From positions 5,642,001 through 5,706,000 of the forward strand of contig NC_013131.1 in NCBI RefSeq assembly GCF_000024025.1: DNA of 64,000 nucleotides. The letters run 5' to 3'. The DNA comes from Catenulispora acidiphila DSM 44928 (GTDB taxonomy: Bacteria > Actinomycetota > Actinomycetes > Streptomycetales > Catenulisporaceae). Both the position numbers and the translations under genes were made by a program. Below, piece after piece: positions 1 through 64,000 of this stretch. Positions within the stretch are counted from its first letter, which is position 1, and each line of letters starts with the position of its first letter. The notes beneath the pieces are model-generated. The model saw only the letters and a program-made list of their open reading frames with translations. It made no database searches and was not told the origin of the DNA.

Positions 1-304
1 AGCCCTCGCCGGCGACGAAGTTTCCGGCGTTGCTCCAGGAGGTGCTGTAGTTGCTGCCGGAGCCGAGCGTCATGCAGGCCGAACCACTGCCCTCGGTCCA
101 GAACGAGTAGTAGTAGCCGTTATTGCTACCGGTCTGGCTGTTGCACAGGGTCGAGGCGCTGGCCGTGCTCGGCAGGAACATCCCGAACGCCGCCAGGAGC
201 ACAACGCACAGGGTCGTCAGGAGCCCTCTTCTATGGCGCATGTGGTCGGTGTAGTCGACCTCGCATCCGGCGGCGACCACGGCGCGGCGATCGAACAGGC
301 TCAT
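1..304 (-). CDS. GH11 endo-1,4-beta-xylanase, N-terminal part (runs off the window)
   Basis: Secreted family 11 xylanase; hydrolyses internal beta-1,4 bonds of xylan outside the cell. Reading the minus strand from the ATG at 304 gives an Ala-Ser-Ala-like cleavage region and then the GH11 N-terminal strands: [16 protein letters not shown], a Gly-rich turn, and [16 protein letters not shown], where the sequence leaves the window. The catalytic glutamates lie beyond the edge. The ATG at 304 has AAGGAG about 8 bases upstream. A second in-frame ATG at 241 would begin a more classical signal peptide ([12 protein letters not shown]), so the first 21 residues may be untranslated or an unusual extension. 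A GTGAAAGTTTCAC palindrome lies about 210 bases upstream. The family call is firm; the start is uncertain. Confidence 0.85.
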
Positions 305-616
305 GGACACACTCCTTGCAGACACCCGACGGAGATGGGATCGCTTGACCCGACGCGGCATGCGACACCACTGCGTCAAGCTGCCACGGGCACTGCGGCG
401 TCTCAAGGCCTCACCACTGCGCCGGCCCGGTCGATCGGCGTGCCGGTGAGGCCGCTGAAATGCGAGAACAGGCGGCTTCGCAGGCCTCGAAGGCCCCGGC
501 GGACCTCCCGCGCACGGTGAAAGTTTCACAGCACAGCCCAGGGTTCACCGCTCCGGGACGGGACATGGACATCCCATGAATCGGTGTGATTTCTCGACCG
601 GAGATGGAACCGGTTC
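305..616. other. Intergenic region upstream of GH11, downstream of tetR
   Basis: No convincing gene is seen in these 312 bases. They hold the 5' region of the GH11 xylanase and the perfect palindrome at 517-529. Short frames across it have no family resemblance and no ribosome binding site. Confidence 0.6.
517..529. promoter_or_regulatory. GTGAAAGTTTCAC palindrome, candidate xylan-regulon operator
   Basis: A perfect odd-centred 13-base palindrome with the core GAAAGTTTC, in the upstream region of the GH11 xylanase. The same core recurs at 3400, 6091 and 27541. GAAA-N-TTTC elements are known upstream of streptomycete xylan genes and are tied to BxlR-type LacI-family repressors. Binding here is inferred. 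Confidence 0.55.
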
Positions 617-1360
617 TCAGCGGCTCAGAATGCTCAGCCACTCACGCAGCAGCGCTGCTTCGGTGGGTCTGAATCCGGCGTCCACGACGGGGTCGGCACC
701 GCCGCCGTCGCCGACGGCGGCCAGCAGCGCCAGGGCCCGGTCGGCGATCACCGTTCCGGCGTCGGCTGCCGGCTCGGTGCTGACGATCGAGTCGATGACG
801 GTGTCGCGCAGCCCGGTGAGCGGTGCCGGGTCGCGCTCGCTCTCGGGCTGCGCCAGCAGCAGGAGCACGGCGCCGGTCGTCGAGGCCTCGATGGCCCGGG
901 CCGCCGTCTCGACGGGGACGCGGAGCCGGCCCTGCTCGCGGGCCCGCTCCAGGAGCCGGCGCAGGATCTCGCCGTTCTCCTGGGCCGCGGCCGGGCGGCG
1001 GCCGGGGCGCAGGTTGCCGTACATCAGGGCGTAGAAGGTGGGATTGCGCAGGCCGAACTCGACGTGGATGTTCCAGCCGCGCCGGATGTCCTCGATCGCG
1101 TCCGCGCTCGGTTCCAGTCCCCGCTTCTCGGCCAGGTAGCTCTCGAACACGTAGCTGCCGAGGGCGTCGAGCAGGCCGTCCTTGTCCCCGAACAAGCGAT
1201 ACAGCGCGGGGGTCTGCACCCCGGCCGCGGCCGCGACCGCCCGCGTCGAGATGCCGGCCGGGCCGTGTTCGGTCAGCAGATCGGCGGCCGCCTTCAGGAT
1301 CGCCTGCTGCTGATCGTGGCGTTCCACACCCGTCTCGGGCCCGCCGGGGTCGCTACGCAT
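617..1360 (-). CDS. TetR/AcrR-family transcriptional regulator
   Basis: A 247-residue one-component repressor. The N-terminal helix-turn-helix is typical: residues about 17-65 read ILKAAADLLTEHGPAGIST, then the recognition helix with TPALYRLFGDKDGLL. The C-terminal ligand domain resembles the WHG-type TetR C-terminal domain (RNPTFYALMYGNLRPG). The gene is divergent from the aldo/keto reductase at 1484, with 123 bases between the start codons. An inverted repeat there (TGACA-N7-TGTCA) is the likely operator, so it probably controls itself and the reductase. The ligand cannot be read from the sequence. Confidence 0.9.
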   Translation of the reverse strand: MRSDPGGPETGVERHDQQQAILKAAADLLTEHGPAGISTRAVAAAAGVQTPALYRLFGDKDGLLDALGSYVFESYLAEKRGLEPSADAIEDIRRGWNIHVEFGLRNPTFYALMYGNLRPGRRPAAAQENGEILRRLLERAREQGRLRVPVETAARAIEASTTGAVLLLLAQPESERDPAPLTGLRDTVIDSIVSTEPAADAGTVIADRALALLAAVGDGGGADPVVDAGFRPTEAALLREWLSILSR

Positions 1361-1389
1361 GTATCGATGGTATCAAGTTTCCGGTGACG

Positions 1390-1409
1390 TTGACACTGAC
1401 GCTGTCACC
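1390..1409. promoter_or_regulatory. TGACA-N7-TGTCA inverted repeat, candidate TetR operator and -35 element
   Basis: The inverted repeat in the tetR/aldo-keto reductase divergent region overlaps a consensus-like TTGACA (1390-1395). A TACGGT -10 candidate follows 18 bases later at 1414-1419. Repressor binding here would block transcription of the reductase. This is inferred from geometry only. Confidence 0.4.
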
Positions 1410-1483
1410 TGCCTACGGTTAACAGCGTCATCACCACGTCACCTCGGTGAATGACGCGTCATCGATCATCGCTAGGAGATCTC

Positions 1484-2485
1484 ATGAGCCCTTCCATACC
1501 CACCGTCCGGCTCGGCTCGGACGGTCCCGCCGTCGGCGCGCAAGGGCTCGGCTGCATGGGGATGAGCGAGTTCTACGGCGACACCGACCAGGACTCGGCC
1601 CGCCAGACCCTCGAGGCCGCCCTGTCCGCCGGTGTCACCTTGTTCGACACCGCCGACATGTACGGCCGGGGCGAGAACGAACGCTTCCTCGCCCCGTTCC
1701 TCCGCGCCCACCGGGACCACGTCGTCATCGCCACCAAGTTCGGCAGCGTCCGCGCCGCCGACGGGCCGATGTCGGTCAGCAACGACCCCGCCCACATCCG
1801 CCGCGCCGTCGAGGCCAGCCTGACGCGGCTGGGCATCGAGGTCATCGACCTCTACTACATGCACCGCCGCGACCCCGCGGTCCCGCTGGCCGACTCCGTC
1901 GGAGCGATGGCCGACCTCGTCCACGCCGGCAAAGTCCGCCACCTGGGCCTGTCCGAGGTCACCGCCGACGAACTGCGCGAGGCCCACAGCCACCATCCGA
2001 TCAGCGCGGTGCAGGCGGAGTGGTCCCTGTTCACCCGGGACATCGAACGCAGCCTCGTACCCGCCGCCGCCGAACTCGGCGTCGGCGTGGTCGCCTACTC
2101 CCCCCTCGGCCGCGGCTTCCTCACCGGCGCTGTGCCCAGCACCTTGGCCGCCGACGACGTGCGCACCCGATTCCCCCGCTTCACCGGCGAGAACGCCGAG
2201 CGCAACGCGGCGCTCCTGCCCCCGATCACCTCGATCGCCGCCGCCCGCGGCGCCACACCCGCGCAGGTCGCGTTGGCGTGGCTGCACCAGCGGCGCGCCA
2301 CACACCGCCTCCCCGTCGTGCCGATCCCCGGCACCCGGCACCCGCACCGCTTGAAGGAGAACCTCGCCGCCCTCGAACTCACTCTCACCGCTGAGGAACT
2401 CGCACGCCTGGAACCCCTCGCCGCGCACGTCGCCGGCGACCGGTACCCCGACATGGCCGAGACGTCCAACGCCCGCGAAGCCTGA
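1484..2485 (+). CDS. Aldo/keto reductase
   Basis: NADPH-dependent cytosolic oxidoreductase of the AKR superfamily, 333 residues. The (beta/alpha)8 signature residues are all visible: FDTADMYG with the Asp and Tyr of the catalytic tetrad, the Lys in ATKFGS, and the His in YYMHRRDP. The C-terminal cofactor loop VPIPGTRHPHRLKENL is also present. It belongs to the group around YghZ/AKR13 enzymes that reduce aldehydes. The start is the ATG at 1484 behind AGGAG; an upstream in-frame ATG at 1451 lacks a binding site. It is regulated from the divergent TetR. Substrate unknown. Confidence 0.9.
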   Translation: MSPSIPTVRLGSDGPAVGAQGLGCMGMSEFYGDTDQDSARQTLEAALSAGVTLFDTADMYGRGENERFLAPFLRAHRDHVVIATKFGSVRAADGPMSVSNDPAHIRRAVEASLTRLGIEVIDLYYMHRRDPAVPLADSVGAMADLVHAGKVRHLGLSEVTADELREAHSHHPISAVQAEWSLFTRDIERSLVPAAAELGVGVVAYSPLGRGFLTGAVPSTLAADDVRTRFPRFTGENAERNAALLPPITSIAAARGATPAQVALAWLHQRRATHRLPVVPIPGTRHPHRLKENLAALELTLTAEELARLEPLAAHVAGDRYPDMAETSNAREA

Positions 2486-2513
2486 CCGGCCGACCACCCC
2501 GACGACCTACTGC

Positions 2514-2556
2514 CAAGCACAGCCAAGCGCTGTAGGTACTGCAAGCACAGCCAAGC
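2514..2556. repeat. Two 15-base direct repeats (28-base period)
   Basis: CAAGCACAGCCAAGC occurs at 2514-2528 and again at 2542-2556, each preceded by TACTGC. The pair lies just upstream of the flavodoxin-like gene at 2584. It could be a direct-repeat regulator site or a small slippage duplication. Confidence 0.6.
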
Positions 2557-2583
2557 ACTGACACCGAGTACGGAGCACCCACC

Positions 2584-3195
2584 ATGTCCAGCATCACCGT
2601 CGGCATCGCCTACACCTCCGGCTACGGCCACACCCGCGAACTGGCGAACGCCGTCGCCGAGGGAGCCGCATCGATACCCGGCACGCGCGTCGCGATGATC
2701 GACGTCGCCGCCGTCACCGACGACGATTGGCAGACCCTCGACGGGTGCCACGCGATCGTCTTCGGCAGCCCGACCTATATGGGCAGCGCCTCCGGCGCCT
2801 TCCACGCCTTCGCCGAAGCCACCTCCGGCCGCTGGACGACCCGCGCCTGGCAGGACAAGATCGCCGCCGGATTCACCAACTCCGGCTCCATGAGCGGCGA
2901 CAAACTCCACACCCTGCAGTACTTCTCGATGCTCGCCGCCCAACACGGCATGCACTGGATCAGCCTCGGCCTGCTCCCGGGCTGGAACACCACCACCGCC
3001 AGCGAGGACGACCACAACCGCCTCGGGTTCTACCTCGGCGCCGGCGCCCAGACCTGGAACGACCAGGGCCCCGACGCCGTCCACGCCGCCGACGTCTCCA
3101 CCGCCCGCCACCTCGGCCGGCGAGTGGCCACCCACACCCGCCGGTTCGCAGACGCCTTCGACCCCGCCGAGGTCGGCGCCGCCACAGCCGGCTGA
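2584..3195 (+). CDS. Flavodoxin-like / WrbA-type FMN protein
   Basis: A 203-residue FMN-binding protein of the flavodoxin/NAD(P)H-dependent oxidoreductase superfamily. The N-terminal beta strand and phosphate loop read VGIAYTSGYGHTRELA, and the GSPTYMGSASG loop is the classic second flavin-contact segment. WrbA-like proteins are quinone reductases in oxidative stress; that role is inferred here. It lies 98 bases after the aldo/keto reductase on the same strand and may share its promoter. A 20-base-pair stem-loop follows the stop codon. Confidence 0.85.
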   Translation: MSSITVGIAYTSGYGHTRELANAVAEGAASIPGTRVAMIDVAAVTDDDWQTLDGCHAIVFGSPTYMGSASGAFHAFAEATSGRWTTRAWQDKIAAGFTNSGSMSGDKLHTLQYFSMLAAQHGMHWISLGLLPGWNTTTASEDDHNRLGFYLGAGAQTWNDQGPDAVHAADVSTARHLGRRVATHTRRFADAFDPAEVGAATAG

Positions 3196-3642
3196 GGCTG
3201 CGAGGCGTTTGGCATCACCGTCAGCGCAGGACGACGACCGGCATCGGGCGGACAGCACCCGATGCCGGTCGTCGTCCCACACTCCATCGAACCGATTCGC
3301 ACCGCGCATCGACGACGAGTTCGACGGGAGGGTGGTGAGGGTGGGAGCGCGGCAGGACGGTCGACCTGTGTTCGTACCCTGAGTTCTGCTACCGCTCGCG
3401 AAACTTTCTTCCGCTCCCGCGCCGGGCCCACCACCCGTTATCGCCTGTTGACATGCCACGCAGCCCCGATTCGGTGCCCAGGGCCGGCAGGCGCGGCTTT
3501 CGTGCTGATTCCTGCCAGAGCACCGAACCGATACGTTCCCACTGCCGGCACACCGTTTCCCCGCCATGCGCCGTAAGGCCGTTCGGGGAGAACCAAGACA
3601 TCCGCCTGCCACGGCGGATCCACACGGAAGTGGTGAACCCGC
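3196..3642. other. Non-coding interval before doxX
   Basis: No credible gene in 447 bases. It contains the strong stem-loop at 3229-3277, a CGAACCGATTCG element at 3288-3299 and a GAAACTTTC core at 3400-3408. The two regulatory-like motifs resemble those in the hydrolase promoter region near 21370-21400, although no polysaccharide gene sits here. Confidence 0.5.
3229..3277 (+). terminator. Stem-loop terminator after the flavodoxin-like gene
   Basis: Perfect 20-base-pair stem: arm 3229-3248 pairs with 3258-3277 around a 9-base loop. It begins 34 bases after the stop codon at 3195. There is no long T-run, as is common in high-GC actinomycetes. Confidence 0.8.
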
Positions 3643-4104
3643 ATGCCCGACCTCAGGTCGCTGCCGCCCATCGGCGTGTCGCTGTACCGGATCGTCATCG
3701 GATTCCTGATGGCCTGCCACGGCGCCTCCACCTTGACCGGCTTCCCGGTCAAGGCCACCACCGGACACACGGTCTCGCCCACTACCTGGCCCGGCGGCGT
3801 CGCGGCGGTGCTCCAACTGGTCTTCGGGATCGTGGTCATGATCGGACTGTGGACGCGGCTGTCGGCCGTCATCCTGTCCGGGACCATGGCCTACGCCTAC
3901 TTCTCCGTCCACCAGAAGCACGCGCTGCTGCCGATGGCCAACGGCGGTGAGCCCGCTGCGCTGTTCTCCTGGGCCTTCCTGCTGATCGCCATCGTCGGCG
4001 CCGGACCACTGGCCGTGGACGCACTGCTGACGCGGTCGCGCCCAGGCGGCGCGGAGCCCGTCGGAGCCGATGTACCGGCTCGCCGCTTCACCATCGCACG
4101 CTGA
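3643..4104 (+). CDS. DoxX-family membrane protein
   Basis: A 153-residue inner-membrane protein. Four hydrophobic helices are visible: SLYRIVIGFLMACHG near residue 13, a long segment from about 52 to 72, one from about 76 to 92, and one near 110-130. Spacing and loop content (TGFP in the first loop) match DoxX/SURF4-like proteins, which are often linked to redox balance. The ATG at 3643 has GGAAGTGG upstream. A GC-rich hairpin at 4143-4185 follows. Precise function unknown. Confidence 0.8.
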   Translation: MPDLRSLPPIGVSLYRIVIGFLMACHGASTLTGFPVKATTGHTVSPTTWPGGVAAVLQLVFGIVVMIGLWTRLSAVILSGTMAYAYFSVHQKHALLPMANGGEPAALFSWAFLLIAIVGAGPLAVDALLTRSRPGGAEPVGADVPARRFTIAR

Positions 4105-4142
4105 TCAGCGGACTCAGCGTCCGTCTTCGAGAACGCGGACGA

Positions 4143-4185
4143 CCACCGCGCGCGCCTGTCCTCAGCTTACGGGCGCGCGCGGTGG
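4143..4185 (+). terminator. Stem-loop terminator after doxX
   Basis: Perfect 14-base-pair GC-rich stem (4143-4156 with 4172-4185) with a 15-base loop. It sits between the converging doxX and GH5 genes and could stop both transcripts. Confidence 0.75.
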
Positions 4186-4190
4186 GCTCT

Positions 4191-4245
4191 GGGTGGCGTC
4201 AGGGTGGGCTCAGGGTGGGCTCAGGGCGGGGTCAGGGCGGGGTCA
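4191..4245. repeat. Five tandem 11-base repeats running into the GH5 stop codon
   Basis: Units of GGGTGGGCTCA or GGGCGGGGTCA repeat five times with small changes. The last unit supplies the TGA stop codon of the GH5 gene on the minus strand (4243-4245). The block looks like a slippage-expanded minisatellite. Confidence 0.75.
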
Positions 4246-6012
4246 GGACAGCGTTCCGGTGACGGTGCTGCCGGACTTGGTCACGTAGTACGTCGCGGTG
4301 GCGCCGCTCCAGAAGTGGAAGGTGAGCGTCACGCGCGCGCCGTCGGTGAGCGCGGCGAAGTAGGCCGGGGTCAAGACGATTGCGTTGTTCGCGTAGTCAC
4401 CGGAGAACGCCGAGCCCGACACCGTCGGCGGACCGTAGGCCTGGTACGCGGTCCAGGCGGCGGTACCGGCGTTGGTGCCGTCCGCGTAGACGGACTGCAT
4501 CATGAAGACCCTGTCGCCGTTGAACTGCGTGGGGACGGCGAGCGGATCGGTCGCCGTGCCGGTCGCCGCGGACAGCACAGGCTGGGCGTTGGTCACGACG
4601 TTGATCTGCCACGGCAGTCCCGCCGAGAAGTGCGCTGACAGCGTGGCGTTCACCCCGTAGTTCTGGGCGCCGACCAGCTTGGTCAGCAGGGCGGCCTTGA
4701 GGGTGAGCTTGGTGCCGCTGACGGTGTAGTCACAGCCTTCTTGCAGCCGCCGGTTCCCGTCGTAGAGCCCGGTGAAGTGCAGACCGTTCGGGCTGAGCGT
4801 CAGACTCTCGTCCGCGATCGGGCTCGTCTTGGGCACGTACAGCGTGTCGTTGGACGCGGTACCCGAGCGGGTCTTCCAGCTCGACGCCGCCGCGGCGAAC
4901 GTGGTTGGCTCGATCAGCTGCAGGCTGGTGCGGTCCAGGATGCGGCCGCCGTCGTCCCAGTAGCTCAGGGTGATGCCGGTGGTGCGCGCCTCGTAGCCCA
5001 GCAGCTCGTAGTACTTCAGCATCTCGCCGGTCTCCAGGCCGCCGAACCCTCTGAAGTCGTTGTAGAGACCGACCTCACCGGCGTAGACCGGTATGCCCTT
5101 GGCCACGAACTCGTCGTGCATCAGGGTGAAGGCGTTCAGGACGTCCTGCTGCGAGGTGGCGTCGAAGGTGTCGACGCCGGCGATGTTCACCCCGAACGGC
5201 CAGTAGCCGTAGTAGTGGAACGAGGCGATCAGGTTCGGGTCGTGCAGCGAGGCGATCTCGGAGGAGAGGGCGTCCTCTGACGCCTTCTGGGCGGAGTCGC
5301 CCAGCGTCGACAGCATCAGGAAGCGTGTGGCGTTCGCGCCTCCTGAGCCGCGCACGATGTGGAAGAAGTCCGTCTGGAGCGTGTTGAGCAGCGCTTCGCC
5401 CTGGTCGTCGGTGACGCCGGTGAACTCCTGCTCGTTGTCGGCTTCGAAGACCACCGAGCGGGGCTCGTCCTTGAGCGCGTTCGCGATCTGGGTCCAGATC
5501 GCGTCGTAGTGGGGCTGCACCGTCGGGTCGGTGGGCATGTTCGTGATCCACTGCCACGAGTCGTGGTGAACATTGACCACCACGGACAGGCCGTCGGCCC
5601 GGGCCCAGTCGACCACCTGCTTGACGCGGGCCATCCAGGCCGGGTCGATCAGGTAATCGGGGGCGGCGCCCTCGTGTCCGCTCCAGGTCACCGGAAGGCG
5701 CACGCTCTTGTATCCCAGAGACTTGATCTTCTGGAGCAGCGCCTGGGTGATCGGCGGGTTGCCCCACGAGGTCTCGTCGGGGATCGCGTCGAGGGAGTTG
5801 CCGATGTTGAAGCCGGGCTGCATGGCGGCGACGCACTTCGTCGCGGCGTTCGTCGGCGCGGCGACACTCGGCGCGGCGACGGCGGCCGGACCGGCTGTCG
5901 CGGCGTTCGCCGGGAGCACCGCCCCGGAGACACCGGCGAAGAGCACGCCGACGACTCCGGCGACGACCGTACGGGACCGCCACCGGGTTCTGGACAAGAC
6001 AACGAGCCGCAC
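4243..6012 (-). CDS. GH5 endoglucanase-type hydrolase with C-terminal CBM_X2
   Basis: Secreted 589-residue clan GH-A hydrolase. A signal peptide covers about residues 1-38. The catalytic barrel starts at about 60 with GFNIGNSLD, a GH5 hallmark. The acid/base is Glu194 in FEADNEQEF and the nucleophile is probably Glu313 in VYAGEVGLY; both motifs deviate from the usual N-E-P and G-E-F. The C-terminal 190 residues (from about 395) form CBM_X2-like domains that bind cellulose. The GTG start at 6012 has AGGAGG at ideal spacing. A GAAAGTTTC element lies about 80 bases upstream, suggesting co-regulation with xylanases. Substrate is probably a beta-glucan or cellulose. Confidence 0.88.
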   Translation of the reverse strand: MRLVVLSRTRWRSRTVVAGVVGVLFAGVSGAVLPANAATAGPAAVAAPSVAAPTNAATKCVAAMQPGFNIGNSLDAIPDETSWGNPPITQALLQKIKSLGYKSVRLPVTWSGHEGAAPDYLIDPAWMARVKQVVDWARADGLSVVVNVHHDSWQWITNMPTDPTVQPHYDAIWTQIANALKDEPRSVVFEADNEQEFTGVTDDQGEALLNTLQTDFFHIVRGSGGANATRFLMLSTLGDSAQKASEDALSSEIASLHDPNLIASFHYYGYWPFGVNIAGVDTFDATSQQDVLNAFTLMHDEFVAKGIPVYAGEVGLYNDFRGFGGLETGEMLKYYELLGYEARTTGITLSYWDDGGRILDRTSLQLIEPTTFAAAASSWKTRSGTASNDTLYVPKTSPIADESLTLSPNGLHFTGLYDGNRRLQEGCDYTVSGTKLTLKAALLTKLVGAQNYGVNATLSAHFSAGLPWQINVVTNAQPVLSAATGTATDPLAVPTQFNGDRVFMMQSVYADGTNAGTAAWTAYQAYGPPTVSGSAFSGDYANNAIVLTPAYFAALTDGARVTLTFHFWSGATATYYVTKSGSTVTGTLS

Positions 6013-6090
6013 GAGACCTCCTGGGTGGAGTGGATCCGGGGACAGCGAGCTTGGGAGTTGAGGATCTTAATGCTTTCGCTATTATGGCGA

Positions 6091-6099
6091 GAAAGTTTC
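6091..6099. promoter_or_regulatory. GAAAGTTTC element between divergent GH5 and GH29 genes
   Basis: The nine-base core of the xylan-type palindrome lies 79 bases upstream of the GH5 start and about 220 bases before the fucosidase start. The flanks are only partly symmetric. Confidence 0.45.
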
Positions 6100-6320
6100 G
6101 CACTCGTGGCGCGACGGACGCTACTAGCCACTCGACGCGAGGGCAAGCACCCAGAACTGATACCTCTGATGAATAACGCTGTTTCTCCGCAACGATGGGG
6201 AACGAAAGGGTCCAACTCCCTGGATTGGTCTGACGGATTTCCTTGACCGAGGACTGTCTCGGGTGAAACATGTGCGTGACCGGACACGTTGATGCTTCCC
6301 AACAGTTTCGGAGATCCCCG

Positions 6321-8255
6321 ATGACGAACCCTGTGTCCCGACGCGCCGTGCTGTCCGGCACGGCGGCGGCAATAGCCGCCACGAGTCTCACCGCCGGCGG
6401 CGAGAGCCCTGCCGCCGCCGTACAAACCGCTGCCGCGCAAGCCAATCCGCTGGTACCCCTCCGGATCCCGAAGCTGGACCAGGGCATGTGGCAGCAGCCC
6501 GACGCGACCATCCAGTGGCTGCGCGACACCCGGCTGGGCATGTTCATCCACTGGGGCGTCTACGCCGGCCCGGCACACGGCGAGTGGTACATGCACTCGG
6601 CCGCGATCACTCCGGCTGCCTACCAGAACTTCGTCACGCAGTCCTCGCCGCAGCAGTTCACCGCCGACGCCTACAAGCCCTCCGACTGGGCCGCCCTGGC
6701 CAAGCAGCTCGGCGCCGGCTACACCGTGCTGACCGCCCGACACCACGACGGCTTCGCGCTGTGGCCCAGCACCTACCCCGCCGGCTGGAACGCCGGACAG
6801 GCACCGCTGAAGCGCGATTTCGTCAAGGACTACGTCGCTGCGGTCCGCGCGGCAGGTCTGCGGGTCGGCCTGTACTACTCCCCGATCAACTGGCGCTACC
6901 CCGGCTACTACGACGTCACCGGTACCAACTGCGCACCCAACCCGTGGGGCTACACCACCGACCCGGCGCACCACGAGAACGCGCGCCTGATGAAGGAGGA
7001 GGTCTATCAGTGCGTCAAGGAACTGGTGACCCAGTACGGCGCGCTCGACGACATCTGGTGGGACGGCGGCTGGCTGGCCGAGCAGGGCAGCGACGCCGAC
7101 GCGTCGTTCTTCTGGGAGCCGGGCCGCTACCGGGACTCCGGTAACGGCTGGCAGGTGGACGCCGCCTACGGCGCCACCGAGACCGGCACCGGACTGCCGC
7201 TGGGACTCGCCGGCCTGGTGCGCCAGAGCCAGCCGACGGCGCTGGCCTCGCCCCGGTCGGGCTGGGTCGGCGACTACGACGTCGACGAGGGCGGCTCCGT
7301 GCCCGCCGGCCGCCTGCGGTCCGGCCACCTGGTGCAGAAGACGTTCAGCGTCGGCAGCACCTGGGGCTACAACTCCGACGGCGCCGTGATGAGCCACGCC
7401 TCGGCCATGGCCTTGCTGGTCAACAGTTTCATCCGGGACATGTGTGTGCTGATCAACGTGGGACCGGACCGCCACGGTACCGTCCCGGCGAATCAGGCCG
7501 CCCTCATGCAACAGCTGGGCACGTTCATGAAAGCCAACGGCGAAGCGGTCTACAACACCCGCGGCGGACCATGGGACCCGGTGGACGGCCAGTACGGCTT
7601 CACCTTCAGCGGACAGACCGTCTACGTCCATCTCCTGCCCGGCTACTCCGGAAGCAGCTTCACCACGCCGGCACTGGGCGATGCCCGCGCCGTCCGAGCC
7701 TACGACGTGGTCTCACACGCCCCGCTCACCCTCGGTACCGGTTCCGGAAACCAGGCCACGATCAGCGGTATCGACCGCACCCGCTACCCGGACGACACCG
7801 TCGTCGCGCTCGTCCTGGACCGGACGGTCGTCCCCGCCGACATCGCCCTGGGCCGCACCGCCGGCGCGGACAGCGTCGAGACCGCCCACGGCAACCTCGC
7901 CTCCCACGCCGTGGACGGCGACACCTCCACCCGCTGGTGTGCGAGCGACGGTGCCGCCGGCCACTGGCTGACCGTGGACCTCGGCGGCGTCCACACCGTC
8001 ACCGGGGCGCGCGTCGCCTGGGAATTCGGTGGACACCGGTACGGGTACCGGATCGACGGCTCCACCGACGGCACGTCCTGGACGACGCTTTCCGACCAGA
8101 GCGCGACCGGCAGCACCTCCCAAGTCCAGACCGTCGCCTTCACCGCGGCCACGCGCCACCTGCGGATCACCGTCACCGCCCTGGACGCCGGCTGCTGGGC
8201 TTCGATCCGTTCCTTCGAGGTCTACGACCGGGCCTTCTACGATCCTTCGCTGTAG
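6321..8255 (+). CDS. GH29 alpha-L-fucosidase with C-terminal F5/8-type C (discoidin) domain
   Basis: Exported exo-enzyme that removes terminal alpha-L-fucose. The N-terminus has a twin-arginine motif (SRRAVLSG, residues 6-13), so it is probably Tat-exported folded. The GH29 domain is clear: RLGMFIHWGVYAGP near 71, TARHHDGFALWPS near 138, and Asp248 in DDIWWDGGW as the likely nucleophile. Residues from about 510 form a discoidin-type carbohydrate-binding domain (ALGRTAGADSVE, STRWCASDG). The ATG at 6321 follows GGAG at 7 bases; an upstream in-frame start at 6270 has no such site. Its 3' end overlaps the convergent AKR gene by 19 bases, linking it to the fucose operon. Confidence 0.92.
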   Translation: MTNPVSRRAVLSGTAAAIAATSLTAGGESPAAAVQTAAAQANPLVPLRIPKLDQGMWQQPDATIQWLRDTRLGMFIHWGVYAGPAHGEWYMHSAAITPAAYQNFVTQSSPQQFTADAYKPSDWAALAKQLGAGYTVLTARHHDGFALWPSTYPAGWNAGQAPLKRDFVKDYVAAVRAAGLRVGLYYSPINWRYPGYYDVTGTNCAPNPWGYTTDPAHHENARLMKEEVYQCVKELVTQYGALDDIWWDGGWLAEQGSDADASFFWEPGRYRDSGNGWQVDAAYGATETGTGLPLGLAGLVRQSQPTALASPRSGWVGDYDVDEGGSVPAGRLRSGHLVQKTFSVGSTWGYNSDGAVMSHASAMALLVNSFIRDMCVLINVGPDRHGTVPANQAALMQQLGTFMKANGEAVYNTRGGPWDPVDGQYGFTFSGQTVYVHLLPGYSGSSFTTPALGDARAVRAYDVVSHAPLTLGTGSGNQATISGIDRTRYPDDTVVALVLDRTVVPADIALGRTAGADSVETAHGNLASHAVDGDTSTRWCASDGAAGHWLTVDLGGVHTVTGARVAWEFGGHRYGYRIDGSTDGTSWTTLSDQSATGSTSQVQTVAFTAATRHLRITVTALDAGCWASIRSFEVYDRAFYDPSL

Positions 8256-9217
8256 GTGATCAGTCCCAGCGACCCCAGGTAGGCGAACAAGGCTTGGGGG
8301 ACGCTCGACCGGTGGAGCTCGATGTTGCGCGCCACCTGCCGAGAGGTCCGCATTCCGAGCGTGACGTTGACGACAGCGGGGTGGGTGAACGGAAAGGCGA
8401 TGGCCGCGGCGGGCAGCGTCGTCCCATGGGCTTCGCAGACCTCGGCGATCATCCGGGCGCGGTCGACGAGGTCTGCGGGCGCGTCGCCGTAGTCGTACTT
8501 CATCCCGGCGCCCGGCCGGTCGCCCGCCAACAGACCGGAGTTGAAGACGCCGACCGCGACGACGCTCTTCCCCTGCTCGATCGCGGCCGGCAGCACGTCC
8601 TCCAGGGCGCTCTGGTCGAGCAGGGTGTACCGGCCGGCCAGCATGACCACGTCCGCGGCGGTCTCCCGCAGGAAGCGGGTGAGCATCGCGGACTGGTTCA
8701 TGCCGGCGCCGATCGCGCCGACGACGCCCTCGTCGCGCAGCTGCGCGAGGGTGGGCATGGCCTCGTCGGCGGCCTGCTGCCAGTGGTCGTCGGGATCGTG
8801 CAGGTAGACGATGTCGAGGCGGTCCGTCCCGAGGCGGTCCAGGCTCGCTTCGATGGAGCGCAGGACGCCGTCCTTGCTGAAGTCCCACTTCCTGCGGACT
8901 GTGTCCGGGACGGCGAAACCGTCGCTGTCACGGCCGGTGGGGTAGTCGTTGGGGACGAGCAGCCGCCCGACTTTGGACGACAGCACATACTCGTCTCGAG
9001 GGTGGTCGCTCAGCACGGCGCCGAGGCGGCGTTCGGACAGCCCGAGTCCGTAGTGCGGCGCGGTGTCGAAGGAGCGGATCCCGGCGTCCCAGGCCGCGGC
9101 GACCGCGGCTTCGGCATCGTCGTCGGAGACCGGCCGGTACAGGTTCCCGATGACCGATCCCCCGAACCCGAGCTCGGTCAGGGCCAGCAGCGTGCCCGCG
9201 ATCGTCCGGCGGTTCAT
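8237..9217 (-). CDS. Aldo/keto reductase, L-fucose dehydrogenase / aldose 1-dehydrogenase type
   Basis: Cytosolic NAD(P)-dependent oxidation of an aldose, probably L-fucose, to its 1,5-lactone. The 326-residue sequence has the features of the D-threo-aldose 1-dehydrogenase/pyridoxal dehydrogenase group: LGFGGSVIGNLYRPV at the N-terminus, FDTAPHYGLGLSE with the catalytic Asp and Tyr, the Lys in SSKVGRLLV, and the His in YLHDPDD. The ATG at 9217 overlaps the stop codon of the preceding SDR gene (ATGA), so translation is coupled. It is the last gene of the operon. Choosing fucose rests on the neighbouring fucosidase and mutarotase. Confidence 0.85.
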   Translation of the reverse strand: MNRRTIAGTLLALTELGFGGSVIGNLYRPVSDDDAEAAVAAAWDAGIRSFDTAPHYGLGLSERRLGAVLSDHPRDEYVLSSKVGRLLVPNDYPTGRDSDGFAVPDTVRRKWDFSKDGVLRSIEASLDRLGTDRLDIVYLHDPDDHWQQAADEAMPTLAQLRDEGVVGAIGAGMNQSAMLTRFLRETAADVVMLAGRYTLLDQSALEDVLPAAIEQGKSVVAVGVFNSGLLAGDRPGAGMKYDYGDAPADLVDRARMIAEVCEAHGTTLPAAAIAFPFTHPAVVNVTLGMRTSRQVARNIELHRSSVPQALFAYLGSLGLITYSEGS

Positions 9218-9981
9218 CGGCCCAGCCAGCCGCCGTCGACCGGCAGGATCGCGCCGTGCACGTAGGCGGCGGCGTCCGAGGCGAGGAAGACGGTCGCGCC
9301 GGCGAGGTCGTCCGCGTCTCCCCAGCGGCCGGCCGGGATGCGCGAGAGGATCGCCGCGCTGCGCTCCGCGTCGTCCCGCAGCGCCTGGGTGTTGTCCGTG
9401 GCGATGTAGCCCGGCGCGATGGCGTTTACGTTGACGCCGTGCGGAGCCCACTCGTTGGCCAGGGCTTTGGTCAGACCGGCGATGCCGTGCTTGGCGGCGG
9501 TGTATCCGGGCACGGTGATACCGCCCTGGAAGCTGAGCAGGGAGGCGGTGAAGACGATCTTGCCCCGGCCGCGTTCGACCATCCGCTCCCCCACCGCGCG
9601 GGTGAGGACGAACTGCGCCGAGAGGTTCACCTGCAGAACCAGAGCCCAGTCGGCGTCGGAGTGCCGGGCGGCGGGAGTGCGGGCGATGGTGCCGGCGTTG
9701 TTGACCAGGATGTCCACCGGGCGTTCGCGTCCGGCCAGGTCCGCGGCGAGCGCCGCGACGGCGGCGGGGTCGGAGAAGTCGGCCTGGACCGCTTCGAAGG
9801 CACGTCCGGCGGCGGTCACGTCCTTCTCCACGTCGCTGCCGGCGCCCTCCAGATGCGCGCTCACGCCGATGATGTCGGCTCCCGCCTCGGCCAGCGCGCG
9901 GGCCATGGCCCGGCCGATGCCGCGGCGTGCTCCGGTGACCACGGCCAGGCGCCCGGTCAGGTCGAATCGGTTCGATGTCAT
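9214..9981 (-). CDS. SDR-family dehydrogenase (KduD-like)
   Basis: A 255-residue short-chain dehydrogenase. The NAD(P)-binding TGARRGIGRAMA, the structural NNAG, and the catalytic Ser (FTASLLS), Tyr and Lys (YTAAKHG) are all present, as is the SDR C-terminal PVDGGWLGR. The closest functional groups are 2-deoxy-D-gluconate 3-dehydrogenase and 2-keto-3-deoxy-L-fuconate dehydrogenase, which fits fucose or deoxysugar acid catabolism. It is joined by ATGA overlaps to the genes on both sides. The CGAATCGGTTCG 12-mer found in other promoters lies in its first codons (9963-9974). Confidence 0.88.
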   Translation of the reverse strand: MTSNRFDLTGRLAVVTGARRGIGRAMARALAEAGADIIGVSAHLEGAGSDVEKDVTAAGRAFEAVQADFSDPAAVAALAADLAGRERPVDILVNNAGTIARTPAARHSDADWALVLQVNLSAQFVLTRAVGERMVERGRGKIVFTASLLSFQGGITVPGYTAAKHGIAGLTKALANEWAPHGVNVNAIAPGYIATDNTQALRDDAERSAAILSRIPAGRWGDADDLAGATVFLASDAAAYVHGAILPVDGGWLGR

Positions 9982-11021
9982 GCCGCAGCCTCCGGTGAGG
10001 TGTTGCCGCAGTCCACGAGCACCTTCACGTCGCCGCCGGATTCCAGGGACGTGAACGCGTCCAGCGCGTCGACCAGCGGCACGATCCTGCTGATCAGCTG
10101 CTCGGCGGGGATGGTGCCCTCGTCGATGAGGCGCACGGCGGTCTCGAAGTCCTGACGCTCGTACAACCGGGCGCCGATCAGTGTCAGCTCTCGCCAGAAG
10201 AAGCGGTGCAGATCCACTGCCCGGGGTCGGGGATGGATGGCCACCAGGCACAGGCGACCGCGCACCGCCAGCACGTCCACCGCCGTCTGCACGCCGGCCT
10301 CGGCGCCGGAGACTTCGAAGGCGATGTCCGCCCCCGCGTCCTGCGTCCAGTCGCGGACGCGCTCGGGCACGTCGTCGGCGCCGGGGTCCCACGTGTTCAG
10401 GCCCAGCTGCTCGGCAAGGCGGCGGCGCTGGGGGTTCGGCTCCACCACCCGCACCTCGCCGCCGGATGCCCGCGCGACCAGCGCGATCAGCAGACCCACC
10501 GGACCGCCGCCGACCACCACGACCCGATCGCCGTCGCTCACACCGGCGCGGCCGACGTCGTGCACCGCCACCGCCGTGGGTTCGACCAGCGCCGCACGGT
10601 CCAGCGCCAGCGACTCCGGCAGGCGGATCAGCGTCGAGGCGGGCACGGTCCAGCGCTGCTGCATCGCGCCGGGCGAGTCGATGCCGATGAAGTCCAGGTT
10701 CTGACAGATGTGGCGGTGGCCGTTCAGGCAGGCCGGACATGTGCCGTCCCAGCTCAGCGGCATGACGGTGACCGGGTCGCCGGGAGCATAGCCCTCGACC
10801 CCGGGTCCGACGCGGACCACATGGCCTGACATCTCGTGCCCGATCACGGCGGGCGCCTTGACCCGTCCGTCCATGTCGCCGTGGAAGATGTGCAGGTCCG
10901 TGCCGCAGATCCCCACATAAGCCGGAGCCAGCTCCACCTGCCCGGGACCCGGCGGCACAGGTGCGGCGGGACCGGTGGTCAGCGTACGAGCAGCGGTGTA
11001 CCGCACCGCCAGCGAAGTCAT
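9978..11021 (-). CDS. Zinc-dependent alcohol dehydrogenase (sugar/polyol type)
   Basis: Medium-chain dehydrogenase of 347 residues. The catalytic zinc site reads GICGTDLHIFHGD and GHEMSGHVV; the structural zinc cysteines are in the CPACLNGHRHIC stretch; the Rossmann motif is VVVVGGGPVGLL. This pattern is shared by L-idonate, L-threonine and L-galactonate/fuconate dehydrogenases. The start at 11021 has AAGGA about 10 bases upstream; a longer frame to 11165 is not supported. It probably oxidises a secondary hydroxyl of a sugar acid in the same pathway as its neighbours. The specific substrate is inferred. Confidence 0.85.
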   Translation of the reverse strand: MTSLAVRYTAARTLTTGPAAPVPPGPGQVELAPAYVGICGTDLHIFHGDMDGRVKAPAVIGHEMSGHVVRVGPGVEGYAPGDPVTVMPLSWDGTCPACLNGHRHICQNLDFIGIDSPGAMQQRWTVPASTLIRLPESLALDRAALVEPTAVAVHDVGRAGVSDGDRVVVVGGGPVGLLIALVARASGGEVRVVEPNPQRRRLAEQLGLNTWDPGADDVPERVRDWTQDAGADIAFEVSGAEAGVQTAVDVLAVRGRLCLVAIHPRPRAVDLHRFFWRELTLIGARLYERQDFETAVRLIDEGTIPAEQLISRIVPLVDALDAFTSLESGGDVKVLVDCGNTSPEAAA

Positions 11022-11041
11022 CGTGTCAGTGTCCTTCTGTG

Positions 11042-11395
11042 TCAGGATTCTTCTGCGGTCGGGCTCGGGTCGTCGCCGAGGTGCCAGATCTCCGGCAGGT
11101 CCGCCCACCGGCTGCCGGTGGCGGAGTCCGGCCAGGGCACCTGGCAGGGGTCTGTGAAGGTCCACCAGCGTTGTGTCTCGGGGTCGTCCTTGATGGTGTC
11201 CAGGTCGGCGGCGAAGTCCTGACCGTGGTACTCGTAGTAGGCGAAGAGCATGTCCCCGTGCAGGAAGATGCTGTAGTTCCGGATGTGCGCCGCGCGCAGT
11301 GTGCTCTCGACCCCGGGCCAGACTTCGCTGTGCAGGGCGAGGTACTGCTCACGCAGCTCCGGCAGCAGCCGGGCGACTTGGGCGATCCGCTGCAT
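11042..11395 (-). CDS. L-rhamnose/L-fucose mutarotase family protein (RhaM-like)
   Basis: A small cytosolic dimeric enzyme of the RhaM/COG3254 family that interconverts the alpha and beta anomers of a 6-deoxyhexose. Diagnostic segments are LRAAHIRNYSIFLHG, where the His and Tyr bind sugar, the FAYYEYHG strand, and the WWTFTDPCQVPWP segment. The ATG at 11395 follows GAGGAGG by 6 bases and begins right after the stop codon of the upstream gene. Mutarotases of this family feed sugar dehydrogenases, which fits the AKR four genes downstream. Confidence 0.88.
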   Translation of the reverse strand: MQRIAQVARLLPELREQYLALHSEVWPGVESTLRAAHIRNYSIFLHGDMLFAYYEYHGQDFAADLDTIKDDPETQRWWTFTDPCQVPWPDSATGSRWADLPEIWHLGDDPSPTAEES

Positions 11396-11396
11396 G

Positions 11397-13316
11397 TCAG
11401 GCCTCCTCGGCGTCAAAGGGAGTGCGGTACGACGGCTGTCCCGTGCGCAGCTCCAGGCTCAGCGTCAGGCGCACACGCGTGGAGCGGGGCAGCTCGACGG
11501 TCACCCAAGGACCGCCGACCTGCAGCGACTCCGTGATCTCCATCGGCTGCCGGTGTCCGTAGTCGTAGAGGTCGCCGATCCATGCGGGGTCGTCGCACGC
11601 CGTGTAGGCGACGGTGGCGATGGTGTGCTCGGCGAAGGATCCGGCCTGCACGATCACCGTGCGCGCGTACTCCGGGTCGAGGTTCACCAGCTCCACGACC
11701 GTCGCCTGCGGATCGATGCTCGACACCAGCGCCGCGACCGAGGGCGGCAGTCCGGGACGGCGCGCCTCGGCGTCGTAGTAGCGCACGCGCGCCTGTTGCA
11801 GTCCGCCGTTGTACAGCACCTGCGGTCCACCCCAGGTGAGCTGGACCAGCGCTTCGGTGGCGACCGGGTTCGACTGCTGCCACAGGTGGATGTCGGCCTC
11901 GGGCACGTCGATGTCCCGGTAGCGCTCCATGCGCGTCAGCCGGTGGCGGATCTGGGCTTGGGCGGTGGCCAGGATGCGTTCGGGGTAGCCGGGGTCGTCG
12001 CCGGCGAGGAAGGCGAACCAGGCTTCCTCGTGTCCTGATTCCTCCTTGCTGCGGAAGGGGCGGATGGTGCTCCAGTCGATGCCGGAGGCGGCGCGCAGCT
12101 GCTCGATGCGCTCGCGGTCGGCGGCCGAGGCGCTGTGGTGCCACAGCGCGGCGGGCACGACCAGGGGCATCGGGTTGTAGTCGAACCATCCCTGGTCGCC
12201 GTGGCGGTAGGGGACGTGCAGCGTCGGGGTGCGGACGTCCTCGAGCAGCTGGATGGTCCACTTGGACTGCAGGCTGGAGTCCGCGTCCTGGAAGGCCATG
12301 GTCTTGCCGTGCGCGATGACCTCGTCGAGCGTGGAGCCCACCAGGTCCAGGTAGGAGTCGTCGCCGGTGGCCGCGGCCGCGGCCAGGGCCGCGACGGCCG
12401 CGGCGGGTCCGACGCTGTGCCAGCCGTGCGGCCAGTTCCAGCCGTAGTGGCCGCCGTACCAGCGCCCCTCCAGCAGGCCGCCGACGGTTCCGTCGGGCGC
12501 GACGTTGTCGGGCACGACGCCGCCGTTGGCCGCGGCGCGCTCGCGCCACGCGCCGACGTACTCGACGATCCAGTCCCGGTAGCGGGTCTCGCCGGTGAGA
12601 ATCAGGGCGTTGAGGGCGAGGTTGGTGGCCGCGAGGTTGACCGCGGTGTCGCCGACCCCGGTGCGCAGACGCATCTGCTCCCCCAGCCGCGGGTCCGCGT
12701 CCAGCGGCGGGGTCTCGGCGCCTTCGGGCAGGATCCAGTTCAGCGGGAAGCCGTACATCTCGGCTTCCTTGGGCAGCCAGGGGTAGCTGCCGGTGTCCGA
12801 CAGCCCCTCCCGCTCCGGGTCGCTGCCGTTGTGCGGGCGCTTGATGATGCGGTGTTCGGCGTCGTAGTTGCCGTGCGCGGGGTCGACGTAGAGCTCTGCG
12901 AAACGGACCGCCCGCTCGCGCCAGCGGTCGGGCGCGGCCATGCACAGGAAGTAGAACAGCAGCAGGCTCTCGCCCTGGTGGAACCAGTCGTATCCGCGCT
13001 CGTACTCCTCGCGCAGCATGCCGAGCGCGGTGAGCTGGCGGGTCACCCCTTCCCAATGCCGCTCCGAGGCCGCCAGCAGGTCGTCGGCGCCGCCGAGCAG
13101 ATAGAGCTGAGGCCAGTTGAAGAAGACCTCGTAGAAGTCGTCGCCGCCGTCCCGGGTGGAGAGCGTCCCGTGGTATCTGAGCTCACCGCCGGGTCCGGTG
13201 AAGTCCTCGGCGAAACGCCGCCACGACCGGTCCAGCAGATCGAACAGCTCACGCTGTGCCGGCGCCCAGCCAGGCGGCTCGAGCACCGGCACCGAGGCGG
13301 TGATGACGGGATACAT
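11397..13316 (-). CDS. Uncharacterised 639-residue cytosolic protein in a sugar operon
   Basis: I do not recognise a named family. There is no signal peptide or membrane segment, so it is probably cytosolic. Regular aromatic-rich helices are visible (FFNWPQLYLLGGADDLL, YDWFHQGESLLLFYF, GHYGWNWPHGWHSVG, NPVATEALVQLTWGG). They suggest an (alpha/alpha)-toroid of the sort used by six-hairpin glycosidases and polysaccharide lyases, with a beta-sandwich-like C-terminus from about residue 520. Conserved-looking His/Trp/Glu clusters could form an active site. It lies between the ABC permeases and the mutarotase, so an intracellular hydrolase or lyase that releases the deoxysugar from an imported oligosaccharide is a reasonable guess. 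Confidence 0.7.
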   Translation of the reverse strand: MYPVITASVPVLEPPGWAPAQRELFDLLDRSWRRFAEDFTGPGGELRYHGTLSTRDGGDDFYEVFFNWPQLYLLGGADDLLAASERHWEGVTRQLTALGMLREEYERGYDWFHQGESLLLFYFLCMAAPDRWRERAVRFAELYVDPAHGNYDAEHRIIKRPHNGSDPEREGLSDTGSYPWLPKEAEMYGFPLNWILPEGAETPPLDADPRLGEQMRLRTGVGDTAVNLAATNLALNALILTGETRYRDWIVEYVGAWRERAAANGGVVPDNVAPDGTVGGLLEGRWYGGHYGWNWPHGWHSVGPAAAVAALAAAAATGDDSYLDLVGSTLDEVIAHGKTMAFQDADSSLQSKWTIQLLEDVRTPTLHVPYRHGDQGWFDYNPMPLVVPAALWHHSASAADRERIEQLRAASGIDWSTIRPFRSKEESGHEEAWFAFLAGDDPGYPERILATAQAQIRHRLTRMERYRDIDVPEADIHLWQQSNPVATEALVQLTWGGPQVLYNGGLQQARVRYYDAEARRPGLPPSVAALVSSIDPQATVVELVNLDPEYARTVIVQAGSFAEHTIATVAYTACDDPAWIGDLYDYGHRQPMEITESLQVGGPWVTVELPRSTRVRLTLSLELRTGQPSYRTPFDAEEA

Positions 13317-13343
13317 ACAGGTTTCTCCGTTTCGGGGCGGTGG

Positions 13344-14294
13344 TCAGCCCTTGGTGGCGCCGGCGAGCATGCCGGTCACGAGGAAGCGCTGGGAGAACAG
13401 GAAGACGATGAGGACCGGGGTGATCGCCAGCAGGGTCGCGAGCGCGAGCTCGGGACGCTGCACGGCCAGGTCCCCGACGGTCGGGTTGAACTGCGGCACG
13501 TCGTCGAGCAGCGTGCCGAGGCCCACCTGGACCGGCAACTGGCTGCTCTGCGGCAGCATGACGTAGGGCAGGAAGTAGTTGGTCCAGTTGGCCACGAAGC
13601 TGAAAAACCCGACGAGCGCCACGATCGGAGTGGCCAGCGGCAGCGCGACCCGGCGGAAGACGCCGAACTCGCTGCAGCCGTCCAGCCGCGCGGACTCCAG
13701 CAGTTCTCTGGGAAGCGCGGTGCTGAAGTAGATGTAGGCCAGGTACACGCCGAACGGATAGAACGCGTAGGGCAGGATGATCGACCACATCGACCCGATC
13801 AGGTGCGCGGCGTTGACTTCCAGGAACAGCGGCACGACCAGCGTCGCGTTCGGCATGAGCATCACCACGAGCGTGCCGACCAGCAGCACGCGGCGGCCGC
13901 GGAACTCGGTCATCGCCAGCGCGTAGCCGGCGGGGACCGCCACGGCCAGCGTGATCACGAGCGCCAGGAACGAGTAGAGCGCCGAGTTGCGCAGCCACTG
14001 GAAGATCGCGTCGTCCTGGTAGGACGTCAGCGCGTCCCAGTTGGCCCGCAGCGCGTGCCAGGACCCGAACGACAGCGGGTTGCCGTGCACGAGCTGGTCG
14101 TCGGTCTTGGTCGCGGCGAGCACCAGCCAGAGCACCGGCAGCACGAAGAAGACCGCGAACAGCGCGAGCACCAGGGCGGGCAGCGGATTGCGGGTCCGGC
14201 GGCGGCTTGTGCGGCGCGCGGGTTCCTCCTCGGCGAGCGGCGCGGCCTCCCACGTGCGCAGAGCGGCCAGGGCCGGGTGTCCCTCAGTCGGCAT
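13344..14294 (-). CDS. Carbohydrate ABC transporter permease (MalG type)
   Basis: Inner-membrane permease of the CUT1 class, 316 residues. Six hydrophobic segments run from about residue 38 to the C-terminus. The EAA loop that contacts the ATPase is seen as ELLESARLDGCSEFGVFRRVALPL. It overlaps the upstream permease gene by 11 bases. No ATPase gene lies in the operon, as in many actinomycete sugar importers that share an MsiK-type ATPase. Confidence 0.92.
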   Translation of the reverse strand: MPTEGHPALAALRTWEAAPLAEEEPARRTSRRRTRNPLPALVLALFAVFFVLPVLWLVLAATKTDDQLVHGNPLSFGSWHALRANWDALTSYQDDAIFQWLRNSALYSFLALVITLAVAVPAGYALAMTEFRGRRVLLVGTLVVMLMPNATLVVPLFLEVNAAHLIGSMWSIILPYAFYPFGVYLAYIYFSTALPRELLESARLDGCSEFGVFRRVALPLATPIVALVGFFSFVANWTNYFLPYVMLPQSSQLPVQVGLGTLLDDVPQFNPTVGDLAVQRPELALATLLAITPVLIVFLFSQRFLVTGMLAGATKG

Positions 14295-15204
14295 CGAAGA
14301 ACCCCGATCTGGCGACGAACAGCGCGGCCACGACCAGGCCGACGAGCAGGAGCTCGACCGAGATGGCCGCGGCGGTGTTCACGTCGTTGTTCTGGAAGGC
14401 GAAGTCGTAGGACAGCTGGTTCAGGGAGTAGTCGCGCCCGGCGACGCCGACGCTGGCCTGGGCGAGCAGTTGCGGTTCGACGAACAGCTGGGTGCCGCCG
14501 GCGAAGGTGAGGATCACCATGTAGACGATCCACTTGCGCAGCATCGGGATCTGGATCCGCCTCGCGGTCTGCCAGGCGGACGCGCCGTCGATGCGTGCGG
14601 CCTCGATGACCTCGCGCGGGATGTTGTTCAGCGCCCCGTGCATGACCACGATCCAGCCGCCGGCGCCGGTCCAGAAGGCGATCAGGGTGAACAGGACCGG
14701 CAGGTGACCGGGGGCGACGACCTGGCCGAAGGTGGCGAACCCCATAGCCCGGAGCAGGAAGGCCACCGGGCTCACCGACGGGTCGAGCACGAACAGCCAC
14801 ACCATCACCCCCGCCGCGCCGGCCAGCGCACCGGGGATGTAGTACAGGAACCTCAGTGCCTTGCTCACACCGCGGGCGGACAGCTCATACAGCAGCAGCG
14901 ACAGCCCCACGACGAGCACGACCAGGGCCACCAGCCAGAACACCAGGTACAGCGCGACATGCTCGACGGCCGGGACGAAGCGGAAGTCCGCGGCGGCCCT
15001 GGAGAAGTTCGACAGACCGCTGAACCGGGCGTTCCCATCGGTGAACGCGAAGTAGACCGCGTAGCAGGTGGGCACGATGCCGAAGGCGATCAGCAGCACC
15101 ACGTAGGCGGCGACGAACCCGTGGCCGGCCCGGCCGGGCCACAGCGCGCGCAGTGCCCCGCGCCGCGCTGTGGTCCGGCCGGTCGTCGCGGTGGGCGAGC
15201 TCAC
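14284..15204 (-). CDS. Carbohydrate ABC transporter permease (MalF type)
   Basis: Partner permease of 306 residues, with hydrophobic helices from about residue 28. The EAA motif reads IPREVIEAARIDGASAWQ. The GTG start at 15204 overlaps the stop codon of the binding-protein gene (GTGA), which sets the start more convincingly than the longer frame extending to 15444. It forms the membrane channel with the MalG-type partner. Confidence 0.92.
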   Translation of the reverse strand: MSSPTATTGRTTARRGALRALWPGRAGHGFVAAYVVLLIAFGIVPTCYAVYFAFTDGNARFSGLSNFSRAAADFRFVPAVEHVALYLVFWLVALVVLVVGLSLLLYELSARGVSKALRFLYYIPGALAGAAGVMVWLFVLDPSVSPVAFLLRAMGFATFGQVVAPGHLPVLFTLIAFWTGAGGWIVVMHGALNNIPREVIEAARIDGASAWQTARRIQIPMLRKWIVYMVILTFAGGTQLFVEPQLLAQASVGVAGRDYSLNQLSYDFAFQNNDVNTAAAISVELLLVGLVVAALFVARSGFFDAD

Positions 15205-16577
15205 TTCGTCGCCACCTGGTATCCGTCGGCCTTGGCGTGGTTCACGATCGAGTCCTGCCAGGCCGGCAGCAGCGAGACGATGGTCTTGCCGGCGTTGACG
15301 CCGGGGGTGACGGTCGCGGCCCAGACCGCCTCCTGGCTGAACTGCCCGTAGCCCCAGCCCGCCCAGACCTGGTTCGCCGCGGCGGTGAGCGGCGCGGTGA
15401 TGTCGTCGGCGTAGTACCCGGAGGACTGCTGCGCCGCCAGCCACGTCTTGGCCGCCGCCGTGTACGCCGGAAAGCCCGGCGCCAGCTTGCCCTGGTAGTC
15501 ATCCGAGGTGGTGACCCAGGTCACGAAGTCGGTCGAGGCCTTCAGGTTCTTGCTGTGCGCCGAGACCAGCCAGGTGCCGCCGCCCACGTTGCCCACCGAC
15601 GGGCTGGAGTCGCCGGACCACTGCGGCATCGGCGCCACGCCGAGCTGCCCGGCCGGGGTCTTGAACGTGCCCTGGAACAGCGCTCCGCCGTACCACGACG
15701 GGCCGGGCATCATCAGGATCTTGTCAGCCTCGTTCTTGTCGAAGTCGGAGCTGAACACGCTCGACGTCGACAGGGTCTTGTCCTTGATCAGGGTGTCCAT
15801 CAGCGTGGCCATCTTGGTGCAGGCCGCGCTGGTGGCGTCGACCGTGACCGCCTTGGGCCCGGTGATCTGGTTGGCGCCGCACTTGCCCGCCCACAGGTAG
15901 ATCTCCGGAGCGAACGTGTCGCCGGCGGCGCCGACCAGGTAGCCGGGGTGCTCGGCGGCGACCTTCTCACCGAGGGCCTGGTACTGCTCCCAGGTCGTGG
16001 GGACCTGATAGCCCCACTGCTTCATCAGCTTGTCGTTGTACCAGAGCACGGTCTGCGACAGGTCGTTGCGCAGGCAGTAGACGGTGCCGTCCACGGTGCA
16101 CGGGGCGTTGGCGTCGGTGGCCCAGCCGTCCAGGGTGGCCTGCGGTATCAGACCCTTGTTCAGCGGTGCGGCGAACCCGGCCTGCACCGCCCAGCTGGTC
16201 TCGTTGTTCTGCGAACTGAAGACCACGTCCGGCCAGCCCGAGCTGGTCCGGTTGAACAGGGACACCTTGGTCTGCAGGTAGTTGGAGCCGTTGGCGTCCC
16301 CGTCGTAGGTGACGATGTCCATCTTCACCTCGGGATGGGCCTTCTGGTACAGCTTCGCGGCGGCCAGCCGGTCCGAGTCGACCCAGACCGTCAGGGTCCC
16401 GCCGGTCTGCGCCGCGGTCTTGAAGCTGCCACCGGTGCTCGGCGTGTTGGCCTTTCCACTGCTCGTGCCGCAGGCGGCGGCGCCGAGGGCGAGCAGGGCT
16501 CCGAGCGCGAGCAGCCCGGCACGCCGACGCGGCCGGCCCGGGCCTGGCGCGCCGATGGCGCGGAACTTCACTGTCAT
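15201..16577 (-). CDS. Sugar ABC transporter substrate-binding lipoprotein
   Basis: Extracellular solute-binding protein of family 1, 458 residues. The N-terminus is basic, then hydrophobic, and ends in a lipobox (LGAAACGTS), so it is probably anchored to the membrane by lipid. Typical features include PDVVFSSQNNETSWA near residue 110 and the ligand-closing C-terminal lobe. The start at 16577 follows AGGGAG by about 6 bases. It is the first gene of the eight-gene operon and presumably captures fucose-containing sugars. The exact ligand cannot be read. Confidence 0.9.
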   Translation of the reverse strand: MTVKFRAIGAPGPGRPRRRAGLLALGALLALGAAACGTSSGKANTPSTGGSFKTAAQTGGTLTVWVDSDRLAAAKLYQKAHPEVKMDIVTYDGDANGSNYLQTKVSLFNRTSSGWPDVVFSSQNNETSWAVQAGFAAPLNKGLIPQATLDGWATDANAPCTVDGTVYCLRNDLSQTVLWYNDKLMKQWGYQVPTTWEQYQALGEKVAAEHPGYLVGAAGDTFAPEIYLWAGKCGANQITGPKAVTVDATSAACTKMATLMDTLIKDKTLSTSSVFSSDFDKNEADKILMMPGPSWYGGALFQGTFKTPAGQLGVAPMPQWSGDSSPSVGNVGGGTWLVSAHSKNLKASTDFVTWVTTSDDYQGKLAPGFPAYTAAAKTWLAAQQSSGYYADDITAPLTAAANQVWAGWGYGQFSQEAVWAATVTPGVNAGKTIVSLLPAWQDSIVNHAKADGYQVATK

Positions 16578-16945
16578 GAACGACTCCCTGCGCTGGGGCA
16601 CCGCCGAGCTGAGGCTCGGCGGACCGGATGGGGATATGTGTCGTACTCATCGAATCCAGGCGGCTCGGTGCGAGCCGCCGCGCCCGTGTTGCGGATTGGT
16701 TACCGGTAACACATGCCGGGCGCCGTCCTGTGGCACACATAACAGCTGCCCAAGGACCCATGCGTCAAGAGGGGCGACGCACTTCTCTTCAAGATTTTTC
16801 GAAGACCGCACTGCCGTGACCACGACTATGACCTCATTGATCACCATATGAACCTGACGATCACCTCAATGAGTAGGATCTATCTAGCTCGATCCCAGCC
16901 TCACATGTATGCTCCTTGGCACCAGCCGAGGGCGAAGGAGAACAC
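16578..16945. promoter_or_regulatory. Divergent control region of the sugar operon and gntR
   Basis: A 368-base region without genes. It holds a perfect GTTACCGGTAAC palindrome (16699-16710). Nearer gntR it holds an 8-base inverted repeat (CTCATTGA at 16832-16839 and TCAATGAG at 16867-16874) enclosing two GATCACC copies. These are the best candidates for regulator binding. Confidence 0.5.
16699..16710. promoter_or_regulatory. GTTACCGGTAAC palindrome, candidate operator of the sugar operon
   Basis: Perfect 12-base palindrome 122 bases upstream of the substrate-binding protein start. Even-centred CpG palindromes of this form are typical of LacI-family regulators. The only regulator beside it is GntR-type, so the binding protein is unclear. 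Confidence 0.45.
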
Positions 16946-17722
16946 GTGGACGGCACACCCGTCTTGGCGGAGGACGGTGCGTCCGCGGGAAGGCAGGGCG
17001 AGGCACGGACCGACGCCTATCGTCCGGGCTATGAACTGATCGCCGAGCAGATCCTCCAGCTGATCGCCGCGTCGCAGTTGCAGCCGGGCGACCGGATGCC
17101 GACCGAGAACGAGCTGGCCGCGCGCCTGGGCGCCAGCCGCACCGTGGTCCGCGAAGCCGTCAAAATCCTCTCGGCCATCGGCAGGGTGCGCGCGCAAAAG
17201 GGCCGCGGGCTCTACGTCGCCGACGACGAGGGCATGCTGGGCTCCTCACGGTGGGGCGGTTTCTTCCTGCCGACGGACCTGGACCACGTCTACATGCTCT
17301 TCGAATTCCGGCGCGTCCAGGAGACAGCCGCCAGCAGCCTGGCCGCGACCAAGGCGACCCCGGCCGAACTGCGCGCCATCGAGGCGGCGGCACTCACCTG
17401 CGAACAGGGCCACCTGACCGGGCAGCCCGCCCTGTTCGACCGCGGCGACGACGACTTCCACCTCGGCATCGCCACCGCCTCGCACAACCCGTTCCTGCTC
17501 ACCGCGGTCCGCGAAGCCCGCCGGTTGCAACGCCAGTCCAGCACCATCGGCCTGCACGGCGCGATCGGCGGCCACGCCGCGGAGGCCATCACCGAGCACA
17601 CCGCGATCTACGAGGCGATCCGCGACGGCGATGCCGAGGCGGCGGCCATCGCGGCCGGCGTGCATTTGGACAAGACCCTTGAGGACTATCGCGGGGAGAT
17701 ACAACGGCGGCTGTTCGGCTGA
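16946..17722 (+). CDS. GntR/FadR-family regulator of the sugar operon
   Basis: A 258-residue repressor. The winged helix-turn-helix is in residues about 25-80 (LQPGDRMPTENELAARLG, SRTVVREAVKIL). It is followed by the all-helical FCD ligand domain with its metal-binding Asp/His positions (FDRGDDDFHLGIA, and ITEHTAIYEAIRDGD). The GTG at 16946 has AAGGAG 5 bases before it. It is divergent from the import/catabolic operon and is its likely regulator, probably released by a sugar acid or deoxysugar. Confidence 0.92.
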   Translation: MDGTPVLAEDGASAGRQGEARTDAYRPGYELIAEQILQLIAASQLQPGDRMPTENELAARLGASRTVVREAVKILSAIGRVRAQKGRGLYVADDEGMLGSSRWGGFFLPTDLDHVYMLFEFRRVQETAASSLAATKATPAELRAIEAAALTCEQGHLTGQPALFDRGDDDFHLGIATASHNPFLLTAVREARRLQRQSSTIGLHGAIGGHAAEAITEHTAIYEAIRDGDAEAAAIAAGVHLDKTLEDYRGEIQRRLFG

Positions 17723-17730
17723 CGGCAAAA

Positions 17731-17764
17731 GCTTCCCGAGCGCTCCCTCAAGCGCCCGGGAAGC
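17731..17764. terminator. Hairpin between convergent gntR and GH30 genes
   Basis: Arms 17731-17744 and 17751-17764 form a 14-base-pair stem with one mismatch. It lies 8 bases after the gntR stop and also beyond the GH30 stop on the other strand, so it can terminate both. Nearly the same hairpin recurs at 28041-28076. Confidence 0.75.
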
Positions 17765-17795
17765 CTCTCGACTTCACTGCTCTATGAGCAGGTGT

Positions 17796-17823
17796 CTACG
17801 AGCACGCGGCTACGAGCACGCGG
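17796..17823. repeat. 14-base tandem duplication at the GH30 stop codon
   Basis: CTACGAGCACGCGG is present twice in a row (17796-17809 and 17810-17823). The copy at 17810 supplies the TAG stop and the last Ala-Cys-Ser codons of the GH30 gene; the second copy repeats them downstream of the stop. Confidence 0.8.
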
Positions 17824-19888
17824 CTCCGTTGACGGTGAAGCTCGAGGGTGAGGTGTCGTTCGCGGTGAACGTGCCCTGGAAGCCGAACGAGGTGTTGGCT
17901 CCGGGGGCGATGGTGCTGTTGTAGGCGGCATTGGTCGCACTGACCGCGGCGCCGCTCTGGGTGGCGGTGGCGCTCCAGGCGTTGGTGATCTTCTGGTCGC
18001 CGGGGAAGCTCCAGCCGACGGTCCAGCCGTTGATCGCCGCCGTACCGGTGTTGGTGATGGTGACGTTGGCGGTGAAGCCACCTGGCCATTCATTGGTTCT
18101 GGTGTAGGCGACATGGCAGGTGCCTGTCGTCGTGCCGCCGGTGACGGTCCAGGTGAAGCCAGCCGAGCCGGACGCGCCGGTACTGTCGGTGGCAGTCACC
18201 GCCACGGTGGAGCTGCCCGCCGTGGTCGGGGTACCGGTGATCAGGCCGCTGCTGCTGATCGACAGCCCGGCCGGCAGACCCGACGCCGAGTACGTCAGCG
18301 TCTGGCCGGAGCCCGAGTCAGTACCCTGGATCTGCAGGCCGCTGATCGCCGTACCGACCTTCCCGGTCTGGGAGCCCGGGTTGGTCACGGTGACGGTGTT
18401 GCCGCTCACCACGCCGGCTGGGATCACATACGTCACCAGGGAGCGGCCCGGCACAGTCGCGGTGAAGGCGCCGCCGGCGACCGTCGTCGTGCCCTGGGCT
18501 GCGACCTGGTTCGCATTGTTGGTCAGGTACGGGGTCACGGTGGCGCCGTTGGCCACGCCGGTATTCGCCAGCGAATAGGTGAGCGCGTCCGAACCGCTAC
18601 CAGTATTGAGCGCCACGATAGCCAAGGAGCCGTCGGTGTTCTTGTACGCGCTCAGGTTCACCGCACCATTGGAGCTGCTCGCCCCGATACGCACAGCACC
18701 AGGATGGATGTAGCGGCTGTAGTTCGCGAACGCCCACAACCGACCAGTCGGAATCACCGAGCTGCCGTTGATCTCCAACAGCCCCTCATTGTCACCGTTC
18801 TCCGACGGGGTGGTGCTACCCCACCAATACAGGAACGCGTTCAGGTTCGCACCAGTCAACCCCTGATTGATGTGCTGAGCCCACGCCATCCCGGACGCAT
18901 CGGAGCCGTCATCCCAGGCAGAGCTGAAGCCCTCAAAAGTCGACCACTCAGTCTCCCACGACTGCTTGGTCCAACCAGGCAACGGCGAAGTCGGCGCCCC
19001 ACTGTAGCCGTGCCCGCCCACCATGCCCACCGCAGCCAACGCCGTCGGATCCGCCTCAATCGCCGCAGCATACTGCCCAGCCTTCGGCCAACCAGTCGCC
19101 GCACAACAAGTGACCTGGGTAGCCAGCCCCGAGCTCCGCAAAGTCGGCCCGAGCACATCGACCACACTGGCCATCTGCGCCGGACTCATCGACATGCTGT
19201 CGTAGTTGGTGCTGTAGTCAGGCTCGTTCGACGGACCCAGATAGGTCAGCGGCACACCCGCCGCCGCGTAGTCCCTGGCGTACTGCACCAGATAGTTCGA
19301 ATACGCCTGACGCCAATCACCACTGGAGCACGAAGCCCCGGCCGACCCACAAACCTGACCACCGCCGGACACCGAATTGTTGGTCTTCATGAAACCTGGG
19401 GCGCTCCAGGCATCGGCGTAGACGTTGGTGACGTTGTAGCGGGCCTTGATCTGCTGGGCGAACCACAACTGGCCCATGTCCTGGTTGATCTGCGACAGCG
19501 GAAGATAGTTCGGCGTCGCACCAGGGCCGCCAGGATTGGTCGGCTCGATCGTGTTGCCGGAGGTCGCACCAATCTCGTTACGCAGAATGGTCAAACCCGC
19601 ACCGGTCGTCGGACTGTACAGATCGGCCAGCGCCTGCTGCTGCACCGAGGAGGAGGCATTCATCACCGCCGCCGCCTCACCAAACGCCTCCGAGGCACCG
19701 AACCCAGCGATCGTCTGATACGTCGTCGCTCCGTTGATCGTCGCGGTATCAGCCGCATACGCAGCACCGGACGGAACCACAACCGCCAGCGTGCACGCGG
19801 CCACGACGCTCAGGCTGGCGGCGAGCGACACGATCTTGCGGCGATCAGTGCGTCTTGTCAGTACATGCACGCTCATACTCCATTCCAC
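17810..19888 (-). CDS. GH30 xylanase-type hydrolase with Ig-like and CBM2 modules
   Basis: Secreted 692-residue modular enzyme. The signal peptide ends near residue 46. The GH30 barrel and side beta-domain follow: the acid/base is Glu222 in LGPSNEPDY and the nucleophile is Glu314 in WETEWS. A putative Ig (He_PIG) module covers about 495-590 (ASGLPAGLSISSSGLITGTP), then a CBM2 ends at FTVNGAACS. The likely activity is on glucuronoxylan or related beta-glycans. Of two nearby ATGs, 19888 has GGAG 6 bases away, better than 19876. It follows the esterase gene by 24 bases, so the two form an operon. Its last two modules are close paralogs of those in the GH10 enzyme at 28416. Confidence 0.9.
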   Translation of the reverse strand: MEWSMSVHVLTRRTDRRKIVSLAASLSVVAACTLAVVVPSGAAYAADTATINGATTYQTIAGFGASEAFGEAAAVMNASSSVQQQALADLYSPTTGAGLTILRNEIGATSGNTIEPTNPGGPGATPNYLPLSQINQDMGQLWFAQQIKARYNVTNVYADAWSAPGFMKTNNSVSGGGQVCGSAGASCSSGDWRQAYSNYLVQYARDYAAAGVPLTYLGPSNEPDYSTNYDSMSMSPAQMASVVDVLGPTLRSSGLATQVTCCAATGWPKAGQYAAAIEADPTALAAVGMVGGHGYSGAPTSPLPGWTKQSWETEWSTFEGFSSAWDDGSDASGMAWAQHINQGLTGANLNAFLYWWGSTTPSENGDNEGLLEINGSSVIPTGRLWAFANYSRYIHPGAVRIGASSSNGAVNLSAYKNTDGSLAIVALNTGSGSDALTYSLANTGVANGATVTPYLTNNANQVAAQGTTTVAGGAFTATVPGRSLVTYVIPAGVVSGNTVTVTNPGSQTGKVGTAISGLQIQGTDSGSGQTLTYSASGLPAGLSISSSGLITGTPTTAGSSTVAVTATDSTGASGSAGFTWTVTGGTTTGTCHVAYTRTNEWPGGFTANVTITNTGTAAINGWTVGWSFPGDQKITNAWSATATQSGAAVSATNAAYNSTIAPGANTSFGFQGTFTANDTSPSSFTVNGAACS

Positions 19889-19912
19889 TCCGGGGTTCGG
19901 TCGAGGTCGGTG

Positions 19913-21268
19913 CTACCCGAGGGTCCATCGCTGGTTGCTGCCACCGTTGCAGGTCCAGAGTTGGACGAGGGCGCCGTCGGCGGTCGAGGCGCCGCTCACA
20001 TCAAGACAGAGTCCTGATTGAACGCCGGTGACGGTGCCGTTGGCATTCAAGGTCCACTGCTGGTTTGTCTGGCCGTTGCAGGAATACAGGATCGCCTTGG
20101 TGCCGTTGGTGGTGCCCTTGGCGTTGGCGTCCAGGCACAGGGTGCTGCCGCCGACGGTGAGCGACAGCTCGTTGGAGGCGTTGTGCGTCCAGGTCTGGTT
20201 GGCTTGCCCGTTGCAGTCGTAGATCTGCTGCTGAGTCCCCAGCGTGATGCTCGAGTTCGGGTCGTCCAGGCACTTCCCAGCGCCGACCGCGTGCAGCGGA
20301 CCGGTGTTGCCGGTGGTGGTGCCGCTGCCGTCCAGGCCCATGAAGTGGATGGCGTAGGCGGCCATCTGCGTGCCCTGGATCGGCAGCTGGTGTCCGGCGC
20401 CGACGATGCTGTACGCCTCGACCTGCGTGGTGCCGGAGGCGTTGTTGTAGCGGGTGCGGTTCCAGTTGGCGACCGGGGTGTCACTGGACGACGGAGTCTG
20501 ACTCACCCCGTCCACGTTCGTCCACTGCTTGATCTCCTCACCCAAGTTGTTGTAGTTCAACGTGGTGTCGGCGGTGCCATGCCACAACTGCATCCGCGGA
20601 CGCGGACCGGTGTAACCCGGATCCCCGTCATTGCGCACCAGATCACCCCACTGCTGCGCGGTCATCGAGACCTGACCCCCGGCACACGGCCCGTTCCAGC
20701 CGCGCACACTGCCGGTGTAGAAGCAGTGATACGGCACACCCATGAACGCCGCACCGGCCTTGAACACATCCGGGTAGTCGGCGAGCATGACGTTGGTCAT
20801 CATCCCGCCGGAGGACTCCCCGGTGACGAACACCGAGTTGGCATTCCCGCCGTAGTGCTGCTCGGTGTAGGTGATCATCGACATCAGACCCACCGGATCG
20901 CTGCCGCCGTTGCGTTTCAGCGCCTGATCGGAGGACACATCCCAGCAACTGCCGCTGGGGTTGGTCTGCGGGTAGATCACGATGAACCCGTACTGATCGG
21001 CCAGCTTCCCGAAATCGGTACTGGAGTACATGTACGACGCAGTGCCCTGACAGCCGTGCATCGCCAACAGGATCGACGGGTTGGGCTTGACGCTGTTCGG
21101 CACATACACATACATCGCCAAGTTGCTCGGGTTGGTCCCGAAGTTCGTCACCTGCGTCAACGACGCGGCGGCGGCCTGGGGCGCGGCAGGCAAACTCACA
21201 GCGACAGCAGCCGCCACTGCCGCGAGCAGACCGAGCAGGCGGGTTTTCAGAGAACGCGATCGCAGCAT
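19913..21268 (-). CDS. CE1/PHB-depolymerase-type esterase with ricin B lectin domain
   Basis: Secreted 451-residue alpha/beta-hydrolase. The signal peptide is about residues 1-35. The nucleophile is Ser152 in TGESSGG, the oxyanion region is MHGCQG, and the catalytic His is in VGAGHQLP. This pattern is shared by PHB depolymerases and feruloyl or acetylxylan esterases; the xylanase neighbours favour acetylxylan or feruloyl esterase activity. Residues from about 322 form a ricin-type beta-trefoil (CBM13-like) with three QxW-type repeats (ANQTWTH, TNQQWTL, SNQRWTL). The ATG at 21268 has GAGG upstream. It is the first gene of a two-gene operon with GH30. Confidence 0.88.
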   Translation of the reverse strand: MLRSRSLKTRLLGLLAAVAAAVAVSLPAAPQAAAASLTQVTNFGTNPSNLAMYVYVPNSVKPNPSILLAMHGCQGTASYMYSSTDFGKLADQYGFIVIYPQTNPSGSCWDVSSDQALKRNGGSDPVGLMSMITYTEQHYGGNANSVFVTGESSGGMMTNVMLADYPDVFKAGAAFMGVPYHCFYTGSVRGWNGPCAGGQVSMTAQQWGDLVRNDGDPGYTGPRPRMQLWHGTADTTLNYNNLGEEIKQWTNVDGVSQTPSSSDTPVANWNRTRYNNASGTTQVEAYSIVGAGHQLPIQGTQMAAYAIHFMGLDGSGTTTGNTGPLHAVGAGKCLDDPNSSITLGTQQQIYDCNGQANQTWTHNASNELSLTVGGSTLCLDANAKGTTNGTKAILYSCNGQTNQQWTLNANGTVTGVQSGLCLDVSGASTADGALVQLWTCNGGSNQRWTLG

Positions 21269-21571
21269 GAGACCTCATAGTCCGTGGACGGATGTCAGCG
21301 CTATCAGCGAGTCAGCCCTCTCCGGGGACGACTCGTCAACGCCGTCCGGACCTCCACGCGGCGGAGCTGGGTCGAATCGGTTCGTGTCACGGAAGTTTCA
21401 CCGATAGACCGTCAGACCTACCGGGTACTGTCATCGAGGGCTATGCTCCCCTCAGTCCGGGCGAACCGGTTCGACGATTGACGCCGTCTCCGGAACGGGC
21501 CGGCGCCACGGCCCGGCGACGTCCTCCTCAGGGCACGCACTCGCCTCCCCCACCCCCCGTCAGGAGAAGCT
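21269..21571. promoter_or_regulatory. Divergent promoter region of the esterase-GH30 operon and the GH39-like gene
   Basis: The 303-base gap has no gene. It contains CGAATCGGTTCG (21373-21384), GGAAGTTTC (21391-21399, one base short of the GAAA-N-TTTC palindrome) and a perfect CGAACCGGTTCG palindrome (21472-21483). The paired elements suggest control of both transcripts by one or two sugar-responsive repressors. Confidence 0.55.
21472..21483. promoter_or_regulatory. CGAACCGGTTCG perfect palindrome, candidate operator
   Basis: A 12-base perfect palindrome 89 bases before the GH39-like start. A one-mismatch version lies 99 bases away at 21373-21384. The shape is that of a LacI-family operator. 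Confidence 0.45.
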
Positions 21572-23302
21572 GTGACGCACCGCCTGATGCACCATGCCAC
21601 TGCCCGCCGGGCGCGAGCCGCGATCGCCGCCTTGGCCTTGGTCACCGCGGCGGCGACAGCCGTGAGCACCGCCCCCGCCCACGCGGCGACGCCCACGCTC
21701 CAAGTGAACGCCAACCAGCCGTTCCGCACGGTCACCCATGTGGCGACCGGGTCGCTCTACGGTCTGGCCACCGCGACCGTTCCGGCCGACAACCTGGTCG
21801 AGCCGCTGCACCCGAACACCTTCGTCCAGATGCCCGCCGGCGGGCACCAGCAGGGCTCCGGCGACATCCTGAAGGTGGCTCCGGAGGCCGCCAGGGCCGG
21901 AGCCAAAGTGGTCGACCGGCTGTCGGACTACTACGCGGGATGGCCGTACCAGTTCAGCTGGAGCACCTGGTCCGGCGCCGTGCAGAGCCAGATCCAGCAG
22001 GTCCAGGCCTCCGGCATCACGAATCTGGCCGCTTACGCGCTGTGGAACGAGCCGGACGGCACCTGGCAGTCCGCCAACGGCACGTTCGAGAACTTCTGGA
22101 CCACGACCTACCGGCAGGTCCGCTCCCTGGCGCCGAACGTCCCGATCCAAGGGCCGAGCTTCTCGGACAACATCAGCGACATGCAGAACTTCCTGAACAA
22201 CGCGGTCGCCACCAACACCGTGCCGGACATCATCGCCTGGCACGAGCTGGAGAACTCCTCGAAGATCGCCGGTGACGTGGCGACCGTGACGAACCTGGAG
22301 AAGAACCTGGGGATCACCCCGCGGCCGATCGCCATCGAGGAGTACGCCGCGCCCTCGCAGGTGGGCGTGCCCGGAGCCCTGGTGGGCTACCTCGCGCAGT
22401 TCGAGCGGCTCGGGGTGAACAACGCCGAGCTGGCGTTCTGGAACCAGTCCGGAGCGCTCGGCGACCTGCTGACCGGGCAGGGCGGCAGCCCCAACGGCGC
22501 GTATTGGCTGTACACCTGGTACGCGGGGATGACCGGGAACATGGTCACCACCGTGCCCTCCGGCGGTCTCGACGGTGTGGCGTCGGTCCCCGCGGCGGGC
22601 AATCAGGTCAACGTGGCGTTCGGCGGAGGCAGCGGCTCCACCGCGGTCACCGTCAACGGGCTGGGATCGCTGTCCGGGTTCTCCGGCAGCTCCCAGGTGA
22701 CCGCGAGCCTGCAGTACACGCCCTCCCCCGGGCGCACCGTCGCGGTGTCGGGACCGACGACCCTCTCGCAGGGCACGTACCAGGTGGTCAACGGATCGGT
22801 CACCATACCGGTCTCGATGACCTCCACCTACGGCTACCACCTGGTCCTCACCCCCGGCGGCGGCGGATCGCCGACGCTGGATGGCACCTACCAGATCAAG
22901 AACGTGAACAGCGGCCTGGCCCTGGACACGCAGAACGGCGGCACCGCGCAGGGCACCCTGGCCGTCCAGGCCACCCCCGGCAGCGGCAGCACCCAGACCT
23001 GGAAGCTCATCTCGGCCGGGTCGGGCCTGTACAAGATCCAGAACACGGCCGACGGCCTGCTGCTCGGCGTCACCAACGAGAGCACCTCCGCCGGAGCCGA
23101 CGCCCTGATCTGGGGCGACAACGGCACCCCGGACCACCTCTGGTCGGTCAACGCCGCGGGCAACGGCCAGTACAAGATCGCCAACAGCCACAGCGGACTC
23201 CTGCTGGGCGTCACCAACATGAGCAAGTCCTCCGGCGCGCTGGTCCTGCAGTGGAGCGACAACGGCACGGCCGACCACCTGTGGACGCTGAACGCACGCT
23301 GA
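21572..23302 (+). CDS. Clan GH-A (GH39-like) glycoside hydrolase with ricin-type lectin domain
   Basis: Secreted 576-residue enzyme. A signal peptide ends near residue 38 (APAHAA). The catalytic domain carries Glu in LWNEPDG as acid/base and Glu in AIEEYAAP as the likely nucleophile, the spacing used by GH39 and related clan-A families. A beta-sandwich follows from about 320 to 430, then a RICIN-type beta-trefoil with repeats such as GLYKIQNTADGLLLGV and DHLWTLN. The GTG start at 21572 has AGGAG at 6 bases. The substrate is unproven; xylan or arabinogalactan side chains fit the neighbourhood. Confidence 0.78.
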   Translation: MTHRLMHHATARRARAAIAALALVTAAATAVSTAPAHAATPTLQVNANQPFRTVTHVATGSLYGLATATVPADNLVEPLHPNTFVQMPAGGHQQGSGDILKVAPEAARAGAKVVDRLSDYYAGWPYQFSWSTWSGAVQSQIQQVQASGITNLAAYALWNEPDGTWQSANGTFENFWTTTYRQVRSLAPNVPIQGPSFSDNISDMQNFLNNAVATNTVPDIIAWHELENSSKIAGDVATVTNLEKNLGITPRPIAIEEYAAPSQVGVPGALVGYLAQFERLGVNNAELAFWNQSGALGDLLTGQGGSPNGAYWLYTWYAGMTGNMVTTVPSGGLDGVASVPAAGNQVNVAFGGGSGSTAVTVNGLGSLSGFSGSSQVTASLQYTPSPGRTVAVSGPTTLSQGTYQVVNGSVTIPVSMTSTYGYHLVLTPGGGGSPTLDGTYQIKNVNSGLALDTQNGGTAQGTLAVQATPGSGSTQTWKLISAGSGLYKIQNTADGLLLGVTNESTSAGADALIWGDNGTPDHLWSVNAAGNGQYKIANSHSGLLLGVTNMSKSSGALVLQWSDNGTADHLWTLNAR

Positions 23303-23348
23303 CACACCCGCCGGTGCGCTGACTGCGGTCGCGCACCGCCCCCTAGAA

Positions 23349-23385
23349 CTCCGCCGGGCTGAGAGCGGTCGCTCGGCCCGGCGGA
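23349..23385. terminator. Bidirectional hairpin between GH39-like and expansin genes
   Basis: A GC-rich stem (CTCCGCCGGGC pairing with GCCCGGCGGAG, extended by GAG/CTC after one bulge) lies between two converging genes and can terminate both. Confidence 0.7.
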
Positions 23386-23397
23386 GCCCATCGGCGC

Positions 23398-24411
23398 TCA
23401 ATGCCGCGAGAACTGAACCCCGGCGGGCTGGATCACATCCGGTTCGACGGGAAGGGCAGCCGTCGTCACCTGCTGCCCGAAGATGTCGGTGATTCTGACC
23501 GCCTTGCCGCACCCGGCGCCGTTCGCGGACAAGAAGTAGTTGTAGCTGGCGCGCGGCAGTTGCTGCCATCCGCTGCCGGCGGCGACTTCCAGGCGGGCGA
23601 CCGGATTGCGCTCGCCGATGACCTGGATGCCGCACCAGTACTGGCTCGAGCCGACTTTGTAGCGGATGGAGACGTTGCCCGCCGCTGCCGGACTGACAAG
23701 CTGCCAGGTGACCGAGATCCGGCCGGCTTTGGGATCGGCGAGCTTGGCGAAGGCTTGCTGACTGAGGTCAAGCTGCCCGGGAGCGCACGGATAGGGGCAC
23801 TCGTTGGTGATCAGGACCGTGATCGTGGCTCCGTTCGCGGCACGGACGAGAACGTGGGCTCCGCAGGCTTCGGAGTTCTGGTAGTCCAGTTCGTTCATCG
23901 CCGCGATCATCATGTCGGCGGCCGGTCCGAACAGGCACGCACCGTCGCCGTCCGCGGCGCTGTATTCGGTCGCGACGCCTTGATAGGTGACGCCGGGCTG
24001 AACCCGTCCCGCCAATGAGGTCGCCGTCGGGCTTGGCGCACCGCCGTGGGTCGGGGTGGCAGAGGTCTGCGACGTGGTGGACGTCTTTCCAGGCGTCTTG
24101 TGCGCCGCGGCCACGGTCGGGGACGAAGCTGACGACGCGGTCCCCGACGCCACCGCCGGCGCGGACGGCTCGGCGGAGGTCGGCGCGCTGTTCGGCGTCG
24201 CTGTCATGCCGGATCCGGTCGTGGCGAACCCGGTCGCGGCGGGAGGTGGATCCGCGGTGTGCCGCGACGACGAGCCCATGGCCAGACCGGCGATGAGTCC
24301 GGCGACCACGAGCAGCCCCGCCGCGGTGGATATCGGCAGCCACCTGCTGCGGTGCGTGGTCGGATGCGTAGCCTTCACAGGCTCCCCTTCGAGCGATCGG
24401 ATACCTTGCAC
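23398..24411 (-). CDS. Bacterial expansin (EXLX/YoaJ-like), exported
   Basis: A non-enzymatic cell-wall loosening protein that weakens cellulose-xylan contacts. After a membrane-spanning signal anchor (residues about 30-48) and a Ser/Thr/Ala-rich linker, the double-psi barrel domain begins at about 140 (ATEYSAADGDGACLFG). It includes the Asp in TNECPYPCAPGQLDLS that is central in expansins. The C-terminal domain (about 240-337) matches the CBM63-type cellulose-binding domain with exposed aromatics. It starts 45 bases after the beta-galactosidase stop, so the two are probably co-transcribed. GTG starts at 24411 and 24378 both have plausible binding sites. Confidence 0.83.
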   Translation of the reverse strand: MQGIRSLEGEPVKATHPTTHRSRWLPISTAAGLLVVAGLIAGLAMGSSSRHTADPPPAATGFATTGSGMTATPNSAPTSAEPSAPAVASGTASSASSPTVAAAHKTPGKTSTTSQTSATPTHGGAPSPTATSLAGRVQPGVTYQGVATEYSAADGDGACLFGPAADMMIAAMNELDYQNSEACGAHVLVRAANGATITVLITNECPYPCAPGQLDLSQQAFAKLADPKAGRISVTWQLVSPAAAGNVSIRYKVGSSQYWCGIQVIGERNPVARLEVAAGSGWQQLPRASYNYFLSANGAGCGKAVRITDIFGQQVTTAALPVEPDVIQPAGVQFSRH

Positions 24412-24456
24412 CTATCAGTCCTTCGATCCTGGCAAAAGGTTGCCGTCGCTGCGCGA

Positions 24457-27558
<3,102 letters not shown>

Positions 27559-27993
27559 CTATCGAATACGGCTTGCGGGAAGGGTGTTCAAAGCGCTCTC
27601 GCCGTGTGCGCGCTTCCGGTCAAATGCGGACTGAGCGGACCGAATCAGCGCGCTGACATCGCCAGCCACTCACCATATGAGCCTTCTCCCGCAGGAAAGT
27701 GTCGGAGTCTCTGTGCTTTAGATTTCTCTTCCTGTCGCTGCTGGTTCGTGCTGCATGGCCCTCCCCTCCTCAGCCCTCTGCCATGGGATGTCGGGTACAT
27801 CATCGCAGCCTGACAGATGAAACTTCCGACCGGCAAACCACCGTCGAACACCGGCATCCCATGATCGATGTTCATTTGACGTGCACATATCCGCGCCGCG
27901 ACCGAGGCCGAACGGCCGCACGCCCTCCGCTGTGCCTGGACGCATCCCTCGGTTCGAGCTACAAGACATCCCATGTGTGTCAGGCGACGGCAA

Positions 27994-28026
27994 AGCTTCA
28001 CCGTCGACGGAGCCACGTGCTCCTGA
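27994..28026 (+). pseudogene. Remnant of a CBM2-module C-terminus
   Basis: Ten codons read SFTVDGATCS followed by TGA. The intact CBM2 modules of the GH30 and GH10 genes end in FTVNGAACS and stop. Upstream codons in this frame no longer resemble CBM2, so only the tail survives. A hairpin nearly identical to the one after the GH30 gene follows 15 bases later. This is best read as the scar of a deleted CBM2-bearing hydrolase gene. Confidence 0.6.
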
Positions 28027-28040
28027 CCCGGTGATGCAAG

Positions 28041-28076
28041 GGCTTCCCGGGCGCTAGTGGGAGCGCTCGGGAAGCC
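28041..28076 (+). terminator. Orphan hairpin after the CBM2 remnant
   Basis: Arms 28041-28055 and 28062-28076 form a 15-base-pair stem with one mismatch. The sequence matches the hairpin downstream of the GH30 gene, in the same orientation relative to the CBM2 tail. Confidence 0.7.
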
Positions 28077-28415
28077 TTTGAATTTGCCGTGAAGCACCTC
28101 GATGAACGACCGAATCCCTATTCGGCAGAGTTTCGAAAATGTTTCGATAATCGATCATCAGAATACGAAGCCTCCCTGTAACTTTCACCGCCAAGCCCGA
28201 GGTTCCCGACTCCGCGCATGACCGAACCCTGAGGTAGACGAGCCGGACAGGGCATTGCGGCAGCGTTCGAGACTTTTCGAAACTTCCAGCCGTTGACGCC
28301 GCCGCGACTCCTCTGAAACGGTCGCCGAAATATGGCCGCCCATCATCGGCACGCCGCCTGATCCGGTACGGGATGAATTCATGTCCGCCGTCCGGCGGCT
28401 GGAAAGGGAAACCTC

Positions 28416-30752
28416 ATGGATATCGACACCGGCGCACCCCACCGCGCCAATCCGCCGAGACCGGGCCGAGCGGGCTCGCCCGACCGCCGCGGACTGCGCG
28501 GAGCCCTGGCCGTGGTCACCGTGGCCGCGATCACCGCCGCGGCGGGCGCGCTCCTGCTCGGCGGTCAGGCCTCCGCCGCTCCCACGACGCTGCGCGCCGG
28601 CGCCGAGGCGGACAGCCGCTACTTCGGCGTCGCCGTCGGCCAGCAGGACCTGGGCAACGGCACGGCGAGCAACGTGGCCGGCTCGCAGTTCGACATGGTG
28701 ACGCCCCAGAACGAGATGAAGTGGGACACCGTCGAGCCCAACAACGGGCAGTTCAACTTCAGTCCGGGCGACGCGATCGTGAACTTCGCGACCTCGCACA
28801 ACGAGCGCGTGCGCGGACACAACCTGGTGTGGCACTCCCAGCTGCCCGGCTGGATGAGCAGCCTGTCGGGCTCCCAGGCGAAGTCGGCCATGGAAGCGCA
28901 CATCACCGGCGAGGTCTCGCACTTCAAGGGCAAGATCTACGCCTGGGACGTCGTGAACGAGCCCTTCAACGACGACGGCAGCTTCCGTCAGGACGTGTTC
29001 TACAACGCCTTCGGCGGCGGCGCGCAGTACATCGGCGACGCCATCCGCACCGCGCACGCCGCCGACCCGGCCGCCAAGCTGTACATCAACGACTACAACA
29101 TCGAAGGCCAGGGCGCCAAGAGCGACGCCATGTACAACCTGGCCAAGACGCTGGTGGCGCAGGGCGTGCCGTTGGGCGGGATCGGGTTCGAGAGCCACTT
29201 CATCGTCGGGCAGGTCCCCTCCAGTCTGCAGGCGAACATGCAGCGCTTCGCAGCCCTCGGCCTGGACGTGGCGATCACCGAGCTGGACGACCGCATGCCG
29301 ACCCCGGCCAGCAGCGGCAACCTGCAACAGCAGGCCACTGACGACGCGAACATCGTGAAGGCCTGCCTGGCGATCGCGCAGTGCCCGGGCATCACGCAGT
29401 GGAACATCAGCGACGCCGACTCCTGGATCCCCGGCACGTTCCCCGGCTACGGCGCGGCGACGCTGTTCGACAACAACTACCAGCCCAAGTCGGCGTTCAA
29501 CTCGGTCATGACCGCGCTGAGCAGCGGATCCGTCCCGCCGACGTCGCCGACGTCGGGCTCCTCCTCACCGCCGTCGACGTACGCGAACCTGGCAGCGTCG
29601 TTCGACAACGTCGGGATCAGCGCGGACGGCAACACCGCGGCGGGCAACCTGGACGGCGGCGGCTCCAGCTTCTCCCAGACCGCGCTGACCAATGCCCATG
29701 CCGGTCCCGGCGCGCAGGTCACCTCCTCCGGGGTGACCTTCACGATGCCCGCGGCCGCCGCCGGCAGCAACGACAACACCGTGCCGCAGAACCAGATCAT
29801 CACCATGTCCGGCACGGGCACCCTGGGCTTCCTGCTCACCTCCAGCTACGGACCCGCCACCGGCACCGGGACCATCACCTACACCGACGGCAGCACCCAG
29901 AGCTACACGCTCAGCTCCGCCGACTGGTGGGCCACCACGCCGGCCGGCGGCAGCGCGCTCGCGGTCAGCTCGACGTACCAGAACCGCCCGGGCAACACCA
30001 CCGCCACCCAGAGCGGCAACATCTTCTCCCAAGCCGTGACCCTGACAGCGGGCAAGACCCTCGCCTCGGTCCAGCTCCCCGCGGGAAGCCCCGTCGCCTC
30101 CGGCACTCCCGCCCTGCACATCTTCGCCATCTCCACCACCGCCGGCACCTCCGGAGGCAACACGGTCACCGTCACCGGACCGGGCAACCAGTCCGGCACC
30201 GTCGGCACGGCCATCAGCGCCGTCCAGATCCAGGCCACCGACTCCGGTACCGCGCAGACCCTGACCTACACCGCCACCGGACTCCCGGCCGGCCTGTCGA
30301 TCAGCAGCACCGGCCTGATCACCGGCACCCCGACCACCGCCGGCAGCTCGACCACGACCATCACCGCCACCGACGCCACCGGAGCCGCCGGCTCAGCCAC
30401 CTTCACCTGGACCGTCACCGGCGGCGGCACCACCACCGGCGTCTGCCACGTCACCTACGCCAAGACCGCCGAGTGGGCCGGCGGATTCACCGCCAACGTC
30501 ACCATCGCCAACACCGGCACCGCCGCGATCAACGGCTGGACCCTCGCCTTCACCTTCCCCGGCGACCAAAAGATCACCAACGCCTGGAACGGCGCCACCA
30601 GCCAGTCCGGCGAAGCCGTCACCGCGACCAGCGCCGCCTACAACGCCTCCATCGCCCCCGGCGCCACCACATCGTTCGGCTTCCAGGGCACCTTCACCTC
30701 CAACGACACCGCCCCGACGACCTTCACGGTCAACGGAGCCGCGTGCTCCTGA
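28416..30752 (+). CDS. GH10 endo-1,4-beta-xylanase with accessory domain, Ig-like module and CBM2
   Basis: Secreted 778-residue xylanase. A long basic N-terminus leads to a hydrophobic signal ending near residue 55 (ASAAP). The GH10 barrel spans about 57-370, with acid/base Glu182 in WDVVNEPF and nucleophile Glu289 in ITELDDR. A beta-sandwich of the type attached to several hydrolases follows (about 390-570, FDNVGISADGN and ITYTDGST). Then come a He_PIG Ig-like module and a CBM2 ending in FTVNGAACS. GGAAAGGGAA precedes the ATG. The upstream region has degenerate GAAA/TTTC motifs, fitting xylan control. The last two modules are paralogs of those of the GH30 gene. Confidence 0.95.
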   Translation: MDIDTGAPHRANPPRPGRAGSPDRRGLRGALAVVTVAAITAAAGALLLGGQASAAPTTLRAGAEADSRYFGVAVGQQDLGNGTASNVAGSQFDMVTPQNEMKWDTVEPNNGQFNFSPGDAIVNFATSHNERVRGHNLVWHSQLPGWMSSLSGSQAKSAMEAHITGEVSHFKGKIYAWDVVNEPFNDDGSFRQDVFYNAFGGGAQYIGDAIRTAHAADPAAKLYINDYNIEGQGAKSDAMYNLAKTLVAQGVPLGGIGFESHFIVGQVPSSLQANMQRFAALGLDVAITELDDRMPTPASSGNLQQQATDDANIVKACLAIAQCPGITQWNISDADSWIPGTFPGYGAATLFDNNYQPKSAFNSVMTALSSGSVPPTSPTSGSSSPPSTYANLAASFDNVGISADGNTAAGNLDGGGSSFSQTALTNAHAGPGAQVTSSGVTFTMPAAAAGSNDNTVPQNQIITMSGTGTLGFLLTSSYGPATGTGTITYTDGSTQSYTLSSADWWATTPAGGSALAVSSTYQNRPGNTTATQSGNIFSQAVTLTAGKTLASVQLPAGSPVASGTPALHIFAISTTAGTSGGNTVTVTGPGNQSGTVGTAISAVQIQATDSGTAQTLTYTATGLPAGLSISSTGLITGTPTTAGSSTTTITATDATGAAGSATFTWTVTGGGTTTGVCHVTYAKTAEWAGGFTANVTIANTGTAAINGWTLAFTFPGDQKITNAWNGATSQSGEAVTATSAAYNASIAPGATTSFGFQGTFTSNDTAPTTFTVNGAACS

Positions 30753-30771
30753 CGCACTGAAGTAACCAACC

Positions 30772-30809
30772 TGGGCGTCCGCACCGTCCGCCAGCGGTGT
30801 GGACGCCCA
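30772..30809. terminator. Hairpin between GH10 and ASH-repeat genes
   Basis: Arms 30772-30785 and 30796-30809 pair over 14 bases with one G-T wobble. It sits between two converging genes, 20 bases after the GH10 stop. Confidence 0.7.
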
Positions 30810-30819
30810 TGGGCAACGA

Positions 30820-33513
30820 CTACCCCGCGGTGCCCGTGGCGGCGAAAGTCAGCGTCTGCGGCGCACCGCCGGCCAGATACGAGGCGGTCAGCGTCGAGCT
30901 GTACGTCCCCGGCGAGCCGGCGGCGAAGGCCACTGACACGATGCAGCTTCCGCCGGCCGGGACGGTGCCGCCCTGGCATGTGCCGCCGGTGATCGGGAAG
31001 TCCGCGGCGTCGGAGCCGGTGACCGCCAAGCCCACCAGCGGCACCGATCCGTGGTTGATCAGCACGAAGTCGTGGGACGCCGACATGGTGCCCGCGGCCT
31101 GGTTCGGGAAGGCGTAGGCGGCCGGGGCGACGCCGACGGCGATCCCGGTGCCGTGCAGCGTCACCGTCGCGGTACCGCCGGGATTGCCCGAGACGGTCAG
31201 CGTCGCGGTGCGGTCGCCGGTGGCGCCCGGAGTCAGGTGCACGCTGATCTGGCAGCTCTGCTTCATCGCCACGGTGGCGCAGCCGTTCGCGTCCACCGTG
31301 AAGTCGGCCGCGTTCGCCCCGCTCAGCGCGACGGTCACCGGCCCTGAGGTCGCGACTCCGTCGTTGCGGACGGTGACGGTCGCCTCGGCGCTGTCGGTGC
31401 CCGTGACCACGCTCCCGAAATCGGGCGGCGAGGACAGCGCGAAGTGCGCCGAGGGGGTGCCCCAGCCCTTCAGCATGGTCTCGGCACACGGCACTTCGAA
31501 CTCGGACGGGCAGGCGGCGATGTCGCCTTGGTGATAGTTGGTGTCGGTGGCGTCGAATCGCAGGGTCACGGTGCACGAGCCGCCGATGGGGAGCGGACCG
31601 CCGCAGGTGGTGGCGGAGATCTGGTAGGAATGGTCGCCGGTGGACTGCTCGAGGAAGAGGTAGACCGAATCAGTGGCCTGCAGGCCGGTGTCGGTGACCG
31701 TGAAGGTCTGGAACGCCGAGGTACCGATCGGCACGTTGGCGAAGTCGTAGACGGCCGGGCTGAGGGTGAGGACCGGCGGGAAGACCGATTCGCCCTGGAG
31801 CGCGGAGGTCGCCGTACCGCCCGGGCCAGCGGTCGCGGACAGGGTCGCGGTGTCGGTGTCGGCAGCCTCGTCGGCCTTGAAGCGGACGTACGTTCGGCAC
31901 TTGCCGCCCGTGGGCAGAGCCGGGCCGCACGTCGTGCTGATGACCGTGAACGCCGCGGCGTTCGGCCCGCTCAGTGCGACGGAGACCGGCCCGGAGGTGA
32001 GGCGGCCGGTGTTGACGACGTCGAACTCCTCGACCGACGAGAACTGGTCGGATGTCACCGTCCCGAAGTCGTAGGTCGCCGGGGTGATCGTCAGGTGGGC
32101 CCGGTCAACGGCGGTGGCGCTGAGGGGTACGGTGAACGTGCCGCCGGGACTCGCCGTCACGGTCAGCACGGCGGTCGCGTGACCGGGGGCGCTCGACGCG
32201 AAGTGGACGGTGATGGTGCAAGAGCTGTCACCGCGGACGCCCGCGGTGCAGGTCGTGCTGTCGATGTGGAACAGGGGTGCCAGCGTGCCGCTCAGGGCGG
32301 CGGTGACCGGGCCGGAGTTGATGTCCCCGCTGTTGGTCAGGGTGAAGGTCTGCTGCGGCGCGTCGTCGGTGCCGACCGTGCCGAAGTCGAACGGCATCGG
32401 GCTCAGGCTCAGGTGCGTCGGCGTGGGACCGGCACCGGACATGGTGCCGGTGACCGTGCCGCCCGGCGTCGCGGCGATGGACACCGTCGCCTGGTCGGCG
32501 CCGTAAGCGGTCGGCTGGAAGGTCACGACGATCCCGCAGCGCTGGCCGCCGGCGAGCTTGCCGGTGCAGCCGGTGATGTGGAAGACGCCGGGTTGGGCGC
32601 CGCCGAGCGTGACGGTCAGCGGACCGGAGTCGGCCTGGCCGGTGTTCTCCACGACGAACTGCTGCGCCCTTGAGGTCGTGCCCACCGGCACGTAGCCGAA
32701 GTCCAGGCTCGAAGGGACGAGCATCAGCTGAGCCGGCGTCAGGCCACTGCCGCTCAGGGGTGCCGAGGCCGAGCCGCCCGGGTTCGCGGTCGCGTCGAGT
32801 GTCCCGGAGCGGATACCGCCGCCCTTCGGAGTGAAGGTCACCGTCGCCTCGCAGGACCCGCCGATCGGCAGCCCTCCACCGCAATTGCTCCTGGTCACTG
32901 CGAAGTCACCGGGGTTCGCGCCGCCGAAGGCCAGCTTGATCGCCCCCGACGGCGCGACCCCGGAGTTGACGAAGGTGAAGGTCTGAGCCGTCGACGCCCC
33001 GATGGCGACCCCGCCGAAGGCCGGCGCCGTACCGACGGCGAGCTGGGCGGTCCCCCCGATGCCGGTCACATCGGCCGTCACCGTGTCCGAGGGCCCGTCG
33101 CCGACCTGCAGCTGCGCCGAGCGCCGCCCGAGCTGCCCGGGCCGGAAACTCACGTCGACCACGCAGGACTGGGCACCGGCCAGCGGGTTGTGACAGGTGG
33201 TGCCGTTGATCTGGAAGTCGGCCGGATCGTCCCCGACGATCCGCGCCTGGAGCGGCCCTGAGGCGGTCTCCCCGTAGTTGACGACCGTGAAGGCGATCGG
33301 CGCCGAGGAGCCGCCGACCCGCACGACACCGTAGTCGTGGTACCCGGAGAAGATCTCAAGCTGCGCCGGCGTCGCCGCCGACACCGCCACCTGCGACGCC
33401 GCGATCGTCAAAGCGGTGGTGAGACAGAACACTGTCATCAGCGCCGCGACACACCGCCGCACCCAACCCGCGCCCCGCGCACTGCCCGCAGGCATGCGAA
33501 ACCGCCCGTTCAT
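30820..33513 (-). CDS. Exported ASH/choice-of-anchor-D beta-sandwich repeat protein
   Basis: About 897 residues from the ATG at 33513 (GAGGGGGG upstream; an in-frame GTG at 33537 is the alternative). After a signal peptide ending near SAATP there are about eight to nine repeats of roughly 100 residues. Each has the pattern FG-V-x-G-T/S, then F-x-x-x-N-x-G, then DF-x-I-x-x-x-x-C, then C-x-V-x-V-x-F-x-P. This is the ASH/HYDIN-like immunoglobulin fold annotated as choice-of-anchor D. No membrane anchor or sorting signal is seen at the C-terminus, so it is probably secreted. The role is unknown; adhesion or a structural surface function is a guess. Confidence 0.8.
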   Translation of the reverse strand: MNGRFRMPAGSARGAGWVRRCVAALMTVFCLTTALTIAASQVAVSAATPAQLEIFSGYHDYGVVRVGGSSAPIAFTVVNYGETASGPLQARIVGDDPADFQINGTTCHNPLAGAQSCVVDVSFRPGQLGRRSAQLQVGDGPSDTVTADVTGIGGTAQLAVGTAPAFGGVAIGASTAQTFTFVNSGVAPSGAIKLAFGGANPGDFAVTRSNCGGGLPIGGSCEATVTFTPKGGGIRSGTLDATANPGGSASAPLSGSGLTPAQLMLVPSSLDFGYVPVGTTSRAQQFVVENTGQADSGPLTVTLGGAQPGVFHITGCTGKLAGGQRCGIVVTFQPTAYGADQATVSIAATPGGTVTGTMSGAGPTPTHLSLSPMPFDFGTVGTDDAPQQTFTLTNSGDINSGPVTAALSGTLAPLFHIDSTTCTAGVRGDSSCTITVHFASSAPGHATAVLTVTASPGGTFTVPLSATAVDRAHLTITPATYDFGTVTSDQFSSVEEFDVVNTGRLTSGPVSVALSGPNAAAFTVISTTCGPALPTGGKCRTYVRFKADEAADTDTATLSATAGPGGTATSALQGESVFPPVLTLSPAVYDFANVPIGTSAFQTFTVTDTGLQATDSVYLFLEQSTGDHSYQISATTCGGPLPIGGSCTVTLRFDATDTNYHQGDIAACPSEFEVPCAETMLKGWGTPSAHFALSSPPDFGSVVTGTDSAEATVTVRNDGVATSGPVTVALSGANAADFTVDANGCATVAMKQSCQISVHLTPGATGDRTATLTVSGNPGGTATVTLHGTGIAVGVAPAAYAFPNQAAGTMSASHDFVLINHGSVPLVGLAVTGSDAADFPITGGTCQGGTVPAGGSCIVSVAFAAGSPGTYSSTLTASYLAGGAPQTLTFAATGTAG

Positions 33514-33648
33514 CCCCAGCCCCCCTCGGCCCGACACCCCGGTGGCACCATACGTGCCGAGGAGGCACCGTAGTGGTCAGGCTTCGATGATCGCCATCTG
33601 AGAGGGGCGGTTGTAGGGACTTCCCGGCATGCGGTTCACCCTGGGGAG

Positions 33649-33676
33649 CGCACAAGCGCACAAGCGCACGAGCGCC
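33649..33676. repeat. 8-base tandem repeats (GCGCACAA-like)
   Basis: GCGCACAA is repeated with small changes about three times, running into the terminator stem at 33668. Confidence 0.5.
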
Positions 33677-33701
33677 CGGGCTTTGAGGGCCGGGCGCTCG
33701 T
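33668..33701 (-). terminator. Terminator hairpin after the AhpD-like gene
   Basis: A 12-base-pair perfect stem (33668-33679 with 33690-33701) lies 16 bases beyond the stop codon of the minus-strand gene at 33718. Confidence 0.75.
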
Positions 33702-33717
33702 CGTCTGTCGAGGAGAT

Positions 33718-34290
33718 CTATAAAGCTCGTGCTGCCTGGTGCGCTCTGGCGAGCTCGACGACGGGCAGATATCCGTCGCGCACCAACGCCTGGGCTCGCG
33801 TGGAGTAGTTGTCGGGGTCGTCGGGCACGGTGGTGGCCAAGCCGTCGACGTACCGGTTGAACATGCAGAACGCCGCTGCGATCAGCACCGTGTCGTGGAT
33901 CTCCAGATCGGTCGCCTCGACTGCGCGCGCACGGTCGATCAGCTCGGCGGTGACCTCCTTACCGTTCTGCTGGACGGCTGCGGCAATCGCCAGCAGCGCC
34001 TTGAGCTTGTCGCTGATCGGGGCGGTCCCGAGATCGGCACGGATGATGGTCAGATCGAGGCCGTCGGGCAGTTGGGCGGAGGTGAACGCGGCGTGCGTCG
34101 TGGCGCAGTAGCGGCACTCGTTCAGCTCGGAGACGTGAGTGGCGATCAGTTCGCGCTCCCACCGCTCCAGGCTGCTCGGTGCGCGCAGCAGAGTCTCCGC
34201 CAGCTCGGACAGCGGGCCCGCGGTCTCGGGCCGGTAGAAGAACAGGGAGCGGATTCCGGGCTGGTCGTTGCCAACGTCGATGTGCGGCAT
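33718..34290 (-). CDS. AhpD-like / carboxymuconolactone decarboxylase-family protein
   Basis: A 190-residue all-helical protein of the peroxidase-related AhpD superfamily. The redox motif is visible as ECRYCATTH (Cys-x2-Cys-x3-His) near residues 58-66, the arrangement used by alkylhydroperoxidase-like enzymes. The FNRYVDGLA segment after the second helical pair is also typical. It starts 13 bases after the upstream membrane-protein gene, so the two are co-transcribed. A function in peroxide or organic hydroperoxide removal is inferred from the motif. Confidence 0.85.
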   Translation of the reverse strand: MPHIDVGNDQPGIRSLFFYRPETAGPLSELAETLLRAPSSLERWERELIATHVSELNECRYCATTHAAFTSAQLPDGLDLTIIRADLGTAPISDKLKALLAIAAAVQQNGKEVTAELIDRARAVEATDLEIHDTVLIAAAFCMFNRYVDGLATTVPDDPDNYSTRAQALVRDGYLPVVELARAHQAARAL

Positions 34291-34303
34291 GGTGGGACTC
34301 CCG

Positions 34304-35038
34304 TCAGGTCAGTACGTCTACAGGAACCGGCGGGGTCACCGGGGCGTCCCGGAAGGTGTCGCAGATCTGCCCGCGCTCGCGGCGCAGGTGGTACAGGGCC
34401 ATGGCGAAGATGGCCGAGCCCATGACGTTGGCCCAGAAGTGCCACCACACGCGATAGGTGGTGGCTCCCGGACCGGGGGTCAGCTGGCCGAACCAGGTGG
34501 ACAGCCCCACCGCCTGCTTGGCGCCCAGCCACACCGACACCGTCAGCGACAAGTGCTCCAGGCCGTGGATCCCCTGCATCCACACGCCCATCTTGCCCCA
34601 CCAGCGGGTTCGGGTGTTCCGGGCCCGCCGGCTGATGACCATGACCGCAGCCAACCCGGACAAGAAGATGAAGTTGCCGACCAGGTGCAGAATCTCCATC
34701 CCCAACGTCGGACGCGACTTGTCGATCTGCCCGAAACCCCGCGCCAACCCGGTACCCCACGGCGTCATCCACGCCGGCGCCTCCGGATGCCAAATCCAGT
34801 ACACCGCCTGCGCCACATGCTCAGTCAGATGCCCGATCTGACCCACAACCCCGATCAGAATGACCGCCATGCTGACCTTGTAGACCCGCATACTCTTGCC
34901 CTGACGATCGGCGAACGCCAACCCGGCCACCGCCGCCCACATCACCACAGCCCACACCAGCAGGCCCACAGCCCCCAACGTGTCGAGCATCGGCACTGAA
35001 TGGCCGCCACTCATGTTCATCCCCGGCATATCAGGCAT
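34304..35038 (-). CDS. Polytopic membrane protein with Met/His-rich N-terminus
   Basis: About 244 residues. The N-terminus is MPDMPGMNMSGGHS, a Met/His pattern that could bind copper. At least five hydrophobic helices follow (LGAVGLLVWAVVMWAA, VSMAVILIGVVGQIGHL, ILHLVGNFIFLSGLAAV, LSLTVSVWLG, WANVMGSAIFAMAL). Several membrane-embedded His residues (GHLTEHV, HLVG, HGLEHL, WWHFW) resemble heme or metal ligands. I recall similar actinomycete proteins of unknown function but cannot name the family with certainty. The ATG at 35038 has GGAGAAGG upstream; a longer frame to 35101 is possible. Confidence 0.65.
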   Translation of the reverse strand: MPDMPGMNMSGGHSVPMLDTLGAVGLLVWAVVMWAAVAGLAFADRQGKSMRVYKVSMAVILIGVVGQIGHLTEHVAQAVYWIWHPEAPAWMTPWGTGLARGFGQIDKSRPTLGMEILHLVGNFIFLSGLAAVMVISRRARNTRTRWWGKMGVWMQGIHGLEHLSLTVSVWLGAKQAVGLSTWFGQLTPGPGATTYRVWWHFWANVMGSAIFAMALYHLRRERGQICDTFRDAPVTPPVPVDVLT

Positions 35039-35210
35039 GTTCGGCAAAGCCTTCTCCCCTCCCGATCCCACCGCGCGAAATATCAGAATGCTGACCGCCA
35101 CCGAAGGCGCGGGCAGGTCCGGTGCGCCATCGCGCCCCGGTTTCCAGCACAGTAGAAACGAATTCCGGCAGCCGCTTCTTCGAACGTGCCCTGCGCCGAC
35201 AGGGTCTCCG

Positions 35211-35678
35211 TCAGGGAACGACGGTCAGCGTCAGGGTCCACTGCTTCGGCGGTGTGCCGGTGCTGACGCTGGTAAAGGTGACCGTGCCCGAACGCAGGAG
35301 TCTGATGAGGTCATGGCGCGTTCCGATGGGCGCGACCTGATCGGTGACCGTCGCCACGGACGGGTCGGACGTAGCCGGCGCACTCCAGGTGACGCCGCGC
35401 AGCGCGAGTAGTTCGATCTCCACGGTGGTGTCCATGTGAAGACAGGCGCTGCGCACTGGGTTGTCGGTGGTGGGGACGACCACGGCGAAGGTCCCCGACA
35501 GGCATGTGCCAGAGGCGGAGGTCGCAGCCGGAGTCGAAACATCCGGCGAGGAAGTCGGTGCGGACGATGCCGCGTGCTGTGTCGAGGAGCAGCCGGAGAG
35601 GATGGCAGTCCCAAGGATCGCAACAGCGGTCGTCACCCATTTCGCGAGGCCGGCCCATGAGTGCCGAAGGACGTTCAT
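35211..35678 (-). CDS. Small putative lipoprotein
   Basis: A 155-residue protein with a hydrophobic leader and a lipobox (AILSGCSS, Cys30), then a Ser/Thr/Ala linker. A compact beta-rich domain ends in QWTLTLTVV. The domain has two Cys residues (CLSGTF and SACLH) that may form a disulfide. It resembles small Ig-like exported domains, but I do not recognise the family. Confidence 0.65.
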   Translation of the reverse strand: MNVLRHSWAGLAKWVTTAVAILGTAILSGCSSTQHAASSAPTSSPDVSTPAATSASGTCLSGTFAVVVPTTDNPVRSACLHMDTTVEIELLALRGVTWSAPATSDPSVATVTDQVAPIGTRHDLIRLLRSGTVTFTSVSTGTPPKQWTLTLTVVP

Positions 35679-35768
35679 GGCTGGACTCCCACCTGGCAGG
35701 ATGCGGTTCCGGCTGTCCAGGATTGGACGCAGTGGCCCTGGCGTGAGTTCCGGTCCGCGGCCGAAAAG

Positions 35769-35803
35769 AGCGCGGCGCCCCCGTGGTTAGGGGGCGCCGC
35801 GCT
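35769..35803 (-). terminator. Terminator hairpin after the beta-propeller gene
   Basis: Perfect 14-base-pair GC stem (35769-35782 with 35790-35803) and a 7-base loop, 26 bases beyond the stop codon of the minus-strand gene. Confidence 0.8.
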
Positions 35804-35828
35804 GTTCATTTCGGAAGCGGTCCGAGCG

Positions 35829-38459
35829 CTACTGCACCCGGATCTTCCAGATGCCGCGTCCGTGCGTGGCCGCGTACAGGTTCCCGTCCGGGCCCAGCGA
35901 CAGTTGCAGCGTGGCGTTGGTCGGCAGGCCGTCGCCCAGGATGCTCCAGCGCGAGTTGTGCGGGCCCTGGTAGAACACGCCGAGGTCGGTGGCCAGCGCG
36001 ATGCCGCCGTGCGGGAGCAGGACGATGGAGTCCGCCGGGACGTCCGGCAGGTTCGCCGAGATGTCCTTCCAGGTCGCGCCGCCGTCGTGGCTCTCGTAGA
36101 GGTGCCCGATTCCCGCGCCGGGACCCTCGGTCCAGGCCCGGGAGAAGCCGCTGACGCCGACGTAGACGTGGTTGGCGTCCTTCGGGTCGATCGCGAGGGA
36201 GGACAGGTAGCGGTTGGGCAGCGAGGTGCCGTCGGTCGGCAGGGTCAGCTGGTGCCAGCCGGTGCCGTCGGCGTTGCCGACCGCGATGCCGCGGGTGAAG
36301 CCGACGCTGTTGCAGCCGCCGCCGCACCAGGCCGCGTAGATCTTGCCGCCGGAGTCCGCGACGGCCGTGGCCAGGTTGCCGGCGCCGAGGTCGTAGACGT
36401 CGGTCCAGTCGGAGGTGGCGCGGATGGCGAAGCCCTTGGTCTGGACGGCGACGTGCTGGCCGCCGGCCACCCAGGTGTTCGGGCTCTGGGAGTCGGTGGT
36501 GAACGGGGCGGTGAAGCGGGCGGTGCCGTTCACTCCGTCGTTCGGCGGGACGTTGTACTCGGTGCTCGTCGAGTAATCGATGCTGACGTTCTGGCCGCAG
36601 TCGTTGGTGACCCAGATCGACAGGTTGGTGTACTCCTCGGCGATGTTGCAGCCGTTCTTCGGGTCGACCAGCGTGTCCCCGCCGTCGCCGCCGAAGTTGG
36701 AGCCCATCACTTTGTCGCCGCTGCGCAGGATCGACTGGCCGTTGTCCTGCAGACCGCCGGAGACGGCGACGCCGTGGCCGGACGGGTCGGCGCCGACGCC
36801 CACCGAGTAGTACTGCAGGGTGTCGATGCTTCCGTCGTTGAGCGACTGCCAGTCCGCGGCGTGGCCGCCGGAGTCCAGCACGCCGGCCACCGGCCGCTTG
36901 TACACGCCGCCGTCGTTGCCGACCACGACGTAGCTCTTGCCGCCGATGCCGCCGATCGCGACCGCGTGCTGGTCGGAGTGGGTCGTGGGGCTGCACGTGC
37001 CGGTCTGCTCGGTCGGGTCGATCGACCAGCAGGGGTAGGTGAAGTTCCAGTACGGGCCGACCGTGTTCCAGGTCGTGCCGGCGTCGTGGGACTCGTAGAC
37101 CTCTTCCAGACCCATGTAGACGTGGTTCGGGTCGGCCGGATCGACCTGCAGGAACTGGTTGTACCAGGCCTGGACGCCGGGGTTGTAGGTGGCGCCGGTC
37201 TCGGCGGAGCCGGAGGCCTCCAGCTTCGGGGAGTCCGCGACCAGCTTCCACGGACCGAACGGCGTGCCGTCGGAGACGTAGACGCCGCCGAGCGTGGACT
37301 TCGGGCTGGTGATCTTCGTCGGGTCCTGGTTGATCGCGTAGAACTTCGAGCCGTCCTTCGACCCGGCGAAGGTCACGGCGCCGACGTTGGCCGCGGCGGT
37401 CGGCAGGTCGCCGAGCGAGGTGGTGATGCGCGTCCAGGTACCGCCGGACTTGGTGTAGAAGCCGTTGTAGGCATCACCGCTGCGCCAGCCGATCGCCGCG
37501 ATCAGCTTGCCGGGGTTCTTCGGATCGGCGGTGATGTCGTTGACGATGTTCTTGTACGGCGCGGCCGGGTCAGCGGCCTGAGAGGCGCCGGGCAGGTAGG
37601 TGGGGTTCGGCGCGAACTCCAGCTTCCACGCGCCGCGCAGGTCGCTCAGCGAGTGCGACCACAGACCGCGGGTCGTGGCCGCGTAGACCGTGTTCCCGAT
37701 GAAGCGGATCTTGCGGATGCTGGTGGACTGCAGCTCCGTGCCGCCGACGCGGTCGCGGGTGGAGAACGTCCCGTTCTGCGGGTGGGAGAGCACGTACACG
37801 CCCGAGCCGGTGAACGTGTCCGAGGCTGTGTTCGCCTCGCCGGTGGCGTACCAGAGCCGGCCTGAGGAGTCCAGTTCCAGGTCGCCGGTCGAGGCCGCCG
37901 GGAGCGACTCGGAGATCGGCGTCCACTTCCCGCCGCCGGTGGAGGACCGCCACACACCGCCGTTGGCGCCGCCGGCATAGACGTGGCCGGCGTTGTCGGC
38001 GGCCATGCCGGTGATCCGGCCGGTGACGTCGCCGGCACCGCCGGAGGAGTTCGAGTCGTAGTCGCGGTAGCGCGGGTCGTCGGCGTTGTACGCCGTGGTG
38101 GTGACCGGCTTCCACTCCGGACCGGAGTGCGGCAGGGACTGCATCTGCTGCCAGGCGGCGCCGTAGGCGCCGGGCGCCACGACACCGGGCGCACTGCGCG
38201 CGGCGAAGTACTCGTTGTCCGCGGCGCTCGGGTCGTCGACCCCGCCGTCGGGGTCGCCGGGCGGACCGCTGACCGCGTCAGATCGAATGCCACCCGTAGA
38301 AGCGGTGGACGTGCTGATCGCGTGCGGCCGATTGTGGGGATGCGTACCGCTGGCGTTCAGAGTGTTCGCGGCGGACGCCTGCGGGCCGGCCAAGGCCACT
38401 GTCAGGGCCGCACAAGCCGCTCCGATCGGGAGCAGTCGTCGGCGTATGGCTGTTCGCAT
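35829..38459 (-). CDS. Exported BNR/sortilin-like beta-propeller protein (GH74-like architecture)
   Basis: Secreted 876-residue protein with a signal peptide to about residue 30. Repeated blade motifs run through it: AGGANGGVWRSSTGGGKW, VYESHDAGTTWNT, VGNDGGVYKR, LYESHDGGATWKD, ATDLGVFYQG. These Asp-box/BNR blades indicate a seven-bladed or tandem propeller like those of sialidases, sortilins and GH74 xyloglucanases. I cannot place the catalytic Asp pair of GH74, so hydrolase activity is unproven. A minus-strand promoter candidate (TTGACA, 18 bases, TACTTT at 38591-38562) precedes it. Confidence 0.75.
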   Translation of the reverse strand: MRTAIRRRLLPIGAACAALTVALAGPQASAANTLNASGTHPHNRPHAISTSTASTGGIRSDAVSGPPGDPDGGVDDPSAADNEYFAARSAPGVVAPGAYGAAWQQMQSLPHSGPEWKPVTTTAYNADDPRYRDYDSNSSGGAGDVTGRITGMAADNAGHVYAGGANGGVWRSSTGGGKWTPISESLPAASTGDLELDSSGRLWYATGEANTASDTFTGSGVYVLSHPQNGTFSTRDRVGGTELQSTSIRKIRFIGNTVYAATTRGLWSHSLSDLRGAWKLEFAPNPTYLPGASQAADPAAPYKNIVNDITADPKNPGKLIAAIGWRSGDAYNGFYTKSGGTWTRITTSLGDLPTAAANVGAVTFAGSKDGSKFYAINQDPTKITSPKSTLGGVYVSDGTPFGPWKLVADSPKLEASGSAETGATYNPGVQAWYNQFLQVDPADPNHVYMGLEEVYESHDAGTTWNTVGPYWNFTYPCWSIDPTEQTGTCSPTTHSDQHAVAIGGIGGKSYVVVGNDGGVYKRPVAGVLDSGGHAADWQSLNDGSIDTLQYYSVGVGADPSGHGVAVSGGLQDNGQSILRSGDKVMGSNFGGDGGDTLVDPKNGCNIAEEYTNLSIWVTNDCGQNVSIDYSTSTEYNVPPNDGVNGTARFTAPFTTDSQSPNTWVAGGQHVAVQTKGFAIRATSDWTDVYDLGAGNLATAVADSGGKIYAAWCGGGCNSVGFTRGIAVGNADGTGWHQLTLPTDGTSLPNRYLSSLAIDPKDANHVYVGVSGFSRAWTEGPGAGIGHLYESHDGGATWKDISANLPDVPADSIVLLPHGGIALATDLGVFYQGPHNSRWSILGDGLPTNATLQLSLGPDGNLYAATHGRGIWKIRVQ

Positions 38460-38561
38460 GCCGTGGGATCCCTACCTGTTGGGGACTGGGTATGGCGGTG
38501 CACGGCGCAGTGTGCCAGCCGAGCGGCATGTTAGTCAGTCCTCGGATTATCAAGATTCTAT

Positions 38562-38591
38562 AAAGTAAGAACCTTGATCCACTTCTGTCAA
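38562..38591 (-). promoter_or_regulatory. Promoter candidate of the beta-propeller gene
   Basis: On the minus strand TTGACA (38591-38586) is followed after 18 bases by TACTTT (38567-38562). It lies in an A/T-rich pocket about 100 bases upstream of the start at 38459. Confidence 0.5.
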
Positions 38592-38598
38592 GAGGTCC

Positions 38599-39537
38599 TC
38601 ACCCGAGCAGCGCGATGGCGCAGGCCAGGACAGCGCAGTAAGCGATGCAGTGCACTTGGTACGCGATGCGATCGGTTCTTGGAGTACGCGGGTAGAGCGT
38701 GAGGGCTGCGGCGGACCAGCTGGTGACGATCACGAGGGCGTCGCAGATCGCCGTGCTGGACGCGGTATGGCGGGTGGGGGCGAACAGGAGGATATGGATG
38801 GCGAGCGGGAGGACGAGTGATACGGCCACGAACCAGATGCGGACCGGCCAGTGTCCGATGATCAGTGGCAGGGTGGTGCGTCCGACGCGCTGGTCGCCGT
38901 CCATGTCGCGGACGTCTTCGATGCGCATCGGCAGGTTGAAGGCGATGGTGAGGATGAGGATCCAGGTCCAGCCCGTGTGGTCGATCGGTCCGGCCAGCGT
39001 CCAGGCCATGGCGAGCTGGGACAGGATTCCGGCGATCATGGCGAGCGGTTTGACGTAGAGGTAGTGGCGCGGGGTCGATATCAGGTTCAGGCCGATGGCA
39101 GTGCCCTGCCACAGCAGAACCCACGGCAGTGTGCCTGTGACCATGCCGAGCGCCGTGTAGAGCGCCATGGTTACCCAGAAGCGCCGCAGCAGTCCCCGTG
39201 GGGTTGTCAGGCCGGCGGGGATCGGCCGATACGGTTTGTTGAGCAGGTCCTCCGCACCGGCGCGGTACTGGTTGGAGGCGTCGAAAACGTAGAGGTACAG
39301 CGCGAACATCACACAGCTGAGGGCTAGACGTGTGGCGAGCTCCGTACCGGTGACCTTGTAGTGGACACAGGCCGCCGTCGTGAACAACAGGCCCGGGGTG
39401 AAGGCCGCGATGGCGTTGTCGACGGTGAGCCGCGCGGTGAGTTCGGCCTCGGCCCGGAGCCGGCCGGGAAGCCCGGCACGTCCGGAGAGGGGCGCATGGG
39501 CTGAAGCCCGACTCGCGGGCGTCGAGGTCGAGGTCAT
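38599..39537 (-). CDS. UbiA-superfamily protein, probable UbiA-type terpene cyclase
   Basis: A 312-residue integral membrane protein with eight or nine hydrophobic helices. The two Asp-rich motifs of the UbiA fold are aligned: NQYRAGAEDLLNKPYRPIP (Asn89, Asp97, Asn100, Arg104) and EDVRDMDGDQRVGRTTLP (Asp208, Asp211, Asp215). The central Asp of the first motif, N-x3-D-x3-D in prenyltransferases, is replaced by Ala93. An altered first motif fits the membrane terpene cyclases of this superfamily better than an aromatic prenyltransferase. Its start overlaps the P450 stop codon (ATGA). With a polyprenyl synthase and two oxygenases in one operon, diterpene or related cyclisation is likely. A prenyltransferase remains possible. 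Confidence 0.8.
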   Translation of the reverse strand: MTSTSTPASRASAHAPLSGRAGLPGRLRAEAELTARLTVDNAIAAFTPGLLFTTAACVHYKVTGTELATRLALSCVMFALYLYVFDASNQYRAGAEDLLNKPYRPIPAGLTTPRGLLRRFWVTMALYTALGMVTGTLPWVLLWQGTAIGLNLISTPRHYLYVKPLAMIAGILSQLAMAWTLAGPIDHTGWTWILILTIAFNLPMRIEDVRDMDGDQRVGRTTLPLIIGHWPVRIWFVAVSLVLPLAIHILLFAPTRHTASSTAICDALVIVTSWSAAALTLYPRTPRTDRIAYQVHCIAYCAVLACAIALLG

Positions 39538-40955
39538 GCCGATTGTTCCGCAGGGTTCAAAGCGGGGACGACTCGGGCCCGGGCCCGCATCCGCAGACCC
39601 TTGGGATGCATCCCGAAGATCGAGGACGGCTCGATCGCCGGCCCGGGAAGGGGCTGGAGTTCCCAGCGTGCGGCGATCGTCGCCAGGGCGAGGGCGATTT
39701 CGGTGACGGCGAACTGTTCACCGATGCACCTGCGCGCGCCGGCGCCGAACGGGATGTAGCCCTCATGGGTCGGTCCCGGTCGTGCCCGTCCGGAAGGTGC
39801 CGACCACCGGTCCGGGTCGAACGCCTCAGGCTGCTGATGCACCTCGGGCCGGTGGTGGATGAGGTGCGGGCTGATGATCAGGGAGGTACCCGCCGTGATG
39901 CGGTACCCGCCGAGTTCGGTGTCGGCCATCGTGGTGCGTGTGACCATTCCGGCCGGCGCGTAGAGGCGCAAGCATTCGGTGATGATGTGGCCGGTCAGCG
40001 GAAGCTCGGGCAGGTCCTCGATGGTGGCGGCGCCTTGGACGACGGAGTCGACTTCGGCGTACCAGCGGTCCCGGATCGCCGGGTGCTCGGCGACCAGGTG
40101 AAAGCTCCAGGCCAGTGTGGTCGAGGTGGATTCGGATCCGGCCAGCAGGAACAGGACGACCTGATCGCAGAGTTCGGAGTCCGAGAAGCGTCTGCGGTCC
40201 GCGCTCGTCTCGTCGTCGGCGTCCAGTTCGGCGCGCTGGAGGACGGACAGCAGGTCGTCCTCGTCGCCGGGGTGGGCCCGTCGCTCGGTGATGATGTCGG
40301 CGATCGTGGACCGCAGGCGGCCGATGGCCTGGCGGTAGCGGCGGTTGGCCGGAATGGGCAGGCGGTTCAGCACGGCTGGGGAGATGGTGTTGCGATAGAC
40401 GCCGGCGATGAACACGTTGACATCGTCGACCGCCTGCTGGAGCAGGTCGGCGGGCATCGAGGCGGAGAACATCGTCGCCATCAGCGCCCGGGCGGAGATG
40501 AGCTGCATCTGGGACCGCACGTCGATGACGTGGCCGTCTTCCCACGCGCCGACGACGGCTTCGATCTGCTCGCTCATCGCCTGGGCGTAGCCCGGTATCC
40601 GAGAGTGGTGGAAGGCGGGCTGGATCAGGCGCCGCTGCCGCCGGTGCTCGTCGTGCCGGCAGGTTCCCAGACCGTCGCCGAGGAGATCCCGCGCGCGGTC
40701 GTACAAGGGTCCTCCTTTGTCGAAGACCCGGTCGTTCATCAGGACCTGCCGTGTCAGATCCGGGCTGCACACCACGACCAGCTGGACCGGCCCGAACCGG
40801 ATGCGGACCAGGTCCCCGTGATCCGCCAGGGAGTTGATGAACGTGAGCGGGTTGCGCAGCATCGCCGCGGTGTGGCCGATCAGCGGCCAGCCGCCGGGAG
40901 CCGCGGGAACCGGTGCCGCGCCGGTCGCAAGCCCGGATTCTCGGGTCGATGGCAT
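39534..40955 (-). CDS. Cytochrome P450
   Basis: A 473-residue soluble P450. The oxygen-binding I-helix reads LLAGSESTSTTLAW, the K-helix Glu-x-x-Arg is in TECLRLYAP, and the heme-ligand loop is FGAGARRCIGEQ with Cys410 as thiolate. A proline-rich N-terminus (GGWPLIGHTAAM) is normal for bacterial enzymes. It sits 6 bases after the Rieske gene and overlaps the UbiA gene, so it is a tailoring oxidase of the same product. No ferredoxin is encoded nearby, so electrons must come from elsewhere. Confidence 0.95.
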   Translation of the reverse strand: MPSTRESGLATGAAPVPAAPGGWPLIGHTAAMLRNPLTFINSLADHGDLVRIRFGPVQLVVVCSPDLTRQVLMNDRVFDKGGPLYDRARDLLGDGLGTCRHDEHRRQRRLIQPAFHHSRIPGYAQAMSEQIEAVVGAWEDGHVIDVRSQMQLISARALMATMFSASMPADLLQQAVDDVNVFIAGVYRNTISPAVLNRLPIPANRRYRQAIGRLRSTIADIITERRAHPGDEDDLLSVLQRAELDADDETSADRRRFSDSELCDQVVLFLLAGSESTSTTLAWSFHLVAEHPAIRDRWYAEVDSVVQGAATIEDLPELPLTGHIITECLRLYAPAGMVTRTTMADTELGGYRITAGTSLIISPHLIHHRPEVHQQPEAFDPDRWSAPSGRARPGPTHEGYIPFGAGARRCIGEQFAVTEIALALATIAARWELQPLPGPAIEPSSIFGMHPKGLRMRARARVVPALNPAEQSA

Positions 40956-40961
40956 CGCCTG

Positions 40962-41948
40962 TCACGCTTCCTGTTCCTGGTAGAACCGCTGAGCCCAGCG
41001 GCGGGCGGGGGCGATGGGACCGTCGCCTTGGGCGAGCTTGGGAGTCTCGGTGACGACACGGCGACTCCACATGCGCACATCGGCCGTGACCTGAGAGTTG
41101 CCCGCCACCTTCAGCGCGAAGCCCAGGAGATCGGAGGCCGGACGCCGGGCCCAGGCTGCCGCGCGCGGCAGTCGAGTGCCGGCGAGGCGTCCGTGGGTGA
41201 TGCGACGCAGCGTCATGGCGCCGCCGCCTTCCGGAGTGAGTCCGGCGAACTCGATGGCGCTGATGCCGAGCTTCGGCATGTCGAAGCGCACGGTGACGTA
41301 TCCGAGGCCGAACACTTCCACGTGGGCGTGGGTGACCAGCTCGCTGCGATAGAAGCCGGACAGGTCGATGTCGGTGGCGTAGCGGTGGCCGTCCATGCGC
41401 GGCGTGCCCACGAGCGTCGCCTGGACGTGGTGCAGGGTGGAGAAGTGCCCGATGTCCGCGGTGTTCTCCAGGAAGTCGATCTGGTTTCCCTGGAACGTGC
41501 GAGACCAGACCGCGCCTCGGCCGCATCCGCTGAAGTCGAACGGCTCGACCTCCCAGGACGGCGGGGACCCGTTCTGATGGTGCCAGGCGAAGATGAAACC
41601 GTTCCTTTCGCGGACCGGCGTCGAGGTGAGCTGTGCGCCGCGGGGTGGCGGCGTGCCGTATCCGGTGCGGACACAGCGGCCGTCGGGCGCGAAGGCGAAA
41701 GCGTGGAAGGGGCACACCAGCAACTCGCGGTCGACGCGGGCGCCGCCCATGTGAGCACCCAGATGCGGGCAGTAGGGGCTGACGATGTGGGCCCGGCCGG
41801 TCTCGGTCCGGTAGATGACGATCTCGGACTCGGCGAACTTCCGGCTGATGACCTTGCCGGACGTCACTTCACGGCTGAACGCGACGGGATACCAGCCCCA
41901 CGGGTGCTGATGTGGTTCGGCACTCGCGCCGGTCACCTCACGAGTCAT
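40962..41948 (-). CDS. Rieske [2Fe-2S] non-heme iron oxygenase
   Basis: A 328-residue terminal oxygenase. The Rieske cluster ligands are Cys60 and His62 (YCPHLGAHMG) and Cys79 and His82 (VCPFHAF). The mononuclear iron site is seen in ENTADIGHFSTLHH, with Asp165, His168 and His173 in the usual D-x2-H-x4-H spacing. This resembles KshA and Neverland-type oxygenases that act on hydrophobic ring systems such as steroids, which suits a terpenoid substrate. The ATG at 41948 has GGAAGG upstream; a longer frame to 42023 lacks a good site. No reductase gene is present in the cluster. Confidence 0.92.
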   Translation of the reverse strand: MTREVTGASAEPHQHPWGWYPVAFSREVTSGKVISRKFAESEIVIYRTETGRAHIVSPYCPHLGAHMGGARVDRELLVCPFHAFAFAPDGRCVRTGYGTPPPRGAQLTSTPVRERNGFIFAWHHQNGSPPSWEVEPFDFSGCGRGAVWSRTFQGNQIDFLENTADIGHFSTLHHVQATLVGTPRMDGHRYATDIDLSGFYRSELVTHAHVEVFGLGYVTVRFDMPKLGISAIEFAGLTPEGGGAMTLRRITHGRLAGTRLPRAAAWARRPASDLLGFALKVAGNSQVTADVRMWSRRVVTETPKLAQGDGPIAPARRWAQRFYQEQEA

Positions 41949-42024
41949 GGCTGCACCTTCCGGACGGTTCGACGATCCAGGCCAGTGCACTGATACGGGA
42001 CCAGTGCCGTTCACTGCGCTCACC

Positions 42025-43065
42025 TCACCGGTCCCGACCGGCGATCAGATTGGCCACGTGGAGCAATTCGGCGGCAGGGAGCGGATCAGCGATCTCTGTC
42101 TGCAAGATCCCCACCGCGTCGGACAGCGCGGCGGCGGCTTGCCCGCAGGCCCAGGTTCGCGCCCCCGCGGCCTCGATGAGTTCGGCTAGCGACCGCAGCT
42201 CGGTCTCGCCGCGTGGGCGGTCGGCGTGGTAGAGCGCGGCCAGTCGTGCGCCGGCCGCGGTGCCCGAGGTCAAGGCCGCGACCACGGGAAGAGACTTCTT
42301 GCCGCGCTCCAGATCGGCGAACACCGGCTTGCCGGTCACCGCGGGATCGCCCCAGATACCCAGCAGATCGTCGACATACTGGAAGGCCAGGCCCAGCTTC
42401 CGGCCGAACGCGTCCAGCCGGCCGGCCGCCGCCGGAGTGCCGCCGCCGGCCAGCGCCCCCAGCGCGCACGCGCATCCCAGAAGCGCCCCGGTCTTCCCGG
42501 CCGCCATGGCGAGGACCTCGGACACCGAGACGTCCGCCCGCTGCTCGAAGTCCATGTCGGACCACTGCCCGGCACACAGCTCCACGCAGCACGTGCCGAT
42601 CCACTCAGCTCCCCTGTCGCATACCGGCGCAGGCTCCTGAGCCAGCAGCCGGTTCGCCACAGCCAGCAGCGCGTCTCCGGCCAGGATCGCCTGGGAGATC
42701 CCGAAAACACTCCAGGCCGTGGGCCGATGCCGACGGGTCAGGTCCGCGTCCATGACGTCGTCGTGCAGCAGCGAGAAGTTGTGCACGAGCTCCACCGCGA
42801 CCGCCACCGGGACCGCCGCTTCGGCACTGCCGCCCACCGCCCGCGCCGTCAGAAGCGTCAGCGCCGGGCGGATCGCCTTGCCGGGATCCGCAGCCGTGGC
42901 CCGTCCACGCTCGTCCCACCAGCCGAAGTGGTAGCCGCAGACGCGCCGCAGCGGTCCAGGCAGGCCGTCGACCACCGCCCGCAGCGCCGGATCCACCAGA
43001 GCCCGAGCCCACGCCAGCACCTCGTCGGCAGTGCGCGGCCGCTCGGCGACACTGGTCACGCTCAT
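42025..43065 (-). CDS. Polyprenyl diphosphate synthase (GGPP synthase-like)
   Basis: Cytosolic all-alpha isoprenyl synthase of 346 residues. The first Asp-rich motif is LLHDDVMDADLTRRHRP (Asp102, Asp103, Asp106) and the second is YVDDLLGIWGD (Asp232, Asp233), with GKPVFADLERGKKSLP after it. Phe97 (five residues before the first Asp) lies near the chain-length region, so C15 versus C20 cannot be settled by eye. Actinomycete homologs with DDVMD and GIWGDP are usually GGPP synthases. It is the first gene of the terpenoid operon and supplies the cyclase substrate. Confidence 0.9.
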   Translation of the reverse strand: MSVTSVAERPRTADEVLAWARALVDPALRAVVDGLPGPLRRVCGYHFGWWDERGRATAADPGKAIRPALTLLTARAVGGSAEAAVPVAVAVELVHNFSLLHDDVMDADLTRRHRPTAWSVFGISQAILAGDALLAVANRLLAQEPAPVCDRGAEWIGTCCVELCAGQWSDMDFEQRADVSVSEVLAMAAGKTGALLGCACALGALAGGGTPAAAGRLDAFGRKLGLAFQYVDDLLGIWGDPAVTGKPVFADLERGKKSLPVVAALTSGTAAGARLAALYHADRPRGETELRSLAELIEAAGARTWACGQAAAALSDAVGILQTEIADPLPAAELLHVANLIAGRDR

Positions 43066-43339
43066 CGTCGCATCCACCCCTCGCGAAAAGGCACGCCCGA
43101 CGTACCGGCGAACCCGAACTGCGGCGATCCCATCCCCGACCGTGACACGGCCCTTATTACTCAGTAACCACCCAATGCTGCCAGATCACCAAAGCAGGCC
43201 GGCAAGTCGGCATCCGTCTCGTTTCAGGGTGACGATTCACGCTCTTCCCGACTTATGCCTGACGGAAACCACCACGCCGATCGGCCACGAGTCTCCGTGG
43301 CCGATCGGCTTGGGCAGGCGGACGGCTTGGCCGGGCGGA
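43066..43339. promoter_or_regulatory. Upstream region of the terpenoid operon
   Basis: A 274-base non-coding gap before the GGPP synthase-like gene. It holds the 11-base palindrome TTACTCAGTAA at 43157-43167, flanked by A/T-rich bases, about 95 bases upstream of the start. I see no other gene here. Confidence 0.5.
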
Positions 43340-45238
43340 TCAGTCGTAGATGAGGTCGAACTCTTCCCACTGGCCGATCACGTTGCGGTTGGGGATCAGC
43401 GGCGAGGCGCCGGCGTTGTCGGCGGTCACGTACTGGTAGTTCGCGTGCGCTCGGAATCCGACGCTGCCATCAGCGTTCTGGACGAGGTCGAACTCCTCGC
43501 CGGTACCGATGGAGGTGCGGCTGGCGATCAGGGCGGTGCTGCCCGTGCCCGCCGTGACGATGTCGTTGTTCGCGTGGGCCCGCAGGCTGACGCTGCCGTC
43601 GGAGTTGCTGATCAGGTCGAAGGTCTCCCACGGGCCGACGGCGGTGCGGTTGGCGATGAGCGAGGCGGCGCCGCCGTTCTCCGCGGTCACATAGTCGTTG
43701 TTCGCGTGCGCCCGGAAGCTGACCGCGGCGGTGTCGCGCACGACGTCGAACTCCTCCCACGGACCGATGGCGGTGCGGTTCGCGATCAGAGCCGAGGCGC
43801 CGGCGTTCTCCGCAGTGACGTAATCACCGTTGGCATGCGCCCGAAAGCTGACGCTGCCGTCCGCATTGGTGATCAGGTCGTAGGTCTCGGCGGAGCCGAT
43901 GGTGGTGCGGTCGGCGATGAGCGGCGAGGTACCGGCGGTGACGTACTCGCCGTCGGAGTGCGCCCGCAGGCTCGCGGTTCCGTCCGGGTTGGTGATCAGG
44001 TCGAACGTTTCGGCCTTCCCGGTCGAGGCCGCGTTCGCGATGAGCGCCGAACCGCTGCCCGCCGCGTCCACGTACTGGCCGTTGGCGTGCGCCTTCAGGC
44101 TCACCAGCGAGGCGGTGCTCGGAACGTAGGTGGTGTTGTTGGCGAACCCGGCCGCGACAACCCCGGCCTGCACCGCGTTCTCGGTGGCGTCGGAGGGGAA
44201 GCCGGCCAGGACGGCGCCCTCGAAGAACTCCCCGTCGCCCCAGATGCTGTTGTCCCCGCCGGTGCCCAACTCGATCGAGGGCTGCACCTTCATCGGGTTG
44301 TAGCCGTTGGGCAAGGCGCCTGAATAGGACTGGGTCAGGCCGCCTTGCTGGCCGTTGCCGTACTTCAGCGTGAAGTTGGTCGTGCCGTTGTTCTTCTCCC
44401 AGGCGGTCAGGAACGATCCCTTCTCGCTGGGGATGCTCGTCGGGTTGGCGCCGGTGTTGCTGAAGTACATGCCGTTCTCCAGATCGCCGCCCACCCACGG
44501 TCCCGGGCCGGTGCAGTTCTGGGTCCAGCAGTCGGTGCCGTAGTAGATCGCGTTCATGGTGGCGTTGCCGTCGTCGGTGTCGTTGCTCTCCCCCGCACCG
44601 AAGTCGAAGCAGCAGCCGTTGCTGGTCAGGTTCGACGAGGTGAGCATGTAGACGCCCTCGGGCTGCGAGCCGGTCGGCACGTTCTTGGCGTTGGTGATGC
44701 GATAGCCGATCCCCTGGGCGTTGAACAGGGCTCCGTACGCCGGCTGGCCTCCGACCGTCACCGGCAGCGCCAAGGCTGACGCGCCGATGTCCGCTCCGTT
44801 GGGCCCGGGACCGGCGATCCCGTGCGAGCACCCGGAGCACGACGTCCCAGGCGAGATCGGCATGTGGTTGGCGTTGGCGGTCTGGTCGTACAGCTCGGTG
44901 ATCGTGCAGGTCGTGCCGCCGCAGAAGCTGTTTTCGGGCGCGACGTCGACGACCCCGCCGGCCGACCGCACACGGACGTCGAGGCGGCTGCCGTCCGAGG
45001 CACGCTGGACCTGGTACAGCGGCCCGGCGTAGGAGACTGACAACGCGCGGGTCGTGCTGTACGCCGCCTCGCAGGGCGTGCCGCCGGCCGAGTAGAGGTC
45101 GCACGGCAGGGACGAGGCCGCCGCCGCCTTGGCCGTCCCCGACAACCCGAGGCCAGGCATCATCAGCGCGGCCGCGAACACCAGCAGGAACACAGCGACC
45201 AGCCGCGTCCTGCGTCTGAGCATGGCTGTAACAGGCAT
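43340..45238 (-). CDS. GH54 alpha-L-arabinofuranosidase with six fascin-like repeats
   Basis: Secreted 632-residue enzyme that removes arabinofuranose from arabinoxylan or arabinan. After a signal peptide (about 1-35) the GH54 beta-sandwich starts with LPCDLYSAGGTPCEAAYSTT. The likely nucleophile is the Glu in CCFDFGAGESN; the acid/base Asp is in GTGGDNSIWGD. In place of the usual fungal CBM42 the C-terminus has six repeats of about 43 residues (SLKAHANGQYV, SFRAHANGDYVTAENAG). These form two fascin-like beta-trefoils. The ATG at 45238 has GGAGG upstream. A promoter candidate is TTGACT-16-TAAATA at 45366-45339. Confidence 0.88.
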   Translation of the reverse strand: MPVTAMLRRRTRLVAVFLLVFAAALMMPGLGLSGTAKAAAASSLPCDLYSAGGTPCEAAYSTTRALSVSYAGPLYQVQRASDGSRLDVRVRSAGGVVDVAPENSFCGGTTCTITELYDQTANANHMPISPGTSCSGCSHGIAGPGPNGADIGASALALPVTVGGQPAYGALFNAQGIGYRITNAKNVPTGSQPEGVYMLTSSNLTSNGCCFDFGAGESNDTDDGNATMNAIYYGTDCWTQNCTGPGPWVGGDLENGMYFSNTGANPTSIPSEKGSFLTAWEKNNGTTNFTLKYGNGQQGGLTQSYSGALPNGYNPMKVQPSIELGTGGDNSIWGDGEFFEGAVLAGFPSDATENAVQAGVVAAGFANNTTYVPSTASLVSLKAHANGQYVDAAGSGSALIANAASTGKAETFDLITNPDGTASLRAHSDGEYVTAGTSPLIADRTTIGSAETYDLITNADGSVSFRAHANGDYVTAENAGASALIANRTAIGPWEEFDVVRDTAAVSFRAHANNDYVTAENGGAASLIANRTAVGPWETFDLISNSDGSVSLRAHANNDIVTAGTGSTALIASRTSIGTGEEFDLVQNADGSVGFRAHANYQYVTADNAGASPLIPNRNVIGQWEEFDLIYD

Positions 45239-45338
45239 GGCGAAGGAACCTCCGGGAGATGAGAAATCGCTGCACAGAGCGGGACAGCGGCGCCCCGGAA
45301 CCGTGTTGAGCACACCCACTACCGGACCGCAGGACACA

Positions 45339-45366
45339 TATTTAGCTGACTTCAGGTGTAAGTCAA
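45339..45366 (-). promoter_or_regulatory. Promoter candidate of the GH54 gene
   Basis: On the minus strand TTGACT (45366-45361) is followed after 16 bases by TAAATA (45344-45339), about 100 bases before the start codon. Confidence 0.45.
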
Positions 45367-45555
45367 CCCTCGACCTGTCGTTCGTGGCACACAAGCAGCC
45401 GACTTATGCCCAAAGTCAATGTAACGCGCTTCAGGACCCGTCTCCCCTCCGACGTCAACGGTGTCCGTCCGCGACGGGACGCTTGGCGTACATCTTCGGG
45501 TGCTACGGTTCCGGAACCGTTGGCGTACTTCACGGAAATGGGAGGGGAAGTCGTG

Positions 45556-46056
45556 GTGAACAAGGCGGATCTGGCTGCCGAGGTGGCGGAGCAGATGAGC
45601 GGCGCCGAACCTGATGCGCGGCAGTATGTCGACGCGGTGTTCGACGTCATCATGCGGCACGTCGCCGCTGGGGAACGAGTGCAGATTCTCGGGTTCGGCA
45701 CGTTCGACAGCGTGCAGCGCGCGGCCCGGCTCGGGCGGAATCCGCAGACCGGGGCGGCGATCCAGGTTCCGGCCGGGACCTCGCCGCGTTTTCATGCGGG
45801 GCAGACGTTCCGGACCCGGGTGGCGGAGGCATCTGCGGTCCCGGCGGAGGCGTCGCAGGATGTTGCGAAGCCGGTTGAGGCGAAGAAGATCAAGGCAGCG
45901 AAGCAGAAGGCTGAGAAGAAGACTGCCAAGAAGCCCGAGAAGATTGCTAAGAAGCCCGAGAAGGTTGCCAAGAAGCCCGAGAAGGCTGGCAAGGCTGCTG
46001 GCAAGGCCAGCAAGGGGGGCAAAGCAGGCAAGGCAGCCAAGGCGGGCAAGAAGTAG
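45556..46056 (+). CDS. HU-family DNA-binding protein with lysine-rich tail
   Basis: Nucleoid protein of 166 residues. The HU/IHF fold covers about residues 1-92 (NKADLAAEVAEQM, VQILGFGTFDSVQRAAR, GRNPQTGAAIQVPAG). The DNA-contacting arm has the RNPQTG hallmark. The C-terminal 70 residues are Lys/Ala/Gly-rich, with KKPEK repeated at 7-residue intervals, like the histone H1-like tail of actinomycete HupS-type proteins. GGAGGGG at 45541-45547 points to the GTG at 45553 or 45556; the longer frame to 45406 is not needed. It probably compacts DNA in spores or stationary phase. Confidence 0.92.
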   Translation: MNKADLAAEVAEQMSGAEPDARQYVDAVFDVIMRHVAAGERVQILGFGTFDSVQRAARLGRNPQTGAAIQVPAGTSPRFHAGQTFRTRVAEASAVPAEASQDVAKPVEAKKIKAAKQKAEKKTAKKPEKIAKKPEKVAKKPEKAGKAAGKASKGGKAGKAAKAGKK

Positions 46057-46104
46057 GACTCGGCGCAGGGCTGCCCGCCAGCGCCCGACGCCGACTGGCA
46101 GCAG

Positions 46105-47193
46105 CTAGGCGGAAGCTGATACGCGCCCATACCGTTTGGGCCGAAGCCGTCTCGCGAGGCGCATAATCAGGCCGTCCGACAGGAACACGATGTCGGCGAC
46201 GATCATGCTGCCGGAGAACATCGGCAGTCCCAGCAGGACGGCGATCCCGACATGCATGCTCAGCAGCACGCACAGGACGGGGTATTTGAGCTTGCTGAAC
46301 ACAGTGAACGGGAAAGCGACCTGGACCAGCACGGTGACGTAGCCGGCGATGACGGCGAGCAGTTGGTGGCTGTCAACCTGTGCGGAGAGCGCCGGCCAGG
46401 GCTGGAACAGATCGAGATTCAGCACGTAGTGCAACGCGGTGCCGTCGCGCCATAGATCACCCTGCACCTTGTACAGGCCTGCCGCGCCGTAGAGGATGCA
46501 CACCTGGGCGGCGATGACGAACATGCCGCAGTTGTGCAGCAGGGTGCTGAGCATCCGCCGCGCCAGGTCGGCCTGCTGCCGTGCAGAAGAAGGGCTTTGG
46601 TGCGGTGCATCGGGCCACCCCGCCACGCGCGAGGATGCGCGACGTCGACGCCGGGCATCGAGAGACCGGCAACGGCCGCAGTCCGTGAGCACGAGGTAGA
46701 GGGACATCAGGACAGTGAGATTGTCGCCGCCGTCCGCCATGTAGATAGAGCGGGCGTGGAAGGAAAGCACCACGAGGGCGAACAGAAGCGAGAGCACCCT
46801 CGTATGCCAGCCGAGCATGAACAGGGCAGCCGTGACGAGGGCGAAGCCATAGCAGAGCTCGAAGTACCACGGATTGTCGGAGAGAGTCAGGATGCTGAAC
46901 CACCCGGTCTGCCCGAACAGCTCGCGTGCCAGAGCCGGTGTCCAAGGCGAGCCCGGACCCCAGATCTCGTCCCGGTGCGGGAACTCCCGCAGCAGAAACA
47001 CGAGGTAGAGCAGACCGTATCCGATGCGGAGCAGACTCGCCGCCTGCAGCGAGACCGCGTGTTCGGTCAGGAAGGTGTACGCCCTGGCGACCGGGTCGGG
47101 GCGGCGCACGGTGCCGGCTGCCGGGACGATGCTGGTGGGGACGACATTGGCGGCGACGCCGGTGTCGGAACGGATTGCCTGATCAGACGTCAT
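46105..47193 (-). CDS. HTTM-domain membrane protein
   Basis: A 362-residue membrane protein of the HTTM (horizontally transferred transmembrane) family, related to the membrane part of vitamin K-dependent gamma-carboxylase. Typical segments are LLRIGYGLLYLVFLLREFPHR near the N-terminus, WHTRVLSLLFALVVLSFHAR, MADGGDNLTVLMSLYL, and YGAAGLYKVQGDLWRDGTAL. A basic insertion (about residues 176-215) is probably cytoplasmic. It overlaps the DUF5819 gene by 11 bases, a pairing common in actinomycetes. The biochemical role is unknown. Confidence 0.85.
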   Translation of the reverse strand: MTSDQAIRSDTGVAANVVPTSIVPAAGTVRRPDPVARAYTFLTEHAVSLQAASLLRIGYGLLYLVFLLREFPHRDEIWGPGSPWTPALARELFGQTGWFSILTLSDNPWYFELCYGFALVTAALFMLGWHTRVLSLLFALVVLSFHARSIYMADGGDNLTVLMSLYLVLTDCGRCRSLDARRRRRASSRVAGWPDAPHQSPSSARQQADLARRMLSTLLHNCGMFVIAAQVCILYGAAGLYKVQGDLWRDGTALHYVLNLDLFQPWPALSAQVDSHQLLAVIAGYVTVLVQVAFPFTVFSKLKYPVLCVLLSMHVGIAVLLGLPMFSGSMIVADIVFLSDGLIMRLARRLRPKRYGRVSASA

Positions 47194-47893
47194 GGGTCGT
47201 CACCTGCCACCACGGCAGATACCTGACGCTGGACGGGCTCGCAGCGGGGCGGTTCGGCACGGCTCCCAGCGAAGGCGGCGCGATCGGCGTCGTGACGACG
47301 CGCAACTGAATGGCGCTGAAGTTCACATGGTGGGCGGCGGAGGCGCGCTGAACGGCGATGTTGCGCAGGTACGCCTGCAGCATGGCAGCCCGCTGCGACG
47401 CGGGCTGGCCGCCGGCGCCTTGCGCGTCCGCGTCCGCGTAGGCGGCCCAGGCGCGGCGCAGCATGTTCTGGGCCGTGTGGCTCGGGAAGACGTCGTGGCG
47501 CACCGCCGCGTCGTCCACGGCTGTCAGATCGATCCAGCCGCTGAGCCGCGTGGCACCGTCAGGCGCGACGGTCGAGGTCCGCGCCGAGATCTCCTGGCGC
47601 GCGGACTGGGGGTCCGGAGCGAACAGCCGCCAATCCTGCTCGAAGTACGGATAGACCCACGCGTCGATCTGCTTCCGGTACGTCTGGGAGACGGTGTTGG
47701 AGGGCGCGACGTACAGAAAGACCATAGCCACATGGACGACGGCTGCCGTCAGACACAGGGCGACCGCCGCAACCACAGCCACCTCGACCGGCCGAGACAA
47801 CCGGACCCTCGGAACCGCATCGTCGCCGCCGACCGCATAGGTCTCGGAAATATGTGGCAGCGGTTCGATTGCGGTGCTGCTCATGTCGTTCAC
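47183..47893 (-). CDS. DUF5819-family membrane-anchored protein
   Basis: A 236-residue protein with one strong transmembrane helix (VEVAVVAAVALCLTAAVVHVAM, shown here as positions about 36-60). An extracytoplasmic domain carries YFEQDWRLFAPDP, the hallmark of this family. The GTG at 47893 has GGAGA 5 bases upstream; an ATG at 47884 is less well placed. It is translationally overlapped with the HTTM gene and the two proteins probably form a membrane complex. Function unknown. Confidence 0.8.
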   Translation of the reverse strand: MNDMSSTAIEPLPHISETYAVGGDDAVPRVRLSRPVEVAVVAAVALCLTAAVVHVAMVFLYVAPSNTVSQTYRKQIDAWVYPYFEQDWRLFAPDPQSARQEISARTSTVAPDGATRLSGWIDLTAVDDAAVRHDVFPSHTAQNMLRRAWAAYADADAQGAGGQPASQRAAMLQAYLRNIAVQRASAAHHVNFSAIQLRVVTTPIAPPSLGAVPNRPAASPSSVRYLPWWQVTTHDV

Positions 47894-47930
47894 TGGTTCT
47901 CCGCAGTGTTCGCAATTCGGAGCGAAAGAA

Positions 47931-47968
47931 GGAACGCCCCGGCCACAGATATCGGACCGGGGAGTTCC
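47931..47968 (-). terminator. Hairpin after the Cys/Thr-repeat gene
   Basis: Arms 47931-47942 and 47957-47968 pair over 12 bases with one mismatch, between the stop codon at 48021 and the DUF5819 start. It separates the surface-protein transcript from the HTTM pair, at least partly. Confidence 0.6.
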
Positions 47969-48020
47969 GCCGACACGCGAAGACCTTCACAGATCACCGC
48001 GAGCGGTGTGAAGCGTCACC

Positions 48021-48929
48021 TCAGACGTCGCGCGAGTACCGCCGACGCACCAGCAGGCTGCCGACGATCAGGCACGCCGCACCCACCGGGACGAGGAAGA
48101 GCACGTTGGTACCGGTGTGCGCCATCTCCTCGGTTCCGCCCGTGGTGGCGGCAGTGGTGCGCCCGGTCGTCCCCGCGGTGGTGCCGCCGGTGGTGGTTCC
48201 GCCGGTGGTGGTGCCGCCCGTGGTGGTTTTGCCGGTCGTTCCGCCGGTGGTGGTCTCGCCGGTGGTGGTCCCGCCCGTGGTGGTTCCGCCGGTAGTGGTT
48301 CGACCTGTGGTCTCGCCGGTGGTGGTCCCGCCCGTGGTGGTTCCGCCGGTAGTGGTTCGACCTGTGGTCTCGCCGGTGGTGGTCTCGCCGGTCGTCCCCG
48401 AAGTGGTACCGCCCGTCGTGGTCACACCAGTCGTTCCCACAGTGGTACCACCTGTGGTGGTCTCACCAGTCGTTCCGCCGGTAGTGGTCTCACCAGTAGT
48501 TCCGGTGGTGGTCCCACCAGTCGTGGTCTCACCAGTCGTTCCGCCGGTGGTGGTTCCACCAGTCGTGGTTCCGCCGGTGGTGGTCCCACCCGTGGTGGTC
48601 CCGCCGGTCGTCTGGCACGGCGTGCAGCACGTCTGGCACGTCCCGCACTGGTTCTGGCATGTCCCGCACTGGTTCTCGCACGACCCACACGGGTTCCCGC
48701 ACGACCCACACGGGTTCCCGCAGGAGGCGTCCGCGGCAGGCACGCCCGCCCGCGCATGCGGCACCGCGGCGTGGCTGACGGCCGCCCTCGGGCCGGATGC
48801 CGGACCGACGGCGTCGGCCCGACCCGCCATCATCGACACGCCCGCGACGGCGAACACGACCAGCACACCGCCGCAGACGCGCGCCCCGAGCCCGCGCCGA
48901 CGAGATGTGCCGGATAAGAGAGATGTCAT
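48021..48929 (-). CDS. Sortase-anchored surface protein with Cys-heptad block and Thr/Gly stalk
   Basis: A 302-residue exported protein. The signal peptide is about residues 1-40. Residues 70-106 hold 12 cysteines, mostly in four heptads of the form C-x-N-P/Q-C-G-S/T. Residues about 107-264 are almost only Thr and Gly (TTGGTTTGG units with occasional Glu, Arg or Lys), a probable O-glycosylated stalk. The C-terminus has a sorting signal: MAHTG (269-273), a hydrophobic stretch and RRRYSRDV. MAHTG resembles the LAxTG motif of actinomycete class E sortases. No homologous family comes to mind. No sortase gene lies in the window. Confidence 0.82.
   Translation of the reverse strand: MTSLLSGTSRRRGLGARVCGGVLVVFAVAGVSMMAGRADAVGPASGPRAAVSHAAVPHARAGVPAADASCGNPCGSCGNPCGSCENQCGTCQNQCGTCQTCCTPCQTTGGTTTGGTTTGGTTTGGTTTGGTTGETTTGGTTTGTTGETTTGGTTGETTTGGTTVGTTGVTTTGGTTSGTTGETTTGETTGRTTTGGTTTGGTTTGETTGRTTTGGTTTGGTTTGETTTGGTTGKTTTGGTTTGGTTTGGTTAGTTGRTTAATTGGTEEMAHTGTNVLFLVPVGAACLIVGSLLVRRRYSRDV
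48138..48611. repeat. Tandem repeats encoding the Thr/Gly stalk
   Basis: Short degenerate units of 9 to 27 bases (GGTGGTGCCGCC-like) are tandemly arrayed for about 470 bases. They are in frame with the surface-protein gene, so copy-number change would alter stalk length without a frameshift when the unit is a multiple of three. Confidence 0.8.
48615..48722. repeat. 21-base tandem repeats encoding the cysteine heptads
   Basis: Four 21-base units occur in two near-identical pairs (GCACGACCCACACGGGTTCC twice, and a CACTGGTTCTGGCATGTCCC type twice). Each unit encodes one C-x3-C-x2 heptad. Confidence 0.75.
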
Positions 48930-49236
48930 GGCTGCACCAAATCCTTGAATGATTGTTCGATGTGTTCCACCAAGACGACCCGAACGACCGCAGTAGGCTT
49001 ATCCTGATAATCCGCCGTCACCGGCGATCACCAGTTCCCACATCCAGCAACGGCGTCGAGTAGCGCGTAGAAATCATAGCTTTGATAAAGCCGCATCCCG
49101 GGTATCTGGATAAGCCTTGCCGAGGCGATTATTAAGTATGATTACTGACGCCTGATCCCTCAGTGGCGAACCAAGGCTGTTCGTGCCGGGCGGACCGGGG
49201 TTCGGCTCGGAGCCAGCCGACCATCACACTTGATCC
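48930..49236. other. A/T-richer divergent intergenic region
   Basis: A 307-base gap between divergent genes. It is notably A/T-rich for this genome around 49065-49145, where TGATAAAG, GGATAAGC and GATTATTAAG occur; these are likely promoter elements. No gene is seen. Confidence 0.5.
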
Positions 49237-50079
49237 ATGACGACTCCCGCGTTAGCCAAGGACGACGAACCACTCATACCGCGGCCGCTTTCGATCCTGG
49301 CCGCCATCAGCATCGCCGTGCACGTCGTGCTCCTGGGCATGGCCTGCTTGGGAGCGAAGGCGGCCGGTCACGCGGGCCTTCCGGCGGACCACGCGTGGGG
49401 CTGGTACCTGGTGGTCGGCGCCGCGTGGAGCATCGGCATCGGGAGCTTCGGCCTGTCTTGGGGCGCTCGCGCGACGACGCGCTTCGGCGGCACCGGCTCC
49501 TCGGCGCGGGTGGGCTGGTGCCTGGCCGGAATGTGGCTCGGCTACGTCTGGCCCGTGCCGATAACGGCGGCAGCAGTGGCCTTCGCGGTCTGGCCCCGGC
49601 GCCCGTCGCGCGCGGATCAGATCTGGCCGAAGCCGGTGGACACGAACAAGCGTCGCCGCCAGATCGCCGCGCGCATCGCCGCAGCCGCGCTCGCGGCGCT
49701 CGTCGCCATCGCCGGATCAACCTGGGGACTGCGGGCCCACGCCGCGAAGTTCCACCAGCTCTCAGACGCGCCAGGCTCCTCCGTCCTCGGAACCTGGCGC
49801 GCCGGCGGCATGACAATCACGCTCCGCCCCCACGGCATCTACACCGCCTCAGACCTGACGGCGGCAACCATGCAGGACACCACGGACTTCCCTCCCAGCA
49901 CCGGCACCTGGCAGCTAGCGCGTTCGGGCCCTGATCACCTGAACTCGGTCCAGCTCCGCCCATCCCAGGACCGCTTTCTGGAGCTCCCTGTGTATCAGGT
50001 CTCATCAAAGGACTACCTCTGCGCGGAAGCCGATCCCGACAGCCCCTGCGACATCGTGTTCCACCGCGATTCGCACTGA
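49237..50079 (+). CDS. Membrane protein of unknown function
   Basis: A 280-residue protein I do not recognise. Three hydrophobic helices lie at about 20-42, 52-75 and 86-112, a fourth at about 143-163. A C-terminal extracytoplasmic domain of about 110 residues follows (GTWRAGGMTITLRPHGIYTASD, then a Cys pair in YLCAEADPDSPCDIVFHR). That domain looks like a small lipocalin-like beta barrel (GTW motif at its start and GTWQL later). The start ATG follows no perfect binding site. Confidence 0.7.
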   Translation: MTTPALAKDDEPLIPRPLSILAAISIAVHVVLLGMACLGAKAAGHAGLPADHAWGWYLVVGAAWSIGIGSFGLSWGARATTRFGGTGSSARVGWCLAGMWLGYVWPVPITAAAVAFAVWPRRPSRADQIWPKPVDTNKRRRQIAARIAAAALAALVAIAGSTWGLRAHAAKFHQLSDAPGSSVLGTWRAGGMTITLRPHGIYTASDLTAATMQDTTDFPPSTGTWQLARSGPDHLNSVQLRPSQDRFLELPVYQVSSKDYLCAEADPDSPCDIVFHRDSH

Positions 50080-50179
50080 TCGCCCTCATCCAGGTCATCG
50101 CACGCCCACGCAGCGACCAGCCGCAGGACCCTGCCGCACTCTGAGCTGACCCAGCACTCGACTACCACGCGGGGTGGGG

Positions 50180-50602
50180 TCACCTTTGGGGCACGTAGGT
50201 GCCGTCGGACGAACGCCAGAACTCAATAGCGCTCCAGTCCACGGCGAGAACGGTCAGCAGTTGCAAGACCGCATCCCGACGCTCCTCCTCTGCCAACACC
50301 CCCTTCAAGAACACGCTGGTCAAGCCTTCGTCAGAGGTCGGGTGAGACACCGCGAAATCAATCCCACGCAGCCGAAAGGTGGCAACTTCGACGGCGCCGA
50401 GATCATCCCAGCTTTCCTCGGCGCGCAGTCGGAGCCGACGCACAACATCCGAGAACAGGACACGCATCACCGCGGCTTCCTTGAACCCGTCCGACCTCGC
50501 CCAGAGGCTGACCTGCCTGACGGGATTCCGGTTCTCACCCTGGTACCTCAAGGCGCTGTCCCACTCCGGCTCAGGTTCGGGCAGGCGCAGCACGTCGTTC
50601 AC
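50180..50602 (-). CDS. Small cytosolic protein of unknown function
   Basis: A 140-residue acidic protein with no signal or membrane segment. The GTG at 50602 follows GGAGAA by about 8 bases. It has mixed alpha/beta character (RYQGENRNPVRQVSLWARSDG, FKEAAVMRVLFSDVV). Family not recognised. Confidence 0.6.
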   Translation of the reverse strand: MNDVLRLPEPEPEWDSALRYQGENRNPVRQVSLWARSDGFKEAAVMRVLFSDVVRRLRLRAEESWDDLGAVEVATFRLRGIDFAVSHPTSDEGLTSVFLKGVLAEEERRDAVLQLLTVLAVDWSAIEFWRSSDGTYVPQR

Positions 50603-50634
50603 GAACGCTTCTCCATTTCCACCAGGCTAGCCGC

Positions 50635-53817
<3,183 letters not shown>

Positions 53818-53873
53818 TGTCGTCTCGCTTCCGTGCAGGGTTCTACGGCCGGGTGTCGCGGGTGCGGGTCCGG

Positions 53874-56267
53874 TCAGACGGCGAACCGAGCGACGAAAGT
53901 CTGACCCGCACCTGACGCGACCGCTACCGACAGCCGCAGGTTCGGCGTGGTGGCCAGCACCGTGATCTCCGGCGCCGCGGAGATGGTGCCTGTCACGGGC
54001 CCGTCGATGGTGACCGTCACCGAGCCGGTGAGCGCCTGCGTCGGATCGCTGACGGCCACCGACAACACGCCCGGCGTCCGGTGCGTGACGACCGAGGCGG
54101 TCTTGTCGACCTGGATCCCGGCAGCCTTCGGAGCACCGGCCTGCCAGACGTTGGCCATCGCGAATCCCGAGCCGGAGCGGCTCACTGCCTGCACCTGAGG
54201 GGTGTTGGCCGCGACGGTGATGTCGTTGGAGGCGGCGAAAGCAGAGGTCTGCGCGGAGCTGGCGCCGGGCAGCAAGACGTAGTGGTAGCCGCCGGCGGTC
54301 GGGTTCACGCCGTGGTCGACCCACATGGTGACGAACCGGCGCGTGTAGGCCGTGGTGTCTTCGTAGACGCCGCGGTGGTCCATGTCGGTCCACTTTCCGG
54401 TGCGGTCCTCGCGCACCAGCGTGACATGGCCGCCGGAGGAGAAGACGTACCCGCCGGCGTTGTCCAGGTAGATCCAGCTCGGCTGGACGACGATCGGCGT
54501 GCTGCTCGGGGTGGCTAGCACGACCGCGCCGTCGACGTGGACGTTGGACTGTCCGTTCGGGCCGATGTTCCGGTTCTCGATGATCGACTCGATGGTGTGG
54601 CCGTCGCTGGAGGCGATGCCCGCGCCCAGACAGATCACCGCGTCGTCGACGCAGAACCATGACTTGCGGCCGGTCAGCGTCTGCACGGCGAAGGACAGTC
54701 CCATCCCGGCGGCCACGTTCCCGTCCAGCACTGCGCCGCCGGCCCAGGTGTTCGTCGAGCCGCGGCCGGTCCCCAGGGCAAGGGTCTTGGTGTCCAGCGT
54801 CACGCCGGGGATCCGGTACTTGTTCGCGGTCGGCCAGTACTCGTTGGCCCAGTGTCCGACGTGGTCGGGCAGATACATGTAGGTCGCGCCCTCGCCGGTG
54901 TACCAGCCTTCGAGGTTCTCGTTGTTGGCCGACTCATACGGCTTGATGCGCGTGTCGTCCATCGCGATACCGAGCGCGAACGTGGGGCGCCGGTGCACGA
55001 TCCGCGCCATCGAGGTCGCCACGACCGACGTCGTGGATTCCGCGGCGGTCGGGATGGCGCTGTCGGCCACGACCGCCCGGCCCAGCGCTATGGAAGAGAT
55101 CCGCACCTGCTCCAGCGGCGCCGGATCGTAGGTGAAGAAATCCAGATAGGTGTCCGCGGCGATCCAGCCCTTGGCCTGCGAGCGCAGCGTCAGCGCCTCA
55201 CTGGCCGGGAAGACGCGCGCCAACTGCAGCACGGTCGCGGTCGTGAGCCGCCCGATGCGGACACCGTTCTCGTAGAAGCGGGACAGCGCGCGCCCGCGCA
55301 CCATGTCCATGAACGCCCCGCAGTACATCCACGGCCGGTAGTTCTCTTGCGTCCAGGTGTAGACCCGCTGCACCTGGTCCGATGTCGCCGCCCACGGAGT
55401 GCCCTGCACCGCGACCAGCAGGTAGGTCAGGTATTGCAGCAGCGACACTCCGTAGGAGCCGCTGTAGGCGTAGACCTTGTGCTGGATGAACCCGCCGTCG
55501 GGATAGAACCCGTCGCCGCTGGTGCTGTACGGGTACAGGTTCCCGATCGCCGCCATGGCGGTGTCGATGACGTTCGCGTCCTGGCTCAGGGCCCCGCGCA
55601 CGGTCGCGATCGAGCAGGTCCAGTTGAGGTTGGCGCCGGTGGCCGTCGCGCCGCCCACCACGGTCGGGTCCGGCGCGTAGCGGACGATCGCGGCCATCGC
55701 GGTGGAGATCTGGGCGGCCGACAGCTGGTCGTACAGCGCCACGCAGATGTCGTTCACGGCCAACGGGATGCCGATCTGGAAGTCCCACCAGTTGTCGTAC
55801 ATCGCGGTGACGCCGTACTTGTGGGCCAGGAACCAGTCCAGGGCGGAGCGGATGTCGGCCAGCAGTGCGGCGTTGCCCGACAGCGTCGATCCCGGCGTGG
55901 CGTAGGCCAAGGCCAGCTGGCGCAACCGTCCGGCCACGTCACGCTGGACCGCCGAGACGGTACTGCTGTCCAGATCCGCCCACAGGTAGGTGCGGGAGGC
56001 GGAGGTGTCCAGCGCCGACCACAGCCCGTTCGCGACGCCGGCCATCGCCTGCGCGTAGGCGGTCAGCACCGGGTCGGAGGTGCTGACGTCGCCGATCAGG
56101 GTGTCGTGCCACTGGCTGCGGACCTTCGCGAAGTCCGAGGACGTGGCCGCCTCGGCGCGCTGGGGCGCGGCCGCGGATGTGCCGAGGAACAACGCCGGAC
56201 CCAGCGCGGCACCGGCCAGCATGGCCGAGCGGCGGGACAGCCCGCGCGGGAAGTCTTCAACGGACAT
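53874..56267 (-). CDS. PL8 polysaccharide lyase (hyaluronate/chondroitin/xanthan lyase family)
   Basis: Exported 797-residue lyase that breaks uronic-acid-containing chains by beta-elimination. A Tat leader (LSRRSAMLAG) precedes the alpha-toroid. The catalytic set is intact: Asn213 (TGANLNW), His263 and Tyr272 (IQHKVYAYSGSYG), Arg326 and Arg330 (RGRALSR), and an aromatic patch at Trp160-Trp161 (YDNWWDFQIG). The 50- and 9-residue Asn-His-Tyr spacings equal those of pneumococcal hyaluronate lyase (Asn349, His399, Tyr408). The start at 56267 has GAGAGGG at 7 bases; the frame extending to 56375 is not needed. It is divergent from the LacI gene, with an operator palindrome between. The polymer (hyaluronan, chondroitin or xanthan) is undecided. 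Confidence 0.93.
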   Translation of the reverse strand: MSVEDFPRGLSRRSAMLAGAALGPALFLGTSAAAPQRAEAATSSDFAKVRSQWHDTLIGDVSTSDPVLTAYAQAMAGVANGLWSALDTSASRTYLWADLDSSTVSAVQRDVAGRLRQLALAYATPGSTLSGNAALLADIRSALDWFLAHKYGVTAMYDNWWDFQIGIPLAVNDICVALYDQLSAAQISTAMAAIVRYAPDPTVVGGATATGANLNWTCSIATVRGALSQDANVIDTAMAAIGNLYPYSTSGDGFYPDGGFIQHKVYAYSGSYGVSLLQYLTYLLVAVQGTPWAATSDQVQRVYTWTQENYRPWMYCGAFMDMVRGRALSRFYENGVRIGRLTTATVLQLARVFPASEALTLRSQAKGWIAADTYLDFFTYDPAPLEQVRISSIALGRAVVADSAIPTAAESTTSVVATSMARIVHRRPTFALGIAMDDTRIKPYESANNENLEGWYTGEGATYMYLPDHVGHWANEYWPTANKYRIPGVTLDTKTLALGTGRGSTNTWAGGAVLDGNVAAGMGLSFAVQTLTGRKSWFCVDDAVICLGAGIASSDGHTIESIIENRNIGPNGQSNVHVDGAVVLATPSSTPIVVQPSWIYLDNAGGYVFSSGGHVTLVREDRTGKWTDMDHRGVYEDTTAYTRRFVTMWVDHGVNPTAGGYHYVLLPGASSAQTSAFAASNDITVAANTPQVQAVSRSGSGFAMANVWQAGAPKAAGIQVDKTASVVTHRTPGVLSVAVSDPTQALTGSVTVTIDGPVTGTISAAPEITVLATTPNLRLSVAVASGAGQTFVARFAV

Positions 56268-56379
56268 GGAGCACCCTCTCGAAGTCGGGGAGGACGGCAC
56301 CGCCGGAACGGCGCGGTCGAAGGGGACAAGCTCGGCGCCGTCACGGATCGTTGTCGCTGCATGAGCTAAAGTCAAGGTC

Positions 56380-56391
56380 TAATACGTATTA
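56380..56391. promoter_or_regulatory. TAATACGTATTA palindrome, LacI operator candidate O1
   Basis: Perfect 12-base palindrome with a central CG in the divergent PL8-lacI region, 113 bases before the PL8 start and 65 before the lacI start. A matching site lies upstream of the FAD oxidoreductase gene at 57883. The CpG-centred shape is typical of LacI-family operators. Confidence 0.7.
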
Positions 56392-56455
56392 TCTGATCGC
56401 GCCGCCGGGCGTTCGGCGCTCGCCGGGGACCGATCAACCGCGTTACGATGCAGGC

Positions 56456-57521
56456 GTGACGCAGCGCCGAGGACGGATCACCCAAGCCGAGGTGGCGCGA
56501 CTGGCCGGGGTCTCCCAGGCGATGGTCTCCCTGGTGCTCAACGACTCCGACGGGGTGCGCGTCGCCCCGGAGACCCGCAAACGCGTCGAGGACGCGCTGC
56601 AGCAGACCGGCTACGCCGTGGACATCATGGGGCGGCGGCTGCGCGGCAAGTCGAACCAGATCCTGGGCGTGTTCACCTACGAGTCGGTGTTCCCGTCGGA
56701 CTCGACCGACTTCTACGGGCCCTTCCTCGGCGGCATCGAGGAGGAGTCCGAAGCCCAGGGCTACGACCTGCTGCTGTTCACCAGCCCGGGCCGCCGCCAC
56801 GGCCGGCGCAAGGTGTACGAGCAGGACTCGAACCGGCTGGGCATCGCAGACGGCTGCATTCTGCTGGGCCGGCACACCGACCGCGAAGAGCTCGACCGCC
56901 TGGTCAACGAGCGCTTCCCGTTCGTGTTCATCGGCCGGCGGGAGTCCTCGGCCGGGCCGGTCAGCTACGTCGGCGCCGACTACGCCGAGGCCACCGCGGC
57001 GCTGTACGAGCGCGCGTGGTCGCTGGGCCACCGCCGGATCGCGCTGGTCGGCTACCACGAGGAGAGCGAGTCGACCGCGGACCGGCGCTCGGGCTACCTG
57101 GCCGCGTGCCGGCGCCACCGCCGCAAGCCCCTGACCCTCACCGACGACGACCCGTCGACGGGTCTTCGAGCAGCTGCGCGCCGACCGGACCACCGCGGCA
57201 CTGGTGGAAACCACTGAGATGGCTTCAGCCCTGCACGATCTGGCAGTCGCGGCCGGACTCGCCGTCCCCGAGGATCTGTCGATCGGCGTCCTCGGCGACA
57301 CCGACCCCACGCAGACCGCCTCCTGGCACGCGCGACCCAAGCCCGAGATGGACTGGACCGCCTTCCGGATCCCCCGCCGCGAGATGGGGACCAGAGCGGT
57401 GCGCACCCTGGTCAGGCTGCTGCATGACGACCTGCAGCCCGGTCCCGGCACGCAGATACTGCTGCCGTGCTCCCTGGTCGAGGGCTCCACCGTGGCCGAG
57501 GCGCCCCGCACCCAGCGCTGA
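56456..57521 (+). pseudogene. LacI-family regulator split by a one-base frameshift
   Basis: The GTG at 56456 begins a normal LacI helix-turn-helix (ITQAEVARLAGVSQAMVSLVLN) and a periplasmic-binding-like domain (GVFTYESVFPSDS, GLGRHTD-type loops, HRRIALVGYHEES). After about residue 234 the frame leaves the family and stops at 57217. The next frame continues the LacI core (VFEQLRADRTTAALVETTEM, then LSIGVLGDTDPTQT) and ends at 57521. Removing one G from the GGG at 57160-57162 restores a single frame of about 354 residues. It may be a real inactivating mutation or an assembly error. It is the natural regulator of the two TAATACG sites. Confidence 0.85.
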
Positions 57522-57882
57522 GCCGCCCGGTTTTCCGGTGCTCATGACTTATGTGTGGGCGGCGGGGGTGGAGTGTGGGCTGGTGCGGCTTGTTTATGGG
57601 CTTTTACAAGCTTTTTACGGCTTCGCGCGGGTGTTGATGGCCTCGCAGGGGGCGCAGCTCGGTGGAGGGAAGCTCGGTGGCGTCGGCGGCCGGCGGTGGA
57701 GGCTGTGCACGACCGCGCGGCGGTCCGAGTCGCTTCTTTTCGGACTGGCGGTGTCGAGTCGAGCGTTTCTTCACCACAGCAACAGCGATGCGCCTTGATG
57801 CCCGTTCCGAGGTCGTGACCGGGGTTCGCCCTCGGCGGCGAAACACGTCATTGACTTTGCCGGGGTCTCTTCTCTAACCTGC
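57522..57882. other. Non-coding interval between lacI and the oxidoreductase operon
   Basis: No credible gene in about 360 bases. The last part holds the promoter candidate described separately. Short frames here lack binding sites and family resemblance. Confidence 0.5.
57851..57880 (+). promoter_or_regulatory. Promoter candidate of the oxidoreductase-ABC operon
   Basis: TTGACT (57851-57856) and TAACCT (57875-57880) are separated by 18 bases. The operator at 57883-57898 lies immediately downstream, where a bound repressor would block initiation. Confidence 0.6.
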
Positions 57883-57898
57883 GCTAATACGAATTAGC
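57883..57898. promoter_or_regulatory. GCTAATACGAATTAGC, LacI operator candidate O2
   Basis: A near-perfect 16-base palindrome whose core TAATACGAATTA matches O1 at 11 of 12 positions. It lies 17 bases before the GTG of the FAD oxidoreductase gene, overlapping the likely transcription start. Confidence 0.7.
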
Positions 57899-57914
57899 AA
57901 AGAGGGGTGCGCAG

Positions 57915-59531
57915 GTGACGGAGATACGCACTGACGTGCTGGTGGTGGGCGGCGGGCTCGGCGGCGTGGCCGCGGCGCTGGCCGCGGCACAGCACGGGGC
58001 GCAGGTGGTGCTCACTGAAGGGCCGCGGTGGCTCGGCGGGCAGTTGACCGCGCAGGCGACGCCGCCGGACGAGCATCCGTGGGTGGAGATGTTCGGCGTC
58101 ACCGCGTCCTACCGCGCGATGCGTGACGGCATCCGCGCCTACTACCGGCGGCACTATCCGCTGACCACGGCGGCGCGCGCCGCCCGGCAGCTGAACCCCG
58201 GAGCCGGGCTGGTCAGCAGGCTGTGTCACGAACCGCGCGTCGCGGTGTCGGTCCTGGAGGCCATGCTCGCGCCGGCTCGAAGCTCCGGGCGGCTGAAGCT
58301 GTTGCAGCCCTACCGGGTGCGGTCGGCGCAGGTCGAGGGCGACACGATCGTCTCGGTGACGCTGGTGCCGGACGGCGACACCGACGGCGGCACGGTCACC
58401 GTCTACGCCGACTACGTGATCGACGCGACCGAGACCGGAGACCTGCTGCCGCTGGCCGGGGTCGAGTACGTCACCGGCGCCGAATCCCGGGAGCAGACCG
58501 GGGAGCCCAGCGCGAAGGACACCGCGCAGCCGCTGAACATGCAGGCGGTGTCCTGGTGCTTCGCCGTCGATCATGTCGACGGCGACCACACCATCGACCG
58601 GCCGGCGACCTACAACCACTGGCGGTCGGTGCGCCCGGACATCTGGCCCGGCCCGCTGTTGGCGTTCTCCTGGCCCAATCCGCGTACGCTGGAGCCCTCC
58701 CGCGGCTGGCTCGACCCGAACCCGCACGACGACCCGCTGGCGGTCGAGGCGGATCAGAGCAAGGACGCCGGAACCGACGACCTGTGGCGGTTCCGGCGCA
58801 TCGCGGCGCGCAAGCTGTTCGAGCCCGGGGCGTACGCCAGCGACGTCACCCTGGTGAACTGGCCGATGATCGACTACATGGACGGGCCGCTGTTCGAGGT
58901 CTCTCCCGACGAGGCGGCCAAACACCGGCAGGGCGCCCGGGAACTGGCGCTGTCGGCGCTGTACTGGATGCAGACCGAGGCGCCCCGGCCCGACGGCGGT
59001 ACCGGCTTCCCGTCGCTGCGGCTGCGCGGCGACCTGCTGGGCACCGAGGACGGCCTGGCCCAGGACGTGTACGTGCGCGAGTCCAGGCGCATCCGTGCCC
59101 TCACCACGATCTGCGAGCAGGACGTCTCGATGGCGATCCGCGGCGAGCACGGCGCGACGCGCTATCCGGACTCGGTGGGCGTCGGCATGTACCGCATCGA
59201 CCTCCATCCCTCCACCGGCGGCGACACGTACCTGGACGTGGCCTCGACGCCGTTCCAGATCCCGCTGGGCGCGCTGCTGCCGCAGCGGGTGACCAACCTG
59301 CTGGCCGGCGCCAAGAACATCGGCACGACCCACATCACCAACGGCGCCTACCGTCTGCACCCCGTGGAATGGAACATCGGCGAGGCCGCCGGCACCCTGG
59401 CCGCCCACTGCGCCGCCACCGGCCGCACGCCGCACGCGGTGCACGGCTCGCCCGAGCACCTGCACGATTACCAGTCTCTCCTGACCAGGCGCGGCGTCCC
59501 CCTCGCGTGGCCCGAGATCCGCGGCTACTAG
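57915..59531 (+). CDS. FAD-dependent oxidoreductase in a polysaccharide locus
   Basis: A 538-residue cytosolic flavoprotein of the FAD_oxidored type. The dinucleotide-binding motif is VLVVGGGLGGVAAALAAAQ at the N-terminus; the second FAD-contact region is YVIDATETGDLLPLAG and the C-terminal one is NLLAGAKNIGTTHITNGAYR. Proteins of this family recur in actinobacterial and Bacteroidetes glycan loci, often of unknown substrate. The GTG at 57915 has AGAGGGG 7 bases upstream. It is the first gene of a four-gene operon with the ABC importer and may oxidise a sugar unit released from the PL8 product. Confidence 0.85.
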   Translation: MTEIRTDVLVVGGGLGGVAAALAAAQHGAQVVLTEGPRWLGGQLTAQATPPDEHPWVEMFGVTASYRAMRDGIRAYYRRHYPLTTAARAARQLNPGAGLVSRLCHEPRVAVSVLEAMLAPARSSGRLKLLQPYRVRSAQVEGDTIVSVTLVPDGDTDGGTVTVYADYVIDATETGDLLPLAGVEYVTGAESREQTGEPSAKDTAQPLNMQAVSWCFAVDHVDGDHTIDRPATYNHWRSVRPDIWPGPLLAFSWPNPRTLEPSRGWLDPNPHDDPLAVEADQSKDAGTDDLWRFRRIAARKLFEPGAYASDVTLVNWPMIDYMDGPLFEVSPDEAAKHRQGARELALSALYWMQTEAPRPDGGTGFPSLRLRGDLLGTEDGLAQDVYVRESRRIRALTTICEQDVSMAIRGEHGATRYPDSVGVGMYRIDLHPSTGGDTYLDVASTPFQIPLGALLPQRVTNLLAGAKNIGTTHITNGAYRLHPVEWNIGEAAGTLAAHCAATGRTPHAVHGSPEHLHDYQSLLTRRGVPLAWPEIRGY

Positions 59532-59557
59532 AATCCCGATCCCCCCAAGGAGCAACG

Positions 59558-60856
59558 ATGAAGACAAGACGTGTTCGGCTGGCCTGCCTCACCCTTTCCG
59601 CCATCTCCCTGCTCACCGTCGCGCTGACGGGATGCTCCTCCTCGAGCGGATCGGGATCCGGCGCCAAGAACGTCGCGCTGCGGATGACCGTCTGGAGCAA
59701 CGACAAATCGCAGACAGCGCTGTTCAACAGCATCGCGGACAGCTACCTCAAGACCCATCCCGACATCAAGTCGATCACGTTCGACTACCTCCCGATCGGC
59801 AGCTACACGACCGCGCTGACGACCCAGATCGCCGGCAGCAGCCCGCCGGACATGGCCTGGATCCTGGAGCGGGACGCGCCGGACTTCGTCTCCTCCGGAG
59901 CGCTCACCGACGTCTCGGCGGCCCTGCAGAACTCCCCCGGCTACCAGTACGGCGACCTGACCCCGGCAGCGACCAAGCTGTGGACGCAGAATGGGAAGCT
60001 CTACGCCTACCCCTTCTCCACGTCCCCGTTCGGGATGTTCTACAACAAGGACCTGCTGACCCAAGCCGGTGTGACCCAGACGCCGGACCAGCTCGTCGCC
60101 GCCGGCCAGTGGACGTGGCAGAACGCCGAGAAGATGGCCGCCCAGGTCGCGGCGCACACCGACAAGCAGGGTCTGGTGATCCGGGACTGGGACTACAAGA
60201 CCTGGATCGAGCTGGCGAGCATCTGGCGCGGCTGGGGCGCCGACGCCTGGTCGGCCGACGGCAAGACCTGTGACTTCGACGCCCCGCAGATGCAGCAGGC
60301 GATGACCTTCCTGCACAACGCGATCTTCACCGACAAGGCGCTGCCCGCACCGGGCCAGACCGCTGACTTCTTCGCCGGTGAGTCCGCCATGACCGTCACT
60401 CAGATCAGCCGGGCTTCCCTGCTGGCCAAGCACCCGTTCAACTGGGGGATCGTGCCGCTGCCGTCTGGTCCGACCGGGTCGGCGCAGGTCATCGGACAGG
60501 CCGGCATCGGTGTGATGACCAAGGGTTCGCACAAGCAGCAGGCGGCGGACTTCCTGGCCTACTTCACCGACCCGGCCAACTCCGCCAAGCTCGCCCAGTA
60601 CTTCCCGCCGGCTCGTCAGAGCCAGCTCAACACCACGACCCTAGCCGCCGCGAATCCCCTGTTCACCCCGCAGCAACTTCAGGATGTGGTCATCAACGGC
60701 ATCAAGACCGGCTCGGTGCTGCCGTCCCATGAGAACAGCGCCAAGCTCGCCACCCTCGTGCAGAACGCCTTGGACCCGCTGTGGACGCCCGGAGCCAACG
60801 TCGACTCAGTGCTCGCCGGGGTGTGCAAGGCGATCGACCCGGCTCTGAGCCAGTGA
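59558..60856 (+). CDS. Sugar ABC transporter substrate-binding lipoprotein
   Basis: Family 1 extracellular solute-binding protein of 432 residues. The lipobox is ALTGCSSSS (Cys26). Family features include PDMAWILERDAPDFVSSG near 100 and YAYPFSTSPFGMFYNKDLL near 150. AAGGAG sits 5 bases before the ATG at 59558, which is clearly better than any upstream in-frame start. It is 26 bases after the oxidoreductase and probably binds unsaturated oligosaccharides made by the PL8 lyase. Confidence 0.92.
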   Translation: MKTRRVRLACLTLSAISLLTVALTGCSSSSGSGSGAKNVALRMTVWSNDKSQTALFNSIADSYLKTHPDIKSITFDYLPIGSYTTALTTQIAGSSPPDMAWILERDAPDFVSSGALTDVSAALQNSPGYQYGDLTPAATKLWTQNGKLYAYPFSTSPFGMFYNKDLLTQAGVTQTPDQLVAAGQWTWQNAEKMAAQVAAHTDKQGLVIRDWDYKTWIELASIWRGWGADAWSADGKTCDFDAPQMQQAMTFLHNAIFTDKALPAPGQTADFFAGESAMTVTQISRASLLAKHPFNWGIVPLPSGPTGSAQVIGQAGIGVMTKGSHKQQAADFLAYFTDPANSAKLAQYFPPARQSQLNTTTLAAANPLFTPQQLQDVVINGIKTGSVLPSHENSAKLATLVQNALDPLWTPGANVDSVLAGVCKAIDPALSQ

Positions 60857-61866
60857 CGGCCGTGCACAGCGCTGCGTCGGCCGAGCATCGGGACGCCGCT
60901 GCGTCTTCGCCGCGGCCGGCGCGGTTGACGGGGTCGACGGGGTCGACGGCGCCGACTGGGCCGACGGGCCCGATACGGAGACGATTCCAGGGTCGGCGGC
61001 GCCAGGACAACATCCTGGGATGGCTGTTCGTGCTGGCTCCGACCCTGGGGTTCCTGGCGTTCGTGCTGTACCCCCTCGCCGCCGTCATCTATTACAGCTT
61101 CCACAGCTCCAACCTGTTGTCCGGCGTGACCACCTACGCGGGAACGAAGAACTACAGCCAACTGCTGCACGACCCCGCCACCGGGTCGGTGGCCAAGGCG
61201 ACCGCGCTGTTCTGCGTCGGCCTCGTGGTGATCAACATCTCGCTGGCGATGCTGCTGGCCGTGCTGCTGAACAACAAGCTGCGCGGCACGACCGTGTTCC
61301 GGACGCTGTTCTTCTCCCCGGTCGTCGTCTCGCTGGTGGCGTGGACCATCACCTGGAACTTCCTGCTGCAGAACAACGGCGGCATCAACGCCATGCTGCA
61401 CACGGTCGGGATCACCGGGCCCAACTGGCTGCGCGGCAACAACTCCGCGCTGCTGTCGGTGGTGATCGTCCAGGTGTTCAAGAACGTCGGACTCAACATG
61501 GTGCTGTTCCTGGCAGCGCTACAGGGCGTCCCGCGCTCGCTGCTGGAGGCCGGCGCGATCGACGGCGCCGGGCCCTGGCGCCGGTTCCGCTCCATCGTGC
61601 TGCCGATGATCAGCCCCACGACCCTGCTCACCACGATCATCACGATCAGCGGCTCGCTGCAGGTGTTCGCCCAGATCCAGATCCTTACCGCCGGCGGGCC
61701 CAACGACCGGACCAACGTGCTCGTCTACTTCTTCTACCAGCAGGCGTTCGACAACCACGACTTCGGCTATGGCAGCGCGATCGCGGTCGTCCTGTTCGTC
61801 ATCATCCTGGTGCTCACCATGATCCAGTGGCACCTGCGCAAGAGGTGGGTCTTCCATGAGTCTTGA
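60853..61866 (+). CDS. Carbohydrate ABC transporter permease (MalF type)
   Basis: A 337-residue CUT1 permease. A Ser/Thr/Pro-rich cytoplasmic N-terminus precedes six helices from about residue 55. The EAA loop reads VPRSLLEAGAIDGAGPWRRF. The GTG at 60853 overlaps the upstream stop codon (GTGA), so translation is coupled. No ATPase is encoded in the operon. Confidence 0.92.
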   Translation: MTAVHSAASAEHRDAAASSPRPARLTGSTGSTAPTGPTGPIRRRFQGRRRQDNILGWLFVLAPTLGFLAFVLYPLAAVIYYSFHSSNLLSGVTTYAGTKNYSQLLHDPATGSVAKATALFCVGLVVINISLAMLLAVLLNNKLRGTTVFRTLFFSPVVVSLVAWTITWNFLLQNNGGINAMLHTVGITGPNWLRGNNSALLSVVIVQVFKNVGLNMVLFLAALQGVPRSLLEAGAIDGAGPWRRFRSIVLPMISPTTLLTTIITISGSLQVFAQIQILTAGGPNDRTNVLVYFFYQQAFDNHDFGYGSAIAVVLFVIILVLTMIQWHLRKRWVFHES

Positions 61867-62761
61867 GACATCCGCGCCGAGGCCGCCGCTGGCCCGCCCC
61901 ACCACCGCCGCGCGCACCCCGGGGCTCCGTCCCCGGTCGTGGCGCAAGCCGCTGCTGTACCTGACGATGGCAGTGCTCGCCATCCCCTTCGTCTTCCCGA
62001 CGTGGTGGATGATCACCTCCTCCCTCCTGCCGGAGAACGAGGTCCTCAGCTACCCGCCCAAGCTGCTGCCGCTGCACCCGCAATGGTCGAACTACAAAGC
62101 CGCCTTCACGAACTACCCGCTAGCCCACCAGTATCTCAACAGCCTCTACATCGCCCTGCTGGTCACCGTCGGCACCATGGTCTTCTCCTCGCTGGCCGGC
62201 TACGCCTTCGCCCGCATCCCGTTCCCCGGCAACAAGTTCCTGTTCCCCCTGATCCTCACCGGGCTGCTCATCCCCACCGAGGTCACCATCATCCCGCTGT
62301 TCAAAATGGTCGACAGCCTGGGCCTGACCAACACCCCCTGGCCGCTGATCGTCATCCCGATCTTCGGCGCCCCCAGCGTCCTGGCCACCTTCATCATGCG
62401 CCAGTTCTTCCTCTCAGTCCCCGACGACCTCGAGGACGCCGGCCGCATCGACGGACTCCGCCGCTTCGGCCTGTTCTACAAGGTCGCCCTCCCCCTAGCC
62501 CGCCCAGCACTGGCGTCAGTAGCGATCTTCACCTTCCTCAACACCTGGAACATGTACCTCGAACCCCTGGTCTACGAAACGGACAAGCGCAACTACACCC
62601 TCCCGGTAGCCCTCACCCAGTACACCGACGCCTACGGCTCCCACCTGTGGAACATCCAGCTCGCCGCGTCGGTGACGACCGTCATCCCCGTCCTGATCGT
62701 GTTCATCGCCGCCCAGCGGCACTTCGTCGAAGGGCTTGCGCAGACTGGGCTCAAGGGCTGA
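61856..62761 (+). CDS. Carbohydrate ABC transporter permease (MalG type)
   Basis: A 301-residue partner permease. Six helices begin near residue 33. The EAA motif is VPDDLEDAGRIDGLRRFG and the C-terminus ends in RHFVEGLAQTGLKG, typical of MalG homologs. It overlaps the previous gene by 11 bases. A 10-base-pair hairpin at 62816-62842 ends the operon. Confidence 0.93.
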   Translation: MSLETSAPRPPLARPTTAARTPGLRPRSWRKPLLYLTMAVLAIPFVFPTWWMITSSLLPENEVLSYPPKLLPLHPQWSNYKAAFTNYPLAHQYLNSLYIALLVTVGTMVFSSLAGYAFARIPFPGNKFLFPLILTGLLIPTEVTIIPLFKMVDSLGLTNTPWPLIVIPIFGAPSVLATFIMRQFFLSVPDDLEDAGRIDGLRRFGLFYKVALPLARPALASVAIFTFLNTWNMYLEPLVYETDKRNYTLPVALTQYTDAYGSHLWNIQLAASVTTVIPVLIVFIAAQRHFVEGLAQTGLKG

Positions 62762-62815
62762 CCGCGGCAGATCGACGAGCGGTGGTCCGTCAGCTGGGAG
62801 CCGCGCGAGGCAGCT

Positions 62816-62842
62816 CGGCGCCTCGCCGAAGTCGAGGCGCCG
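62816..62842 (+). terminator. Terminator of the PL8-locus ABC operon
   Basis: Perfect 10-base-pair stem (62816-62825 with 62833-62842) with a 7-base loop, 55 bases after the stop codon. Confidence 0.7.
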
Positions 62843-63001
62843 TGGTACGTGGCTGCGGGCTGGGTGCTTGAGCTGTACCCCGCCCGAATGCGCAACCGCT
62901 GATGCTTTCTCGGCCGTCTTATATACGATGCCTTATCTGAGGGTTCTACAACACGGCGCCGGGTTTTCGGCGGTTCGCACACCAGCGCTAGGAGATGCAG
63001 C

Positions 63002-63943
63002 GTGCGCTTGAAGTCCCTGATCTCCCTTGGCGTCGCCGCTGTCTGCGTGCTGGCTGTGGCGCCGGCTGCCGGCGCTGATGCTGATGCCGGTGCGTCGAGT
63101 GGGCCGTCGGCGACTGCGCCGATCGTTGTGGCTACGACTCCGTCGGATAGCGTCGGCGGGCTGCCCTCGTCCAGCTTGGATGGGCGGGTTGCGTACGTGC
63201 CGAGGTCCGGCGCGACGTCTGCTGCCCTTGGTGCGCGGAAGTCTGGGGGTGCGACGGGGTACGACATCTCGTGGCCGGAGTGCGGGGGTCCGATGCCTCC
63301 GGCGTCGGCGATCGCGGTGGTGGGTGCTGACGGCGGGCATCCGTTCAGCCAGAATCCGTGCTTTGAGCAGGAGGTGGCTTGGGCGGCGACTGCGAACACG
63401 CGTGCGCAGTACATGGTGCTGGACTCCCCGATCGGCTTTACCTCGCCGCATGTATTGGAGTACGCGTACCACGGGCCGGCTGGCGACTGCACTGCTGCCG
63501 AATATGCGTGCCAGTCGTTCAACTGGGGTTACAACGCTGCGTATTTCGCCGTGCAGAGTGCCTCGGCGGGGGGAGCGACCAGCGACAAGTGGTGGCTGGA
63601 TGTCGAGCTGCCGACGGCGACGAGCATCGACCCGCCTGGCGCGCAGTGCTACACGCCGAACTTCTGGGTCTGTGACCAGACCATGAACTCCATCGTCGTC
63701 GCGGCCGCCGAACTCGCGCTGCGGGAGCAGGGCAAGGATGTGGGCGTCTACTCCACGCAGAAGCAGTGGGGCGCCATCACCGGCGGGCTGCCTTTGGGCG
63801 GACCGATCTGGATCGCCGGCTATGACTACCCGGCGTCGACATACTGCGACGCGGCGAACGCTCGCCAGTACTGGTTCGCTGCGGGCAGGCCCGCCATGGT
63901 CCAGAGCCTGCCGGCGACCTTCGACCCGGACACCGCCTGCTGA
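63002..63943 (+). CDS. Secreted GH25-like/DUF1906-type TIM-barrel protein
   Basis: A 313-residue exported protein with a signal peptide to about residue 25. The folded domain starts near 84 with GYDISWPECGGPMPP, the opening strand of GH25-like lysozyme barrels. It continues with WWLDVELPTA, an Asp-Val-Glu motif in the place of the GH25 catalytic Asp-x-Glu, then GVYSTQKQWGAITGG and IWIAGYDYP. Six cysteines suggest disulfides. The GTG at 63002 has AGGAG at 7 bases. It may act on peptidoglycan, but activity is not certain. Confidence 0.8.
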   Translation: MRLKSLISLGVAAVCVLAVAPAAGADADAGASSGPSATAPIVVATTPSDSVGGLPSSSLDGRVAYVPRSGATSAALGARKSGGATGYDISWPECGGPMPPASAIAVVGADGGHPFSQNPCFEQEVAWAATANTRAQYMVLDSPIGFTSPHVLEYAYHGPAGDCTAAEYACQSFNWGYNAAYFAVQSASAGGATSDKWWLDVELPTATSIDPPGAQCYTPNFWVCDQTMNSIVVAAAELALREQGKDVGVYSTQKQWGAITGGLPLGGPIWIAGYDYPASTYCDAANARQYWFAAGRPAMVQSLPATFDPDTAC

Positions 63944-64000
63944 CCCGGTCGCGTCACCGCACCGGGATCGACTGCGCGTGGTGGAAGATGTCCGACGGGT

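Follow-up and report, generated by a model that had tools for sequence, protein, structure and literature searches.

The window (64,000 nt of Catenulispora acidiphila DSM 44928, contig NC_013131.1, positions 5,642,001 to 5,706,000) carries four ORFs in close succession on its minus strand, from 43077 down to 38599. The first (42025–43077; 350 aa, with a likely start at the ATG at 43065) encodes a GGPP-synthase-like trans-prenyl diphosphate synthase (PF00348, 199 bits); the second (40962–42023; 353 aa from a GTG), a KshA-type Rieske non-haem iron oxygenase; the third (39534–40955; 473 aa), a cytochrome P450 (Pfam p450, 247 bits); and the fourth (38599–39537; 312 aa), a UbiA-superfamily protein predicted to be a membrane terpene cyclase of the UbiA type. 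A sequence-only reading of this DNA had described four genes with overlaps or tiny gaps, and all are indeed present on one strand, separated by 1, 6, and -4 nt; the first gap becomes 76 nt if the Rieske ORF begins at the ATG at 41948, which is preceded by GGAAGG and looks a better start than the GTG. This spacing suggests that the four genes are co-transcribed. ORF length alone is weak evidence of coding: when this GC-rich stretch was shuffled 200 times, runs free of stops had a median of 243 and a maximum of 504 codons. GC content at the third codon position is however coding-like in all four (0.83–0.86, vs. 0.50–0.55 at the second), and the catalytic motifs of the synthase and both oxygenases are intact.

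Upstream of the operon, at 43157–43167, is a palindrome, TTACTGAGTAA, which might serve as an operator; TTACTNAGTAATA, allowing up to one mismatch, occurs just once in the 10.47-Mb genome. Scans of the region with Rfam (gathering threshold) and for promoters and terminators gave nothing exceeding chance. A larger gene cluster was considered and rejected: of the neighbouring proteins scanned, two match no Pfam family, and the others are an arabinofuranosidase, an HU-like protein, and an HTTM protein. No paper on the operon was found in a search of the open-access literature, outside which most subscription papers fall.

The absence of a classical terpene cyclase, also proposed earlier, holds as far as tested: none of the genome's four class I (PF19086) matches, nor its one squalene-hopene-type (PF13243) match, lies in the window. 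UbiA-type terpene cyclases, a minor class, are reported to be missed by the PF19086 profile (PMC10055836).

The UbiA-superfamily protein scores 52.3 bits against Pfam UbiA (cut-off 34.2). Its AlphaFold model, made with 30 input sequences, predicts a membrane helical UbiA fold (pLDDT 94.1; Z 20.7 to 6m31 and 20.0 to 4tq3). The signature of UbiA-type cyclases is described as NXXX(G/A)XXXD plus xDXXDXXXD, and Asp mutants of the fungal enzyme Tps1A are reported to have lost their product (PMC9835599). Both halves are found here. Motif I, NQYRAGAED (N89, A93, D97), has the cyclase form in place of NDXXDXXXD, and in motif II, EDVRDMDGD, residues D208, D211, and D215 match the second half of the signature. 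Motif II begins with Glu, as in 15 of the 45 rows of the cyclase-like clade described below; the published fungal motif has Gln at this place.

In a tree of 65 rows, the protein falls inside a cyclase-like clade of 45, separated from 20 reference UbiA-superfamily proteins by a branch with 100/99 support, present in 100% of 200 bootstrap trees and with a support of 99 in a quick tree. Motif-I position 93 is Gly in 41, Ser in 3, and Ala in 1 of the clade rows, vs. Asp in 19 and Glu in 1 of the references; D208 is kept in all 45, vs. 3 of the 20 references, and D211 and D215 are likewise invariant in the clade. The cyclase assignment of the sequence-only reading thus withstands the comparison, since the protein does not group with menaquinone, heme, or aromatic prenyltransferases and its motif I is unlike that of every reference. 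HPT, ChlG, and the GGGP-like reference L095 sit on long branches, and the tree does not fix the order in which they and the cyclase-like clade diverge.

The clade rows are the window protein and 44 of 59 relatives fetched; 13 close copies, picked by eye (L021, L023, L027, L029, L032, L037, L038, L050, L051, L052, L054, L059, L065), and two fragments (L069, L072) were left out. The references are 20 of 34 PF01040 paralogues: four others coincided with cyclase-row loci (L092, L098, L099, L101), and ten were left out, namely L081, at a contig end, and nine that lacked a label when the rows were picked (L074, L075, L077, L078, L080, L085, L086, L093, L100), as were further PF01040 paralogues without a locus. 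Seven of the 20 carry loose labels: L084 (UbiA) is slightly below its cut-off, L087 passes a UbiA-like subfamily cut-off only, L095 passes a generic prenyltransferase cut-off, GGGP being its second model and under the cut-off, L004 and L082 are below cut-off, and L090 and L097 are unnamed. The rows include neither the cyclases of fungi nor StlTC or the platencin enzyme. Diverged relatives escape the single scan of genome contigs, because this used only two short peptide patterns taken from five proteins.

In 24 of the 59 relatives the UbiA gene has a same-strand prenyl synthase gene no more than 500 bp away, a count inflated by close copies; the other 35 have none so placed. The closest relative (L016, 54% identity) has as its sole synthase match a weak one (4e-10), 9.6 kb away. 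The window protein belongs to a subclade of 14 rows, found in Nonomuraea, Amycolatopsis, Williamsia, Rhodococcus, Brevibacterium, Halomonas, and Streptomyces-plasmid loci, with mostly FDxxNQ...EDVRD motifs (variants EDARD, YDxxGQ).

No characterised enzyme was found in this subclade. The nearest is L046 of Streptomyces somaliensis DSM 40738, elsewhere in the cyclase-like clade, with 36% identity over 207 aa. It is very likely StsC, which is reported to convert GFPP to somaliensenes (PMC7693059), because the other two of the three UbiA-family matches in that draft genome are haem O synthase and MqnP, leaving it as the sole cyclase-like one; the grouping with a characterised cyclase depends on this identification. 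L046 shares the motif I/II pattern and adjoins a prenyl diphosphate synthase gene, but has QDLRD where the window protein has EDVRD. Its 6.8-kb contig has no P450 (HMM, E 1e-8) or Rieske match, while the window operon has both.

Other known cyclases were compared by their published accounts. StlTC of Streptomyces lydicus is described as a bacterial UbiA-type cyclase giving the diterpene lydicene. Fungal Fma-TC, EriG, and Tps1A/Tps2A carry the signature in their published motifs, and Tps1A is said to cluster with a tailoring P450; they differ in their fungal hosts and in the Gln that begins motif II, and their descriptions do not name a Rieske enzyme.

The operon's P450 has the expected motifs (FGAGARRCIG, ECLR, AGSEST). 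Its profile scores make it a relative, but not a member, of the equivalog families of pentalenene oxygenase and albaflavenone monooxygenase: it scores 420.7 bits against the first NCBIfam model (cut-off 800) and 356 against the second (cut-off 700). Its nearest PDB entry is 3dbg (267 bits), which we take to be CYP170A1.

The iron-ligand consensus of KshA-type Rieske oxygenases is E/D-X3-D-X2-H-X4-H. The Rieske enzyme of the operon has this motif (ENTADIGHFSTLH), a CXH/CXXH cluster motif (CPHLGAHMGG...CPFH), and both Pfam domains (Rieske, 60 bits; KshA_C, 53 bits). Its nearest PDB entry is a 3-ketosteroid 9alpha-hydroxylase (4qdc, 89.5 bits over the whole chain), the best stretch covering residues 27–199 only. 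It differs from KshA in its setting, a terpenoid operon that has no reductase gene, of the KshB type or otherwise. The pairing of such an enzyme with a UbiA-type protein had been called uncommon, and it appears so: no Rieske relative was found beside the UbiA gene in any of the 59 related loci, within the flanks fetched (up to 10–12 kb). The enzyme's own relatives were set aside as a guide to function, their neighbourhoods not pointing to terpenes. The nearest (42%) adjoins MMPL and beta-lactamase-like genes; a second (L127) has no annotated biosynthetic neighbour; around a third (L128), a P450 and an ACP malonyltransferase are annotated at a distance of about 5–7 kb; and of two loci without annotation (L129, L130), the Rieske gene of L130 forms a tandem with a close P450 relative, adjoining polyketide synthase genes.

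There is nonetheless a precedent for Rieske, P450, and polyprenyl synthetase genes in one bacterial terpenoid cluster, with another cyclase. The gromomycin cluster is described as encoding three Rieske enzymes (which the authors compare with KshAB and DAF-36), a polyprenyl synthetase, the cyclase GroF, and a P450. Its product is a guanidine triterpene, and the word UbiA is absent from the available text.

Taken together, the product of the operon is probably an oxidised terpene with some 20 carbons, formed by a cyclase embedded in the membrane, a type of enzyme that is known but unusual. The operon is best read as a known kind of cluster in an oxidase-rich form, and we consider it likely that it is a compact diterpenoid operon. 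The synthase would make GGPP. In the UbiA protein, Asp97 of motif I together with Asp208, Asp211, and Asp215 of motif II would hold the Mg2+ to which the diphosphate binds; the protein would ionise the diphosphate and cyclise the allyl cation to a hydrocarbon or alcohol, with no transfer to an aromatic or lipid acceptor. The P450 and the Rieske oxygenase would then oxidise the scaffold, drawing on ferredoxins and reductases encoded elsewhere.

One alternative keeps the cyclase but has it act on FPP (C15) or GFPP (C25), to give a sesqui- or sesterterpenoid. StsC sets a precedent for GFPP, and Tps1A and Fma-TC are reported to use FPP (PMC9835599); the P450, too, is nearest to sesquiterpene oxidases. 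The window synthase has Phe at position -5 of its first Asp motif (HNFSLLHDDVMD), the second being FQYVDDLLGIW. Mutation of the -5 Phe is reported to let the Sulfolobus acidocaldarius GGPP synthase make C30–C50 products, while Tyr occupies this position in the FPP synthase of E. coli (PMC4244643), and for this reason an aromatic -5 residue cannot tell C20 from C15. A C25 substrate is unlikely, because the StsC partner synthase has Cys at this position; the best NCBIfam models of the two synthases also differ (for the window synthase NF041169, at 455.9 bits; for the StsC partner NF042416, at 271 bits, with NF041169 at 270). Against C15 there is overall likeness only: the window synthase scores 356 bits against the IdsB GGPP synthase model and 157 against FPP synthase, both below cut-off, and it reaches no GGPP-synthase NCBIfam model at its cut-off. 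C20 thus seems likelier than C15, and the C15/C25 alternative as a whole rather unlikely.

The best model, NF041169 (Family 2 encapsulin cargo prenyl synthase), is only narrowly reached (cut-off 450). Family 2 encapsulin cargo needs an N-terminal extension. An encapsulin cargo role was rejected: just 17 residues precede the profile match, and there is no encapsulin domain in nine proteins scanned between 35.2 and 47.2 kb. The nearest solved structures are 3nf2 and 1wy0. The window synthase is 56% identical to one adjoining a UbiA relative in Amycolatopsis anabasis (L017); that synthase scores 437 bits against NF041169.

As a second alternative, the UbiA protein might act as a prenyltransferase and attach a geranylgeranyl group to a small acceptor supplied from elsewhere in the cell, the resulting meroterpenoid then being oxidised by the Rieske enzyme and the P450. 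The well-known UbiA enzymes are prenyltransferases, the closest solved relatives being DGGGP and chlorophyll synthases; the protein has weak profile matches to GGGP synthase and ChlG, and retains Asp97 and the three Asp of motif II. Among the matches from a plasmid search were two weak ones in haloarchaea with the annotation GGGP geranylgeranyltransferase (29–30% identity over 61%). Against this, no NCBIfam prenyltransferase model was reached: all scores are 36 bits or less (the best against a cut-off of 296), some 185 bits or more under cut-offs of 212–353. Together with the tree placement apart from the references and the loss of the second motif-I Asp (position 93), this speaks against membership in the known UbiA prenyltransferase groups (MenA, UbiA, MqnP, haem O, DPPR, HPT, ChlG, GGGP). 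Pfam and NCBIfam profile searches found no acceptor-synthesis gene in the operon, and at least two close relatives (L012, L017) are synthase–UbiA pairs. A prenyltransferase therefore appears improbable. Action on a bicyclic diphosphate from a class II cyclase encoded elsewhere, as reported for the platencin UbiA-type enzyme (PMC10301674), is most improbable, there being no class II gene in the operon and the genome's sole PF13243 match (the one profile searched) lying some 2 Mb off, where it has a separate prenyl synthase match at 1.1 kb.

We regard as about as likely as not the further proposal that the 14-row subclade of bacterial UbiA-type cyclases turns GGPP into a new skeleton, and that a Rieske oxygenase tailors a UbiA-type terpene here, for which this operon would be the first known case. 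Four genes, among them a dedicated synthase and two dissimilar oxygenases, make a small system that can be expressed directly, suited to testing what the subclade produces and whether a KshA-like Rieske enzyme acts on terpenes formed in the membrane. Candidate cyclases can be sorted from prenyltransferases in genomes by a simple motif rule: the second motif-I Asp is lost and D208 is present.

The minus-strand stretch 43077-38599 carries four genes, for a prenyl diphosphate synthase, a Rieske oxygenase, a P450 and a UbiA-superfamily protein (the window is 5,642,001-5,706,000 of a single-contig genome of 10,467,782 bp). The compact gene arrangement described in the sequence-only reading is borne out: the synthase and Rieske genes are 1 nt apart (76 nt with ATG 41948, which is better placed, as the Rieske start), the Rieske and P450 genes are separated by 6 nt, and the P450 and UbiA genes overlap by 4 nt. 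All four show the coding-frame pattern of GC by codon position, and the motifs looked for are intact: both Asp-rich motifs of the synthase, the 2Fe-2S and iron ligands of the Rieske enzyme, and the haem-binding, ExxR, and I-helix motifs of the P450. A perfect palindrome, TTACTGAGTAA (43157-43167), precedes the synthase start by 80-90 bp, and TTACTNAGTAATA, allowing one mismatch at most, occurs once in the whole genome; the palindrome is a possible operator, for which no regulator gene was identified. Elsewhere in the window, a plus-strand frame at 47854-48948 is strongly repetitive and Pro/Val-rich (PPVVVPPVVV...), although the plus strand may not be the coding strand there.

The UbiA protein has a modest Pfam score (52 bits), and falls about 185 bits or more short of every NCBIfam prenyltransferase model listed. 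An AlphaFold model (30 aligned sequences; pLDDT 94.1) has the UbiA fold, with structural matches to an archaeal DGGGP synthase (Z 20.7) and an Archaeoglobus UbiA homologue (Z 20.0); the best soluble prenyl synthases reach Z 14-15, the helical arrangement being common to both. The nearest solved structures in a sequence-profile search are DGGGP synthase and chlorophyll synthase. Motif and tree, but not fold alone, tell cyclase from transferase.

One scan of a species-genome collection (84,980 species) gave 249 pattern matches, of which 57 were related loci, and two further relatives were taken from plasmids. A 65-row tree combines the window protein and 44 of these relatives with 20 paralogues that serve as references, their labels taken from NCBIfam and loose in seven cases (haem O synthase, 4; MenA, 3; MqnP, UbiA, and DPPR, 2 each; homogentisate phytyltransferase (HPT), ChlG, a GGGP-like protein, and four others with a weak name or none). 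The window protein and its relatives form one side of a single branch (support 100/99, or 99 in a quick tree; stem 1.88 changes per column). HPT, ChlG, and the GGGP-like L095 are long reference branches, whose order relative to the cyclase-like clade the tree leaves open. Both motifs published for UbiA-type cyclases are recognizable in the window protein, as N89-QYR-A93-GAE-D97 and E207-D208-VR-D211-MDG-D215. Position 93 is G in 41, S in 3, and A in 1 of the 45 clade rows, against D in 19 and E in 1 of the 20 references; Asp at 208, 211, and 215 is found in all 45 clade rows, and in 3, 13, and 15 references, respectively. Motif II begins with Q in 30 clade rows and with E in 15; the window protein is one of the latter, and here differs slightly from the fungal consensus. 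The main reading, of a predicted cyclase set apart from the 20 references by motif and tree, therefore stands.

Streptomyces somaliensis DSM 40738 contributes one locus, L046, inside this clade. StsC of S. somaliensis is described as a UbiA-superfamily enzyme converting GFPP to somaliensenes (PMC7693059), and L046 is very probably StsC, since the other two UbiA-family matches in that draft genome are haem O synthase and MqnP. The synthase adjoining L046 has Cys at the fifth position before the first Asp motif (HACALIHDD), where the window synthase (HNFSLLHDD) and those adjoining four close relatives (L012, L017, L018, L058) have Phe. Mutating the corresponding Phe in the S. acidocaldarius GGPP synthase is reported to give C30-C50 products (PMC4244643), so a C25 product is unlikely for the window synthase. 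The E. coli FPP synthase is reported to have Tyr, also aromatic, at the equivalent place (PMC4244643), and a preference for C20 over C15 would thus rest on overall likeness to GGPP synthases. The window synthase scores 356 bits with IdsB and 157 with FPP synthase, both below cut-off; the sole model it passes, narrowly, is an encapsulin-cargo one.

Beyond gene content, motif, and predicted fold, we infer the following steps. The synthase would make GGPP; the membrane cyclase would ionise it via Mg2+ bound by the retained Asp residues, and quench the cation internally; the scaffold would then be oxidised by the P450 and the Rieske enzyme, whose redox partners would have to come from outside the operon, which has none.

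The pairing with a Rieske enzyme had been called uncommon, and among the loci examined it is. In the fetched flanks (up to 10 kb, or 12 kb for two plasmids; shorter at contig ends), 15 of 59 relatives have P450 matches (HMM, E 1e-8) and none has a Rieske relative (phmmer, E 1e-3); 24 of 59 have a same-strand prenyl synthase within 500 bp of the UbiA gene. The closest relatives have smaller gene sets: synthase and UbiA (L012, L017), or these plus an ABC1-kinase-like gene (L018); L016 has no strong synthase match. Beyond the flank, the L012 plasmid encodes, at a distance of about 67 kb from the UbiA gene, a Rieske protein 33% identical to the window's. A plasmid of Streptomyces sp. NBC_01237 has a related P450 and KshA-type Rieske tandem (L130:6416-9005) adjoining polyketide synthase genes (ketosynthase/KR/DH and KS III). 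Together the two oxygenases may form a portable module for tailoring.

Some records are odd. A plasmid labelled Bacillus subtilis DK01 (L013; from a mixed culture of insect source) and Brevibacterium oceani (L047) encode identical UbiA proteins, through either recent transfer or a mislabelled record; next to the plasmid gene are a prenyl synthase, a gene annotated idi and likewise matched by the prenyl synthase model, and an FAD monooxygenase gene. A record named Kitasatospora arboriphila (L024; 5.7-Mb genome) has a UbiA protein nearly identical to the Williamsia muralis one (L022), and may be mislabelled. A candidate division WS6 MAG (L066) has a cyclase-type UbiA gene, odd for a 1.1 Mb genome; the opposite strand encodes a prenyl synthase at a distance of 68 bp.

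Within the order, 3 of 99 genomes have the UbiA gene, and by profile (E 1e-20) 14 of 391, an overlapping sample (own genome counted in both). It was found in none of the genus's nine other genomes (completeness is 77 and 81% in two of them), where the Rieske gene has no close copy either (best match E 1.8e-16, 31% over part of the length). All nine have the flanking 876-aa gene (79-89% identical). In seven fetched genus regions (L175-L181), DNA similarity spans that gene and ends at 38485-38564, shortly beyond the 3′ terminus of the operon's last gene, the UbiA one; the operon is therefore a lineage-specific block, either gained here or lost in the others. Two of these contigs stop within about 1.1 kb of the end point; the other five extend at least 6.5 kb further, and no operon protein has a match there (tblastn, E 1e-8); in one of them similarity resumes at the arabinofuranosidase gene.

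Literature and sequence searches found no characterised member of the window's subclade. The gromomycin triterpene cluster is described as combining Rieske, P450, and polyprenyl synthetase genes, but, unlike the window's operon, with another cyclase (PMC12105684). Precedents thus exist separately for bacterial UbiA-type cyclases and for Rieske-bearing terpenoid clusters; the kind of system is already known, and the operon is a variant of it with an unusual tailoring partner.
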